From an uncultured Bacteroidales bacterium (GTDB lineage: Bacteria > Bacteroidota > Bacteroidia > Bacteroidales > Muribaculaceae), in assembly GCA_902792435.1 (NCBI GenBank), contig CADAZN010000032.1:1-42599 (forward strand): a stretch of 42,599 nucleotides of DNA. Direction: 5' to 3'. Positions 1 to 42,599 of this stretch are shown piece after piece. The position numbers and the translations under genes are program-made. A model generated the notes under the pieces. That model was not told where the DNA came from. It searched no databases and was given only the letters and a program-made list of their open reading frames with translations. Position 1 is the stretch's first letter, and every line of letters begins with the position of its first letter.

Positions 1-66
1 CTATCGATAAGGCGTCAAAAAAACCGCTCAACTCGGAACGGGGTCCTCGTGAGCCGAAAAGCGATG

Positions 67-97
67 CAAAATTACAACCCTTTTCCGACATGGCAAA
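67..97 (-). promoter_or_regulatory. Leftward vegetative promoter for a gene outside the window
   Basis: On the minus strand a TAATTTTG -7 box (74 to 67) lies 19 bp from a TTTG -33 box (97 to 94), the Bacteroidetes vegetative pattern. Transcription would start near 60 and leave the window to the left. The start codon of the driven gene is not visible. Confidence 0.55.
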
Positions 98-230
98 ATC
101 TTTTCACGTTTTTTTTCAAAAAAAATCGCCTTTTTCTGCATTTGGAGTGATTCGGGACACCAGAGTGGGCGTTCAGGACAGAATGCACGGTACACGACAC
201 CCCGGAAAACATGTAGAACTTGAGACATGG

Positions 231-345
231 AATCACCAGAATCAGTGGAATCAGTGGAATCAGTGGAATCAGTCAACCTGGTTCAGGAATAGGAGTGGAT
301 AGGAAGGGATAGGAAGGGATAGGAAGGGATAAGAAGGGATATGAG
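231..345. repeat. Two short tandem repeats: 9-bp GGAATCAGT units and 10-bp AGGAAGGGAT units
   Basis: Positions 231-273 hold about four copies of a 9-bp unit (GGAATCAGT; the first copy is degenerate). Positions 291-340 hold five copies of a 10-bp unit (AGGAAGGGAT), three of them identical. Purine-rich, G-rich sequence follows to about 415. No convincing gene lies in 1-686: open frames across the repeats only show repetitive residues such as STDSTD. The rest of this interval holds the leftward promoter and the promoter of the gene at 687. Confidence 0.8.
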
Positions 346-619
346 GGGCCAGGGTGGACGTGGAGGACAGAATGGACACATGGGGCGCGTGGGGCAGATG
401 GGACAGATGGGGAGTCAACTTTTTTCAGGCAAAGACAATGGGGCATTTGATTTTTCATGGTGTGCTTATATTATATTTAATAAGGTGTATAGTTTTTGGG
501 GGCAAAGGTAGGGGGAGGAAATAGAGGAAGACAAGGGTGAAATAATAGTATTGTTGATAATGGTAGATTGGGGGGATGTACTGGATGTAAAAAAGTTTAT
601 GTAAATTTTACGCAAATTA

Positions 620-651
620 TTTGGAAAAATAAAGTTACTTTTGTATTTTTG
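620..651 (+). promoter_or_regulatory. Promoter of the ADP-ribosylglycohydrolase gene
   Basis: TTTG at 620-623, 20 bp, then TATTTTTG at 644-651. This is a full match to the Bacteroidetes -33/-7 pattern, 35 bp before the start codon. Confidence 0.75.
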
Positions 652-686
652 CAGTAGAATAACAATAACGCAACAAAAAATTTACT

Positions 687-1739
687 ATGAACACATTACA
701 AGACAGAATAAGGGGTTCGCTCATGGGTGGTGCTATTGGCGATGCATTAGGATACCCTGTGGAGTTTACTGGTTCTCTTGAGAGAATACAGGAAAAGTAT
801 GGCGAGCGAGGTATCACACGTCTCGCAACCTCAACCAGGGCGACAGACAACAATAAGGCAGTAGTGTCGGACGACACTCAGATGACCTTGTTCACAGCAA
901 ACGGAATACTGAATGCGAAACGCCTAGACATGAGCATGAAGCAAAGCATATGTCGTGCCTACGTCGAGTGGTATCTCACCCAAATTGGAAAAAAATCGAG
1001 TAAGTTTAACGACTGCTGGATCAGTAGCATACCGGAATTGAACGCAAACCGCGCACCAGGCAACACTTGCTTGTCATCATTATATACCATATATAATGGC
1101 AAGAAGCCATTTAACAACAGCAAGGGTTGTGGTGGCGTGATGCGCGTTGCCCCAATTCCTTTATATGCGGCTGTTGATTCGAGAATGGATGTGGAAGAAG
1201 CTGCCCTACTTGCTGGTGAGGCAGCCAAAATCACACATCAAAATCCACTCGGCTACATTCCTGCGGCATTGATGGCCCACATCATCTACCGACTGGCACT
1301 GGATGAAGCTCCCACACTAGCAGCACTTAAACAATATATCATTGAAGGAATGGAAGCTCTAGAAAAACTATATCCAGAGAACCTCAATGACGTAAAAGAG
1401 ATGCAGGCACTTGTGAAACAAGCTATTAATTGCTCAGAGAACGAGAAAACTGACATTGAGAACATTATCACCCTAGGAGAAGGATGGGTTGGTGACGAAG
1501 CATTGGTCATCGCTCTTTATTGCTGCATGCGTCACTTCGACAGCTTTGAAGACGCATTGATAGCTTCGGTGAATCACGGTGGCGACAGCGATAGTACAGG
1601 AGCCGTGACTGGCAACATCCTGGGTGCCGCTGTGGGCTATGATGCCATACCACATTATTATAAGGAGGACCTTGAGATGCACGACTTAATACTCCACATG
1701 GCCGACGACCTGTTTCAAGGTGAAATAACAGAGATTTAA
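687..1739 (+). CDS. ADP-ribosylglycohydrolase family protein
   Basis: This 350-residue protein belongs to the DraG/ADP-ribosylglycohydrolase family, which removes ADP-ribose from proteins or small molecules using a two-magnesium centre. The family signatures are in the right order: GGAIGDALG near residues 14-22, SDDTQ at 61-65 (metal ligands), GCGGVMR at 147-153, THQNP at 183-187 and NHGGDSDSTG at 296-305 (second metal-binding block). There is no signal peptide, so it is cytoplasmic. Length is normal and all metal-binding blocks are intact. The start is the first in-frame ATG after a strong promoter. It appears monocistronic, since the next gene has its own promoter. The natural substrate cannot be read from the sequence: no ADP-ribosyltransferase is adjacent, so this is not an obvious toxin-antitoxin pair. 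Confidence 0.93.
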   Translation: MNTLQDRIRGSLMGGAIGDALGYPVEFTGSLERIQEKYGERGITRLATSTRATDNNKAVVSDDTQMTLFTANGILNAKRLDMSMKQSICRAYVEWYLTQIGKKSSKFNDCWISSIPELNANRAPGNTCLSSLYTIYNGKKPFNNSKGCGGVMRVAPIPLYAAVDSRMDVEEAALLAGEAAKITHQNPLGYIPAALMAHIIYRLALDEAPTLAALKQYIIEGMEALEKLYPENLNDVKEMQALVKQAINCSENEKTDIENIITLGEGWVGDEALVIALYCCMRHFDSFEDALIASVNHGGDSDSTGAVTGNILGAAVGYDAIPHYYKEDLEMHDLILHMADDLFQGEITEI

Positions 1740-1744
1740 ATTTT

Positions 1745-1776
1745 TTTGGAAAAGTCGGCGATTGTACTTATCTTTG
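1745..1776 (+). promoter_or_regulatory. Promoter of the small secreted protein at 1821
   Basis: TTTG at 1745-1748, 20 bp, then TATCTTTG at 1769-1776. It begins only 5 bp after the preceding stop codon. Confidence 0.75.
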
Positions 1777-1820
1777 TGAAATAAAAACTAATAACTACTC
1801 ACTAAAAACATAAGACTACT

Positions 1821-2396
1821 ATGAAACTTCGCACTACAATCCTCATGTTAGCTTTATTGGCCACAACTTCGCTTGTGACTGCTCAAAACCACGAGAAGCG
1901 CATGGCGCAGATTCGCCAGGCCTATGCCGACAGGCTCGAAATTATGAAAAACAACCCTTATGATGTTCCTTGCAACGAGATAAGCGTGGATGTGTCGCAG
2001 AACCTTCCAGGCTCAGGCATTCATGAGCGTCACGAGAAGTATTACTTCACCCAAGAGCAGTATAGCGAGGACGGCAAAATGGCGAGCCTTCTCTACTTTG
2101 CCACTTGCAATGAAACCTACACAATGGGCATGCATGTGTACAAATGGGAATTCCTGTGGGATGCCATGGAAGGCGACCCAATGTTTGCGCTGCTGGTACG
2201 TCAAGAGGGCGACGCCAGGAAGGAATATCGCTTTTACTTCGAGAACAACAAGGTGATAAAGGTTGTTCCTGAAGTCAAGCAATGGCCTGATAAAGACATG
2301 ATGAGCCTTCACCCCTATGTAATCGACAAGCCTGCCGATGTGCTCAAACTCATGAAGCAGTATCAAACAACCTTCAAAACGCTACTGCAAGAGTAG
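1821..2396 (+). CDS. Small secreted protein of unknown function
   Basis: This 191-residue protein starts with a clear signal peptide (MKLRTT followed by a Leu/Ala-rich core, cleavage predicted near TAQ at residue 22). It has no lipobox, so it is probably periplasmic or surface-released. The mature part begins with a charged helical stretch (residues 23-45). It then has a mixed region containing the only two cysteines (CNE near residue 51, TCNE near 96), which could form a disulfide. I do not recognise a family. It has its own promoter and is followed by non-coding sequence, so it is probably monocistronic. Codon usage resembles the neighbouring core genes. Confidence 0.8.
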   Translation: MKLRTTILMLALLATTSLVTAQNHEKRMAQIRQAYADRLEIMKNNPYDVPCNEISVDVSQNLPGSGIHERHEKYYFTQEQYSEDGKMASLLYFATCNETYTMGMHVYKWEFLWDAMEGDPMFALLVRQEGDARKEYRFYFENNKVIKVVPEVKQWPDKDMMSLHPYVIDKPADVLKLMKQYQTTFKTLLQE

Positions 2397-2650
2397 TTTT
2401 TCAGTTATAAGTTTTTTTACGACAATTAAGGACAATATATTTTTTCATTAATTGTTGTTTTCTTAGCCATTCGGCTTTTGAGTATTATAGACAATTGACT
2501 CAGACTTTTTTAGTTTTCTGTTTTCAGTTATCAGTTTTTCATACTCCCCCATAAAAGGGTGTGCCAGATTTTGACACATCATCCTACTTTTGTACCATTA
2601 GCTATAATAAAAAGTGGATAAATGAGTATTTTTGAAAAATAGTAGTAATT
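2397..2650. other. Intergenic stretch with fragments of dispersed repeats
   Basis: No gene is seen here. It holds a 15-bp GACAATTAAGGACAA match at 2421-2435, identical to the ends of the longer repeats at 6311, 9206 and beyond. It also holds CAGTTATAAG/CAGTTATCAG microrepeats (2402, 2524). A GGGTGTG...GACACATC stretch at 2557-2580 resembles a degenerate inverted copy of the terminator at 3759. An isolated TACTTTTG box lies at 2585-2592 without a well-placed -33. Confidence 0.5.
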
Positions 2651-2651
2651 A

Positions 2652-2683
2652 TTTGCAGGTAAATAAATAAACAACTATATTTG
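2652..2683 (+). promoter_or_regulatory. Promoter of a structured non-coding transcript
   Basis: TTTG at 2652-2655, 20 bp, then TATATTTG at 2676-2683: a perfect pattern with no start codon of a credible gene close downstream. Transcription should begin near 2690. Confidence 0.75.
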
Positions 2684-2689
2684 CGGTTG

Positions 2690-2895
2690 GATTGCAGAGG
2701 TAATCTAAATATTGAATTCTAAAATACAAAAGCGTTTTGCTTATCACTCATAGTTGGAAACTTAGGAACTTTTCAGTAAGAAGTGAGGATGGCAAAATGG
2801 CTTGCGTGTATAGCGTGAGCTGTTATTCCCACCTTCTTCTTAAGGTTTCCTAAGACCTCCAACTAGAGGTGTGGCAATTCAGTCCACGCTTTTTT
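2690..2895 (+). ncRNA. Candidate ~205-nt structured RNA (6S-like architecture or leader RNA)
   Basis: A transcript from the promoter at 2652-2683 would contain a long imperfect hairpin. AGTTGG at 2752-2757 pairs with CCAACT at 2859-2864, and CTTAGGAA at 2761-2768 pairs with TTCCTAAG at 2847-2854. AAGAAG near 2778-2783 faces a CTTCTT stretch near 2833-2838. An unpaired apical region of about 40 nt follows, including a small GCG..CGT hairpin. The transcript ends at an intrinsic terminator (2869-2895). There is no convincing open frame. A long interrupted stem of this size recalls 6S RNA or other Bacteroidales RNA motifs, but I cannot confirm a family. It could also be the 5' leader of the gene at 2947, which lacks a visible promoter of its own. 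Confidence 0.6.
2869..2895 (+). terminator. Intrinsic terminator closing the candidate RNA
   Basis: Six-bp stem GTGTGG/CCACGC with a 9-nt loop, followed directly by six T residues. Confidence 0.65.
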
Positions 2896-2946
2896 GTTGA
2901 ATTATTAAAGTCGAACATGGACTGTTGTTGACAAACTTTATGCAGT

Positions 2947-3732
2947 ATGAAAAAATTCTTAATCTTTTTTGCAGCGGCATTGATTACTCTTTGCTCTTAT
3001 GCTGATGAATCTTGTCCTTCTGCTTTGAATTTAGCTTTGCTTAATGGAGATGATCCCTCACAGGTTGAGGTTGAGATTCAGCTTTTTAACACTAGTTCCA
3101 ATCTCTTTGGTTTTTCTTTGATTGTTGAGAAGGATCCAAATTGTGAGAACATTCAATGGAAGGGAATAGGCCAGTATTGGTTTTATTTAGATTTTGAAAG
3201 TTATTTTGATGTTATCCTTGCAAACTTGGAAATTCCTGCTGGTCAAGATATTAATGACCCAGATTTCTTCTTTAGTCATTTGGATATTAAAGCATATCCA
3301 ACTAATAACATAATGCAAATTAAAGAAGAGCTCTGGGTTCCATCTAACTTCTTCTACCCAGTTTTGGAAGAGCCAACAGGTGTTTGCAAGTTCGCACTAG
3401 ATATGTCTAGCTGTGAAGATGGTGACTATCAGCTTTATGTCGCTAAAGATCCAACTGATTATAATGGTAGTTTGTATTACAAATATCCAGATGGTCGTCA
3501 CTCCTGGCAAATTGATGAACCAATGGTTTTAACTCTTACAAAGCAAGGCAATATTGTTGTTGAGAAACAGAGAAGAAATGCAACTTATGTTCCATCGTCT
3601 TTTACTAGCATTAGCACTATCAACACTGATGACAAAGTAGATGGTCGCATCTTCGATCTTCAGGGTCGTGAACTTCAAAGTGCTCCTGAGCACGGAATCT
3701 ACATTCAGAATGGTAAGAAGTATATTAAGTAA
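2947..3732 (+). CDS. Secreted protein with T9SS-like C-terminal tail
   Basis: This 261-residue protein has a signal peptide (MKKFLIFFAAALITLCSYA, cleavage near residue 19). The body is beta-rich and acidic. The last ~35 residues (DGRIFDLQGRELQ...GIYIQNGKKYIK) match the short tail common on Bacteroidales secreted proteins, which resembles type IX secretion sorting domains. Surface export by T9SS is therefore an inference. The middle part matches no family I know. It is visibly more AT-rich, with T-ending codons, than its neighbours, which hints at separate ancestry. No TAnnTTTG box is seen in the 50 bp between the upstream terminator and the ATG, so expression may depend on read-through from the RNA promoter at 2652. 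Confidence 0.82.
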   Translation: MKKFLIFFAAALITLCSYADESCPSALNLALLNGDDPSQVEVEIQLFNTSSNLFGFSLIVEKDPNCENIQWKGIGQYWFYLDFESYFDVILANLEIPAGQDINDPDFFFSHLDIKAYPTNNIMQIKEELWVPSNFFYPVLEEPTGVCKFALDMSSCEDGDYQLYVAKDPTDYNGSLYYKYPDGRHSWQIDEPMVLTLTKQGNIVVEKQRRNATYVPSSFTSISTINTDDKVDGRIFDLQGRELQSAPEHGIYIQNGKKYIK

Positions 3733-3758
3733 TTAACTCAGGTTGCTTTAATAAAGGA

Positions 3759-3788
3759 GGGTGTGTCAAAATTCTGCACACCCTTTTT
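3759..3788 (+). terminator. Intrinsic terminator after the secreted protein
   Basis: Perfect 7-bp stem GGGTGTG/CACACCC (3759-3765 with 3777-3783), then TTTTT. Confidence 0.85.
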
Positions 3789-3915
3789 GTATCTTTCCAT
3801 CTCTTGCGTAACATATTGTGAAACATATAAATAACCCTTTGTCTTAAAGAGGGAACTGAGATATAGTTTTCAGTTATCAGTATTCAGTTTTTCACACCCC
3901 CTGGAAACTAATGGA

Positions 3916-6177
3916 TTAGAGGTAGCGGGCTGTGACTGAGTCGTTGCATGCGAGTATGCCTGATGGTGTGCCCGCATAGATTATGCGTCCACCATTCTCG
4001 CCGGCGCCTGGGCCCATCTCGATGACAAAGTCGGCTGCCTTGATGACGTCGGTGTTGTGCTCTACCACATAGACAGTGTTTCCCTCATCGACCATGCGGT
4101 TGAACAACTCAATGAGGTGGTGCACATCCTTTAGGTGAAGACCGTCGGTAGGTTCGTCGATGATGAAGATACCCCGCTGACCTCCCTTGTCGACTGGTGA
4201 AGTGTAAGACTGCAGATAGGATGCTATCTTCATGCGCTGCAACTCGCCGCCAGAGAGGGTGCTCAGCGCCTGGTTAAGATGCAGATAGTCAAGTCCCACA
4301 ATCATGAGTGGTCGCAGCTTTTCCTCGATGGGAGTACCTGCAAAGAACTCGCTGGCGCGACGCACACTCAGGTCCATCACCTCGGCAATGTTCTTGCCGT
4401 CAAGGGTGAATTGCAAGGCTTCCTTAGAGTAGCGAAGGCCACCGCAAGCCTCACATGTGGTCTCGATGTTATCCATAAACGCCATTTCCGAAATCACCAC
4501 GCCCTTGCCGCCGCACACGGGGCAGCCACCCTTGCCATTGAAGGTGAAATACTTCTCCTGCATCTTGTGGGCGCGAGCAAAGCGCTTGCGAATGTCGGGC
4601 GCAACGTCCATATAGGTTGCCGGCGTAGAGCGTAGACTCGCACCAATATTCTTTTGGCTGATATATACAATGCCATCCTGAGCACGACGGAAGCACTCCA
4701 TGAGCGAACTCTTTCCGGAGCCCGCAACACCTGCCACCACGGTAAAGACACCTAGCGGCAAGTCAACATCCACATTCTTTAAGTTGTGCAGTGAAGCTCC
4801 ATGCAGCGAAAAATGGCCAGTGGCTTGGCGAGGCGACATGTTGAACTCTCCTCGCTGACTCAACATTGTGCCTGTGGCAGTGCCGCAATGCAGCAGTTGG
4901 TCGTAGTTTCCCTCAAATATTATCTGTCCTCCCCTACTTCCTGGCCCAGGACCAAGGTCAACAATGTGGTCGGCTATGGCAATCATCTCCTTGTGATGCT
5001 CAACGAGCAGCACGGTGTTGCCGGCATCGCGCAGACGCCGCACCGAGTGCTTCATTTTCTCGATGTCGTGGTCGTGCAGGCCCGTGCTAGGCTCATCGAG
5101 GATATAGAGCACGTCGGCAAGCGACGAGTTGATATATTTTGCAATCTTGCAGCGTTGAGCCTCACCACCCGAGAGAGTGCCCACAGCGCGGTCCAGACTC
5201 AAGTAGCCAAGCCCTATCTCCTCAAGCGCTGTGAGTCGGGCACTTATTGCCTTCTTCAAGTCTACTGCCAGCGGTGAATTAAGAGCCTTAATCCACTGGT
5301 TAAGCTTGGTGATCGACATGGCGCAAGCCTCGGCAATGTTGATGCCCTCAATCTTGCACGATAGCACACGAGGGCTCAGGCGCGTGCCGCCGCAGTCGGG
5401 GCAAGTGCCCATGTTGAGCATTGGGTTGAGCACAGCTGCATGTAGCAGGCCTTCCTCGCTGTTGATGATGCTGCGATACATGCGCGGAATAATTCCCTCA
5501 TATTTCGCACTCTTAGGCCAATTTGAGGGAGGGTTCTTGAGCCTAATTTGCGGACTATTGAGGAACAGGTCCAGTTCCTCGGGGCTGTAGTCCTTGATTT
5601 TCTTGTCAAGGTCGAACAGGCCACTGTGGGCATAGCGAATCCATCGCCAGCCACCCTTGCCGAAGGCGATGTAGTGGATGGTGTCCTCATCGTTGAGGCT
5701 CTTGTCGAAGTCAACGAGTTTGTGGATGTCGAGCTCTCGAATCTCGCCAAGTCCCGAGCAGCGCGGGCAGCTGCCCTCGGGGTGGTTGAAACTAAACGAC
5801 TCGGCATAGCCCACCCATGGCTGTCCCACACGCGAGAATAGCAGTCGCAGCAACGCTGCTATGTCGGTATAGGTCGCAACCGTTGAGCGCGAGTTCTGCG
5901 CGGGCTTCTTCTGGTCGATGACAATGGCGATGGGCAGATTCTCGATGGCATCGACGTGTGGACGACCATACTTGGGCAGATATTGCTGCACAAACGAGGG
6001 GAAGGTGTCGTTCAGCTCCCTTCGCGACTTAGCGGCTATAGTGTCGAGTACCAGCGAACTCTTTCCCGAGCCCGAAACGCCCGTGAACACGGTTATCTGA
6101 TGCTTTGGAATCTCGAGCGATACATCCTTGAGGTTGTTCTCCCGAGCTCCACGAATTATGATTTTGTCATGTGTCAT
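3916..6177 (-). CDS. UvrA-like excinuclease ATPase, short form
   Basis: This 753-residue protein has two ABC ATPase halves in UvrA arrangement. The first half has Walker A GVSGSGKSS at residues 33-41, zinc-finger cysteines CPRC (137-140) and CPDC (259-262), signature LSGGEAQR (335-342) and Walker B LDEPSTGLH (360-368). The second half has Walker A GVAGSGKSS at 483-491, CPVC (552-555) and CEAC (575-578), signature LSGGELQR (641-648) and Walker B IIDEP (672-676). Canonical UvrA is about 940 residues. The deficit lies mainly between Walker A and the signature of the first half, where UvrA carries its UvrB-binding domain, so this looks like the UvrA2/DrrC-like class. Those proteins bind DNA and are linked to tolerance of DNA-intercalating drugs, but the role here is inferred. 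It is a single gene with its own promoter, transcribed convergently with the gene at 2947. Confidence 0.9.
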   Translation of the reverse strand: MTHDKIIIRGARENNLKDVSLEIPKHQITVFTGVSGSGKSSLVLDTIAAKSRRELNDTFPSFVQQYLPKYGRPHVDAIENLPIAIVIDQKKPAQNSRSTVATYTDIAALLRLLFSRVGQPWVGYAESFSFNHPEGSCPRCSGLGEIRELDIHKLVDFDKSLNDEDTIHYIAFGKGGWRWIRYAHSGLFDLDKKIKDYSPEELDLFLNSPQIRLKNPPSNWPKSAKYEGIIPRMYRSIINSEEGLLHAAVLNPMLNMGTCPDCGGTRLSPRVLSCKIEGINIAEACAMSITKLNQWIKALNSPLAVDLKKAISARLTALEEIGLGYLSLDRAVGTLSGGEAQRCKIAKYINSSLADVLYILDEPSTGLHDHDIEKMKHSVRRLRDAGNTVLLVEHHKEMIAIADHIVDLGPGPGSRGGQIIFEGNYDQLLHCGTATGTMLSQRGEFNMSPRQATGHFSLHGASLHNLKNVDVDLPLGVFTVVAGVAGSGKSSLMECFRRAQDGIVYISQKNIGASLRSTPATYMDVAPDIRKRFARAHKMQEKYFTFNGKGGCPVCGGKGVVISEMAFMDNIETTCEACGGLRYSKEALQFTLDGKNIAEVMDLSVRRASEFFAGTPIEEKLRPLMIVGLDYLHLNQALSTLSGGELQRMKIASYLQSYTSPVDKGGQRGIFIIDEPTDGLHLKDVHHLIELFNRMVDEGNTVYVVEHNTDVIKAADFVIEMGPGAGENGGRIIYAGTPSGILACNDSVTARYL

Positions 6178-6199
6178 TGTGTTGCAAAAAAATAACCCA

Positions 6200-6230
6200 C
6201 AAAGGTAGCAAATACTTTTCAGTTATCAAA
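6200..6230 (-). promoter_or_regulatory. Promoter of the uvrA-like gene
   Basis: On the minus strand TTTG (6230 to 6227), 19 bp, TACCTTTG (6207 to 6200), about 23 bp upstream of the ATG. Confidence 0.7.
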
Positions 6231-6310
6231 AACATGATAATGAAAGCAGCCACCACAATCACTGTGGGTCAAACAAAAAGGTGGAACGTGAACGTAATCG
6301 GTGTTCTCTT

Positions 6311-6538
6311 GTAAGACAATTAAGGACAAGACATTGTTGCACTAGATGGTGTTTTATTAAGGACAATTGTCGCAGGAACCACCCTCACTGGGATTCAAAC
6401 AAAAACAACAAAGCCTGACAAGAACAACAAAATTCTTGTTGGCTTTGTTTGTATTTGTTGACTTTGTTTGATTTAGTTAAGACAATTAAGGACAAGACAT
6501 TGTTGCACTAGACAGTGTTTTGTTAAGGACAATTTGCA
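6311..6538 (+). repeat. Dispersed ~225-bp palindromic repeat, copy A
   Basis: The element begins and ends with related ~53-bp modules (GACAATTAAGGACAA ... TTAAGGACAATT; 6315-6367 and 6481-6533). Between them is a strong hairpin of the form ACAAAGCC-TG-ACAAGAA / TTCTTGT-T-GGCTTTGT (about 6408-6450). Nearly the same 225 bp recurs at 9206 in direct orientation, and a more divergent copy lies at 16350 in opposite orientation. A shared 22-bp stretch (GTCAAACAAAAAGG...) also occurs just upstream at 6269 and at the tail of copy B. No open frame or transposase is seen, so it resembles a non-autonomous element. Confidence 0.88.
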
Positions 6539-6582
6539 GTAGGCACTTGTTTTGTCTTTTTTCTTTTTCTAAAAAACAGTTG

Positions 6583-6590
6583 TATTTTTG
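6583..6590 (+). promoter_or_regulatory. Probable -7 box of the BspA-like gene
   Basis: TATTTTTG fits the -7 consensus and sits 65 bp before the chosen ATG, but no good -33 lies 19-21 bp upstream: the nearest TTTG is 28 bp away. The promoter may be weak or need an activator. Confidence 0.4.
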
Positions 6591-6655
6591 CGATTATTTG
6601 TTTAAATTCGCAACCAAAACAACCAATTACATTGCAAACCATAAATCATACAATT

Positions 6656-9214
6656 ATGAAAAAGATTCTACTATTGCTTGTGGCTCTGTTTGCCACTTCC
6701 ACCGTTTGGGCTGCGGACTTCATCACCGACGTGATGGTGATTGGTGGCTCGAAAAGCGAGGTGAACAGCCTTAAGACCACTTACACCAATCAAGGCTGGA
6801 CGGTCATCGACCAGGACCTGAATGCGGGTTGCGGCTCAGGCAGCGACTACATCTACATGCTCTACAAGACGGGTAGCAACACCAGCCAAGATGCCGGTGC
6901 GTTTATCACCGACTTCTATATCAGCACCGAAAGCGGCACAGTCCCCGACAATGTCATCTACAATGGCCGTACCTATACCATTGTGCCTTGCGATGGTAGC
7001 ACCTATTTCAAGAACAACAAGGGTGACCTTAACAGCCACTGCGGCTCGGGCAGCGCCTACATCCACCTCTATTACTGCAAGGATGACAATGTTAATTACA
7101 GGTCCAGCGCCGTCACTTCCATCACCTTCAACGACACCCAGAGCGGGGCAATAGGAGAGAGTGGCAGTGACACGGGCTATGACCTCAACGCCGGTTGCGG
7201 CTCGGGCAGTGCCTATATCTACATGCACGCCGCTACCGCCGCAAAGGGTTGGACCGTCAGCACAAACTCCGACAACAGCGAGTGCATCATCACGGGGTAT
7301 CAAGGCACTAAGACCAACAAGACCTCTATCACCGTACCACTCTATATTGACGGCGCGCAGGTGGCAAACTTCGATGGCCCGATATTCAGTGGGTTCACCA
7401 AACTTGAGACTCTGGCTTTCTATGACAACACCATAGTCAGCCAAATGCCGACGATGCAGGGCTGCTCCATGTTCAAGCATGTGAAAACCGGCAACACCAA
7501 CGACAAGACTCCGACTTCGATGACAAGCATCCCAGCTTCGGCCTTCGTGGGCACGGCCATCGAAAATATCACGCTCACATCGGTCACCAGTGTTGGTGCC
7601 AATGCGTTTCAGGGATGCGGCACACTGAATAGTGTGATATTTAATAAATCGGGTGTCACGATTGGTGATGGCGCGTTCTCTTTCATTGTAAAAGCAGGAG
7701 GCGCAATGTGCCAAGTCACTTATCCAGGCTCAATTGATGACTGGAACGGCATAATGGTCATGTGCTCGCCAAGCTTGGTTGTTAATGGCGGAAGCGGCAG
7801 CAACACATGGTCTTGCGGTTGGTGCGGCGGAGGTTCCTCAAGCAGCTATAACCGTCTCTCCTGGACGCTCGATGCTGCCGGGCAGCTAAAAATAGACTGC
7901 GCCGACAACAGTTGGTCAAATCATCCCACTGACCAGGTCATTGTTTACCAAAACTGGACTAAAAATCTTGTGAAATCGCTCACTTTAGAGCATGTTTACT
8001 CTTTAGGAGTGCAGGAATTCACCAATTATGCCAATCTAAAGAATGTGTATATCAACCCCACTTTGCATTCCATAGGCAATAGCGCTTTCTCAGGTTGTAA
8101 TACTTTGACAGATATTTGGTTCGACGGCACACAGTCGCAGTGGGCCGCTGTGGAGAAGGGGAGCAGCTGGAAGCCCAGTACCACCAAGGAGCACTGGCGC
8201 TGCACCGTGACTTTCAATGCCAACGGACATGGCACCGATCCTGCTTCTCAGACCCTTTGGAGCGACTATGACAAGGCAACAGAACCTACTCCACCAACTG
8301 CAACTTTATACGTCTTCCGCGGCTGGTTCACCGAAGCAGAATGCATCAACCAGTGGGACTTCAACACGGTAGTTCCTGGCGATATGACACTTTATGCCAA
8401 ATGGGACGCACAATACACCTTCGATAGCGAGACTGGCGAATTGAAACTCCTCTGTGGCGAGTTCAACAAGGACAACAAGTGGGGCAGCGATGTACCACCT
8501 ATGGAAGTAAAGAGCGTCACCGCCACCAATGAAGTAAGCTTCACCGGCAACTGCTGGCAGCTGTTCTACGATTTCTATTATTGCGAGAGCATGGATCTTA
8601 GCAGGGTAAACACCAGCAATGCTACCAATACGGGCTTTATGTTCCAGTATTGCGCGAACCTTACCTCGCTTGACCTTTCGGGTTGGAACACTTCCCGTGT
8701 CACTGAAATGCGCGGCATGTTCTACAACTGCGGAAGTCTTTCCACGCTCGACATCTCGGACTTTAGCACAGCCAACGTTAAAGACATGAGATATATGTTC
8801 TCTTACTGCTATAACTTGAATACTATCTATGTTGGCCCAGAGTGGAGCACCGTGTTCGTCTCCCAATCAGATGAAATGTTCAAAAGCTGTGGATCACTGG
8901 TAGGTGGCATGGGCACCACCTTCGACGAGAACCACATTGACAAGGAGTATGCCCGTATCGATGGCGGCGCCGACTGCCCCGGCTATTTCACCGACAAGAA
9001 TGCCATGGTGGTGGTGCCTGGCGACGTGGATGGCGACGGATATGTGACAACGGTTGATATCACCGCCATCTACAACTACCTGCTCAGCGGCGACGAGACC
9101 TACATCTCCACCAGCGACGTGGACGGCGACGGCTTCATCACCACAACAGATATCACAGTGATTTATAATATACTGTTAGGAAGCAAAGGAGGAGTCTCTT
9201 CAGAAGACAATTAA
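6656..9214 (+). CDS. BspA-like surface protein with beta-prism-like repeats, InlB repeat and dockerin-like tail
   Basis: This 852-residue secreted protein starts at the ATG giving MKKILLLLVALFATSTVWA, a signal peptide; an earlier in-frame ATG at 6632 would spoil it. In order it shows: three N-terminal repeats built on DLN-G-CGSGS-YIY (residues ~55-205), which resemble the bacterial form of MABP-type beta-prism repeats (my inference); a BspA-type LRR_5 segment (~210-360); a further LRR_5 piece; a Listeria-Bacteroides/InlB repeat ending in GDMTLYAKW (~520-590); DUF285/BspA repeats such as MFQYCANLTSLDLSGWNTS (~635-740); and two EF-hand-like dockerin motifs, DVDGDGYVTTVDI and DVDGDGFITTTDI (~785-840). 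This is a typical adhesin or scaffold-anchored surface protein. The last three codons and the stop lie within repeat copy B, so the C-terminus has been shaped by the repeat. Confidence 0.88.
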   Translation: MKKILLLLVALFATSTVWAADFITDVMVIGGSKSEVNSLKTTYTNQGWTVIDQDLNAGCGSGSDYIYMLYKTGSNTSQDAGAFITDFYISTESGTVPDNVIYNGRTYTIVPCDGSTYFKNNKGDLNSHCGSGSAYIHLYYCKDDNVNYRSSAVTSITFNDTQSGAIGESGSDTGYDLNAGCGSGSAYIYMHAATAAKGWTVSTNSDNSECIITGYQGTKTNKTSITVPLYIDGAQVANFDGPIFSGFTKLETLAFYDNTIVSQMPTMQGCSMFKHVKTGNTNDKTPTSMTSIPASAFVGTAIENITLTSVTSVGANAFQGCGTLNSVIFNKSGVTIGDGAFSFIVKAGGAMCQVTYPGSIDDWNGIMVMCSPSLVVNGGSGSNTWSCGWCGGGSSSSYNRLSWTLDAAGQLKIDCADNSWSNHPTDQVIVYQNWTKNLVKSLTLEHVYSLGVQEFTNYANLKNVYINPTLHSIGNSAFSGCNTLTDIWFDGTQSQWAAVEKGSSWKPSTTKEHWRCTVTFNANGHGTDPASQTLWSDYDKATEPTPPTATLYVFRGWFTEAECINQWDFNTVVPGDMTLYAKWDAQYTFDSETGELKLLCGEFNKDNKWGSDVPPMEVKSVTATNEVSFTGNCWQLFYDFYYCESMDLSRVNTSNATNTGFMFQYCANLTSLDLSGWNTSRVTEMRGMFYNCGSLSTLDISDFSTANVKDMRYMFSYCYNLNTIYVGPEWSTVFVSQSDEMFKSCGSLVGGMGTTFDENHIDKEYARIDGGADCPGYFTDKNAMVVVPGDVDGDGYVTTVDITAIYNYLLSGDETYISTSDVDGDGFITTTDITVIYNILLGSKGGVSSEDN

Positions 9215-9478
9215 GGACAAAAGTTTGTTGCACTATACATTGTTTTATTAAGGACAATTGCTGCGGGAACCACCCTCACTGAGGGTCAAACAAAAACAAC
9301 AAAGCCTGACAAGAACAACAAAAAAATTCTTGTTGGCTTTGTTTGTATTTGTTGACTTTGTTTGATTTAGTTAAGACAATTAAGGACAAAATTTTGTTGC
9401 ACTAGACAGTGTTTTATTAAGGACAATTGCCGCAGGAACCATACTCGCAGTGAGTCAAACAAAAAGGTGGAACGTGGA
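9206..9478 (+). repeat. Dispersed palindromic repeat, copy B
   Basis: It matches copy A almost base for base through the GACAATTAAGGACAA modules (9206-9260 and 9374-9428) and the central ACAAAGCC...GGCTTTGT hairpin, with a slightly longer A-run in the loop. It then continues to the shared GTCAAACAAAAAGGTGG stretch at 9454-9470. Short GTGGAAA heptamer repeats follow (9474-9492). Copies A and B are in the same orientation and bracket the BspA-like gene. Confidence 0.88.
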
Positions 9479-9545
9479 AAGTGGAAAGTGGAAGGTAGCG
9501 ACTCTTCCCTCTCAACTCTCACCTCTCACCTTAGATAATAGGCAA

Positions 9546-9575
9546 AGCCACCTCGGCATCGCGTCGAGGTGGCTT
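9546..9575. terminator. Bidirectional hairpin between convergent genes
   Basis: A stem of about 10 bp (AAGCCACCTCG/CGAGGTGGCTT) with a 9-nt loop lies between the rightward BspA-like gene and the leftward giant gene. The T-run is short on both strands. Two further small stems, TAATCTGA/TCAGATTA (9601-9621) and CGGG/CCCG (9623-9635), sit just after the end of the giant gene. Confidence 0.6.
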
Positions 9576-9660
9576 CTGGGTGTTACTATATAAATAATTG
9601 TAATCTGAGACTTTCAGATTATCGGGAGAGACCCGAGAGCCTCATCCCAAAATGGAAGCA

Positions 9661-12600
9661 TCATTTGATTATTGCTTTCACCGAACTAGTAGTGCCGTCG
9701 GTGTAGCGGGTGACGATGATGTTCATGCCGCTGAATGGACGGTCACTAACTTGTCCAGCCACGTTAACATACTGGCGGCTCTCGACAGTCTTGCCGTTCT
9801 CGACAATAATGCCTTCGATGCCTGTGGCGTTGTCAACGTTAATTGTCAGTTTCAAATATTGGGTCTTGCCCTTCTGGGTAGCGCCAATAATCATCGCACG
9901 ACCGCTGTTATTGACCTTGGCATCGATGTTGAGCATGCCATCGGCACTAACTGTGATGTCGATGTCCTCGCTCTCGATGTCGAGCAAAGCAGGAACACCA
10001 GCGGCAGGAGTAACCTCGCCCAGGTCTTCTAGGATATAGGTCACTGTTGAGCCATCCTCGTCGAGAGTGAAGAACTCACCGAGGTCAAGGCTCCAGTTGC
10101 CAACCTTGTAGGTGCGAGACTCCTCGGCAACAAGGTCGCGCTCGCAGTTGAAGTCGTCGAGAGCGAAGTAGGCTGCAGTATTCAAACCATACTGACCCTT
10201 ATCACTGCCATCAAGCAGGAAGCGCACCTTAGCAACCTTGCCCAGAGGACGGAGGTCCATCCACTGCCAGGTGTCAAGGATGTAGTGGTCGAGAGCGTTG
10301 TCGCTGCGGTAGTCGGCAAGATAGAAGTCGGTGCGAGCGGTCTCCTCGTCGTCGGCATCAAATCCCACTGCGGTGAGCTTGAACCACGAACCCTGAGAGA
10401 ATGCGGTTGCAAAGCCGTCGCCCACTGCCATGCCGTTGTAAGCATAAGCATTGTTGCTCACATACACACCCTTCAGGTTGTCTCCGTCGGCGCTGTTGGT
10501 AATCTCGATGAATTGACCCTCGGGGAAGGCAATTGAGAAGTTGCTCGAGCCGTTGTGGCCCTCGCCCACTACGCTGTGCCACTGGTCATTGAGAGAAGCA
10601 TAGTTGGTTGCAGTCTCGTTACTCAGTGAGTAGCCATACCAGTAGTTATAGCTTGGCATTGCACCGTTGTTGAAGTAGTAAGAACCGCTGTAGAAGCCGT
10701 CCTCAACCATCGATGCTGTGGTTGGGTCATAAGCCCAGTGGCTTTCCTCGTCAAGGTAGTTGTCGTCCATCGATGCTGTCACTGCCTCGCCCAGCACGCG
10801 CACGCCAGTCTTGGCGGTTACGGTCTGTCCGTCGGCACTGGTCACCGTGAGACGATAGCCATAAGAATATTCAGGAGTAACATTGAGAGTTGCCTCATTG
10901 CCCACTACCTCGTTCATCTGGTCACGCCACTCATAGGTGTAAGGCTCGTCGCCACCAGCCACTACAGGAGTGATGGTAGCGGTCTCGCCAGCATTGATTG
11001 TGGCAGCCACCTTGTTGAGAGTAGCAGTCAATGGCTCGATGTGACGCAGAGTGGTGAACTCCTCGGTCTCGACCACGTCGCTCTCCTCGCCAAGTGGGCT
11101 CACTACCATGAGGTAAGCCTTGTAGGTAGTGTTTGGAGTAAGGTCGGTGAGGTTAGTGTTCACCTCGGTATCGGCAGTGATGTCGACGCCATCGGTCTCC
11201 TTGAGTTGGTCGGCAGTCACGCTCTTGAGCATTGGTGCTCCAGAGGGTTCGTCGCCAACAGTCTCAACCATGTAATAGAGCTTGCCGCCCACGGTCCACT
11301 TGCTCTTAACTGTTGCAGTGGTCTCGGCGATATCGTTAACGGTTGGGTAACCCTCGACAATCTCAGGCTTCTCGACTACAACCTCGGCAAACTCGTAGGC
11401 ACCGATGGTTGGAGTCTCGGCATTGCGCTGCTTGCCGTCGGCATCGGTGGTGATGAAGTCGACAGGCACACCGGCGTTAAGGTTGCCAGCGCTGAGCAGA
11501 TGGTTATCGATGTCGCTCATGAACTCGGCCTGCTCGGCAATGTTGCCTTGCTTGTTGTCGAGAGCATTGAGGTCGTCGATAGTTGCTGCATGGTTCTCGA
11601 AGAGAGTTCCAGATGTAGCATAAACAGCGTTGTTGGTCATAATCAACGCCTTGGCATCGTCGGCACTGTTGATGTAGGCAAGTTTGCCGTTAGTGGTGAA
11701 GTTTTGCAGCAAGTTGTTCTGCATCTTCATTCCAGTGTAACGGTTGCCGCTGCCGGCAGTGTAGTAAACATAGCCGTTGCTACCGCTCACGCGCACTGTG
11801 TTGTTGTAGAACGCGATGTTCTTAGAGTCGGCAGTCACTTGCAGACCAGCGACACTGCTGCTTGAGGCGTTGGTGATAACAATACTGTTGTTGTAAACAA
11901 GGATAGGATTATCAGCGCTTTGGCCCTCACAACCCTGGCGCATGTAGATACCCTGTGAGTAGTAGGTGTTAGTGTGGATAATCACGTTGTTGCGAACAAT
12001 CATACTACCAGAGTTGCGGTAGATGTCCATCGAGTTGTAGCCAGTAGCGGTTGATGTGCTCTGGCTGATGTTGTTGTTCTCGATAAAGGCGTTGGCAACG
12101 TCGGTGATGTAGATACCCTTGCTGCGAGGCTCAGATATCTTGTTATTGGTAATTACATAATCGAGTGCATCGGGCACAGCCACTGGACCAGGACCAGTGA
12201 GGCCCATTGCGATGTAGCCACCATAGAATTCATTGCCATCGATGGTGAGGTAGTCGTTGTTCATGCCACCCTTGTCTTCCATAGTACCCACATTCTCGGT
12301 CTTGAACAAGTTCATGCCACTGTAACCGCTAGTCACGAGCTCAGCCTTGAGGTAAGAGTCCTTTAGGGTGAAGTGGCGGCTCTGGTTGTAGATATGGATG
12401 GCGTAAGGATAAGACTGGCTCTGTGGGATGAAACTCATGCTCTCGAAGCTTACCCAAGGAGTGGTCTCGACAAATACCATTCCCTTCTTGAGCTCGCCAT
12501 AGGCTGGAGCACTGTAACCGCCACCGGTGATAATCACCTTGCTGCGGTCACCACTCTTGCTTACGAAGGTAACGGTGTTTTGCTCGCTTGTGCCGCGCAC

Positions 12601-15600
12601 CTTGCTGATGACGATGTTCTCGGCATAGCTGCCGTCCTCAACCTCGAAGCGTACAGCGCCCTCCACGCCATTGGCCATGGCAGCGGTAGCAGCGGCAAAG
12701 GTTGGGAAGTCGGCCTCGGCACTTGAGCCAATCACGTAGGTGCCCTTGATACCAGTCACCACCTGGCGCTCGGCGTTGGTACCAGTTACCTCAATCAGGT
12801 TGTCGCCTTGAGCAACCTCAAGCACTTGCGCGTCGAGTTTGTTGCCAGTTTCGGCGTCGGCAGCCACATCGTAAGTGAGCCACAGATAGTAGTCACCGTT
12901 GTCGCTGATTTCGATTGGAGTGTCGAGAGTCAACACGTTCTCGCCATCGGCAACTGTGGTGAGCGATGCCACTGGATTAGCGTCGCTGAAGTTGGCAGTG
13001 TGGTTGGTGTAATAGAGCTTAGCAGCAGTGATGTCGCTCACGCTGGTTGTTCCAGCATTTGTGAACTTCACGCTGTTGATAGTGATAGGCTCCTTGTCGC
13101 CGCTCACGGTGACCTTGAGCTGCTGCATCAGCGCGTCGCTCATGCTGCGGTTCACGTCTTCGCTAGTGGCGATAGCCTCAACGCTCTCGATAACAAATGG
13201 GGTCTTCTCGTGCAGTGTCACTGCGATAGCCCATCCGTCGAGGGTTGTAGCTGTAGAGTTGCCCTTATAGTAAACGGTGAGAGAGCCATCCTCGGCCTTG
13301 CTCACAAGGTTTGCGGGACCAGTGGTGGTCGAGTACTTGTTGAGCAGGTTGTCGTCGTTGACCTCTTGACCGTTGTAAACATACATGTTGCCCGAGCCAA
13401 TCGAGAATGTGCCCTGAGTATTGAGCTCAATGGCGCTGTTCTCACGGCCGGGGATGAAGGTAACGGTGCCAGTTAAGCCCTTGCTTACCTTGCCGTCGGG
13501 TCCTCCATCGTCGTAGAACATAAGAGGATTGTTGACAACAATCACGTTGTTGCCTTCCTCAAGCAGATAGATGTACTTAACCACGCGCACGCCTTCGGGA
13601 TCACCATTCTCAACAGTGGTGACAGTGCCGGCGGCATCGGTGATTGAGAGGAGCTTGGCGTCGACTTGAGCCTCGGCCTCAGCGTCGGCTTTTACGTCAA
13701 CGGTTACCCAGAAGTAGTTCTTGCCCTCGGTGAGCTCACGCTCGCCAGCGACAGAAACCTCGCTCTGTGCAGGATTCTCAACGTTGCCAAACTCTACTGC
13801 GGTGGCAAAGTCGTTGGTGTTGTTGTAGAATACGCTCACTTTGTTAACCGCCGCCTCGCTACCCTTGAGGTCGAGAGCAATGTTGTTGATAGTAGCGGTG
13901 CTGAGAGTGCCCTCGGTCTCGACTACGAAGTCGATGAGCTGGGCATTGCTGGCGCCTGGAGCGAGCACGTCGGTGCTAGTTTGGTTAACAGTCACACCGC
14001 TAACTTCCATGTTGTGGTTCTGGAAAGGCTGCACAGTGGCGGTCCAACCAGTGCCTGCATAGTAGCTGCTAGTGGTCTTAGGGTTGAAACGGATGGTGAG
14101 TGAACCATCGGCGCTCTGCGAGCGGAGCACAGTGCCAGGACCAGTTGAGCTCTGGCTTGCGTCTTGCAAGCTCCACAACAGGTTGGCGTTGTTTAGCTCG
14201 GTACCGCTATAAATCTCATAAACGGCTTTAGTGCCGTAGCTTGAGTTTGAGTAGTATACATCGAATGCCGAGAAGTCGATTTGTGCCACGGTGCCTGCAT
14301 CGGCAGGAGTGAAGGTGACGATGTAGTCGGCATCTACGGTCTCATACTTGCCATTGTAACCCTCAGTGTTGGTGAAGGTCCAAGGGCCGCTGATAACGTG
14401 GCTGTGCGAACCTTGAGTGGCACGGCACACGTTGTTGACGGTGCGAGTGACAGTAACAGTTGCCTCGGGAGCCTGGGTTGTCTCGCCCACGAGCACATTG
14501 TCGAGCGACAGAGTGATTTGCTCACCGTTCTGCGCATTGTCGTTCAGGTCGAGAACAACAGCCACATAGTTGTGACCCTCGATAAGCTCCTTCTCGCCAG
14601 TGATGGCGATGCTGGTGCCAGTGACATCCACCTCTCCAAATGGATTGGTAGTGGTGAACTCGTTCTTTTTACCTAAATAATAAGCGCGTGCGCGCGCGAT
14701 GTTCTTAGCATCGGCGGCAGTGAGGTTGATACCCTTGAGGCTCAGTGGATTTGCTGTATTGTCGGTTTGCACGTCGATGACGAGCATCTGGGCGTTGGTG
14801 TCGCCTGCGCTAACGGTAGCAGTCGACGCTGCCTCGCCTGTAACACCGGCAAGTGTCATATCGCCTGGCAGGAACTGGCTCACCAGTGCCTCCCAACCGC
14901 TCTTGGGATAACCAGCGGTGCTCTTGAGGTAGACGGTGATAGAACCATCGTCGGCAGTCGATTTCACGATTTCGGGCTCGTCGAGCAAGGTGGTGATGAG
15001 GTTTGCCTCGTTCACCTCACGTCCGTTATAGAACTTAAACACGTCGTTGTAGCCCACGCTAGAAGTGTTGAACAGGTCGAGCTTCGAGAAGTCAATCTTG
15101 ATGGCGTTGCCCTCGGTGGCTGGAACAAAGGTAATTTGTCCCTCAAAACCTTGGGTGATGTTGCCATCCTTGCCGCCGTCGTCATAGAAGTTGTAGGGCA
15201 CGTCGCCCACAGTGATGACTTGTGGAGTGGTGGAGATGAGCGCGATAGCAGGTTTAGCGACTGCTATGGGGGTGCCTGCAGTGAACGGAGACACACCGTC
15301 GGGCATGCCAGTGGTGGCAATCTTGGTAATCTCAATTGCAGCCTTTGCGCCAGGAACAGCCTCGCCCAGGAATTCACCAGCAATCGAGAACTTGTTGGAG
15401 CCCTCGGCTAGTGGTTGGCTCAGGGTAAAGGTGTAGCCGTCGCCATCGGCAGCCACTGTGGCATCGAGTGCTGTAGCGCCCTTGAACGAAGGCTGCGAGC
15501 CTGCATATAGGCGCAACTGCGTTGGGTCGACAGCGTCCTCGTTGGTCGTAGCCTTGAACGAGATGCCAGTCACATTGTCGGCATTCATCACGCCGGTGGT

Positions 15601-16239
15601 GGTAACCTCGGCGGTAGCGAAGTTCACGGCCTCGGTGGCAGTGGTGGCAGCATCCACGTCCTCGTAGTTGCTCGAAGCACCAGTCACGGTCATGTCTTCG
15701 AGGGTGATACACCTAACTGTACCCTTCCAGCCGTCACAGGTTTCGGCATAACGGTAAAGATAACCTACTGAGATGATGCCCGAAGCATCGGTAGCAGTGT
15801 AGGTCTTGTTTTCATAGGTACCGTCGAGCTTCTCGAGCACATTACCCGTGGGCAGTGTGGAGCTTGCGGTCACGCCACTTGTTGTTGTAGCATAGCTGAA
15901 CGAGTTGTCGGCATCTGGATCGCCAGCATACACGTTCACGTAAGCAGGCCAGCTAGCACCGTCGTTGCGCACGTCAAGCCTCTCGAAGGTAAGCTGGATT
16001 GCTTTTCCCTCGGCAGGCTTGAACACGGTGAGCGACTGCGAGTTGTTGCTGCTAGAAGACGAGATTCCCTGATAACCATTCATGTCGTAGAAGGTTATCA
16101 CCTCGTCGGCAGCAACCTCGATGGTCTGCTTGCCAAATTGCAACTGATTGACGGTGCGGTCGGCACGCGCAGGCAGTGCCATAGCCACGATAGCCATCAG
16201 TAGCACAAGGTTTTTGGAAAGTAAACTTAGTTGCTTCAT
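9661..16239 (-). CDS. Giant secreted mosaic protein with CUB-like, BNR-associated, beta-helix and DUF4465 domains
   Basis: This 2192-residue protein has a signal peptide ending near ALPARA (residue 25). Residues ~35-1160 alternate CUB-like modules (each with an F/Y-YD.GG block and a VYNG/FYNG block, near 40-180, 345-455, 615-735, 900-1010) with modules resembling the BNR neuraminidase-associated N-terminal domain (near 185-310, 460-595, 745-880, 1015-1150). A parallel beta-helix rich in N-N-I/V turns follows (~1170-1615). Then come a fibronectin III-like domain (~1625-1730), an Ig/PKD-like domain (~1735-1815), a DUF4465 domain (~1818-2033, with GVYVSNNAYAYN, DFYLADYR and AYFALDDF) and a T9SS-like tail. 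From memory, DUF4465 proteins of Bacteroidetes are linked to surface cobalamin capture (BtuH type). That fits the cobalamin riboswitch in its leader, so a role in B12 or cobamide binding at the cell surface is plausible but inferred. Confidence 0.9.
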   Translation of the reverse strand: MKQLSLLSKNLVLLMAIVAMALPARADRTVNQLQFGKQTIEVAADEVITFYDMNGYQGISSSSSNNSQSLTVFKPAEGKAIQLTFERLDVRNDGASWPAYVNVYAGDPDADNSFSYATTTSGVTASSTLPTGNVLEKLDGTYENKTYTATDASGIISVGYLYRYAETCDGWKGTVRCITLEDMTVTGASSNYEDVDAATTATEAVNFATAEVTTTGVMNADNVTGISFKATTNEDAVDPTQLRLYAGSQPSFKGATALDATVAADGDGYTFTLSQPLAEGSNKFSIAGEFLGEAVPGAKAAIEITKIATTGMPDGVSPFTAGTPIAVAKPAIALISTTPQVITVGDVPYNFYDDGGKDGNITQGFEGQITFVPATEGNAIKIDFSKLDLFNTSSVGYNDVFKFYNGREVNEANLITTLLDEPEIVKSTADDGSITVYLKSTAGYPKSGWEALVSQFLPGDMTLAGVTGEAASTATVSAGDTNAQMLVIDVQTDNTANPLSLKGINLTAADAKNIARARAYYLGKKNEFTTTNPFGEVDVTGTSIAITGEKELIEGHNYVAVVLDLNDNAQNGEQITLSLDNVLVGETTQAPEATVTVTRTVNNVCRATQGSHSHVISGPWTFTNTEGYNGKYETVDADYIVTFTPADAGTVAQIDFSAFDVYYSNSSYGTKAVYEIYSGTELNNANLLWSLQDASQSSTGPGTVLRSQSADGSLTIRFNPKTTSSYYAGTGWTATVQPFQNHNMEVSGVTVNQTSTDVLAPGASNAQLIDFVVETEGTLSTATINNIALDLKGSEAAVNKVSVFYNNTNDFATAVEFGNVENPAQSEVSVAGERELTEGKNYFWVTVDVKADAEAEAQVDAKLLSITDAAGTVTTVENGDPEGVRVVKYIYLLEEGNNVIVVNNPLMFYDDGGPDGKVSKGLTGTVTFIPGRENSAIELNTQGTFSIGSGNMYVYNGQEVNDDNLLNKYSTTTGPANLVSKAEDGSLTVYYKGNSTATTLDGWAIAVTLHEKTPFVIESVEAIATSEDVNRSMSDALMQQLKVTVSGDKEPITINSVKFTNAGTTSVSDITAAKLYYTNHTANFSDANPVASLTTVADGENVLTLDTPIEISDNGDYYLWLTYDVAADAETGNKLDAQVLEVAQGDNLIEVTGTNAERQVVTGIKGTYVIGSSAEADFPTFAAATAAMANGVEGAVRFEVEDGSYAENIVISKVRGTSEQNTVTFVSKSGDRSKVIITGGGYSAPAYGELKKGMVFVETTPWVSFESMSFIPQSQSYPYAIHIYNQSRHFTLKDSYLKAELVTSGYSGMNLFKTENVGTMEDKGGMNNDYLTIDGNEFYGGYIAMGLTGPGPVAVPDALDYVITNNKISEPRSKGIYITDVANAFIENNNISQSTSTATGYNSMDIYRNSGSMIVRNNVIIHTNTYYSQGIYMRQGCEGQSADNPILVYNNSIVITNASSSSVAGLQVTADSKNIAFYNNTVRVSGSNGYVYYTAGSGNRYTGMKMQNNLLQNFTTNGKLAYINSADDAKALIMTNNAVYATSGTLFENHAATIDDLNALDNKQGNIAEQAEFMSDIDNHLLSAGNLNAGVPVDFITTDADGKQRNAETPTIGAYEFAEVVVEKPEIVEGYPTVNDIAETTATVKSKWTVGGKLYYMVETVGDEPSGAPMLKSVTADQLKETDGVDITADTEVNTNLTDLTPNTTYKAYLMVVSPLGEESDVVETEEFTTLRHIEPLTATLNKVAATINAGETATITPVVAGGDEPYTYEWRDQMNEVVGNEATLNVTPEYSYGYRLTVTSADGQTVTAKTGVRVLGEAVTASMDDNYLDEESHWAYDPTTASMVEDGFYSGSYYFNNGAMPSYNYWYGYSLSNETATNYASLNDQWHSVVGEGHNGSSNFSIAFPEGQFIEITNSADGDNLKGVYVSNNAYAYNGMAVGDGFATAFSQGSWFKLTAVGFDADDEETARTDFYLADYRSDNALDHYILDTWQWMDLRPLGKVAKVRFLLDGSDKGQYGLNTAAYFALDDFNCERDLVAEESRTYKVGNWSLDLGEFFTLDEDGSTVTYILEDLGEVTPAAGVPALLDIESEDIDITVSADGMLNIDAKVNNSGRAMIIGATQKGKTQYLKLTINVDNATGIEGIIVENGKTVESRQYVNVAGQVSDRPFSGMNIIVTRYTDGTTSSVKAIIK

Positions 16240-16349
16240 AGTTAATTAATTATGTTAATAAAATCGTCATCTCACTCTACTCTCGGTGAAACGACGAAAC
16301 AACATGAAGCAAGGTGGAGTGCCATGACGGGCAGAAATCCTCCAAATCA

Positions 16350-16523
16350 GAAACAAATCAAACAAACTCAACAAATTAAAACAAATCCAACAAAGAATTA
16401 TTTTGTTGTTCTAGTTAGGCTTTGTTGTTTTTGTTTGCCCCACAGCGAGTGTGGTGCCTGCGCCAATTGTCCTTAAACAAAACACTGTCTAATGCCAAAT
16501 AATTTTGTCATTAGTTGTCTTTT
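16350..16523 (-). repeat. Dispersed palindromic repeat, copy C (divergent, inverted)
   Basis: Read on the minus strand it shows GACAACTAATGACAAAATT, a GACAGTGTTTTGTTTAAGGACAATT segment, GCAGGCACCACACTCGC and the AACAAAAACAACAAAGCC arm. A degraded hairpin and GTTTGATTTGTT follow. It aligns with copies A and B at roughly 80 percent by eye but lacks the second terminal module. It lies between the cobalamin riboswitch and the giant gene and is inverted relative to copy B at the other end of that gene. Confidence 0.8.
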
Positions 16524-16589
16524 AAAAACAGCGTAAACCTGCAATGTGTTCCGGCCCTAATTCCACGAGAGCGCGAAAAATTTTAACGA

Positions 16590-16797
16590 TAACGAGGCAG
16601 GTCTTCTGGCTCATTCCCATCGCTCGCCTTGGGGCCTTCCCACAAGTTTAAACTTGCAGTGACCGAAAATTCAGAGTAATCAGTGAGTTCGGCAAGCGAC
16701 ATGTAATGGGGAAAATACAGCAGCGGGTTCTGCCCAGGATTCTCACCTGTGTTCCCTTTTCAGCCACCAGTGGAGCGGGTGCTCGTGGTGGCCACCA
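16590..16797 (-). promoter_or_regulatory. Cobalamin riboswitch
   Basis: On the minus strand the conserved elements occur in order: GGGAACACAGGTGAGAATCC (16756 to 16737), a GGGCAGAACCCGCTGCTGTA segment, a GTCACTG element, TGGGAAGGC, and the B12 box GAGCCAGAAGACCTGCC (16612 to 16596). This is the diagnostic set of the B12 aptamer. It lies about 350 nt upstream of the giant gene. A GCAGGT sequence 50-60 nt downstream (16542 to 16537) could pair with ACCTGC of the B12 box, a possible expression-platform pairing. Cobalamin riboswitches normally repress their downstream gene when cobalamin is abundant. Confidence 0.95.
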
Positions 16798-16810
16798 CAT
16801 TATCACGATG

Positions 16811-16842
16811 CAAAGTTAGGCATTATTTCTCACACCACCAAA
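16811..16842 (-). promoter_or_regulatory. Promoter of the cobalamin riboswitch and giant gene transcript
   Basis: On the minus strand TTTG (16842 to 16839), exactly 20 bp, then TAACTTTG (16818 to 16811). The start site falls immediately before the riboswitch. Confidence 0.8.
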
Positions 16843-16910
16843 TTTTCAAGGCTTGAACACAGCTATCTTTACCGCTATGGAAACTATAGAAGAATATGCT
16901 GAGTAAAACG

Positions 16911-16941
16911 GTTGTCAAAGTCCATTTTTTTTGTAACTTTG
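16911..16941 (+). promoter_or_regulatory. Promoter of the small lipocalin-like lipoprotein
   Basis: GTTG at 16911-16914, 19 bp, TAACTTTG at 16934-16941. It is divergent from the riboswitch promoter, about 70 bp away. Confidence 0.7.
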
Positions 16942-16977
16942 CACAAAAGAATTATCAACCAATAAAACCACGACATT

Positions 16978-17343
16978 ATGAAGAAGATACTTTTATTACT
17001 AGCAATCATCCTGCCTTTTGTGCTCACATCATGCGGTGACGATAAAGACGAACCAAAATCTCTTGAGCAACAACTTATTGGCCAATGGGAAAGCTCATGG
17101 AAGATAGATGGAGACAATTATCATAATATCGCTATTTTTGATTCTGAGCACCAGTTTTATCATACTGGCTACAAGAATGACACCCAAATCATACGTGTGT
17201 CATATACCTGGGAGTTGAATGGAAACACTTTAAAACTGATTAGAAATTACGACTCAGCCGAAACCACACATGAGATTTCTATTAAAGATAATGCGCTAAC
17301 AATAAGTGGGTATAAAGAAACCTATTATAAAGTAGAGAGCTAA
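16978..17343 (+). CDS. Small lipoprotein with lipocalin-like fold
   Basis: This 121-residue lipoprotein has a signal peptide with lipobox LTSC (Cys at residue 19), then an acidic GDDKDE tether, which in Bacteroidetes favours export to the outer surface. The mature part starts with QQLIGQWESSW and has repeated short beta strands (YTWELNGNTLKLI, EISIKDNALTISG). This is the pattern of the small lipocalin-like lipoproteins common in Bacteroidales. Substrate is unknown. It has its own promoter and terminator, so it is monocistronic. Composition is AT-richer than the surrounding core genes. Confidence 0.85.
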   Translation: MKKILLLLAIILPFVLTSCGDDKDEPKSLEQQLIGQWESSWKIDGDNYHNIAIFDSEHQFYHTGYKNDTQIIRVSYTWELNGNTLKLIRNYDSAETTHEISIKDNALTISGYKETYYKVES

Positions 17344-17372
17344 TGTCCCTCATTATTATTTTAAGGAACAAA

Positions 17373-17412
17373 AGCGGTTGGTTTACACACTGAGGTAAAT
17401 CAACCGTTTTTC
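17373..17412 (+). terminator. Intrinsic terminator
   Basis: Stem CGGTTG-G-TTTAC / GTAAA-T-CAACCG with a short loop, followed by TTTTTC. Confidence 0.85.
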
Positions 17413-17473
17413 TCGTAGGAGCATAATTCCTTGCCTCTCATTTTTGGTTTTTTAGGGATAATTTAAGTGAAGG

Positions 17474-17505
17474 CTTGCAATTGTGATTGAAAAGTTGTAA
17501 TTTTG
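17474..17505 (+). promoter_or_regulatory. Promoter of the VYGPP lipoprotein and OPT transporter
   Basis: CTTG at 17474-17477, 20 bp, TAATTTTG at 17498-17505. The expected start site near 17512 rules out the earlier ATG at 17510 and supports the ATG at 17543. Confidence 0.7.
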
Positions 17506-17542
17506 CTCTTTGAGTTTTATTAATATCATTAACGACATCATT

Positions 17543-17788
17543 ATGAGCAACTTATATTTTAGAAGCAAGAAATGGGCGGTAAGGGCATTGGTGGCTATAG
17601 GCACTTTGCTCGGGCTCACATCATGCCACAAGACCATTTACGATCCTAAATCTATTGAGGGCGTCTATGGTCCACCTCCTGGCTACTATGAGAATGTGGA
17701 GCCTGTAAAGGTGGTTTATGGTCCTCCCCCTGTACAGGTGGTAGATGGCCATAGTGACAAAGCCATAATCATTGCCCCCGAGGAATAA
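17543..17788 (+). CDS. Small lipoprotein with VYGPP motifs
   Basis: This protein of about 81 residues has an N-terminal positively charged helix and a lipobox LTSC (near residue 28). A short mature tail follows with two VYGPPP motifs (GVYGPPPGYY and VVYGPPPVQVV). The ATG at 17543 is preferred because the promoter places the transcript start near 17512. Short Pro-rich VYGPP lipoproteins recur in Bacteroidales, but I know of no established function. It is 39 bp ahead of the OPT transporter and probably in the same transcript. It could be an accessory of that transporter or merely a co-transcribed neighbour. Confidence 0.72.
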   Translation: MSNLYFRSKKWAVRALVAIGTLLGLTSCHKTIYDPKSIEGVYGPPPGYYENVEPVKVVYGPPPVQVVDGHSDKAIIIAPEE

Positions 17789-17827
17789 TTCATTAAGAAT
17801 AAAATAATTAAACCAAATAAAATTTAT

Positions 17828-19804
17828 ATGCAAGACGAAAAAGATTTACAGCAACAACAGGAGCAGATTGAGCTTCCCGAAAACGCGTTTCGTCCGTTGA
17901 AGGAAGGCGAGAAGTATGTTCCTATCTTGCGCCCCGAGAAAAACTATCCCGAGGTGACTCCCTATTCGGTTTCGATGGGTCTTATCATGGCGGTGATTTT
18001 CAGTGCCGCAGCAGCCTATCTGGGACTGAAAGTGGGACAAGTGTTTGAGGCGGCGATTCCCATCGCCATTATTGCAGCAGGTATTGCTGGCGTGACCAAA
18101 CGTAAGAACTCGCTCGGCGAGAACGTTATCATCCAGTCGATTGGTGCTGCCAGCGGTATTGTAGTGGCTGGTGCAATCTTCACATTGCCAGCGCTCTACA
18201 TCCTGCAACAGAAGTATCCCGAGATGACCGTCAACTTCCTTGAGGTGTTCCTCAGTTCGTTGCTTGGTGGTGTTCTGGGTATTTTGTTCTTCATCCCATT
18301 CCGCAAGTACTTCGTAAAGGAGAAACACGGAGACTTCCCCTTCCCCGAGGCAACAGCAACAACTCAGGTGCTTGTTCAGGGCCAAAAGGGTGGCGAGCAG
18401 GCTAAACCGCTGCTTATCGCCGGTCTTGTGGGTGGACTCTATGACTTCTTGATGAGCTCATTCGGCTGGTGGAAAGAGGTTATCTCGACAACCGCCATTC
18501 CCGCTATGCAGAACTTTGCCGACCAAACCAAGTATGTTTTCAAGGTCAACGTTAGTGCAGCGACCCTGGGTCTTGGTTTCATCATCGGTCTTAAGTACAG
18601 CTTCATCATCTTTGCCGGTAGTGCTTTCATCTGGTGGGTTGTAGTACCATTGTTTGCGGCTGTAAGCCCCGACATGGCAGCTATGGCTACCGACGATATC
18701 TTCAAGGACTATGCCCGCTCGATTGGTATTGGTGGTATCGCAATGAGTGGTATCATTGGCATCATCAAGTCGTGGGGCGTGATTAAGAACGCCGTGGGCC
18801 TTGCTGGCAAGTCGTTCAAAAAAGGTGGAACTGAGGAGAAAGAAGAGCGCACTCAACGCGACATCCCAATGAAGTCGCTCGTGTTTGCACTTTGCGCAGC
18901 ATTGGTTATCACCTTCGTATTCTTCTGGATTGGCGTGATTCACAACCTGCCACAGGCAATCGTGGCATTTATCGTTGTTGTGGTTATCGCATTCCTGTTC
19001 ACTACCGTTGCAGCCAACGCTATCGCTATCGTTGGTAGCAACCCCGTGAGCGGTATGACACTGATGACACTGATTATTGCTTCGGGTATCTTCGTTGCCG
19101 TTGGCCTTAATGGCTGGCAAGGTATTGTTGCCTCGATGATTATTGGTGGTGTGGTTTGTACAGCACTCTCGATGGCTGGTGGCATGGTGACCGACATGAA
19201 GATTGGTTACTGGATTGGTACCACTCCTGCCAAGCAGCAGACTTGGAAGATGCTTGGCACCGTCCTCTCGGCAGCTACCGTGGGCGGTGTGATGATTATC
19301 TTGAACAAGACCTATGGCTTCTATGAGGGCGCCGTTCCTGGCGAAGCTCCTCTTGTAGCACCTCAGGCCAACGCTATGGCAGCCGTTATCGATCCATTGA
19401 TGACTGGTGGCGAGACACCCTGGACATTCTACATTTGTGGTGCTATCCTCGCTTGCCTGCTCAACTGGCTCAAGGTTCCCGCATTGCCATTCTCGCTGGG
19501 TATGTTCATCCCATTCCAGTTGAACACTCCACTGTTGATTGGTGGTATCATCAGCTGGTTTGTAAGCACCCGCAGCAAGGACGAGAAACTCAACAAAGCC
19601 CGCATGGACAAGGGCACGCTCATCGCCAGCGGTTTCATTGCCGGTGGAGCACTGATGGGAGTTGTGAGTGCCGCGATGAAGTTTGGTGGATTTAAGTATG
19701 AGAGTCCGCTTAGCGATGGTTTCTCAAGCACTCTCGGCTTGATAATGTATATTGCACTTATTATTTACTTCGCAATAAGCTGTCTCAAGGCCAAGAAAGA
19801 TTAA
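17828..19804 (+). CDS. OPT family oligopeptide/metal-chelate transporter
   Basis: This 658-residue integral membrane protein has about 14-16 hydrophobic segments. It opens with a short soluble N-terminus and then PYSVSMGLIMAVIFSAAAAYLGLKVG, the typical first helix of the OPT family. Other family features are KRKNSLGENVIIQSIGAASG, FPFPEATATTQVL and NPVSGMTLMTLII. OPT proteins are proton-coupled symporters of peptides or metal-chelating compounds in the inner membrane. The bacterial substrates are mostly unproven. Length is normal and nothing is disrupted. It lies between the VYGPP lipoprotein (39 bp upstream) and a membrane-anchored protein (21 bp downstream), consistent with an operon. Confidence 0.93.
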   Translation: MQDEKDLQQQQEQIELPENAFRPLKEGEKYVPILRPEKNYPEVTPYSVSMGLIMAVIFSAAAAYLGLKVGQVFEAAIPIAIIAAGIAGVTKRKNSLGENVIIQSIGAASGIVVAGAIFTLPALYILQQKYPEMTVNFLEVFLSSLLGGVLGILFFIPFRKYFVKEKHGDFPFPEATATTQVLVQGQKGGEQAKPLLIAGLVGGLYDFLMSSFGWWKEVISTTAIPAMQNFADQTKYVFKVNVSAATLGLGFIIGLKYSFIIFAGSAFIWWVVVPLFAAVSPDMAAMATDDIFKDYARSIGIGGIAMSGIIGIIKSWGVIKNAVGLAGKSFKKGGTEEKEERTQRDIPMKSLVFALCAALVITFVFFWIGVIHNLPQAIVAFIVVVVIAFLFTTVAANAIAIVGSNPVSGMTLMTLIIASGIFVAVGLNGWQGIVASMIIGGVVCTALSMAGGMVTDMKIGYWIGTTPAKQQTWKMLGTVLSAATVGGVMIILNKTYGFYEGAVPGEAPLVAPQANAMAAVIDPLMTGGETPWTFYICGAILACLLNWLKVPALPFSLGMFIPFQLNTPLLIGGIISWFVSTRSKDEKLNKARMDKGTLIASGFIAGGALMGVVSAAMKFGGFKYESPLSDGFSSTLGLIMYIALIIYFAISCLKAKKD

Positions 19805-19825
19805 TATTATTTACATCAAGGTATT

Positions 19826-20380
19826 ATGGCACAGAATAAAAATGTGATATATGCTCTCTCGGGTGTAGCAGCAGCGTTGCTGGTGGCTCTGGTGGGTATC
19901 GTTGCCTACAATATGGGCAAGGACAAGTCGGATGAAAGTACCACAACAGACTCCAGCAACTCAACTGAGCTTACTACGACATCCAGCAGCACCAGCAGCA
20001 CGGCGCTCGACATGACTTCGGCTCAAACCGAGCAGCCTCAAGAACCCGAACCTGACCCCATCGATGTGCTTGCTATGGAGCACTGGCGCCTTAAAGGCAC
20101 TATAGCTGGTCAAGGTGTTGTGATGGAGCTTGACAATGACGGCGGCACTGTGAGTGGAAGTTACTATTACACCAAGTTTGGTCATCCTAACGATGCTTTG
20201 CAACTTTATGGCTCAATTGACAATAATGGTAATATCTCCCTAGAAGAGTTTGACGCAAATGAAGGTTATTACACTGCAAGTATGGATGGACACCTTAGCA
20301 TGGATGGTCATTTCTCAGGCACGCACCACAGATATGAGAATGGTGCCAACACCCGCATTAGACTGAATGTGGAGTTGTAG
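19826..20380 (+). CDS. Membrane-anchored extracytoplasmic protein, unknown function
   Basis: This 184-residue protein has one N-terminal membrane helix (VIYALSGVAAALLVALVGIVAY, residues ~9-30) and a low-complexity Ser/Thr-rich linker (~35-70). A small beta-rich domain follows (~85-184), with repeated G-rich strands such as LDNDGGTVSGSYYY and LSMDGHLSMDGHFSGTH. The domain would sit in the periplasm. It follows the OPT transporter by 21 bp and is followed by a terminator, so it is the last gene of that transcript. No family recognised. Confidence 0.8.
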   Translation: MAQNKNVIYALSGVAAALLVALVGIVAYNMGKDKSDESTTTDSSNSTELTTTSSSTSSTALDMTSAQTEQPQEPEPDPIDVLAMEHWRLKGTIAGQGVVMELDNDGGTVSGSYYYTKFGHPNDALQLYGSIDNNGNISLEEFDANEGYYTASMDGHLSMDGHFSGTHHRYENGANTRIRLNVEL

Positions 20381-20415
20381 CACATAACCGCTTCACATTA
20401 CCAACGTTTAAAGGA

Positions 20416-20456
20416 GTGCCCTATAAATCGCAAATGATTTATAGGGCACCACTTTT
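20416..20456. terminator. Bidirectional intrinsic terminator
   Basis: Perfect 14-bp stem (GTGCCCTATAAATC/GATTTATAGGGCAC) with a 6-nt loop between the convergent operons. It is followed by CACTTTTATT on the plus strand. Confidence 0.9.
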
Positions 20457-20467
20457 ATTCTTTCAAT

Positions 20468-20863
20468 TCACTTTTTATTTGCGCCGCCCTTTTTGGTTTT
20501 TATGACCACAACGCCATTGGCGCCTCTAATACCATAAATAGAGGTTTCTGATGAGTTCTTCAGCACTTGAATCGACTCTATATCATAAGGGTTTAACATG
20601 CTGAGGGGACCATCATAGGGCATGCCATCAACGATATACAGGGGCTCGGTGCTCGCATTCAGCGAACTAATGCCACGAATGAGCAATGATGGAGACGAAC
20701 CTGGCATGCCAGACGAATTAACAAGCACGCCAGCTCTCCCTTCAAGTGCCTGGGTAATGTTCGTAATTGGATAATCACTCTTATCAATTGAAGATTCCAT
20801 CCATTTCGAGCTAGAGCAACCAGCCAAACAAACAATCGTCAAAAGCAAAGCAAAATACTTCAT
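20468..20863 (-). CDS. Freestanding TonB-receptor plug domain lipoprotein
   Basis: This 131-residue protein has a lipoprotein signal (lipobox LAGC, Cys at residue 16). The rest is essentially one SusC-type plug domain: [41 protein letters not shown], and [36 protein letters not shown]. In a SusC receptor this domain sits inside a beta-barrel of about 700 residues, but here there is no barrel, and the frame ends naturally after KKGGANKK. It is therefore either a genuine standalone plug lipoprotein or the relic of a receptor. The intact frame, lipobox and place at the end of the PP2C operon (22 bp gap) favour a functional gene. Confidence 0.85.
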
Positions 20864-20885
20864 ATTTCTACGATTATAAGAGCAT

Positions 20886-21347
20886 TTACAAGAGACACAG
20901 GATTGTTATCAGCACTGCGCCCAACGTGTAGCTGACGGCATTAGCAAGTAGCGTAGACTTCAGAATCTCGCGAGCAGAATAAGTTTTCCTAAGCATGAAA
21001 TGGTTGATACACCACTCTATCAACACCGAGAGCACCAGCGCCACCACATAATAAGCTAACAAGCCCAACAAGGCATGAGGCTCACGAATATTTACCTCAT
21101 TGGATGTCACCCAAGGAAACCACACCACGAGCCACCATCCGCCGTTGAGCAACAGCGAAATGACAATTCCCACAATACCGCTCACGGCATTTGCCACTAA
21201 AGCAGAGACAAACACACCGCTCTCAAGCCATTTTTTCAGTAACACTCGGCTCATTATGCACGCCTCCAACAAGATGATGAGCAACATAAAGAGCCATCCC
21301 TGAGGCATAAAAGCGAATATTCCAAATGAGACGTTAAGGAGTGTCAT
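20886..21347 (-). CDS. Four-helix membrane protein, unknown function
   Basis: This 153-residue protein has four predicted membrane helices (residues ~12-32, 45-68, 88-110, 133-153). It has few charged residues apart from the RVLLKKW and [13 protein letters not shown] loops. The last helix runs to the C-terminal CLL. No enzyme motif is present and no family is recognised. It lies 12 bp after the methyltransferase gene and 22 bp before the plug lipoprotein gene, so it is almost certainly co-transcribed with both. Confidence 0.82.
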
Positions 21348-21359
21348 AGCTATGACTAC

Positions 21360-22130
21360 TTACTTGGTGAGGAGGTTGCGGCGGAGCTCGCTGATGGTGA
21401 TAGCTGCGGCGACTCCCACGTTGAGGCTCTCGCTGCGAGCGCCCTTAGTGGGCATTGCGGGAATGTGCAGTCGCTGCGTGACATGAGCGGCGATTTTGGG
21501 GCTTATGCCTTGTCCCTCGTTACCAAAGATAACGAAAGCACCGCCTGTGGGCAAGTTGGCGCTATAGATGTTGTCGCCGTCGAGGAAGGTGCCAAGGATG
21601 GGCATGTCGGTGTAATCGTCGAGGAAGAAGTCGAGGTCGGTGTAATGCACCTTCACCCTACTTATGGCTCCCATCGTGGCCTGCACCACCTTGTGGTTAT
21701 AGACGTCGACAGTAGACTTGTTGGCAAAAATATTCTTTATGCCATACCAGTCGGCAAGGCGCATCACGGTTCCCAGATTGCCGGGATCCTGAATGTTGTC
21801 GAGCACGATGTTGAGCCCGTTTCGCACCTCGTCGTCGGTGTAGGTGGTCTCAGGAATCTCGTAGACCGCCATCACATCGCTTGGTGTGGTGAACTGCGAC
21901 ATGCGTGCCATCTGGCTCTTGTGGGCCATCACCAGCTTGGGATAATGCTCGGCTGCGCCCTGCTGCTCATACCACGCCTTGGTGGCGATGAGGTAGCGGC
22001 AGTTGAATGCGTTCCAAGTGTCGCGCACACATTTCCATCCCTCGGCGACAAAGAGGCCTTCCTTGTCACGGTATTTTTTAACCGCCAGCGATGACACCAG
22101 CTTGATTATTCCGTTATTAATGTCCTGCAT
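21360..22130 (-). CDS. TrmH/SpoU family RNA 2'-O-methyltransferase
   Basis: This 256-residue protein has an N-terminal substrate-binding region (residues ~1-95, with RDKEGLFVAEGWKCVRD) and a SPOUT methyltransferase domain. The domain shows LDNIQDPGNLGTVMRLADWYG (motif 1, ~110-130), FGNEGQGIS (motif 2) and IPAMPTKGARSESLNVGVAAAI (motif 3), which form the knotted SAM site. Such enzymes methylate ribose 2'-OH in 23S rRNA or tRNA. The exact nucleotide cannot be told from sequence. The gene starts one base after the stop of the upstream lipoprotein gene, indicating translational coupling. Confidence 0.92.
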   Translation of the reverse strand: MQDINNGIIKLVSSLAVKKYRDKEGLFVAEGWKCVRDTWNAFNCRYLIATKAWYEQQGAAEHYPKLVMAHKSQMARMSQFTTPSDVMAVYEIPETTYTDDEVRNGLNIVLDNIQDPGNLGTVMRLADWYGIKNIFANKSTVDVYNHKVVQATMGAISRVKVHYTDLDFFLDDYTDMPILGTFLDGDNIYSANLPTGGAFVIFGNEGQGISPKIAAHVTQRLHIPAMPTKGARSESLNVGVAAAITISELRRNLLTK

Positions 22131-22131
22131 A

Positions 22132-22698
22132 TTACCAACGGTTGTTTTGTGGATTAAACTTGCGGAACTTGCCTCTGGGCTGCACTGGCCGCATGGAGCT
22201 CACGCTTGAAGGAACGTCGTAATGCGGCTGGTCGTCATAGTAGCTGCCACTACTATAGTCATCATTATAGCCATAGTCATCGTTGTAGGCCATAGAATTG
22301 TTATCATCCCCAATGCTAGGGCTAGGGGTGCTTGGCGACGGGCTCGCAGGCACCACTTCTTTCTTGGGAGCAGGATTAGGGGCCGAAGCTTGTGCAGTAT
22401 TGTCGCGCCTGTGTGAGTGACGTGCTGTGACTACTGGCTCTTGCGGAGCATCGCTCTCATCTTCCTCGATAACCTCGTTGTCCTCAGGAACATAAGCGAC
22501 CTCTTGTTCCTCGGCAAGAGTATCAATTTCTTGAGCCTCGACATAAGGTTCATTGTCTTGATTCACAATCCTCTCGGGGAAATCCTGCTGCTGTCTTGGT
22601 GCTTTGGTGAGGTGCTTCCTGTGTCGCACGCATGAAAGCATCAGCACCACAACCATAAGTGCCAGGACTGTAAACAATATGTTTCGTCTTGTTTTCAT
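22132..22698 (-). CDS. Acidic, proline-rich lipoprotein of unknown function
   Basis: This 188-residue protein has a lipoprotein-type signal (MKTRRNILFTV..., lipobox MLSC, Cys near residue 23). The mature part is low in complexity: a Lys/Arg/Gln-rich start, an acidic stretch (EEDESDAPQEP), a Pro/Ser-rich linker (KKEVVPASPSPSTPSPS), a Tyr/Asp/Ser-rich segment and a basic end (QPRGKFRKFNPQNNRW). It looks disordered and may tether to peptidoglycan or a partner. It sits 12 bp after the PP2C phosphatase gene, whose C-terminal tail has similar composition, so the two may act together. No family recognised. Confidence 0.75.
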   Translation of the reverse strand: MKTRRNILFTVLALMVVVLMLSCVRHRKHLTKAPRQQQDFPERIVNQDNEPYVEAQEIDTLAEEQEVAYVPEDNEVIEEDESDAPQEPVVTARHSHRRDNTAQASAPNPAPKKEVVPASPSPSTPSPSIGDDNNSMAYNDDYGYNDDYSSGSYYDDQPHYDVPSSVSSMRPVQPRGKFRKFNPQNNRW

Positions 22699-22710
22699 TA
22701 GTGGAGAGTG

Positions 22711-24342
22711 TTAGGGAGTCTCAATTGGTTTATCTCTTCTTGAAGGAAGTGGAACTGCCACATTTCTGTTAGACTTGGCAGGATCATCGCTAGCTCTGGG
22801 GCGCGAAGGAGGAGGTGGTGGCGTAGAAGTATTTGCCTGTGGCTGTGGAGTATTCTGCCTGCGGCTAGATACAGAGCTGCGGTCATCAGCCTCTGGCTCA
22901 TCATCGTGAATGGGCTCATCGCTACCAAAGTTCTCGGTGTTCTCAAAGGGATCGTAGGGAGGAACATTGCCACCATTGTACCTGGGAGAACGTGGAACGC
23001 TCACACTGCTACCAGTGGGATATCGTCCATCGAGAGATGCCTTAGAATCGTTACCTCCAGTGCTGCCACTGTTTCCTGTGTTGGGAAGTTCAACATTGCC
23101 AATGCCAGGAGCCCTGGGAACACTGACGTCGGTACCCACCTGCATTGAGTCACCAGGCATTACAGGCAACAAGCTGTCGATGCTCACGTCGGGGTCGGCA
23201 AGAGTGTCGGTAGCAACAACTTGCTTTGTGCTTTTATCCTTGCTTGAGCCACCAAAGAAGCATGCTGCTATGCCTCCAGCCAGCAATAATGAAGTGAGAA
23301 TAATAAGTCCTGCCCATTTCACCGACTTATACTTGTTCTTGATGGCAAACTTTTCAGAGTTCTGCTCTCCGTCAACCACGAGTGGCTCGCCTTCCTGGGC
23401 TGAAACTTCGCCGGGAATGGGAGGTATGGGTGGTGTGGCAGCTGGCTCGCCTTGATCTTTGGCCAAGGGACTGGCAACTACCGATGGGGCAATATCAGGA
23501 GTTATCTGCTCATAATTGACCATCTTGTCACACATAGCAGCCTCGTTATCGATGAGAAGAGTCTCGCCTTCCTCATGGTGAACACTGTCGACTTGGAACA
23601 ACACAGCAGTGCGGTTGTCGCTGCCGTTCTTGGCTAGCATTTGGATAGCGGCGAGTTTCATTTGGTCGCCACTATTGTTGCGCATCAGCACCTCGAGGAG
23701 CTGCTCGTCGGTAATCTCGCCACACACGCCGTCGCTGCACACCAAGAAATAATCGCCTGGCTCCACATTGGTTATCATCGCCACATCGGGAGTCTGGGCG
23801 GGTTGAGGTGATGGCAACATGGCGCGCGTGAGAATGCTGCGCTTGGTAGAGAGCTCAGTCTCACGGCGTGAGAGCACACCCTTCATGAACAAATCGTTGA
23901 CAAGAGAGTGGTCGCGCGAGCGATAAAGAATAGTGCCACTTGACGGGCGCACGTGGTAGATGCGAGAGTCACCTATGTGAGCCGCCACAATGCCATTGCG
24001 GCCAATCACGAGCATCGCCAGTGTAGTGCCCATGGGCTTATCGCTGGGGTGCTCACGGCTAGCAGCATTGAGCTGCTCTTGAGCAAAAGCCACCGCTTCG
24101 AGAGCTTTTTCATAAGTCATGGGCGAGTCATCGCTAACGTAATCTCGCACCCAAGCTCCCACAGCACGCGAAACGACCGAACTGGCAATCTCGCCATAGT
24201 CGTGGCCACCAATGCCGTCGCACACCACCACTACCTGCTGCTCCTGTGGCAGCTCGCCAAGTGATGGAAACAGGGCATCTTCCTGCTTTGCTCTAGCACC
24301 AATCTCATAGATTCCTACCGGTGCATTTATCTTGATTATCAT
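22711..24342 (-). CDS. PP2C-type serine/threonine phosphatase with membrane anchor and extracytoplasmic tail
   Basis: This 543-residue protein starts with a PP2C catalytic domain (residues ~1-252). Its metal-binding motifs are RAKQEDA (17-23), CDGIGGHD (41-48), GTTL (105-108), GDSR (124-127), SDG (203-205) and SDNR (241-244). A Pro-rich linker is followed by one membrane helix (~343-363, WAGLIILTSLLLAGGIAACFF). The tail of about 180 residues (Pro/Ser/Arg-rich, low complexity) would lie in the periplasm. Cytoplasmic PP2C with a membrane anchor usually reverses Ser/Thr kinase signalling. No kinase gene is nearby. It heads a five-gene leftward operon with gaps of 1-22 bp. Confidence 0.9.
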   Translation of the reverse strand: MIIKINAPVGIYEIGARAKQEDALFPSLGELPQEQQVVVVCDGIGGHDYGEIASSVVSRAVGAWVRDYVSDDSPMTYEKALEAVAFAQEQLNAASREHPSDKPMGTTLAMLVIGRNGIVAAHIGDSRIYHVRPSSGTILYRSRDHSLVNDLFMKGVLSRRETELSTKRSILTRAMLPSPQPAQTPDVAMITNVEPGDYFLVCSDGVCGEITDEQLLEVLMRNNSGDQMKLAAIQMLAKNGSDNRTAVLFQVDSVHHEEGETLLIDNEAAMCDKMVNYEQITPDIAPSVVASPLAKDQGEPAATPPIPPIPGEVSAQEGEPLVVDGEQNSEKFAIKNKYKSVKWAGLIILTSLLLAGGIAACFFGGSSKDKSTKQVVATDTLADPDVSIDSLLPVMPGDSMQVGTDVSVPRAPGIGNVELPNTGNSGSTGGNDSKASLDGRYPTGSSVSVPRSPRYNGGNVPPYDPFENTENFGSDEPIHDDEPEADDRSSVSSRRQNTPQPQANTSTPPPPPSRPRASDDPAKSNRNVAVPLPSRRDKPIETP

Positions 24343-24492
24343 CAGTATATAAGCTTATAGTTATTTATATATAATTAATAACGCAAGATATTGTTTTTAA
24401 TTGCATTGAAAGCTAGATTTTAGTTATTGGCCGACCTTTATCATTTGTGGTAACATGTTTTACACTTTTTATGTGACTATTGTCTCTTTTCT

Positions 24493-24524
24493 ATTGCTTT
24501 TGACAAAATATATTGCTACCTTTG
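24493..24524 (+). promoter_or_regulatory. Promoter of the aldolase gene
   Basis: ATTG at 24493-24496, 20 bp, TACCTTTG at 24517-24524. It is an intact strong promoter ahead of a disrupted gene. Confidence 0.75.
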
Positions 24525-24581
24525 CAGTCGTATTTTTGGATAAGAATACTAAGTTAAAAGTTTTCCAATCTTTTAAATTAA

Positions 24582-25603
<1,022 letters not shown>

Positions 25604-25627
25604 CTCCCACAGAACAAATTAACTACA

Positions 25628-25667
25628 GCGACTCGCCCAGCAATGAGCGGGTCGCTTTTTTTGCTGA
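25628..25667 (+). terminator. Intrinsic terminator after fba
   Basis: Stem GCGAC-T-CGC/GCG-G-GTCGC around a ~10-nt loop, followed by seven T residues. Confidence 0.85.
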
Positions 25668-25726
25668 AAGTAAGGCTCACACTCATGCATCTTTTTATAC
25701 CAGATTATGGTAGAGAAAAATATTTT

Positions 25727-25757
25727 TTTGTGGTTATGGGAAAAACTTGTAATTTTG
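25727..25757 (+). promoter_or_regulatory. Promoter of the WG-repeat-like lipoprotein
   Basis: TTTG at 25727-25730, 19 bp, TAATTTTG at 25750-25757. Confidence 0.7.
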
Positions 25758-25797
25758 TAGTTTGAATTTGATTAAAACAAAACACAAACATACTATA

Positions 25798-27384
25798 ATG
25801 AAGAAATTTTTGGTAATGATGGCTGTGGTAGCGACAGTGATGTCGCTGGTATCGTGCAGCCAGGAGAAAAGTATCTATCAGCAAGAAACAAAGTATCTTC
25901 CAGTGCTCTTGCAGGGTAGTAAAAAGTGGAGCATCCTTAACGTAGAAACTGGACAGCTGGTGGCGAAAGACGCATTCAGCGAGGCACCATCACCAGTTGT
26001 TGACGACATGTTCTGGGTGTTCAACGACAATGGCCGCATCGACTTCTATAATGTTGCCGACTGCAAGAACAAGGTTAATAAAGAAGTGTATGGCAGCGCC
26101 ACATGCTTCAGCGACGGATATGCCATCGTGAGCAAACCCGGCGAGCCACTTCAAATCATTGACAAAGAGTGCAACACCGTTGCCAAGCTGTCGCCAAGTT
26201 TCCTCACCGCATCATTGTTCAGCCACGGCAGAGCCGTTGTTCACACCGATATGGACCAATATGGATACATCGACGTGAAGGGCGACACAGTGATTAAAGC
26301 CAACATGGGTTATGCCGCAGGCTTCAACGAGGACAATGTAGCCCTGGTGTCGTTCAGCTCTGCTTCCGACAGCGCCAAGGTGCTTTCCGTAATCGACAGC
26401 AACGGCAAGAAGCTCTATGACCTTGACTCCGAAAAATATCAAATCATCACTCCATTCTACCGCATGGGTGTGCTTGTTGTAGCCAAGAAAGACTCCCTTG
26501 TGTGCCTCGACCGCAATGGCAAGGAGGTTAAGAACCCACTCGAGACCCCCAAGAAGGTTAAAGATGGCGGCTATCGCGACCGTGTGTATGCCGGCGACGG
26601 TAAGTATATGGTTGTCAAGGGTGACCGCATGGGTCTCGTTGATAAGGAGAACAATGTGCTCATTCCTTTTGAATATAAATTCATCCAGAATATATCATCA
26701 ACAAGATATGTGGTGGGCAAAGACAGCGTTATGCTGCTTGTTGACGATCACGGCAAACAAGTGGGTAATGCAAAATTTGTTGACTTCAAGCCATTTAACT
26801 CCGAGGCGCAAGCTTTGAGGGGATACATCAACATGGAGGTCACTGCAGCCAACCTGCTGAGCTTCATCGACGAAGACATGGTGTGCTTCGCCAAGAAAGG
26901 CTCCACTCTTATGGACTTGAACCAACTTGTGGGCGTACAGCCAGCACAATATGTGGGCATGAAGCAGATTGACCGCCCGCTGCCACCGTTGTTCTGCAGC
27001 TACATCTTCGACAGCGAGATAGCGTCGCTCTCTACTTCGGCACCAGCAGCTACCGACAGCCTATCGGCACCTAGCCTGAGCAACGACACCGTGCCCGCCC
27101 TCTCGGCTGGACCAGTAGCAGAGTTTAACTACAATGCCAAACTGCGCGGCGTGAGCATGAGCTTCCTCGTGCTAGAATGCGCACCAGGCACCGAAGAGGC
27201 TTTGTTAAAGATTATGAGCAACGCCATGGGCAGCAAGGGCTTCAAGCTCAATCCCGACGGCACGTTCACCAGCGAAGCCGGCACCGCAGTGGTGATGGGC
27301 TATGAGAATGGCATTTTCAAGCTCAACTACTACTTCAACCCCGACGAGATGAAGCCTCTCCCCCGCAAGAGCCGCTCGATTTAA
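25798..27384 (+). CDS. WG-repeat-like lipoprotein
   Basis: The protein has 528 residues when started at the ATG giving MKKFLVMMAVVATVMSLVSC, a lipoprotein signal with lipobox LVSC. An earlier in-frame ATG at 25762 lies very close to the promoter and adds a charged extension, so it is rejected. The mature protein carries successive ~45-residue repeats of the WG/KWG type: KWSILNVETGQLVAKDAF, RIDFYNVADCKN, QYGYIDVKGDTVIKANMGYAAGF, RMGLVDKENNVLIPFEYKFI. These are expected to form a beta-propeller-like fold. A Ser/Pro/Ala-rich linker (~425-450) leads to a separate C-terminal domain of about 80 residues. Likely periplasmic or at the outer membrane; ligand unknown. It is monocistronic. Confidence 0.85.
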   Translation: MKKFLVMMAVVATVMSLVSCSQEKSIYQQETKYLPVLLQGSKKWSILNVETGQLVAKDAFSEAPSPVVDDMFWVFNDNGRIDFYNVADCKNKVNKEVYGSATCFSDGYAIVSKPGEPLQIIDKECNTVAKLSPSFLTASLFSHGRAVVHTDMDQYGYIDVKGDTVIKANMGYAAGFNEDNVALVSFSSASDSAKVLSVIDSNGKKLYDLDSEKYQIITPFYRMGVLVVAKKDSLVCLDRNGKEVKNPLETPKKVKDGGYRDRVYAGDGKYMVVKGDRMGLVDKENNVLIPFEYKFIQNISSTRYVVGKDSVMLLVDDHGKQVGNAKFVDFKPFNSEAQALRGYINMEVTAANLLSFIDEDMVCFAKKGSTLMDLNQLVGVQPAQYVGMKQIDRPLPPLFCSYIFDSEIASLSTSAPAATDSLSAPSLSNDTVPALSAGPVAEFNYNAKLRGVSMSFLVLECAPGTEEALLKIMSNAMGSKGFKLNPDGTFTSEAGTAVVMGYENGIFKLNYYFNPDEMKPLPRKSRSI

Positions 27385-27527
27385 TAATGGTATTACCAGG
27401 CTTAATATCTATTCTCAGCAAGAATATACAATGTGATTTGGCATACTTTTTGCAGAGATAAAATCAAAGGCACAAGCCTTGTGTGAGTTTATTACTTAAT
27501 TACTTAACTCTTTAACACCTTTATATT

Positions 27528-27803
27528 ATGTCTTGCATTAGAGTAATATTGGCCATAATCTTTCCACCGCTGGCTGTGGTGGACAAGGGTTGCGGATCAT
27601 TTCTAATCACTTTCATCCTCACTTGCTGCGGATGGGTGCCAGGAGTAATTGCCGCTCTAGTGATTCTCAACAACGATAAAGGCGACAAGGGCAACTACAA
27701 ACAAGGTTACAACCAAGGCTACAACCAAGGTTATAACCAGGGACAGCGTAGCAACTTCTACGGCAACCAGCAGCAACAAAACAGCGGTTGGCAAGGATGG
27801 TAA
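27528..27803 (+). CDS. Pmp3/YqaE family small membrane protein with NQGY repeats
   Basis: This 91-residue protein begins with the Pmp3/YqaE/UPF0057 pattern: MSCIRVILAIIFPPLAVVDKGCG, then FLITFILTCCGWVPGVIAALVIL, giving two membrane helices (residues ~3-20 and 24-47). Family members are linked to membrane potential and stress. The C-terminal tail holds three perfect YNQGYNQG-type repeats from a 12-bp tandem repeat (about 27703-27741) and is Gln/Asn-rich. It is 13 bp upstream of the Fur-family gene, so they are probably co-transcribed. I saw only a poor -7-like box (TACTTTTTG at 27444-27452). Confidence 0.88.
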   Translation: MSCIRVILAIIFPPLAVVDKGCGSFLITFILTCCGWVPGVIAALVILNNDKGDKGNYKQGYNQGYNQGYNQGQRSNFYGNQQQQNSGWQGW

Positions 27804-27816
27804 AGCCTTAGGTATT

Positions 27817-28284
27817 ATGGGCCCTATGATCAACGACAACGCAATTAAGATGCTGGAACAACGTGGCATCAAGCCTACCGCGGTGCGCATTCTTGTGCTC
27901 CGCGAGATGCTTGCGTGCGACAGCGCTTTCTCGCTACAGTCGCTTGAAGACAGGCTCGACAGTGTCGACAAGTCGACCATCTACCGCTGCATCACCTTGT
28001 TTCTCACTCACCACCTATTGCACGCCATTGACGACGGCACTGGCTCGTTCAAATATGCTGTGTGTGACAACACATGCCACTGCGGTGAGGAAGGCGTGCA
28101 TCTCGACGACCTGCATGCACACTTCTATTGCGAAGTGTGCCATCGCACGTTCTGCCTGAGCCGCATCAACGTTCCCGTGGTAGCTTTGCCCGGCAATTTC
28201 AAAGTGCATGACATAAACTATGTTCTCAAGGGTGTGTGCCCCGAGTGCAGCTCACATGAGCCGCTCCAAACATCTACACATTAA
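27817..28284 (+). CDS. Fur family metal-responsive transcriptional regulator
   Basis: This 155-residue protein has an N-terminal winged helix (LEQRGIKPTAVRILVLREM, then SLEDRLDSVDKSTIYRCITLFLTHHLLH) and a C-terminal metal-binding dimerisation domain. The latter has HAHFYCEVCHRTFCL and a second CPEC pair, the four-cysteine structural zinc site. This is the Fur superfamily. An additional CHCGEEG segment and the HLDDLHAHFYC region supply possible metal ligands, and the arrangement fits Zur or Fur but does not decide which. Start could be 27817 or the internal ATG at 27826. No Fur box was identified upstream. It follows the Pmp3-like gene by 13 bp. Confidence 0.9.
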   Translation: MGPMINDNAIKMLEQRGIKPTAVRILVLREMLACDSAFSLQSLEDRLDSVDKSTIYRCITLFLTHHLLHAIDDGTGSFKYAVCDNTCHCGEEGVHLDDLHAHFYCEVCHRTFCLSRINVPVVALPGNFKVHDINYVLKGVCPECSSHEPLQTSTH

Positions 28285-28439
28285 CCCCATTTGTCGATAA
28301 AATAATGGCGATTACCCATTTTGGGCATATATAGCAGTCTAAGACATTAAACCTATCTTATTAAAAATGGTCAAAATAGCACGAGACACACTTCTCGTGG
28401 AAACAACAAGAAAATAACAAAAACTAAATACACAACACT

Positions 28440-29939
28440 ATGGAAAGAAAAAGTCTACAATCATTTGCAGTAATAGCCATGACAGCGGCAGCACTTGTTC
28501 TCGCTGTTCCTGGTAACGCCCAAGGACGCCGACCAGGTGGCGGCGGCATGGGTGGCAATCGCCCAAGTAGTTCACAAAGCTCATCGCCGCGCAGCAGCTC
28601 GCCAAGCATGAGTTCATCGCCGCGCAGCAGCTCGCCAAGCATGAGTTCGTCACCGCGCAGCAGCTCGCCAAGCGTGAGCCGTCCTAGCTCTCAAGTGAGC
28701 AACCGTCCTAGCACTCAAAGCGTTAGCAGCCGTCCAAGCACACCAAGCATGGGCAGCCGTCCTAGCACGCAGATAAATAATAACCGTCCAAGTTCGCCAA
28801 GCATGGGCAGCCGTCCCAGCACACCAGTAAACAACAACCGCACCACAAGCTCACCAAGCATGAACACCCGTCCTAGCGGTAATGGTGGTTTCCATGGTGG
28901 AAACGACAACGGTGGCAGCCGTCCAAGCACTGGCGGCAGAACCAACTTTGGCCGTGACAACGCCCGAACAGGTATTGGCAGTCCAACCGTGAGCGGCAGT
29001 GGAGTTAACAACGCTCGCCCAAGCGATCAGTTCAACCGCGGCACCAGCCGTCCTGGTGGCAGCAATCGCCCCGGTGGAAACGACCGTCCAGGCGGAAACG
29101 ATCGCCCAGGTGGAAACATGGGTGGTGGCAACAATGGCGGTAACCACGGAGGTAACAACGGTGGCAACTATCGTCCCGGTGGAAATAACGGTGGCAACCA
29201 CGGCGGCAACTACCGTCCCGGTGGAAACCAAGGTGGCAATTACCGCCCAGGTGGAAACAACGGCAACCATCGTCCCGGTGGAAACCATGGCGGAAACATG
29301 GGACATCGTCCTCCCGCACACCACGGCATCAACCACGGCGGACCTCGCCCCGACTACAACCGCTATCGCTGGCACGACAGTTTCCGTCCACGCGGACCAC
29401 GCGACCGCTGGTATGACTACTATCGCTACAATCGCTGGAGCTGGAGAGCTCCCATCGCTCCCCCTCTGCGCCCCTGGCGTCCACGCGTAATCTGGTACTA
29501 TCGTCCTATCATCCCCACTGGATATCGCATCTATGCTTCGGCACCATTGATTACCGGTGTACTGGGACTTGAGTTCGGCACCCTGCTTGATGCATCACTC
29601 AACTACCTCTACTACAACGGATATAGCATCGACGGATATCAGGACAATGTAGTTTACCTGCGCGACGTGAACATGATGGGTTACAGCTGGCCCGATGTAA
29701 TGCTACAGTATAATGACGCTGGAGGTTTGTGCTACGCTGAGTTTGTCACCTCTTCAAGCTATCAAGACAACTACCGCTTCAACGACATCTATAGCAGCCT
29801 GTGCGCAACCTATGGCACACCTATCAATAGCGGAAACGGTTACTTCTCTTGGTACGGCGGCAGCCAAACTGGCTTCATCAATCTAAACTTCGCCTACGAC
29901 AACGGCCGCTACTACACTGTAATGACCCTAGGAGCATAA
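28440..29939 (+). CDS. Secreted RPGGN-repeat protein with a conserved C-terminal domain
   Basis: This 499-residue protein has a signal peptide (cleavage near GNAQG, residue ~28). A long low-complexity region follows: three 11-residue SSPRSSSPSMS repeats, then NRPS-type repeats (residues ~80-150) and about a dozen (N/D)RPGGN repeats (~198-300). It is rich in Gly, Asn and Arg and has no Cys. From residue ~320 it becomes Trp/Tyr/Arg-rich (RWHDSFRPRGPRDRWYDYYRYN). It ends in a folded domain (~370-499) with YRIYASAPLITGVLGLEFGTLLDASLNYLYYNGY and a terminal YTVMTLGA. The positively charged disordered region suggests binding to nucleic acid, polysaccharide or the cell wall, but this is inference. 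Monocistronic, with a terminator downstream. Confidence 0.85.
   Translation: MERKSLQSFAVIAMTAAALVLAVPGNAQGRRPGGGGMGGNRPSSSQSSSPRSSSPSMSSSPRSSSPSMSSSPRSSSPSVSRPSSQVSNRPSTQSVSSRPSTPSMGSRPSTQINNNRPSSPSMGSRPSTPVNNNRTTSSPSMNTRPSGNGGFHGGNDNGGSRPSTGGRTNFGRDNARTGIGSPTVSGSGVNNARPSDQFNRGTSRPGGSNRPGGNDRPGGNDRPGGNMGGGNNGGNHGGNNGGNYRPGGNNGGNHGGNYRPGGNQGGNYRPGGNNGNHRPGGNHGGNMGHRPPAHHGINHGGPRPDYNRYRWHDSFRPRGPRDRWYDYYRYNRWSWRAPIAPPLRPWRPRVIWYYRPIIPTGYRIYASAPLITGVLGLEFGTLLDASLNYLYYNGYSIDGYQDNVVYLRDVNMMGYSWPDVMLQYNDAGGLCYAEFVTSSSYQDNYRFNDIYSSLCATYGTPINSGNGYFSWYGGSQTGFINLNFAYDNGRYYTVMTLGA
28581..28679 (+). repeat. 33-bp tandem repeat, three copies, coding
   Basis: Units start at 28581, 28614 and 28647. The first two are nearly identical and the third has a few changes. 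Each encodes 11 residues (SSPRSSSPSMS), so copy-number change would keep the reading frame. Confidence 0.9.
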
Positions 29940-29967
29940 AACTCTTTTCTATCATACACATAATATC

Positions 29968-30006
29968 TTAGGCATCGCCCTCAAAAAAGGCGATGCCTAA
30001 TCTTTT
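29968..30006 (+). terminator. Intrinsic terminator
   Basis: Perfect 12-bp stem TTAGGCATCGCC/GGCGATGCCTAA (29968-29979 with 29989-30000) followed by TCTTTT. Confidence 0.88.
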
Positions 30007-30021
30007 AGGTGCGGTTTTAAT

Positions 30022-30053
30022 GTTGTGGGGCGGGCAGCGATGTTGTTACTTTG
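30022..30053 (+). promoter_or_regulatory. Host-type promoter of the terminase gene
   Basis: GTTG at 30022-30025, 20 bp, TTACTTTG at 30046-30053. There is one mismatch in the -7 box. It lies just before the ATG at 30072. Confidence 0.6.
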
Positions 30054-30071
30054 TCGATAAAAAGTAACTTC

Positions 30072-32075
30072 ATGGAAAACACCAACAATAATATAATACC
30101 ACAAGAGCACAATGATAACACAAGTTCTGCTGATCAAGAGCAGGAGCCCAGCTTTGAGATTGACCGACTGACTGTTGAGGAAATTATCGCTATCAACCTG
30201 GAGCGCAAAACTGCGTTGCAAGACAGCTACGACCCCATTGCCGGCATCGGGTGCTGTGGGCCGCGCGTGGAACGAGAATTGAGGCTGGACGGCGAGATTC
30301 AGGGCAAGTTTCTCATCCCGCAGTCGATGGCCGCGGAGCTAGACTCTAATCCATGTAGCAGCATGGAGCAATGGCAACGACTTCGCATCAAGCACGACTT
30401 TGAGTACTGGTGCGCCACCTGCGTCACAATCCTCGACAAGGTGAGTGGCCGCCTCCAGAACATGGTGCTCAACAAACCACAACGCCGCGTGCTGCGTGAG
30501 CTGGAGAAGCAGCGTCTCGACAACAAGCCGTTGCGACTCATCCTCCTCAAGGCTAGGCAATGGGGCGGAAGCACATTGGTGCAAATCTATATGGCATGGA
30601 TACAGTTAGTGCTGAAAAGCAACTGGAACAGCCTCATTTGTGGACATCTGCACCAAACCTCACAAGCCCTGAAGGCTATGTATCGGCGGGTATTGCGCAA
30701 CTATCCCAAGCACCTCACCGACGATGGCAATAAGGTTGCGCTCAAAACATTTGAGGGATGCGCCAACGTGCAGCAGCTAAGTGGCAGCGATTCGCTAGTT
30801 ATCGCTGGCTCGGCCCAGAGCCAGGATGCCATCAGGGGCTATGACGTGAAGATGGCGCACCTGAGCGAGGTGGCCTACTGGCCATGCACCAAGCTACATT
30901 CTCCCGAAGATGTGATTCGCTCCATCGCCGGCTCTATTCCCATGGAGCCGCTCACCATGATAGTGCTGGAGTCCACAGCCAATGGTGTGGGCAACTACTT
31001 CCATCAGGAATGGCTACGCAGTAAGTCTAAGATGAGCGACAAGGCTGCGGTGTTTGTGCCTTGGTATGAAATAGAAATCTACCGCATGGAGGTTGCCGAT
31101 GTTTCGCTGCTCATTGCCGAAATGGACAACTATGAGAAATGGCTGTGGGAAAGCTGTGGATGCACCCTTGAGATGATAAACTGGTATCACCACAAGCGCA
31201 AGGAATACCCCACCCAGAGCCTAATGGCTGCCGAATTCCCCAGCACCGACATTGAGGCCTTTACCAGCACTTCCAACAAGGTGTTTGCCACCGAGATTAT
31301 TGATCGAATGCGTCACGGCAACGTCAATCCAATGCAACGTGGCGACATGGTGGCTCGAGGAACCAAAACCCTTGAGAGTGTAGACTTTGTCATCAACGAT
31401 GCTGGGCCAATGGAGTTATGGAAACGTCCCGTGCCATCGCGATTCCGCAACCGATATGTAGTGGTCGTAGATGTAGGAGGACGCAGCGACAATAGCGACT
31501 GGTCGGTAATAGCAGTCTTCGACCGGAATCTCGACACTGGCGATGACAACAGGCAAAGTCGTCCCGAAGTGGTGGCACAATGGCGCGGACACCTCGACCA
31601 CGACGAGCTAGCATGGAAGGCGGCGCAAATAGCATTCTACTACAACAAAGCCTTGCTGGTGTTTGAGAGCAACACCCTCGAATGTGAGGGAGATGTAGGG
31701 AACTTGATATTCCAACAAATCAAAGCGGTGTATCCCAACCTCTACCACCGCAAGGGCGACGATGGTCAAAAAGGAGAGCCCAAACCAGGATTCCAAACCA
31801 ACAAGAAAACCAAGCAGAGCGCTATCTACAACCTTATCGCCTATGCGCGCGACGGCTCATATATAGAGCGAGATAAAAAAGCTGTCGACGAAATGGCGTT
31901 CTACGAGCTCAAGCCCAACGGCAAGGGATATGGAGCACGAAAGGGGAAGCACGATGACATCCTCATGACTCGAGCCATCGGGCTCATGCTTATCGAGGAG
32001 ATGCGAGTGAACGAAGGTCGCTCAAGAGCAATCAACCCCAACTACTTTGTCAACAATCTACATCTGTCGTTTTAG
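30072..32075 (+). CDS. Phage-type terminase large subunit, orphan
   Basis: This 667-residue protein starts at ATG 30072 (a TTG at 30051 overlaps the promoter and is rejected). Terminases pump DNA into phage capsids and cut it. The ATPase half has a terminase-style Walker A, KARQWGGSTLV (160-170), a Walker B region MAHLSEVAYW (261-270) and a coupling motif IVLESTANG (297-305). The nuclease half has RNase H-like motifs: VVVVDVGGRSDNSDWS (Asp 467), LLVFESN (Glu 532) and KHDDILM (Asp 628/629). All catalytic residues are present. The ~100-residue N-terminal part is unfamiliar. No portal, capsid or tail gene lies next to it: neighbours are the RPGGN protein and a phosphodiesterase. It has a host-type promoter. 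It may be a prophage relic, or a domesticated gene kept under selection; the intact active sites favour the latter. Confidence 0.88.
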   Translation: MENTNNNIIPQEHNDNTSSADQEQEPSFEIDRLTVEEIIAINLERKTALQDSYDPIAGIGCCGPRVERELRLDGEIQGKFLIPQSMAAELDSNPCSSMEQWQRLRIKHDFEYWCATCVTILDKVSGRLQNMVLNKPQRRVLRELEKQRLDNKPLRLILLKARQWGGSTLVQIYMAWIQLVLKSNWNSLICGHLHQTSQALKAMYRRVLRNYPKHLTDDGNKVALKTFEGCANVQQLSGSDSLVIAGSAQSQDAIRGYDVKMAHLSEVAYWPCTKLHSPEDVIRSIAGSIPMEPLTMIVLESTANGVGNYFHQEWLRSKSKMSDKAAVFVPWYEIEIYRMEVADVSLLIAEMDNYEKWLWESCGCTLEMINWYHHKRKEYPTQSLMAAEFPSTDIEAFTSTSNKVFATEIIDRMRHGNVNPMQRGDMVARGTKTLESVDFVINDAGPMELWKRPVPSRFRNRYVVVVDVGGRSDNSDWSVIAVFDRNLDTGDDNRQSRPEVVAQWRGHLDHDELAWKAAQIAFYYNKALLVFESNTLECEGDVGNLIFQQIKAVYPNLYHRKGDDGQKGEPKPGFQTNKKTKQSAIYNLIAYARDGSYIERDKKAVDEMAFYELKPNGKGYGARKGKHDDILMTRAIGLMLIEEMRVNEGRSRAINPNYFVNNLHLSF

Positions 32076-32194
32076 CCGCTAGCATTTTAAGCTCGGAAGC
32101 CCATCCATTTGTGATAAAAAACAAGCAAATCGCCAAGAAAAACATTAAATTCACAGAAAAAATAAGAAAAAAATGATATTTTTTAGGCAAAATG

Positions 32195-32225
32195 TTTGTT
32201 TTTTAAAAAATAATATATAAATTTG
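32195..32225 (+). promoter_or_regulatory. Promoter of a candidate small RNA
   Basis: TTTG at 32195-32198, 19 bp, TAAATTTG at 32218-32225, with no convincing gene downstream before two terminators. Confidence 0.7.
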
Positions 32226-32231
32226 CAACGT

Positions 32232-32352
32232 ACTAAAGAATTCATAAGAGAATCTTTGTGTAAAAGACGCTCTTTCATGATAAAGAAAAATAGTTGTTTT
32301 ATAGATAATTGTGTATTTAAGGAACGGGGCAGTCGTGAGACTCTCCCTTTTT
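32232..32352 (+). ncRNA. Candidate ~120-nt small RNA
   Basis: The strong promoter at 32195-32225 would yield a transcript from about 32232 to an intrinsic terminator at 32326-32352. The interval holds only a short frame of 44 codons from 32278 (MIKKNSCFIDN...), which runs through both terminators and looks non-coding. The 5' part is A/U-rich and mostly unstructured, which fits a trans-acting small RNA. The rest of the 343-bp gap between the terminase and phosphodiesterase genes holds A-rich sequence and a second terminator. Confidence 0.55.
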
Positions 32353-32355
32353 CTT
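32326..32355 (+). terminator. Terminator of the candidate small RNA
   Basis: Stem GGGGC-AGTC / GACT-CTCCC around a GTGA loop, followed by TTTTTCTTTTT. Confidence 0.7.
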
Positions 32356-32367
32356 TTTCCAAAAACC

Positions 32368-32400
32368 AAAAAAGCCTCGATTTTCATCGGGGCTCTTTTA
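32368..32400. terminator. Bidirectional terminator
   Basis: Stem GCCTCGAT/ATCGGGGC with a TTTC loop, preceded by six A and followed by TCTTTT, so it can act on both strands. On the minus strand it follows the phosphodiesterase gene. Confidence 0.8.
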
Positions 32401-32418
32401 TCTTAATGTGAGATAGAT

Positions 32419-33630
32419 TTAGAATTGTGGTGGGGCCACTTTGAGCATGTCACCCACTTCTTGAAGGCTGCCGTCGTTAGGCTCGGGGTTGATGCCCAAC
32501 AGGTAGGCCAGCAAAGGATAGATGCACACGTTGCGGAAGGTGCCAGGCCTTACATAGCCAACCTTGAAGTCGGGGCCTATGGCACGGAAGCCGACGAGCA
32601 TGTCGCTCATTGTTGGATCCCATCCGTGTTGGCCATTAATCACCTTGTTATTGTTGCGGAAGCACCATCCCACATCGGGGAGCACCACCACGTCACCCAT
32701 ATTCTTGTTAGTGCCGTAATGCAAGTACTCGGGGAGTTCTCCCTTCTTCCATGCTTTAATGTGGTCAACCCCCTTGAGCGCGTTGACGATTGAGTCGGCA
32801 TACTCAGGTTTGGTTGTGTAGATAAGTGCCGGGCTATCGCCATCAAAGTGCTTTACCCACTCCTTCTTGACGTAGTCTTCGCTATTTACCACACGCACTT
32901 CGCTACACCAAGTCATGCCATGATCGCCAGCAATAATGAGATTCACCTTGTTGCCAATCTCGGGCAGAGCCTTGATGCGTGCCCACATGGTCCACAACAG
33001 CGAGTCCATGCCCTCGGCCACTCGGCGAGTCTTCTTGGTGATGGGGCCATAGCTGTGAGCTGTGTGGTCGGGCTCCTCAAAGTAGCACATTATCAAGTGA
33101 GGACGCTTCGCCTCGGGCATACTCAGCAACTCGATAACGCGGTTCACACGTTCTTGAGGTTTGAGCAGCGGTCTCTTGGCATAGTCCTGCCAGTAGGTGG
33201 GATACTCACCCTTGATTTTCACGTCACTTCCCACCCAATAGACTGTAGCGGTCTTCACGCCTTGACGCTTAGCAGTGAGCCAAATGGGGTCGCCACCATA
33301 GTGCTCTCCCTTGCGTGCCTCATCGCCACCTATTTTATATTTGCCTCCATTACCAGTCCTGAATGTGTTGGCAATAATTCCGTGGTGGTCAGGATAAAGT
33401 CCCGTAGCCAGAGTGTAGTGGTTGGGGAACGTCTTGGTGGGGAACGAAGGCTGCATCACCGCTTTCACGCCCTCACGTGCCAGTCGGTCGAAGAATGGCA
33501 TGTCGAAGCACTCGGCGTAGTCCCAACGCAGTCCGTCGCACGAAACAATCACAGTGTAGGTGTCATTACCCGCTGCCCAGGCAGCAACCGCCAGCATTGA
33601 AGCCAGCATCAGGTTGAGAAGTCGTTTCAT
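32419..33630 (-). CDS. Type I phosphodiesterase/nucleotide pyrophosphatase (alkaline phosphatase superfamily)
   Basis: The protein has 403 residues from the MKRLLNLMLASMLAVAAWAAG signal peptide; an in-frame ATG four codons upstream is less likely. The mature enzyme has the ENPP/NPP two-zinc site: VSCDGLRWD (metal Asp), PTKTFPNHYTLATG (nucleophile Thr), FEEPDHTAHSYGP (Asp and His ligands), AGDHGM (Asp-His) and a late NGQHGWDP (His). It would hydrolyse phosphodiester or pyrophosphate bonds of nucleotides or lipids in the periplasm. Length is normal for bacterial NPPs and nothing is missing. It has its own promoter and is monocistronic. Confidence 0.92.
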   Translation of the reverse strand: MKRLLNLMLASMLAVAAWAAGNDTYTVIVSCDGLRWDYAECFDMPFFDRLAREGVKAVMQPSFPTKTFPNHYTLATGLYPDHHGIIANTFRTGNGGKYKIGGDEARKGEHYGGDPIWLTAKRQGVKTATVYWVGSDVKIKGEYPTYWQDYAKRPLLKPQERVNRVIELLSMPEAKRPHLIMCYFEEPDHTAHSYGPITKKTRRVAEGMDSLLWTMWARIKALPEIGNKVNLIIAGDHGMTWCSEVRVVNSEDYVKKEWVKHFDGDSPALIYTTKPEYADSIVNALKGVDHIKAWKKGELPEYLHYGTNKNMGDVVVLPDVGWCFRNNNKVINGQHGWDPTMSDMLVGFRAIGPDFKVGYVRPGTFRNVCIYPLLAYLLGINPEPNDGSLQEVGDMLKVAPPQF

Positions 33631-33656
33631 AGTTATAATCACTTTATTATTTTGTG

Positions 33657-33687
33657 CAAAGATAGGAAAAAGTTATCAGTTTTCAAT
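33657..33687 (-). promoter_or_regulatory. Promoter of the phosphodiesterase gene
   Basis: On the minus strand ATTG (33687 to 33684), 19 bp, TATCTTTG (33664 to 33657), 27 bp before the chosen start codon. The remaining gap to 33948 holds CAGTTATCAG-type microrepeats, a doubled TCGCAAAGT (about 33750 and 33773) and the next promoter. Confidence 0.65.
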
Positions 33688-33851
33688 TGTTAGTTATTAG
33701 TTTTTTCTAAGATTAAAAATATCACGTTCAGTTTGTGAGTGTCATCTCGCAAAGTTGCAGCTGATGGTGTCGCAAAGTCGCGCAAGCGCGGTGTGTTTTT
33801 ATTATATAGTGGGATGGGGAAATGGTAAAATTCTTAAAAAGTGTTAAGAAG

Positions 33852-33884
33852 TTTGGAGAAAAGGGATGCTTTGATATACCTTTG
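33852..33884 (+). promoter_or_regulatory. Promoter of the ABC-GntR operon
   Basis: TTTG at 33852-33855, 21 bp, TACCTTTG at 33877-33884. The start site falls inside the palindrome at 33886-33909. Confidence 0.75.
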
Positions 33885-33885
33885 C

Positions 33886-33909
33886 AGTGTACTAGTTAAG
33901 TAGTACACT
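33886..33909 (+). promoter_or_regulatory. Palindromic operator, probably for the operon's own GntR/YtrA regulator
   Basis: A perfect 9-bp inverted repeat, AGTGTACTA-N6-TAGTACACT, sits across the expected transcription start. YtrA-type GntR repressors are reported to bind inverted repeats with GTGTA/TACAC arms. The regulator at 35826 is of that type, so autorepression of the operon is likely. Confidence 0.75.
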
Positions 33910-33948
33910 AATAAAGTTATTTTTTAACCATCAAAATATATCAGTATT

Positions 33949-34794
33949 ATGCTATCCATCAACGATTTAACATTCAGTTACAACAAACACGTTGGAGATC
34001 TGTTTCATAATCTCTCGTTTGAGTTGAATGCAGGCAACGTTTACGGTTTGCTAGGAAAAAATGGTTCGGGAAAAACCACCCTAATAAATTTAATGTGTGG
34101 CCTGCTCACCCCCAAGAGTGGCAATGTGACACTCGACGACGTGAATGTGCGTGACCGCCTTCCCAAAACTATGAGCGACCTATTCCTCGTACCCGAGGAA
34201 TTTGATCTGCCTAATCTCACCTTAAAGCGCTATGTGAGTATCAATGCTCCGTTCTACCCCAATTTCTCGATGGACGACATGCAGCGCTACCTTGACATCT
34301 TTGAGATGGGAGGTGACATGGATGTGAAACTTCACTCGCTGTCGATGGGACAAAAGAAGAAAGTGTTATTGGCATTCGCTTTTGCCACTAACACCCACGC
34401 GCTCATTATGGATGAGCCCACCAATGGCCTAGACATCCCAAGCAAGAGCCAATTCCGCAAATTGGTTACCACAGGCATGACCGACGACAAGATGATGCTC
34501 ATCTCTACTCACCAGGTGCGCGACATCAGCGAAATCCTCGACCATGTGACAATCCTCGACCAGAGTAAGGTGTTGCTCAACGCTTCCATTGCCGATGTGA
34601 CAAGCCGCCTGGCATTCCGCCCCATGCGCGAAGGCGATCAGCCACTCTTCACGCAGCCTAGCGTGATGGGGTCGCTCGTGGTTGTTCCCAGCCAGCCCGA
34701 CGAAGAGACTACTGTTGACCTAGAGATGCTCTTCAACGCCACTCTTCAAAATCCCGATGCTATCAACCAATTGTTTAACGCCCCCAAAGCTTAG
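33949..34794 (+). CDS. ABC transporter ATP-binding protein (YtrB-like)
   Basis: This 281-residue protein has a complete nucleotide-binding domain: Walker A GLLGKNGSGKTT (residues ~33-44), Q-loop region FLVPEEFDLPNLTL, signature LHSLSMGQKKKV (with SMGQ for SGGQ), Walker B ALIMDEPTNGLD and switch histidine LISTHQ. A ~75-residue C-terminal extension follows. It resembles ATPases of the YtrB/antibiotic-efflux ABC-2 group and would power the permease at 34992. The TAG stop overlaps the first base pairs of the inverted repeat that bounds the insert at 34793-34980. Confidence 0.92.
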   Translation: MLSINDLTFSYNKHVGDLFHNLSFELNAGNVYGLLGKNGSGKTTLINLMCGLLTPKSGNVTLDDVNVRDRLPKTMSDLFLVPEEFDLPNLTLKRYVSINAPFYPNFSMDDMQRYLDIFEMGGDMDVKLHSLSMGQKKKVLLAFAFATNTHALIMDEPTNGLDIPSKSQFRKLVTTGMTDDKMMLISTHQVRDISEILDHVTILDQSKVLLNASIADVTSRLAFRPMREGDQPLFTQPSVMGSLVVVPSQPDEETTVDLEMLFNATLQNPDAINQLFNAPKA

Positions 34795-34980
34795 GGTGGG
34801 TTCTAAAAATTAAGAATAAGTAAAAAAGTGTGTTGGCTGTATTTTGTTTTATGCTGGCATCTTTTTACTTAAATTCTTGAAATGTAGCCCACTACTATTC
34901 TTCAAATTTAAACAAAAATCTCCTCAACATAAAATCAAAATACATCTCAATTAATTTAATTAATTTTTAAAACCCACTCT
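34793..34980. repeat. 188-bp insert bounded by 20-bp inverted repeats inside the ABC operon
   Basis: The left end (34793-34812, AGGGTGGGTTCTAAAAATTA) and the reverse complement of the right end (34961-34980) agree at 18 of 20 positions. Inside is a further hairpin (AGAATAAGTAAAAA at 34814 pairing with TTTTTACTTAAATTCT near 34862). It contains no open frame. It separates ATPase and permease genes that are usually adjacent, and looks like a miniature inverted-repeat element or a structured intercistronic RNA. Confidence 0.65.
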
Positions 34981-34991
34981 CGAACACAACT

Positions 34992-35822
34992 ATGAATACC
35001 GTCAGTCAAACTTTTAATTGGAATCGCTTCGTTGCCGCACTCAAGAAAGAAGTGATAGAGAACAACCGAACACTGCTTTTCTCAATTATCGCCATCTATG
35101 GTATATTGGCATTAATAATGATTATAGGCAATATCACCCTTGGCGCCAACACCTCCAGACCAGAAACCATGCTACGATACAACATAGTTTTTATGGTTTA
35201 CGGCTTCGGCAGCATTATCGTGGCCTCTCTAGCATTCCGTGGCTTGAAAGACAAGAAAGGACGAACTGAATTTCTAACATCCCCGTCATCGACTCTTGAG
35301 AAATACTTGGTTAACGTTCTCATCTATGTGGTGGGATTTATCGTTGTCTTTCCAATATGTGCTCAGTTGGCCGATTTGACACGAATCCTGGTTTTATGGC
35401 CTTGGAGCGATGGCGATGTGCCTGGACCTATCAACTTTTTAAACACATTTCACAATGTTGCACATCAGCAAGAATGGTGGAAATATGATTCAAAGGTTAT
35501 TCTTGAGATCACCCTATGGTTGGGCGTATTAGCTAGCCCAGCACTATATCTACTAGGAAGTGTACTATGGCCTAAACTATCGTTCCTCAAGACTTTTGCA
35601 GCAGTATATGTCATTGAGATTGTTATTTTCATATTAGCAATGATTGGCATCTCAATATTCAGCGACATGCCGACAGCAGCAAAATGGTTAAAAGGTTTAG
35701 AGCAAAACACAGTTATGCTTTGGTATACTGCATTTATAGCCATTCAGTTGATTGTGTACTGGCCACTGTCGTGGTACCTGTTTAAGCGCAAAGATGTTGT
35801 TTCATTAAAATGGTGGAAATAA
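34992..35822 (+). CDS. ABC transporter permease, six-helix
   Basis: This 276-residue protein has a cytoplasmic N-terminus and about six membrane helices (near residues 28-50, 65-85, 105-125, 170-190, 200-222, 243-263). It carries the motif GRTEFLTSPSSTLEKYLVN in a loop, as in ABC-2 type permeases linked to YtrA-regulated systems. No solute-binding protein gene is nearby, so export or a membrane-stress function is more likely than import. The stop is 3 bp before the GntR start codon, so the two are translationally linked. Confidence 0.88.
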   Translation: MNTVSQTFNWNRFVAALKKEVIENNRTLLFSIIAIYGILALIMIIGNITLGANTSRPETMLRYNIVFMVYGFGSIIVASLAFRGLKDKKGRTEFLTSPSSTLEKYLVNVLIYVVGFIVVFPICAQLADLTRILVLWPWSDGDVPGPINFLNTFHNVAHQQEWWKYDSKVILEITLWLGVLASPALYLLGSVLWPKLSFLKTFAAVYVIEIVIFILAMIGISIFSDMPTAAKWLKGLEQNTVMLWYTAFIAIQLIVYWPLSWYLFKRKDVVSLKWWK

Positions 35823-35825
35823 GTT

Positions 35826-36188
35826 ATGAACTTCAAGGATAATAAAGCAATATATCTGCAAATTGCCGACCGCATTGGCGACCAGATTCTCTCGGGGACA
35901 TTGACCACTGAGGGCAAGGTGCCCAGTGTGCGAGAGTTGGCGGCAGAGATTGAGGTAAACGCCAACACTGTGGCGCGAACCTATGAATACCTTCAGCAGT
36001 GTGGCGTGATTTTCACTAAACGTGGACTGGGTTACTTTGTGTGCCCTGATGCCAGCGAGAAGATCATTGCTATGCGTCGCGAACAACTCATGCAAGGCGA
36101 GATGGACTACTTCTTCAGGCAGCTTAAGGCTGTGGGCATTACCCCTACCGAACTACATGAGAAGTATAAAGAGTACCTTAAGTGTTAA
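35826..36188 (+). CDS. GntR family regulator, YtrA subfamily
   Basis: This 120-residue protein consists of an N-terminal winged helix (AIYLQIADRIGDQILSG, GKVPSVRELAAEIEVNANTVARTYEYLQ, then the wing GVIFTKRGLGYFV). A short C-terminal helical tail of ~45 residues follows instead of a ligand-binding domain. That short form defines the YtrA subfamily, which represses ABC transporter operons and often responds to cell-envelope antibiotics. Here it is the last gene of the operon and probably binds the palindrome at 33886-33909. Confidence 0.92.
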   Translation: MNFKDNKAIYLQIADRIGDQILSGTLTTEGKVPSVRELAAEIEVNANTVARTYEYLQQCGVIFTKRGLGYFVCPDASEKIIAMRREQLMQGEMDYFFRQLKAVGITPTELHEKYKEYLKC

Positions 36189-36277
36189 CATATTTTTTGG
36201 TTTTTTGACGGAATTTTTTGAAACATTTGGCACCAGTTTTGCGTCTAATGAACAGAAAAAGCAAAAAAATAGAGAAA

Positions 36278-38752
36278 ATGAAGAAATTTATCGCAATCCT
36301 ATTGATGACCGTTTGCACCCTGACTGCCATGGCGCAGCAATACAGCGTGCAATGCCAAGTGAACGACAGCGAGGGAGAAGGCATCCCGTTCGCCACGGTT
36401 TACATCTACAACAGCAACGACACAACAACAGTGATTACTAGCGGCGTGAGTGATGCCTTTGGTAAGGTTGACCACAAGATCAACAAGGCCGGAAGCTACA
36501 TGATGCGCCTGCAATTTGTGGGCATGACACCACAAGACCGCAACTTCGAGGTCAGTGCCTCGGCTCCAGTGGCACAGCTGGGCACCATCGTGCTATCGAC
36601 CCAGTCGACGATGCTCAAGGAAGTGGTGGTAGCTACTCAGCGCCAACTCGTGAAGACCGAGATTGACCGTCTCACCTACGATGTTCAGGCCGATGCCGAC
36701 AGCAAGACCAGCAACGTGCTCGACATGCTCAAGAAGGTGCCAATGGTCACCGTTGATGGGCAGGACGAGATTCGTGTGAAAGGTACCACCTCATTCAAGG
36801 TTTACCGCAATGGTCATCCCGACCCCGCATTGGCAAGCATGAACATGAAGGAAATCCTCAAGGTGATTCCCGCGTCGATGATTAAAAAGATAGAGGTTAT
36901 TACCGACCCAGGCGCAAAATATGATGCCGAGGGCACAAGCGCTATCCTCAACATCGTCATGGCCGATGGCAACGCTGGAACCATGAATGGTGTGACAGGA
37001 ACAATAGGTGCCGGTGTTGACAACACAGGTAGCCTCAATGGCAATGCCAACATTACCGCCCAGATGGGAAAAGTGGTGACAGCTATCAACTATGGCTACC
37101 AAAACAGGAATCGACATGGCAGCCATAACCTCTCGGAGAGTGAACACACCTATACCAGCTCAGGTAACAAATTATATAGCACTAACGATTCGCGAGCCAG
37201 CGTGAACGTGCACTACGGTGACATCAGCGCTAGCTGGGAACCCGACACCACCAACCTGGTTTCGCTCTCGTTTGGCGGCTTCTACTACGACTACCGTGGT
37301 GATGGTGTGAACAACGCTCGCATGACCGACCGTGACGGCAACATCCTGTATAAATACACTACCAATGGTCATTCTCCCAAGGGTGACTTCTATGACCTGC
37401 ACGGTCGCCTCGACTATCAGCACAAGACTCGTCATCCTGGCGAGATGCTCACACTGAGCTACATGCTCTCGACCAACCACAATGGCAGCAAGACCATCTC
37501 AACCTTCAGCGACATGATCAACTGTCCATTCCCCTACACCGGACAAACCAACGACACTAAGGAGAACTTCGCTGAGCACACTTTCCAGTTTGACTGGACA
37601 AGGCCTTTTGCCAAGTATCACAAGTTTGAGACTGGTGTGAAGTACATCAACCGTATGAACAAGAGTGAGGCGACCTTTGAGTTCATGGGAATGCCCGAGA
37701 TGAACAACATCACCCTGTTCAACCACCGCACCCATGTGGCAGCAGCCTATGTGAGCCACACCTTCAGCAAGGGCAACTGGACTACTCGTGAGGGATTGCG
37801 CTATGAGTATAGCCGCTTGAATGCCGAGTTCCCCGATGCTCCTCAAAACAACTACCACCGCAACCTGAACGACCTGGTGCCCGACCTCAGCATTGAGTAT
37901 AAGTTTGACTGGGCCCACAGCCTCAAGCTCAACTATAGCACCAGCATTCATCGCCCGGGTATCAGCTACCTCAATCCAGCCATCGAGGAGAGCCCCACTT
38001 CACGCTCCTATGGTAATCCTAACTTGAGCAGTTCGCGCACCCATGGCATCACCTTGACCTATATGCAGATAGGTGCAAAACTGACATTCAGCTTGAGCCC
38101 AAGCATTTCGTTCAGCACCAACGAGATTACAGGAGTGCAATTTACCGAAGGCGACATCTTCGTCTCAACTTATGCTAACACCCTCAAGACTCGCAGCATA
38201 GGCCTCAATGGATTCATGCAGTGGACTATAGGCCCCAAGACCAGTTTTGTGTTCAACGGCAATGTGTCGCACAACCGCTACAAGAGCGATGAACTTGGAC
38301 TTGAGAACAAGCGCTGGAACTCATTCTGCTATGGCCAACTCAACCAGCAACTCCCTTGGAAACTGCGACTCAGCGTCAGTGCCGGAGAATGGAGCGGAGG
38401 AATCAACGGTCTCTATGGACACTACACTGGTAACTGGTTCTACAACCTGGGCTTGCAACGCTCATTCCTCAAAGAGGACCGCTTGACAGTGCGCCTGAGT
38501 GCCGACCGTTTCTTCCACGGCAAGTACGCCTCGATGAAGAGCTACACCAATCAGGGTGACTACACCGGTTGGAACAAGAACAGCTTCATCATGCGTGGCT
38601 TTAAAATCAGCATCAGCTACCGCTTCGGTTCGCTCAAGGCACGCGTTAAGCAAACCGACAAGACCATCGAGAACGACGACCTCGTGGGTGGCAGCAAGCA
38701 AGGCGGAGGCCAAGGCGGACAACAAGGCGGACAAGGACAAATGGGAAACTGA
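36278..38752 (+). CDS. TonB-dependent receptor, outer-membrane beta-barrel family (OMP_b-brl_3)
   Basis: The protein has 824 residues when started at MKKFIAILLMTVCTLTAMAQ, a signal peptide (the earlier ATGs at 36218 and 36248 give no signal peptide at the N-terminus). Domains in order: a carboxypeptidase-regulatory-like beta sandwich (~22-105, GEGIPFATVYIYNSND), a plug (~120-230, with SNVLDMLKKVPMVTVDG and GAKYDAEGTSAILNIV) and a large barrel (~240-800) of the OMP_b-brl_3 type. The end is Gly/Gln-rich (GGGQGGQQGGQG). No SusD partner is nearby, so it is not a classic SusC/D system. Its substrate is unknown. The region upstream has CAGTTTTG (36234-36241) as a poor -7 match. Confidence 0.9.
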   Translation: MKKFIAILLMTVCTLTAMAQQYSVQCQVNDSEGEGIPFATVYIYNSNDTTTVITSGVSDAFGKVDHKINKAGSYMMRLQFVGMTPQDRNFEVSASAPVAQLGTIVLSTQSTMLKEVVVATQRQLVKTEIDRLTYDVQADADSKTSNVLDMLKKVPMVTVDGQDEIRVKGTTSFKVYRNGHPDPALASMNMKEILKVIPASMIKKIEVITDPGAKYDAEGTSAILNIVMADGNAGTMNGVTGTIGAGVDNTGSLNGNANITAQMGKVVTAINYGYQNRNRHGSHNLSESEHTYTSSGNKLYSTNDSRASVNVHYGDISASWEPDTTNLVSLSFGGFYYDYRGDGVNNARMTDRDGNILYKYTTNGHSPKGDFYDLHGRLDYQHKTRHPGEMLTLSYMLSTNHNGSKTISTFSDMINCPFPYTGQTNDTKENFAEHTFQFDWTRPFAKYHKFETGVKYINRMNKSEATFEFMGMPEMNNITLFNHRTHVAAAYVSHTFSKGNWTTREGLRYEYSRLNAEFPDAPQNNYHRNLNDLVPDLSIEYKFDWAHSLKLNYSTSIHRPGISYLNPAIEESPTSRSYGNPNLSSSRTHGITLTYMQIGAKLTFSLSPSISFSTNEITGVQFTEGDIFVSTYANTLKTRSIGLNGFMQWTIGPKTSFVFNGNVSHNRYKSDELGLENKRWNSFCYGQLNQQLPWKLRLSVSAGEWSGGINGLYGHYTGNWFYNLGLQRSFLKEDRLTVRLSADRFFHGKYASMKSYTNQGDYTGWNKNSFIMRGFKISISYRFGSLKARVKQTDKTIENDDLVGGSKQGGGQGGQQGGQGQMGN

Positions 38753-38858
38753 AAAAGTAGAAAGTAAGAAGTAATAAGTTTCTCGATTGTTTCTCAATCT
38801 TAATTATACAAAATCTATATAAAACAACAATATTTAGGCTTCAAAACTTCATAATTTC

Positions 38859-38899
38859 AATGCAGTGGCAGGATGTGAATCCCTCCCACTGCATTTTTT
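38859..38899 (+). terminator. Intrinsic terminator after the TonB receptor
   Basis: Perfect 10-bp stem AATGCAGTGG/CCACTGCATT (38859-38868 with 38886-38895), then a run of T. Confidence 0.88.
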
Positions 38900-38941
38900 A
38901 TCTATTTATCTCACTTAACCTCTCCCCTCTCACTCTCCCCT

Positions 38942-39019
38942 CACTCGTCCCTCTCACTCTCCTCTCTCACTCTCCTCTCTCACTCTCCTCTCTCACTCTC
39001 CTCTCTCACTCTCCCCTAA
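38942..39019 (+). repeat. 13-bp pyrimidine-rich tandem repeat, about six copies
   Basis: Units of CACTCTCCTCTCT start at 38955, 38968, 38981, 38994 and 39007, with a degenerate unit at 38942. A similar C/T-rich stretch extends upstream to about 38918. The array ends 15 bp before the -33 element of the next gene's promoter. Confidence 0.88.
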
Positions 39020-39033
39020 CAATCGGTTTTAAT

Positions 39034-39065
39034 ATTGTTTTCCCCTACCTCGCATCCTACCTTTG
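39034..39065 (+). promoter_or_regulatory. Host-type promoter of the orphan phage-like gene
   Basis: ATTG at 39034-39037, 20 bp, TACCTTTG at 39058-39065, 22 bp before the ATG. Confidence 0.75.
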
Positions 39066-39086
39066 CCCTAAAAAACTATTATTATC

Positions 39087-41513
39087 ATGAAAAACACAGC
39101 TAACGAAATGAGAATCGTGCATCGTGGTATGGCTCATCTCCACAATGGCGAGAGTGCGCAGCCGGGAGTGGCTGCCAAACTGACTAACATGCGCGAACGA
39201 GAGGATGCCCTGGAAGTGGTGGGGAATCCACTACAGATAGGCCAACTTGAGCCAGGTGACCAAGTGCTGCTAGTCGATGACGACCGCACGCTGGTGCTGC
39301 GTGACGGCAATGTTGTGTGGAACGACGTGGTAGTGCTCCACACATCAGCAACAGTTATATCGGCCCACAAGGTGGGAGCGATGCTGGTGGTGGTGACTAG
39401 TGAGGGTAATGTGGTGATGAGACGCACTTCTACGGGCTATTCCACTCTTAATCTTGAATCGGCGATTCCACAGCTGCATCTCGCATCAGTGGAGCAGCAA
39501 GCGATGAGTGCAACCATCCCTGCTTTTGAGTTTGACCAGCCTTACACAGCTTGGCAAGCACCACTGGCTGCTGCCGACGTGCAGGCTTACGCCAAACTCA
39601 TCGGCAACGCGGTTACGACGATGCAACTCAACGCGTCATCGCAAGGACGTTTTACGGGGGTGATGCTTGCGCGATATGCATTGAGGCTGTGGGACGATTC
39701 CTACTTGTGGATGAGCCAGCCAATTATTGTGGGGCACAACATAATAAGTGCCAACTATCGCTCTACTGCCACTGTAAAGATAAGTAACAACCAATTTGCG
39801 GGAACCGAGGCTTTCACGTTCTCCATGAACAGCTACAGGCTGGGAATCTCGATGCTTACGGGCATCGCCGCCGAGTGGCGCGACCTGGTGAAAGCCATCG
39901 ATGTGCTCATCTCGCCACAGGCAAGTGTTGTTGATTTAGCCTCGGCGCTCGACTACCGATGCATAATTACAACCTCAAGCGGCACCAGGCGTTACCTGCT
40001 CGAGGTGGGGCCGAAGCCGCGCTCGGCAAGCGCGATAGTCCAAACCATCGTCAATGGCGACTGGAGAGTGGTTGCATCAACAGCATGTCTCGACGGCTCA
40101 ACATTCAAAGCCGTCAATACCGCCATGGCATCGGAGCAGGCGGTACCTGGCAATCGATGCGATGTTGTAACATCACAATTGATGGCATCGCAACGTGTTT
40201 CTCAACAGGAATGCGTGCATGCCATGGAGAGCTACACACTCAAACCTGCGGGAACAGTGTCAATGGAGCACAACGGGCGATTATATCAGGCTCCTGCGAC
40301 ATTCAACATAGTCAATCCCTGGGACATCGTGCCATGGCTTGACCAGAATCTCTCGTCTGGCTCTGTAGCATTTACCATGCAAGTCTCAATCAATACCAAT
40401 GAAGGCGTTGTTACAATGTCAAAAAGCGGCACTTGCCCATGCAACGCAACAACGCTTAATCCTGTAATCTCTTTTCCCGACCCAAGGGCGACCCACCTAG
40501 CCATAGCACTTGGCAACAAGGTGTGGGAGTGTGACTTGTTGCCTCTCGAAGGGACAGGCATGGCAGTATACATAAACCCCTCTCTCGCCAGCAACGCACT
40601 CACCTTGGGCTCTTTGCCCAATAACGACAACATGAGTTGCTCTGTCGCCGCTAGTGGCACAATACTGGTGAGTGGAGTGGGCAACCCGCTTGTCACTCAG
40701 TGGCGCGCAGCAGTGAGTGGCTGTACCATAAGAGCGCTAGGAGCAGCGTGCCGCCCCATCTACTCAGGAGGCTTCGGGCGCTACCCCATTTACATTTTCA
40801 CCACTCAAGGTATTATGGCGTTGCCACAAAGCACCAGCGGCAGCTACGGCGAGCCACGACTCATTACCGAGGTGGTGTTAGGCAATAGAGCCAAGCCAGT
40901 GGCTGGCGGCGATGCGTTATGGTTCGTGTCCCAGCACAACATCCTGTGCTCCATCGCCGGTAGCACCCTCAAGCGATGGCTCAACTTGAATCTAAGCAAC
41001 AGCGCCATTGAAATGGCTTGGAACGACCACGAACGCGAGCTATGGATAACACAAGATGATGGACAAGTGGTTGTGCTCATGCCATCGGGGCGAAGCTACC
41101 GCCGCAACCTCGTTGTCAAGAGTCTTTATAGCGACCCACAGCACGCCCTTGTAGTAACTGCCGATGGCGCACTGCTCGACCTCGCCATCGAACAAGCAGC
41201 GCAGCAGCAAGTAAGCTACCTCTCACAACCATTTGAGCTGCACCCGCTCATGCTCAAGAGAGTAAAAAGGATTGTGTGGAACTTATTTACCGAAACTGCC
41301 CCGACTGGCTCGGTGACTCTCACCTTACGAGGCGAACGAGGCTCCAGTTGCCACGGCTATATCATTAGCCAAGTGAGAGCAACAGGACGCATAGCAGCAC
41401 CACTTGCCAGAACACTGATTGCACCACCCTCTCGCACCCTGCGACTCGAAGCCACGGCAACAATCCCAACTGGCACACTCCTGCTACCCACCATCATCCA
41501 AGTGAGCAAATAA
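39087..41513 (+). CDS. Large phage structural-like protein, orphan
   Basis: This 808-residue protein has no signal peptide or membrane helix. It is built of many short beta strands, with repeated segments such as LEPGDQVLLVDDDRTLVLRDG, IYIFTTQGIMALPQ and MAWNDHERELWITQDDGQVVVL that suggest one or two beta-propellers. The stretch RYALRLWDDSYLWMSQPIIV and the opening GVAAKLTNMREREDALEVVGNP resemble large tail or virion-associated proteins of Bacteroidetes phages, as far as I can judge from memory. No other phage gene is adjacent. It has a strong host-type promoter, is full-length, and lies 7 kb from the orphan terminase. An alternative is a cytoplasmic propeller protein unrelated to phage. Confidence 0.6.
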   Translation: MKNTANEMRIVHRGMAHLHNGESAQPGVAAKLTNMREREDALEVVGNPLQIGQLEPGDQVLLVDDDRTLVLRDGNVVWNDVVVLHTSATVISAHKVGAMLVVVTSEGNVVMRRTSTGYSTLNLESAIPQLHLASVEQQAMSATIPAFEFDQPYTAWQAPLAAADVQAYAKLIGNAVTTMQLNASSQGRFTGVMLARYALRLWDDSYLWMSQPIIVGHNIISANYRSTATVKISNNQFAGTEAFTFSMNSYRLGISMLTGIAAEWRDLVKAIDVLISPQASVVDLASALDYRCIITTSSGTRRYLLEVGPKPRSASAIVQTIVNGDWRVVASTACLDGSTFKAVNTAMASEQAVPGNRCDVVTSQLMASQRVSQQECVHAMESYTLKPAGTVSMEHNGRLYQAPATFNIVNPWDIVPWLDQNLSSGSVAFTMQVSINTNEGVVTMSKSGTCPCNATTLNPVISFPDPRATHLAIALGNKVWECDLLPLEGTGMAVYINPSLASNALTLGSLPNNDNMSCSVAASGTILVSGVGNPLVTQWRAAVSGCTIRALGAACRPIYSGGFGRYPIYIFTTQGIMALPQSTSGSYGEPRLITEVVLGNRAKPVAGGDALWFVSQHNILCSIAGSTLKRWLNLNLSNSAIEMAWNDHERELWITQDDGQVVVLMPSGRSYRRNLVVKSLYSDPQHALVVTADGALLDLAIEQAAQQQVSYLSQPFELHPLMLKRVKRIVWNLFTETAPTGSVTLTLRGERGSSCHGYIISQVRATGRIAAPLARTLIAPPSRTLRLEATATIPTGTLLLPTIIQVSK

Positions 41514-41570
41514 TAGTTCAGCGGTCTAATCTTCGCCTAACATTGAGGGCATCTAGCGTCACATGCTTTT

Positions 41571-41602
41571 TTTGGATAATTAAAATTTTATATTTAATTT
41601 TG
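41571..41602 (+). promoter_or_regulatory. Promoter of the outer-membrane barrel gene
   Basis: TTTG at 41571-41574, exactly 20 bp, TAATTTTG at 41595-41602. Confidence 0.75.
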
Positions 41603-41640
41603 CATTTTGGAAGTAATTAATCATTTAAATATTTTGAATT

Positions 41641-42336
41641 ATGAAGAAATTAGTCACTTTAGCAATGGTGGCGCTCATGGCTGCATTGCCCATGATGGCA
41701 CAACGCCACAACTATGGACCGACCAACAATCGCTATGACTATGAGCGTAGCCACAGCCGTTGGATTAGGAACTACTACGGCAAGGACATGTACTTTGGTG
41801 TGCGCATCGGCCCTGCTTTCTCACACGTTAGCGGCGATGCTATCTCCTATGCTGGCAGCAGCAAGACTGGATTGCACCTGGGCGGTGTTATTGGTTTTGA
41901 AATCACCAACCGTGCTCCTGTGTTCTTTGAGACAGGTCTCAGCTATGTGAACAAGGGTGGCAAGGGCGACTTCCTCGGAAGCAAAGTTACAACAAGTTTG
42001 AGCTACATTGAGTTCCCTTTGGTGTTCAAGTACATCTATTACACCGATATGGGTCTCTCGATTCATCCTCTCTTTGGTGGATATTTGGCTGTGGGCGCCG
42101 ATGGTAGCATTAAGGACTACAACACCCACACCAAGATCAGCGCCTTTGGAAAGGACAAAGATGGTTATGAGCGTTTCAAACGTTTTGACGGTGGTTTGCG
42201 CATTGGTTGTGGCGTAGGTTTCAGCATGTTTTATCTCGACATGACCTACGATATTGGCTTAGCCAACATCAGCCACGACGATTACAACTCAAGCAGCAAC
42301 CGTACATTCTATCTCAATTTTGGTGTAAACTTCTAA
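41641..42336 (+). CDS. Outer-membrane beta-barrel protein (PorT-like, OMP_b-brl_2)
   Basis: This 231-residue protein has a signal peptide (MKKLVTLAMVALMAALPMMAQ). A short linker rich in Tyr/Arg/Asn is followed by an eight-strand-type barrel: MYFGVRIGPAFSHVSG, GLHLGGVIGFEI, FFETGLSYVNKGGKG, LSYIEFPLVFKYIYY, HPLFGGYLAVGADG, LRIGCGVGFSMFYLDMTYDIGLANIS, and the terminal FYLNFGVNF ending in Phe. This is the PorT/outer-membrane barrel family common in Bacteroidetes. A specific role is not evident. It has its own promoter and a strong terminator. Confidence 0.9.
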   Translation: MKKLVTLAMVALMAALPMMAQRHNYGPTNNRYDYERSHSRWIRNYYGKDMYFGVRIGPAFSHVSGDAISYAGSSKTGLHLGGVIGFEITNRAPVFFETGLSYVNKGGKGDFLGSKVTTSLSYIEFPLVFKYIYYTDMGLSIHPLFGGYLAVGADGSIKDYNTHTKISAFGKDKDGYERFKRFDGGLRIGCGVGFSMFYLDMTYDIGLANISHDDYNSSSNRTFYLNFGVNF

Positions 42337-42389
42337 ATAAAGACAACACCTAAGTTCGCACCCTTGGAGTGCGGAGTCACACAATAATA

Positions 42390-42427
42390 AAACGCAGCGA
42401 CAAGAACAAATCTTGTCGCTGCGTTTT
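42390..42427. terminator. Strong bidirectional intrinsic terminator
   Basis: Perfect 15-bp stem AACGCAGCGACAAGA/TCTTGTCGCTGCGTT with a 5-nt loop, preceded by an A-rich run (AATAATAAAA) and followed by TTTTT. A second small stem with a TTCG loop follows (42449-42472). Confidence 0.92.
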
Positions 42428-42477
42428 TGATGTCAATTCTATAATCTTAAATCGTCCTTCGGATGGATTTTTCAGAA

Positions 42478-42599
42478 TTATTTCTTAGGGGCCACATAGC
42501 TCATGTGCACCTTCTCGATATCGAGGGCTCCATCCTTGTTGATTTTAACGCGCACGAGATAGTCGCCTGGTTCGGGACTGTTGCGCTCGCTCATTGAGT
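42478..42599 (-). CDS. C-terminal fragment of a gene running off the right edge
   Basis: On the minus strand a frame enters from the right edge and ends at TAA (42480 to 42478). The visible C-terminus includes RNSPEPGDYLVRVKINKDG and then ALDIEKVHMSYVAPKK. The alternating hydrophobic pattern suggests the last beta strands of an extracytoplasmic domain, but this is too short to classify. The hairpins at 42390-42427 and 42449-42472 would terminate it. Confidence 0.6.
   Translation of the reverse strand, partial: SMSERNSPEPGDYLVRVKINKDGALDIEKVHMSYVAPKK

Follow-up and report, generated by a model that had tools for sequence, protein, structure and literature searches.

A cobalamin riboswitch ahead of the gene for a giant multi-domain protein with a BtuJ-type DUF4465 domain in Muribaculaceae

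The giant gene and its leader

The window analyzed here is a 42,599-nt stretch of DNA from a Muribaculaceae bacterium which shares its genus with Candidatus Sodaliphilus limicaballi. Its minus strand carries an open reading frame for a protein of 2192 residues (9661-16239, ATG at 16239), referred to below as the giant. A covariance-model scan against Rfam placed a cobalamin riboswitch aptamer (RF00174) upstream at 16814-16579(-), about 340 nt from the reading frame, scoring 90.6 bits (cut-off 31.5; E 2.7e-21) over model positions 1-189. The gathering cut-off was exceeded over the full aptamer and the B12 box, GCCAGAAGACCTGCC, was read at 16610-16596, which assigns the element to RF00174. The reading frame, the aptamer ahead of it and the B12 box had all been named in an initial annotation and were borne out. 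That annotation had also given the aptamer its own promoter, and indeed a promoter-like TTTG-N20-TAACTTTG element of the Bacteroidota type lies at 16842-16811(-). Out of 27 leaders, the nine without the exact B12-box pattern were dropped; TAnnTTTG is present in all of the other 18, and the full promoter-like pattern in 14.

The proposed expression platform is a terminator-like hairpin at 16265-16296(-), in which a T-rich run comes after a stem of 11 pairs. By criteria set after the hairpins had been seen, such a hairpin occurs in 11 of the 18 leaders, against 0.81 expected from 100 shuffles per leader, and the other seven fall short of these criteria. Covariation in a formal count is weak: in a nine-row alignment, from which five of 14 rows were excluded for apparently misaligned 3' arms, one pair is changed on both sides, and 121 of 500 shuffles reach the same. 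A sigma-70 promoter and terminator scan of the giant's leader did not list the hairpin. Because the hairpin stands before the ATG, control of the giant gene by cobalamin is a plausible prediction.

Among the 20 ORFs of the window run through Pfam, DUF5074 (btuG) was absent. TonB plug domains were detected in two ORFs of the window (20468-20863 and 36218-38752), whose similarity to the riboswitch-led BtuB-type receptor of the genome is short and marginal (E 0.001 and 0.002). The earlier view that btuB and btuG are missing beside the giant gene thus agrees with the window, but in two relatives the giant is linked to btuB-btuG-btuH (see below). At a different site, another riboswitch of this genome leads a BtuB-, BtuG- and BtuH-type operon, and the BtuH-like protein encoded in that operon is separate from the giant.

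Domains of the giant protein

As read by eye from the translation, the giant begins with a signal peptide (residues ~1-26; 16162-16239, this and all following coordinates on the minus strand) without a lipobox cysteine. Four CUB-like domains alternating with Ig-like/BNR_assoc_N domains (residues 41-1160; 12760-16119) were assigned from Pfam, fold matches and relatives; BNR_assoc_N matched in three stretches, and CUB (E 6.7e-5) exceeded its cut-off in the whole-protein score with no single stretch passing. They are followed by a right-handed beta-helix (residues 1163-1622; 11374-12753), which was assigned from relatives and a Beta_helix score just below the cut-off (25.8 versus 25.9 bits), a FnIII-like domain (residues 1626-1735; 11035-11364; weak fn3 match, E 0.77) and a PKD-like domain (residues 1738-1820; 10780-11028; weak SprB match, with PKD matches in relatives). 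The module list of the initial annotation stands for the BNR-associated and CUB-like parts, narrowly misses the threshold for the beta-helix and is weak for the FnIII-like and PKD-like parts.

The DUF4465/BtuJ-type domain (residues 1821-2034; 10138-10779) precedes a C-terminal domain (residues 2121-2192; 9664-9879), which is considered a sorting domain by position and homology. No sorting-domain model (TIGR04183 or PF18962) matched the giant's own C-terminus; TIGR04183 scored above its cut-off in five of the six DUF4465-bearing relatives tested, and the genome encodes the type IX component SprA (SprA_N, E 1.1e-191). With its signal peptide, long domain string and C-terminal sorting domain (in its relatives), the giant resembles large type IX-secreted Bacteroidota adhesins, none of which is known to stand under a B12 riboswitch.

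The C-terminal DUF4465 domain proposed earlier was recovered by Pfam (PF14717, residues 1863-2030, E 1.2e-51, 176 bits against a cut-off of 25). It matches chains 9hmu, 9fct and 9qpm in sequence and also in fold (TM-score on target 0.74-0.77), and both its profile score and its augmented jellyroll fold identify it as a member of the BtuJ family. Contrary to the assumption of a BtuH-type family, DUF4465 corresponds to the BtuJ family (IPR027828), for which B12 binding is reported in PMC13398666 and PMC12751083. All six structure chains that matched the giant at E up to 1 are DUF4465 proteins; BtuH identity was rejected, since no BtuH chain (7biz, 8blw) matched and separate BtuH-like proteins exist. 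BtuH (7BIZ) and BtuGH (8BLW) are comparable to the giant as surface B12-binding accessory proteins of riboswitch-led btu loci in Bacteroidota, but BtuH belongs to another family than DUF4465 and the BtuH-like proteins here are encoded by separate genes. In contrast, BtuJ1, BtuJ2 and D5EK51 (IPR027828; PDB 9FCT, 9I2L, 9HMU) share the domain with the giant by Pfam, sequence and fold, with two key tyrosines kept, and in B. theta the genes for BtuJ1 and BtuJ2 belong to loci led by riboswitches (PMC12751083). However, these proteins are small (244-305 residues in the solved chains) and are lipoproteins in B. theta, whereas the giant has 2192 residues and no lipobox, and its BtuJ domain is one module beside the CUB/Ig string, the beta-helix and a sorting-type C-terminus.

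The giant retains two of the three tyrosines named for binding in BtuJ1: Y1932 aligns with Y146 and Y2024 with Y245. Each is present in 36 of 37 aligned giants, and the matching tyrosines are named as conserved in PMC13398666. The AB-loop tyrosine, Y97 of BtuJ1, aligns with L1883 of the giant, with Y1880 three residues away. This alignment would fit an explanation in which the DUF4465 domain has another ligand, or the riboswitch exerts no practical control over the giant gene. We regard this explanation as very improbable, as the two conserved tyrosines are kept, eight divergent DUF4465 members are reported to bind B12 (PMC13398666) and the genus, family and order sets alike retain the riboswitch upstream.

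The riboswitch and the scaffold in relatives

Within the genus, 30 of 34 copies with an assembled 5' part lie directly behind a riboswitch, two occur in the order riboswitch-btuB-btuG-btuH-giant (L067 and L155) and two begin at a contig end. In this count, the pieces of broken genes were merged for G049 and G044, and fragments without a 5' part were omitted (the second pieces in G008, G030, G045 and G068, and those in G039, G062 and G066). One short DUF4465 protein of the genus, in G050, has no riboswitch on its contig. In the family set, 34 of 36 copies are directly riboswitch-led, with one in an operon and one at a contig end; in the order set the corresponding number is 11 of 14, with two copies behind a BtuH-like gene and one at a contig end. 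These counts include the reading of five additional gene starts and of the G028 operon, and BtuH likeness was tested in G494. No copy among the assembled 5' ends of the family and order sets breaks the pairing. By our own arithmetic, assuming about three riboswitches per 3-Mb genome, a position within 1 kb upstream and the right strand, chance would give about 5 such cases in 10,000 genes versus the 30 of 34 observed, although the 34 copies are not independent because the genomes are related. The pairing of riboswitch and giant is kept in relatives and is therefore not an accident of one assembly; chance and a single-assembly artefact were both rejected.

An observation beyond those of the initial annotation is that the scaffold, namely the beta-helix and the CUB/Ig string, retains a riboswitch where DUF4465 is missing. 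This arrangement was seen in four genomes of one genus (g22), in proteins of 1716-1745 residues with the riboswitch 229-292 nt before the match, and DUF4465 was not found in the assemblies of these genomes at E<=0.001.

Because these four relatives retain the riboswitch and the scaffold, the main function may not reside in DUF4465, and the scaffold itself may serve in something related to B12. The scaffold could be what does the work, as an adhesin or a glycan-active protein through which the bacterium, when starved of B12, reaches cells, particles or carriers rich in cobamide, with DUF4465 as a dispensable add-on holding released cobamide, a possibility that we consider only tentatively. Consistent with this, the beta-helix is present in all 26 large forms profiled and DUF4465 in 22 (two copies in one), Y1377, D1405 and R1434 of the beta-helix, which lie 28-29 residues apart, recur in 95-97% of the 62 beta-helices compared, and mean column identity is highest in CUB2 (0.805) and CUB3 (0.782) against 0.659 in DUF4465. 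However, the four genomes belong to a single genus and may represent one loss, and the similarity search for large forms used the entire giant, much of which is beta-helix, so that the constancy of this part is partly due to selection of the sample. Moreover, conserved Asn and Gly in a beta-helix have a structural role, none of the family models points to an enzyme, and there are short DUF4465 proteins that have a riboswitch to themselves but lack the scaffold. We also put forward, with reserve, that the beta-helix/CUB scaffold might be a new module for B12 acquisition in its own right, which does not depend on DUF4465. Such a large surface protein would work on or cling to something that supplies cobamide, be it a carrier protein, a vesicle, a cell surface or a glycan; the Y1377-D1405-R1434 stack conserved in its beta-helix would act as a binding or catalytic site, and BtuJ domains would be joined to it zero, one or two times.

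Both Pfam and Foldseek indicated a CUB fold in the giant, and the top Foldseek match of residues 27-1160 was 3kq4_B, cubilin in its complex with intrinsic factor-cobalamin (E 6.9e-13). The giant might be a bacterial counterpart of cubilin, its CUB string binding cobamide that is bound to a protein, either a carrier from the host or BtuJ on the vesicles of other bacteria, and its BtuJ domain taking over the ligand; vesicle-borne BtuJ delivers cobalamin in B. theta according to PMC12751083. We consider this highly unlikely. The next matches are neuropilins, MASPs, C1r/C1s and enteropeptidase, CUB proteins without B12 ligands, so the top rank of cubilin probably reflects the number of CUB domains; the TM-scores are low (0.11/0.25), and the acidic residues of calcium-binding CUB domains, judged by eye, look absent. 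The match was not taken as functional evidence. In cubilin (3KQ4), a CUB string is tied to B12 uptake as well, but cubilin is an animal receptor and the likeness seen is one of fold, at a low TM-score.

A proposed role in cobamide capture

Judging from the sequence, we think it likely that the riboswitch-led giant belongs to the cobamide-uptake regulon and is a surface protein, secreted by the type IX system, which is made under B12 starvation and captures cobamides for BtuH and BtuBG. When cobalamin is scarce, the aptamer would be empty and polymerase would read into the giant gene, whereas bound cobalamin would cause the terminator hairpin just before the ATG to end transcription. Sec and the type IX system would carry the giant out of the cell, and its C-terminal end would keep it attached to the outer membrane. 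Near this end, the BtuJ-type DUF4465 domain may bind a cobamide in its loop pocket and pass it on to BtuH and to the BtuB-BtuG transporter, which are encoded at another site of the genome. The CUB/Ig string and the beta-helix would reach outward and probably bind a further partner, for example a glycan, a particle or a carrier of cobamide. The original suggestion of a riboswitch-led giant for cobamide capture is partly supported: the pairing is kept in relatives, and BtuJ rather than BtuH is the family involved. No description of a riboswitch-led giant DUF4465 architecture was present among the matches listed from the openly licensed PMC literature.

In the cited papers, the B12 capture proteins of Bacteroidota are small, and most of them are lipoproteins. 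Kept in several families of Bacteroidales, a giant of many domains under a B12 riboswitch, probably secreted by the type IX system, would mean that bacteria devote surface machinery of very large size to a single vitamin. The members without DUF4465 make the importance of the scaffold directly testable, and the riboswitch offers a handle on the function of otherwise unassigned beta-helix/CUB surface proteins.

The cobalamin riboswitch and leader of the giant gene

An Rfam scan of the window returned a full-length cobalamin aptamer (RF00174; 90.6 bits, E 2.7e-21) at 16814-16579 on the reverse strand, which is the sole Rfam match within the window at gathering cut-offs. Its end lies some 340 nt upstream of the ATG (16239) of the 2192-aa ORF (9661-16239, reverse strand), in agreement with the initial annotation of a cobalamin riboswitch before this giant gene. 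We compared 27 leaders, 18 of which carry an exact B12 box. Among these 18, the promoter-like pattern TTTG-N-TAnnTTTG was found in 14 and TAnnTTTG in all, and a stem of 8 or more pairs followed by a T-rich tail lies directly 5' of the start codon in 11, versus 0.81 expected from shuffles. In the window, this terminator-like stem and its tail lie at 16296-16265 on the reverse strand. Nine aligned rows of the stem are 96.9% paired, with weak covariation (one pair changed on both sides, matched in 121 of 500 shuffles). Judged from the leader sequences, it is plausible that the presence of cobalamin leads to transcription termination before the giant gene.

A BtuJ-type domain on a conserved scaffold

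Pfam analysis located DUF4465 at residues 1863-2030 of the giant protein (E 1.2e-51), which, together with the RF00174 match, confirmed the core of the initial annotation, a riboswitch-led giant ORF with a DUF4465 module in its C-terminal part. The further modules proposed there were recovered in part: BNR_assoc_N (three stretches, 2.1e-28) and CUB (6.7e-5) were detected, and Beta_helix fell slightly below the Pfam cut-off. The proposed link of DUF4465 to BtuH did not hold, since DUF4465 is the BtuJ family and BtuH is handled as a protein in its own right in PMC12751083 and PMC8941943. Eight distant DUF4465 proteins are reported to bind B12, with 9HMU as a complex (PMC13398666). BtuJ1 and BtuJ2 have been described, with Tyr 97, 146 and 245 listed as contacts (PMC12751083), and Bt1491 (BtuJ1 in later naming) is noted as probably the most abundant protein of the three B. 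theta loci (PMC10404256). The window domain matches 4jqr, 9hmu, 9qpm, 9fct, 4e9k and 9i2l in sequence. These proteins are also matched in fold by an AlphaFold model covering residues 1130-2192 (mean pLDDT 86.1). The counterparts of BtuJ1 Y146 and Y245 in the giant are Y1932 and Y2024, each conserved in 36 of 37 aligned giants, and BtuJ1 Y97 is aligned to L1883.

The predicted structure of residues 27-1160 (mean pLDDT 87.6, pTM 0.44) has as its best PDB match cubilin from the intrinsic factor-cobalamin complex. Many of the next-ranked matches are other CUB proteins, and we take the result to indicate no more than a CUB fold. The mean identity per alignment column is 0.805 for CUB2, 0.782 for CUB3, 0.659 for DUF4465 and 0.637 for the beta-helix. 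Across 62 beta-helices, Y1377, D1405 and R1434 are conserved at 0.97, 0.97 and 0.95, and their spacing suggests that they may be stacked on one face of successive coils.

We searched the fetched loci with profiles derived from 37 giants. The large forms there contain the beta-helix in 26/26 cases, a constancy that is partly selection since similarity to the giant was how these forms were identified, and DUF4465 in 22/26. Variants combine the beta-helix with one DUF4465 domain (L137, L139, L149) or two (L138), and L135 and L136 encode forms of about 3,000 aa. The protein with two DUF4465 domains (L138:1145-5458, forward strand) is riboswitch-led. In four genomes of one genus, g22 (G174, G187, G231 and G101; completeness 92-99), the proteins have 1716-1745 aa and end shortly past the beta-helix, a riboswitch lies 229-292 nt before the match in each, and no DUF4465 was found in the assemblies at E<=0.001. 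This absence may reflect one loss event. A second riboswitch locus in these genomes carries btuB-btuG-btuH-type ORFs, with families assigned from G174 only. In one DUF4465-less genome, the btu-type genes are followed by a second DUF5074 protein (E 3.4e-111) with a DUF6383 C-terminus (L142:5119-6564, reverse strand).

Conservation of the riboswitch-giant arrangement

The genus survey covered 81 genomes and found the giant or a fragment in 36, which were searched for riboswitches along with G050, which has a short DUF4465 protein alone, on a contig without a riboswitch. Counting the 34 copies whose match starts at residue 72 or earlier, a same-strand riboswitch lies 196-562 nt before the match in 30. 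In G079 (contig C19) and G044 the match starts 85 and 172 nt from the contig start, and in G011 and G028 the riboswitch lies 4,557 nt before it. The G011 gap encodes a TonB-dependent receptor, a DUF5074 protein and a BtuH-like protein, all on the same strand; the G028 gap holds three same-strand ORFs of 685, 381 and 397 aa, the same sizes as in G011, sizes alone being compared. The initial annotation had noted no btuB or btuG beside the giant gene, which holds for the source genome, where the btu-type operon is on contig C14; in G011 genes of this type do lie between riboswitch and giant. In G015 the order is riboswitch, giant, riboswitch, 463-aa DUF4465 protein, 406-aa protein, TonB receptor and DUF5074 protein, and in G041 a different riboswitch precedes a TonB receptor, a DUF5074 protein, a BtuH-like protein and a 320-aa DUF4465 protein. 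Short DUF4465 proteins, each with its own riboswitch, adjoin the giant gene in G078, G026, G064 and G015 (DUF4465 checked in L069 and L070). G044:C32:173-962 is a giant-gene remnant with the first and last parts only and an internal TGA in one match.

The family survey (247 genomes) yielded 37 matching genomes, spread over 10 of 30 genera, with E up to 1e-60. Without G050, 36 genomes were counted, 11 of them shared with the genus count, and a same-strand riboswitch lies directly upstream in 34; the remaining two are G011, with the operon arrangement, and G258, truncated at a contig end. The match starts well inside the protein in 8 of these 34 copies. For all eight we read the start of the ORF, whose distance from the riboswitch is 169-361 nt in five and similar in the other three. 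The order survey (393 genomes) yielded 18 matching genomes, spread over 14 of 207 genera, with E up to 1e-40. Sixteen genomes were new to the riboswitch search, of which 14 have the beta-helix, and the riboswitch is directly upstream in 11 of these 14 (G623, with 5' and 3' parts on two contigs, counted as one gene). Between riboswitch and giant, G646 and G494 carry a single BtuH-like gene, the G579 giant is cut by a contig end, and G328 and G428 have short DUF4465 proteins only, also riboswitch-led. Many of a set of 46 loci, which overlap with the surveyed genomes and are not independent of them, carry the titles of assemblies assigned to Muribaculaceae, Prevotellaceae or Bacteroidales, and several of these come from the rumen of goat, deer or yak.

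The B12 regulon and predicted export

The source assembly (2.96 Mb, the window being its contig C32) has three cobalamin riboswitches and two DUF4465 copies. The C32 riboswitch precedes the giant gene, that on C7 a 325-aa DUF4465 protein, and that on C14 a TonB-dependent receptor, a DUF5074 (BtuG-type) protein and a 408-aa protein. The last has a dockerin at its end and matches BtuGH 8blw and BtuH 7biz; a BtuG-type match of the C14 locus was also seen. A BtuH-like protein with a terminal type I dockerin is encoded at L066:12522-13748 (reverse strand), with dockerin-bearing counterparts in L067 and L072. The gene next to the giant (window 6632-9214, forward strand) encodes a leucine-rich repeat protein of BspA type that also has a List_Bact repeat and, at its C-terminus, a dockerin, and an OPT-family oligopeptide transporter (17828-19804, forward) lies on the strand opposite to the riboswitch-led gene.

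SprA is encoded in the source genome. TIGR04183 had no match in the window giant protein; it scored above cut-off in five of six DUF4465-bearing relatives (the sixth 22.9 versus a cut-off of 23), and among three DUF4465-less proteins two were below cut-off and one had no match.

These data indicate that the giant is a conserved, riboswitch-led, multi-domain BtuJ-type protein, and the role of its scaffold is a testable question.
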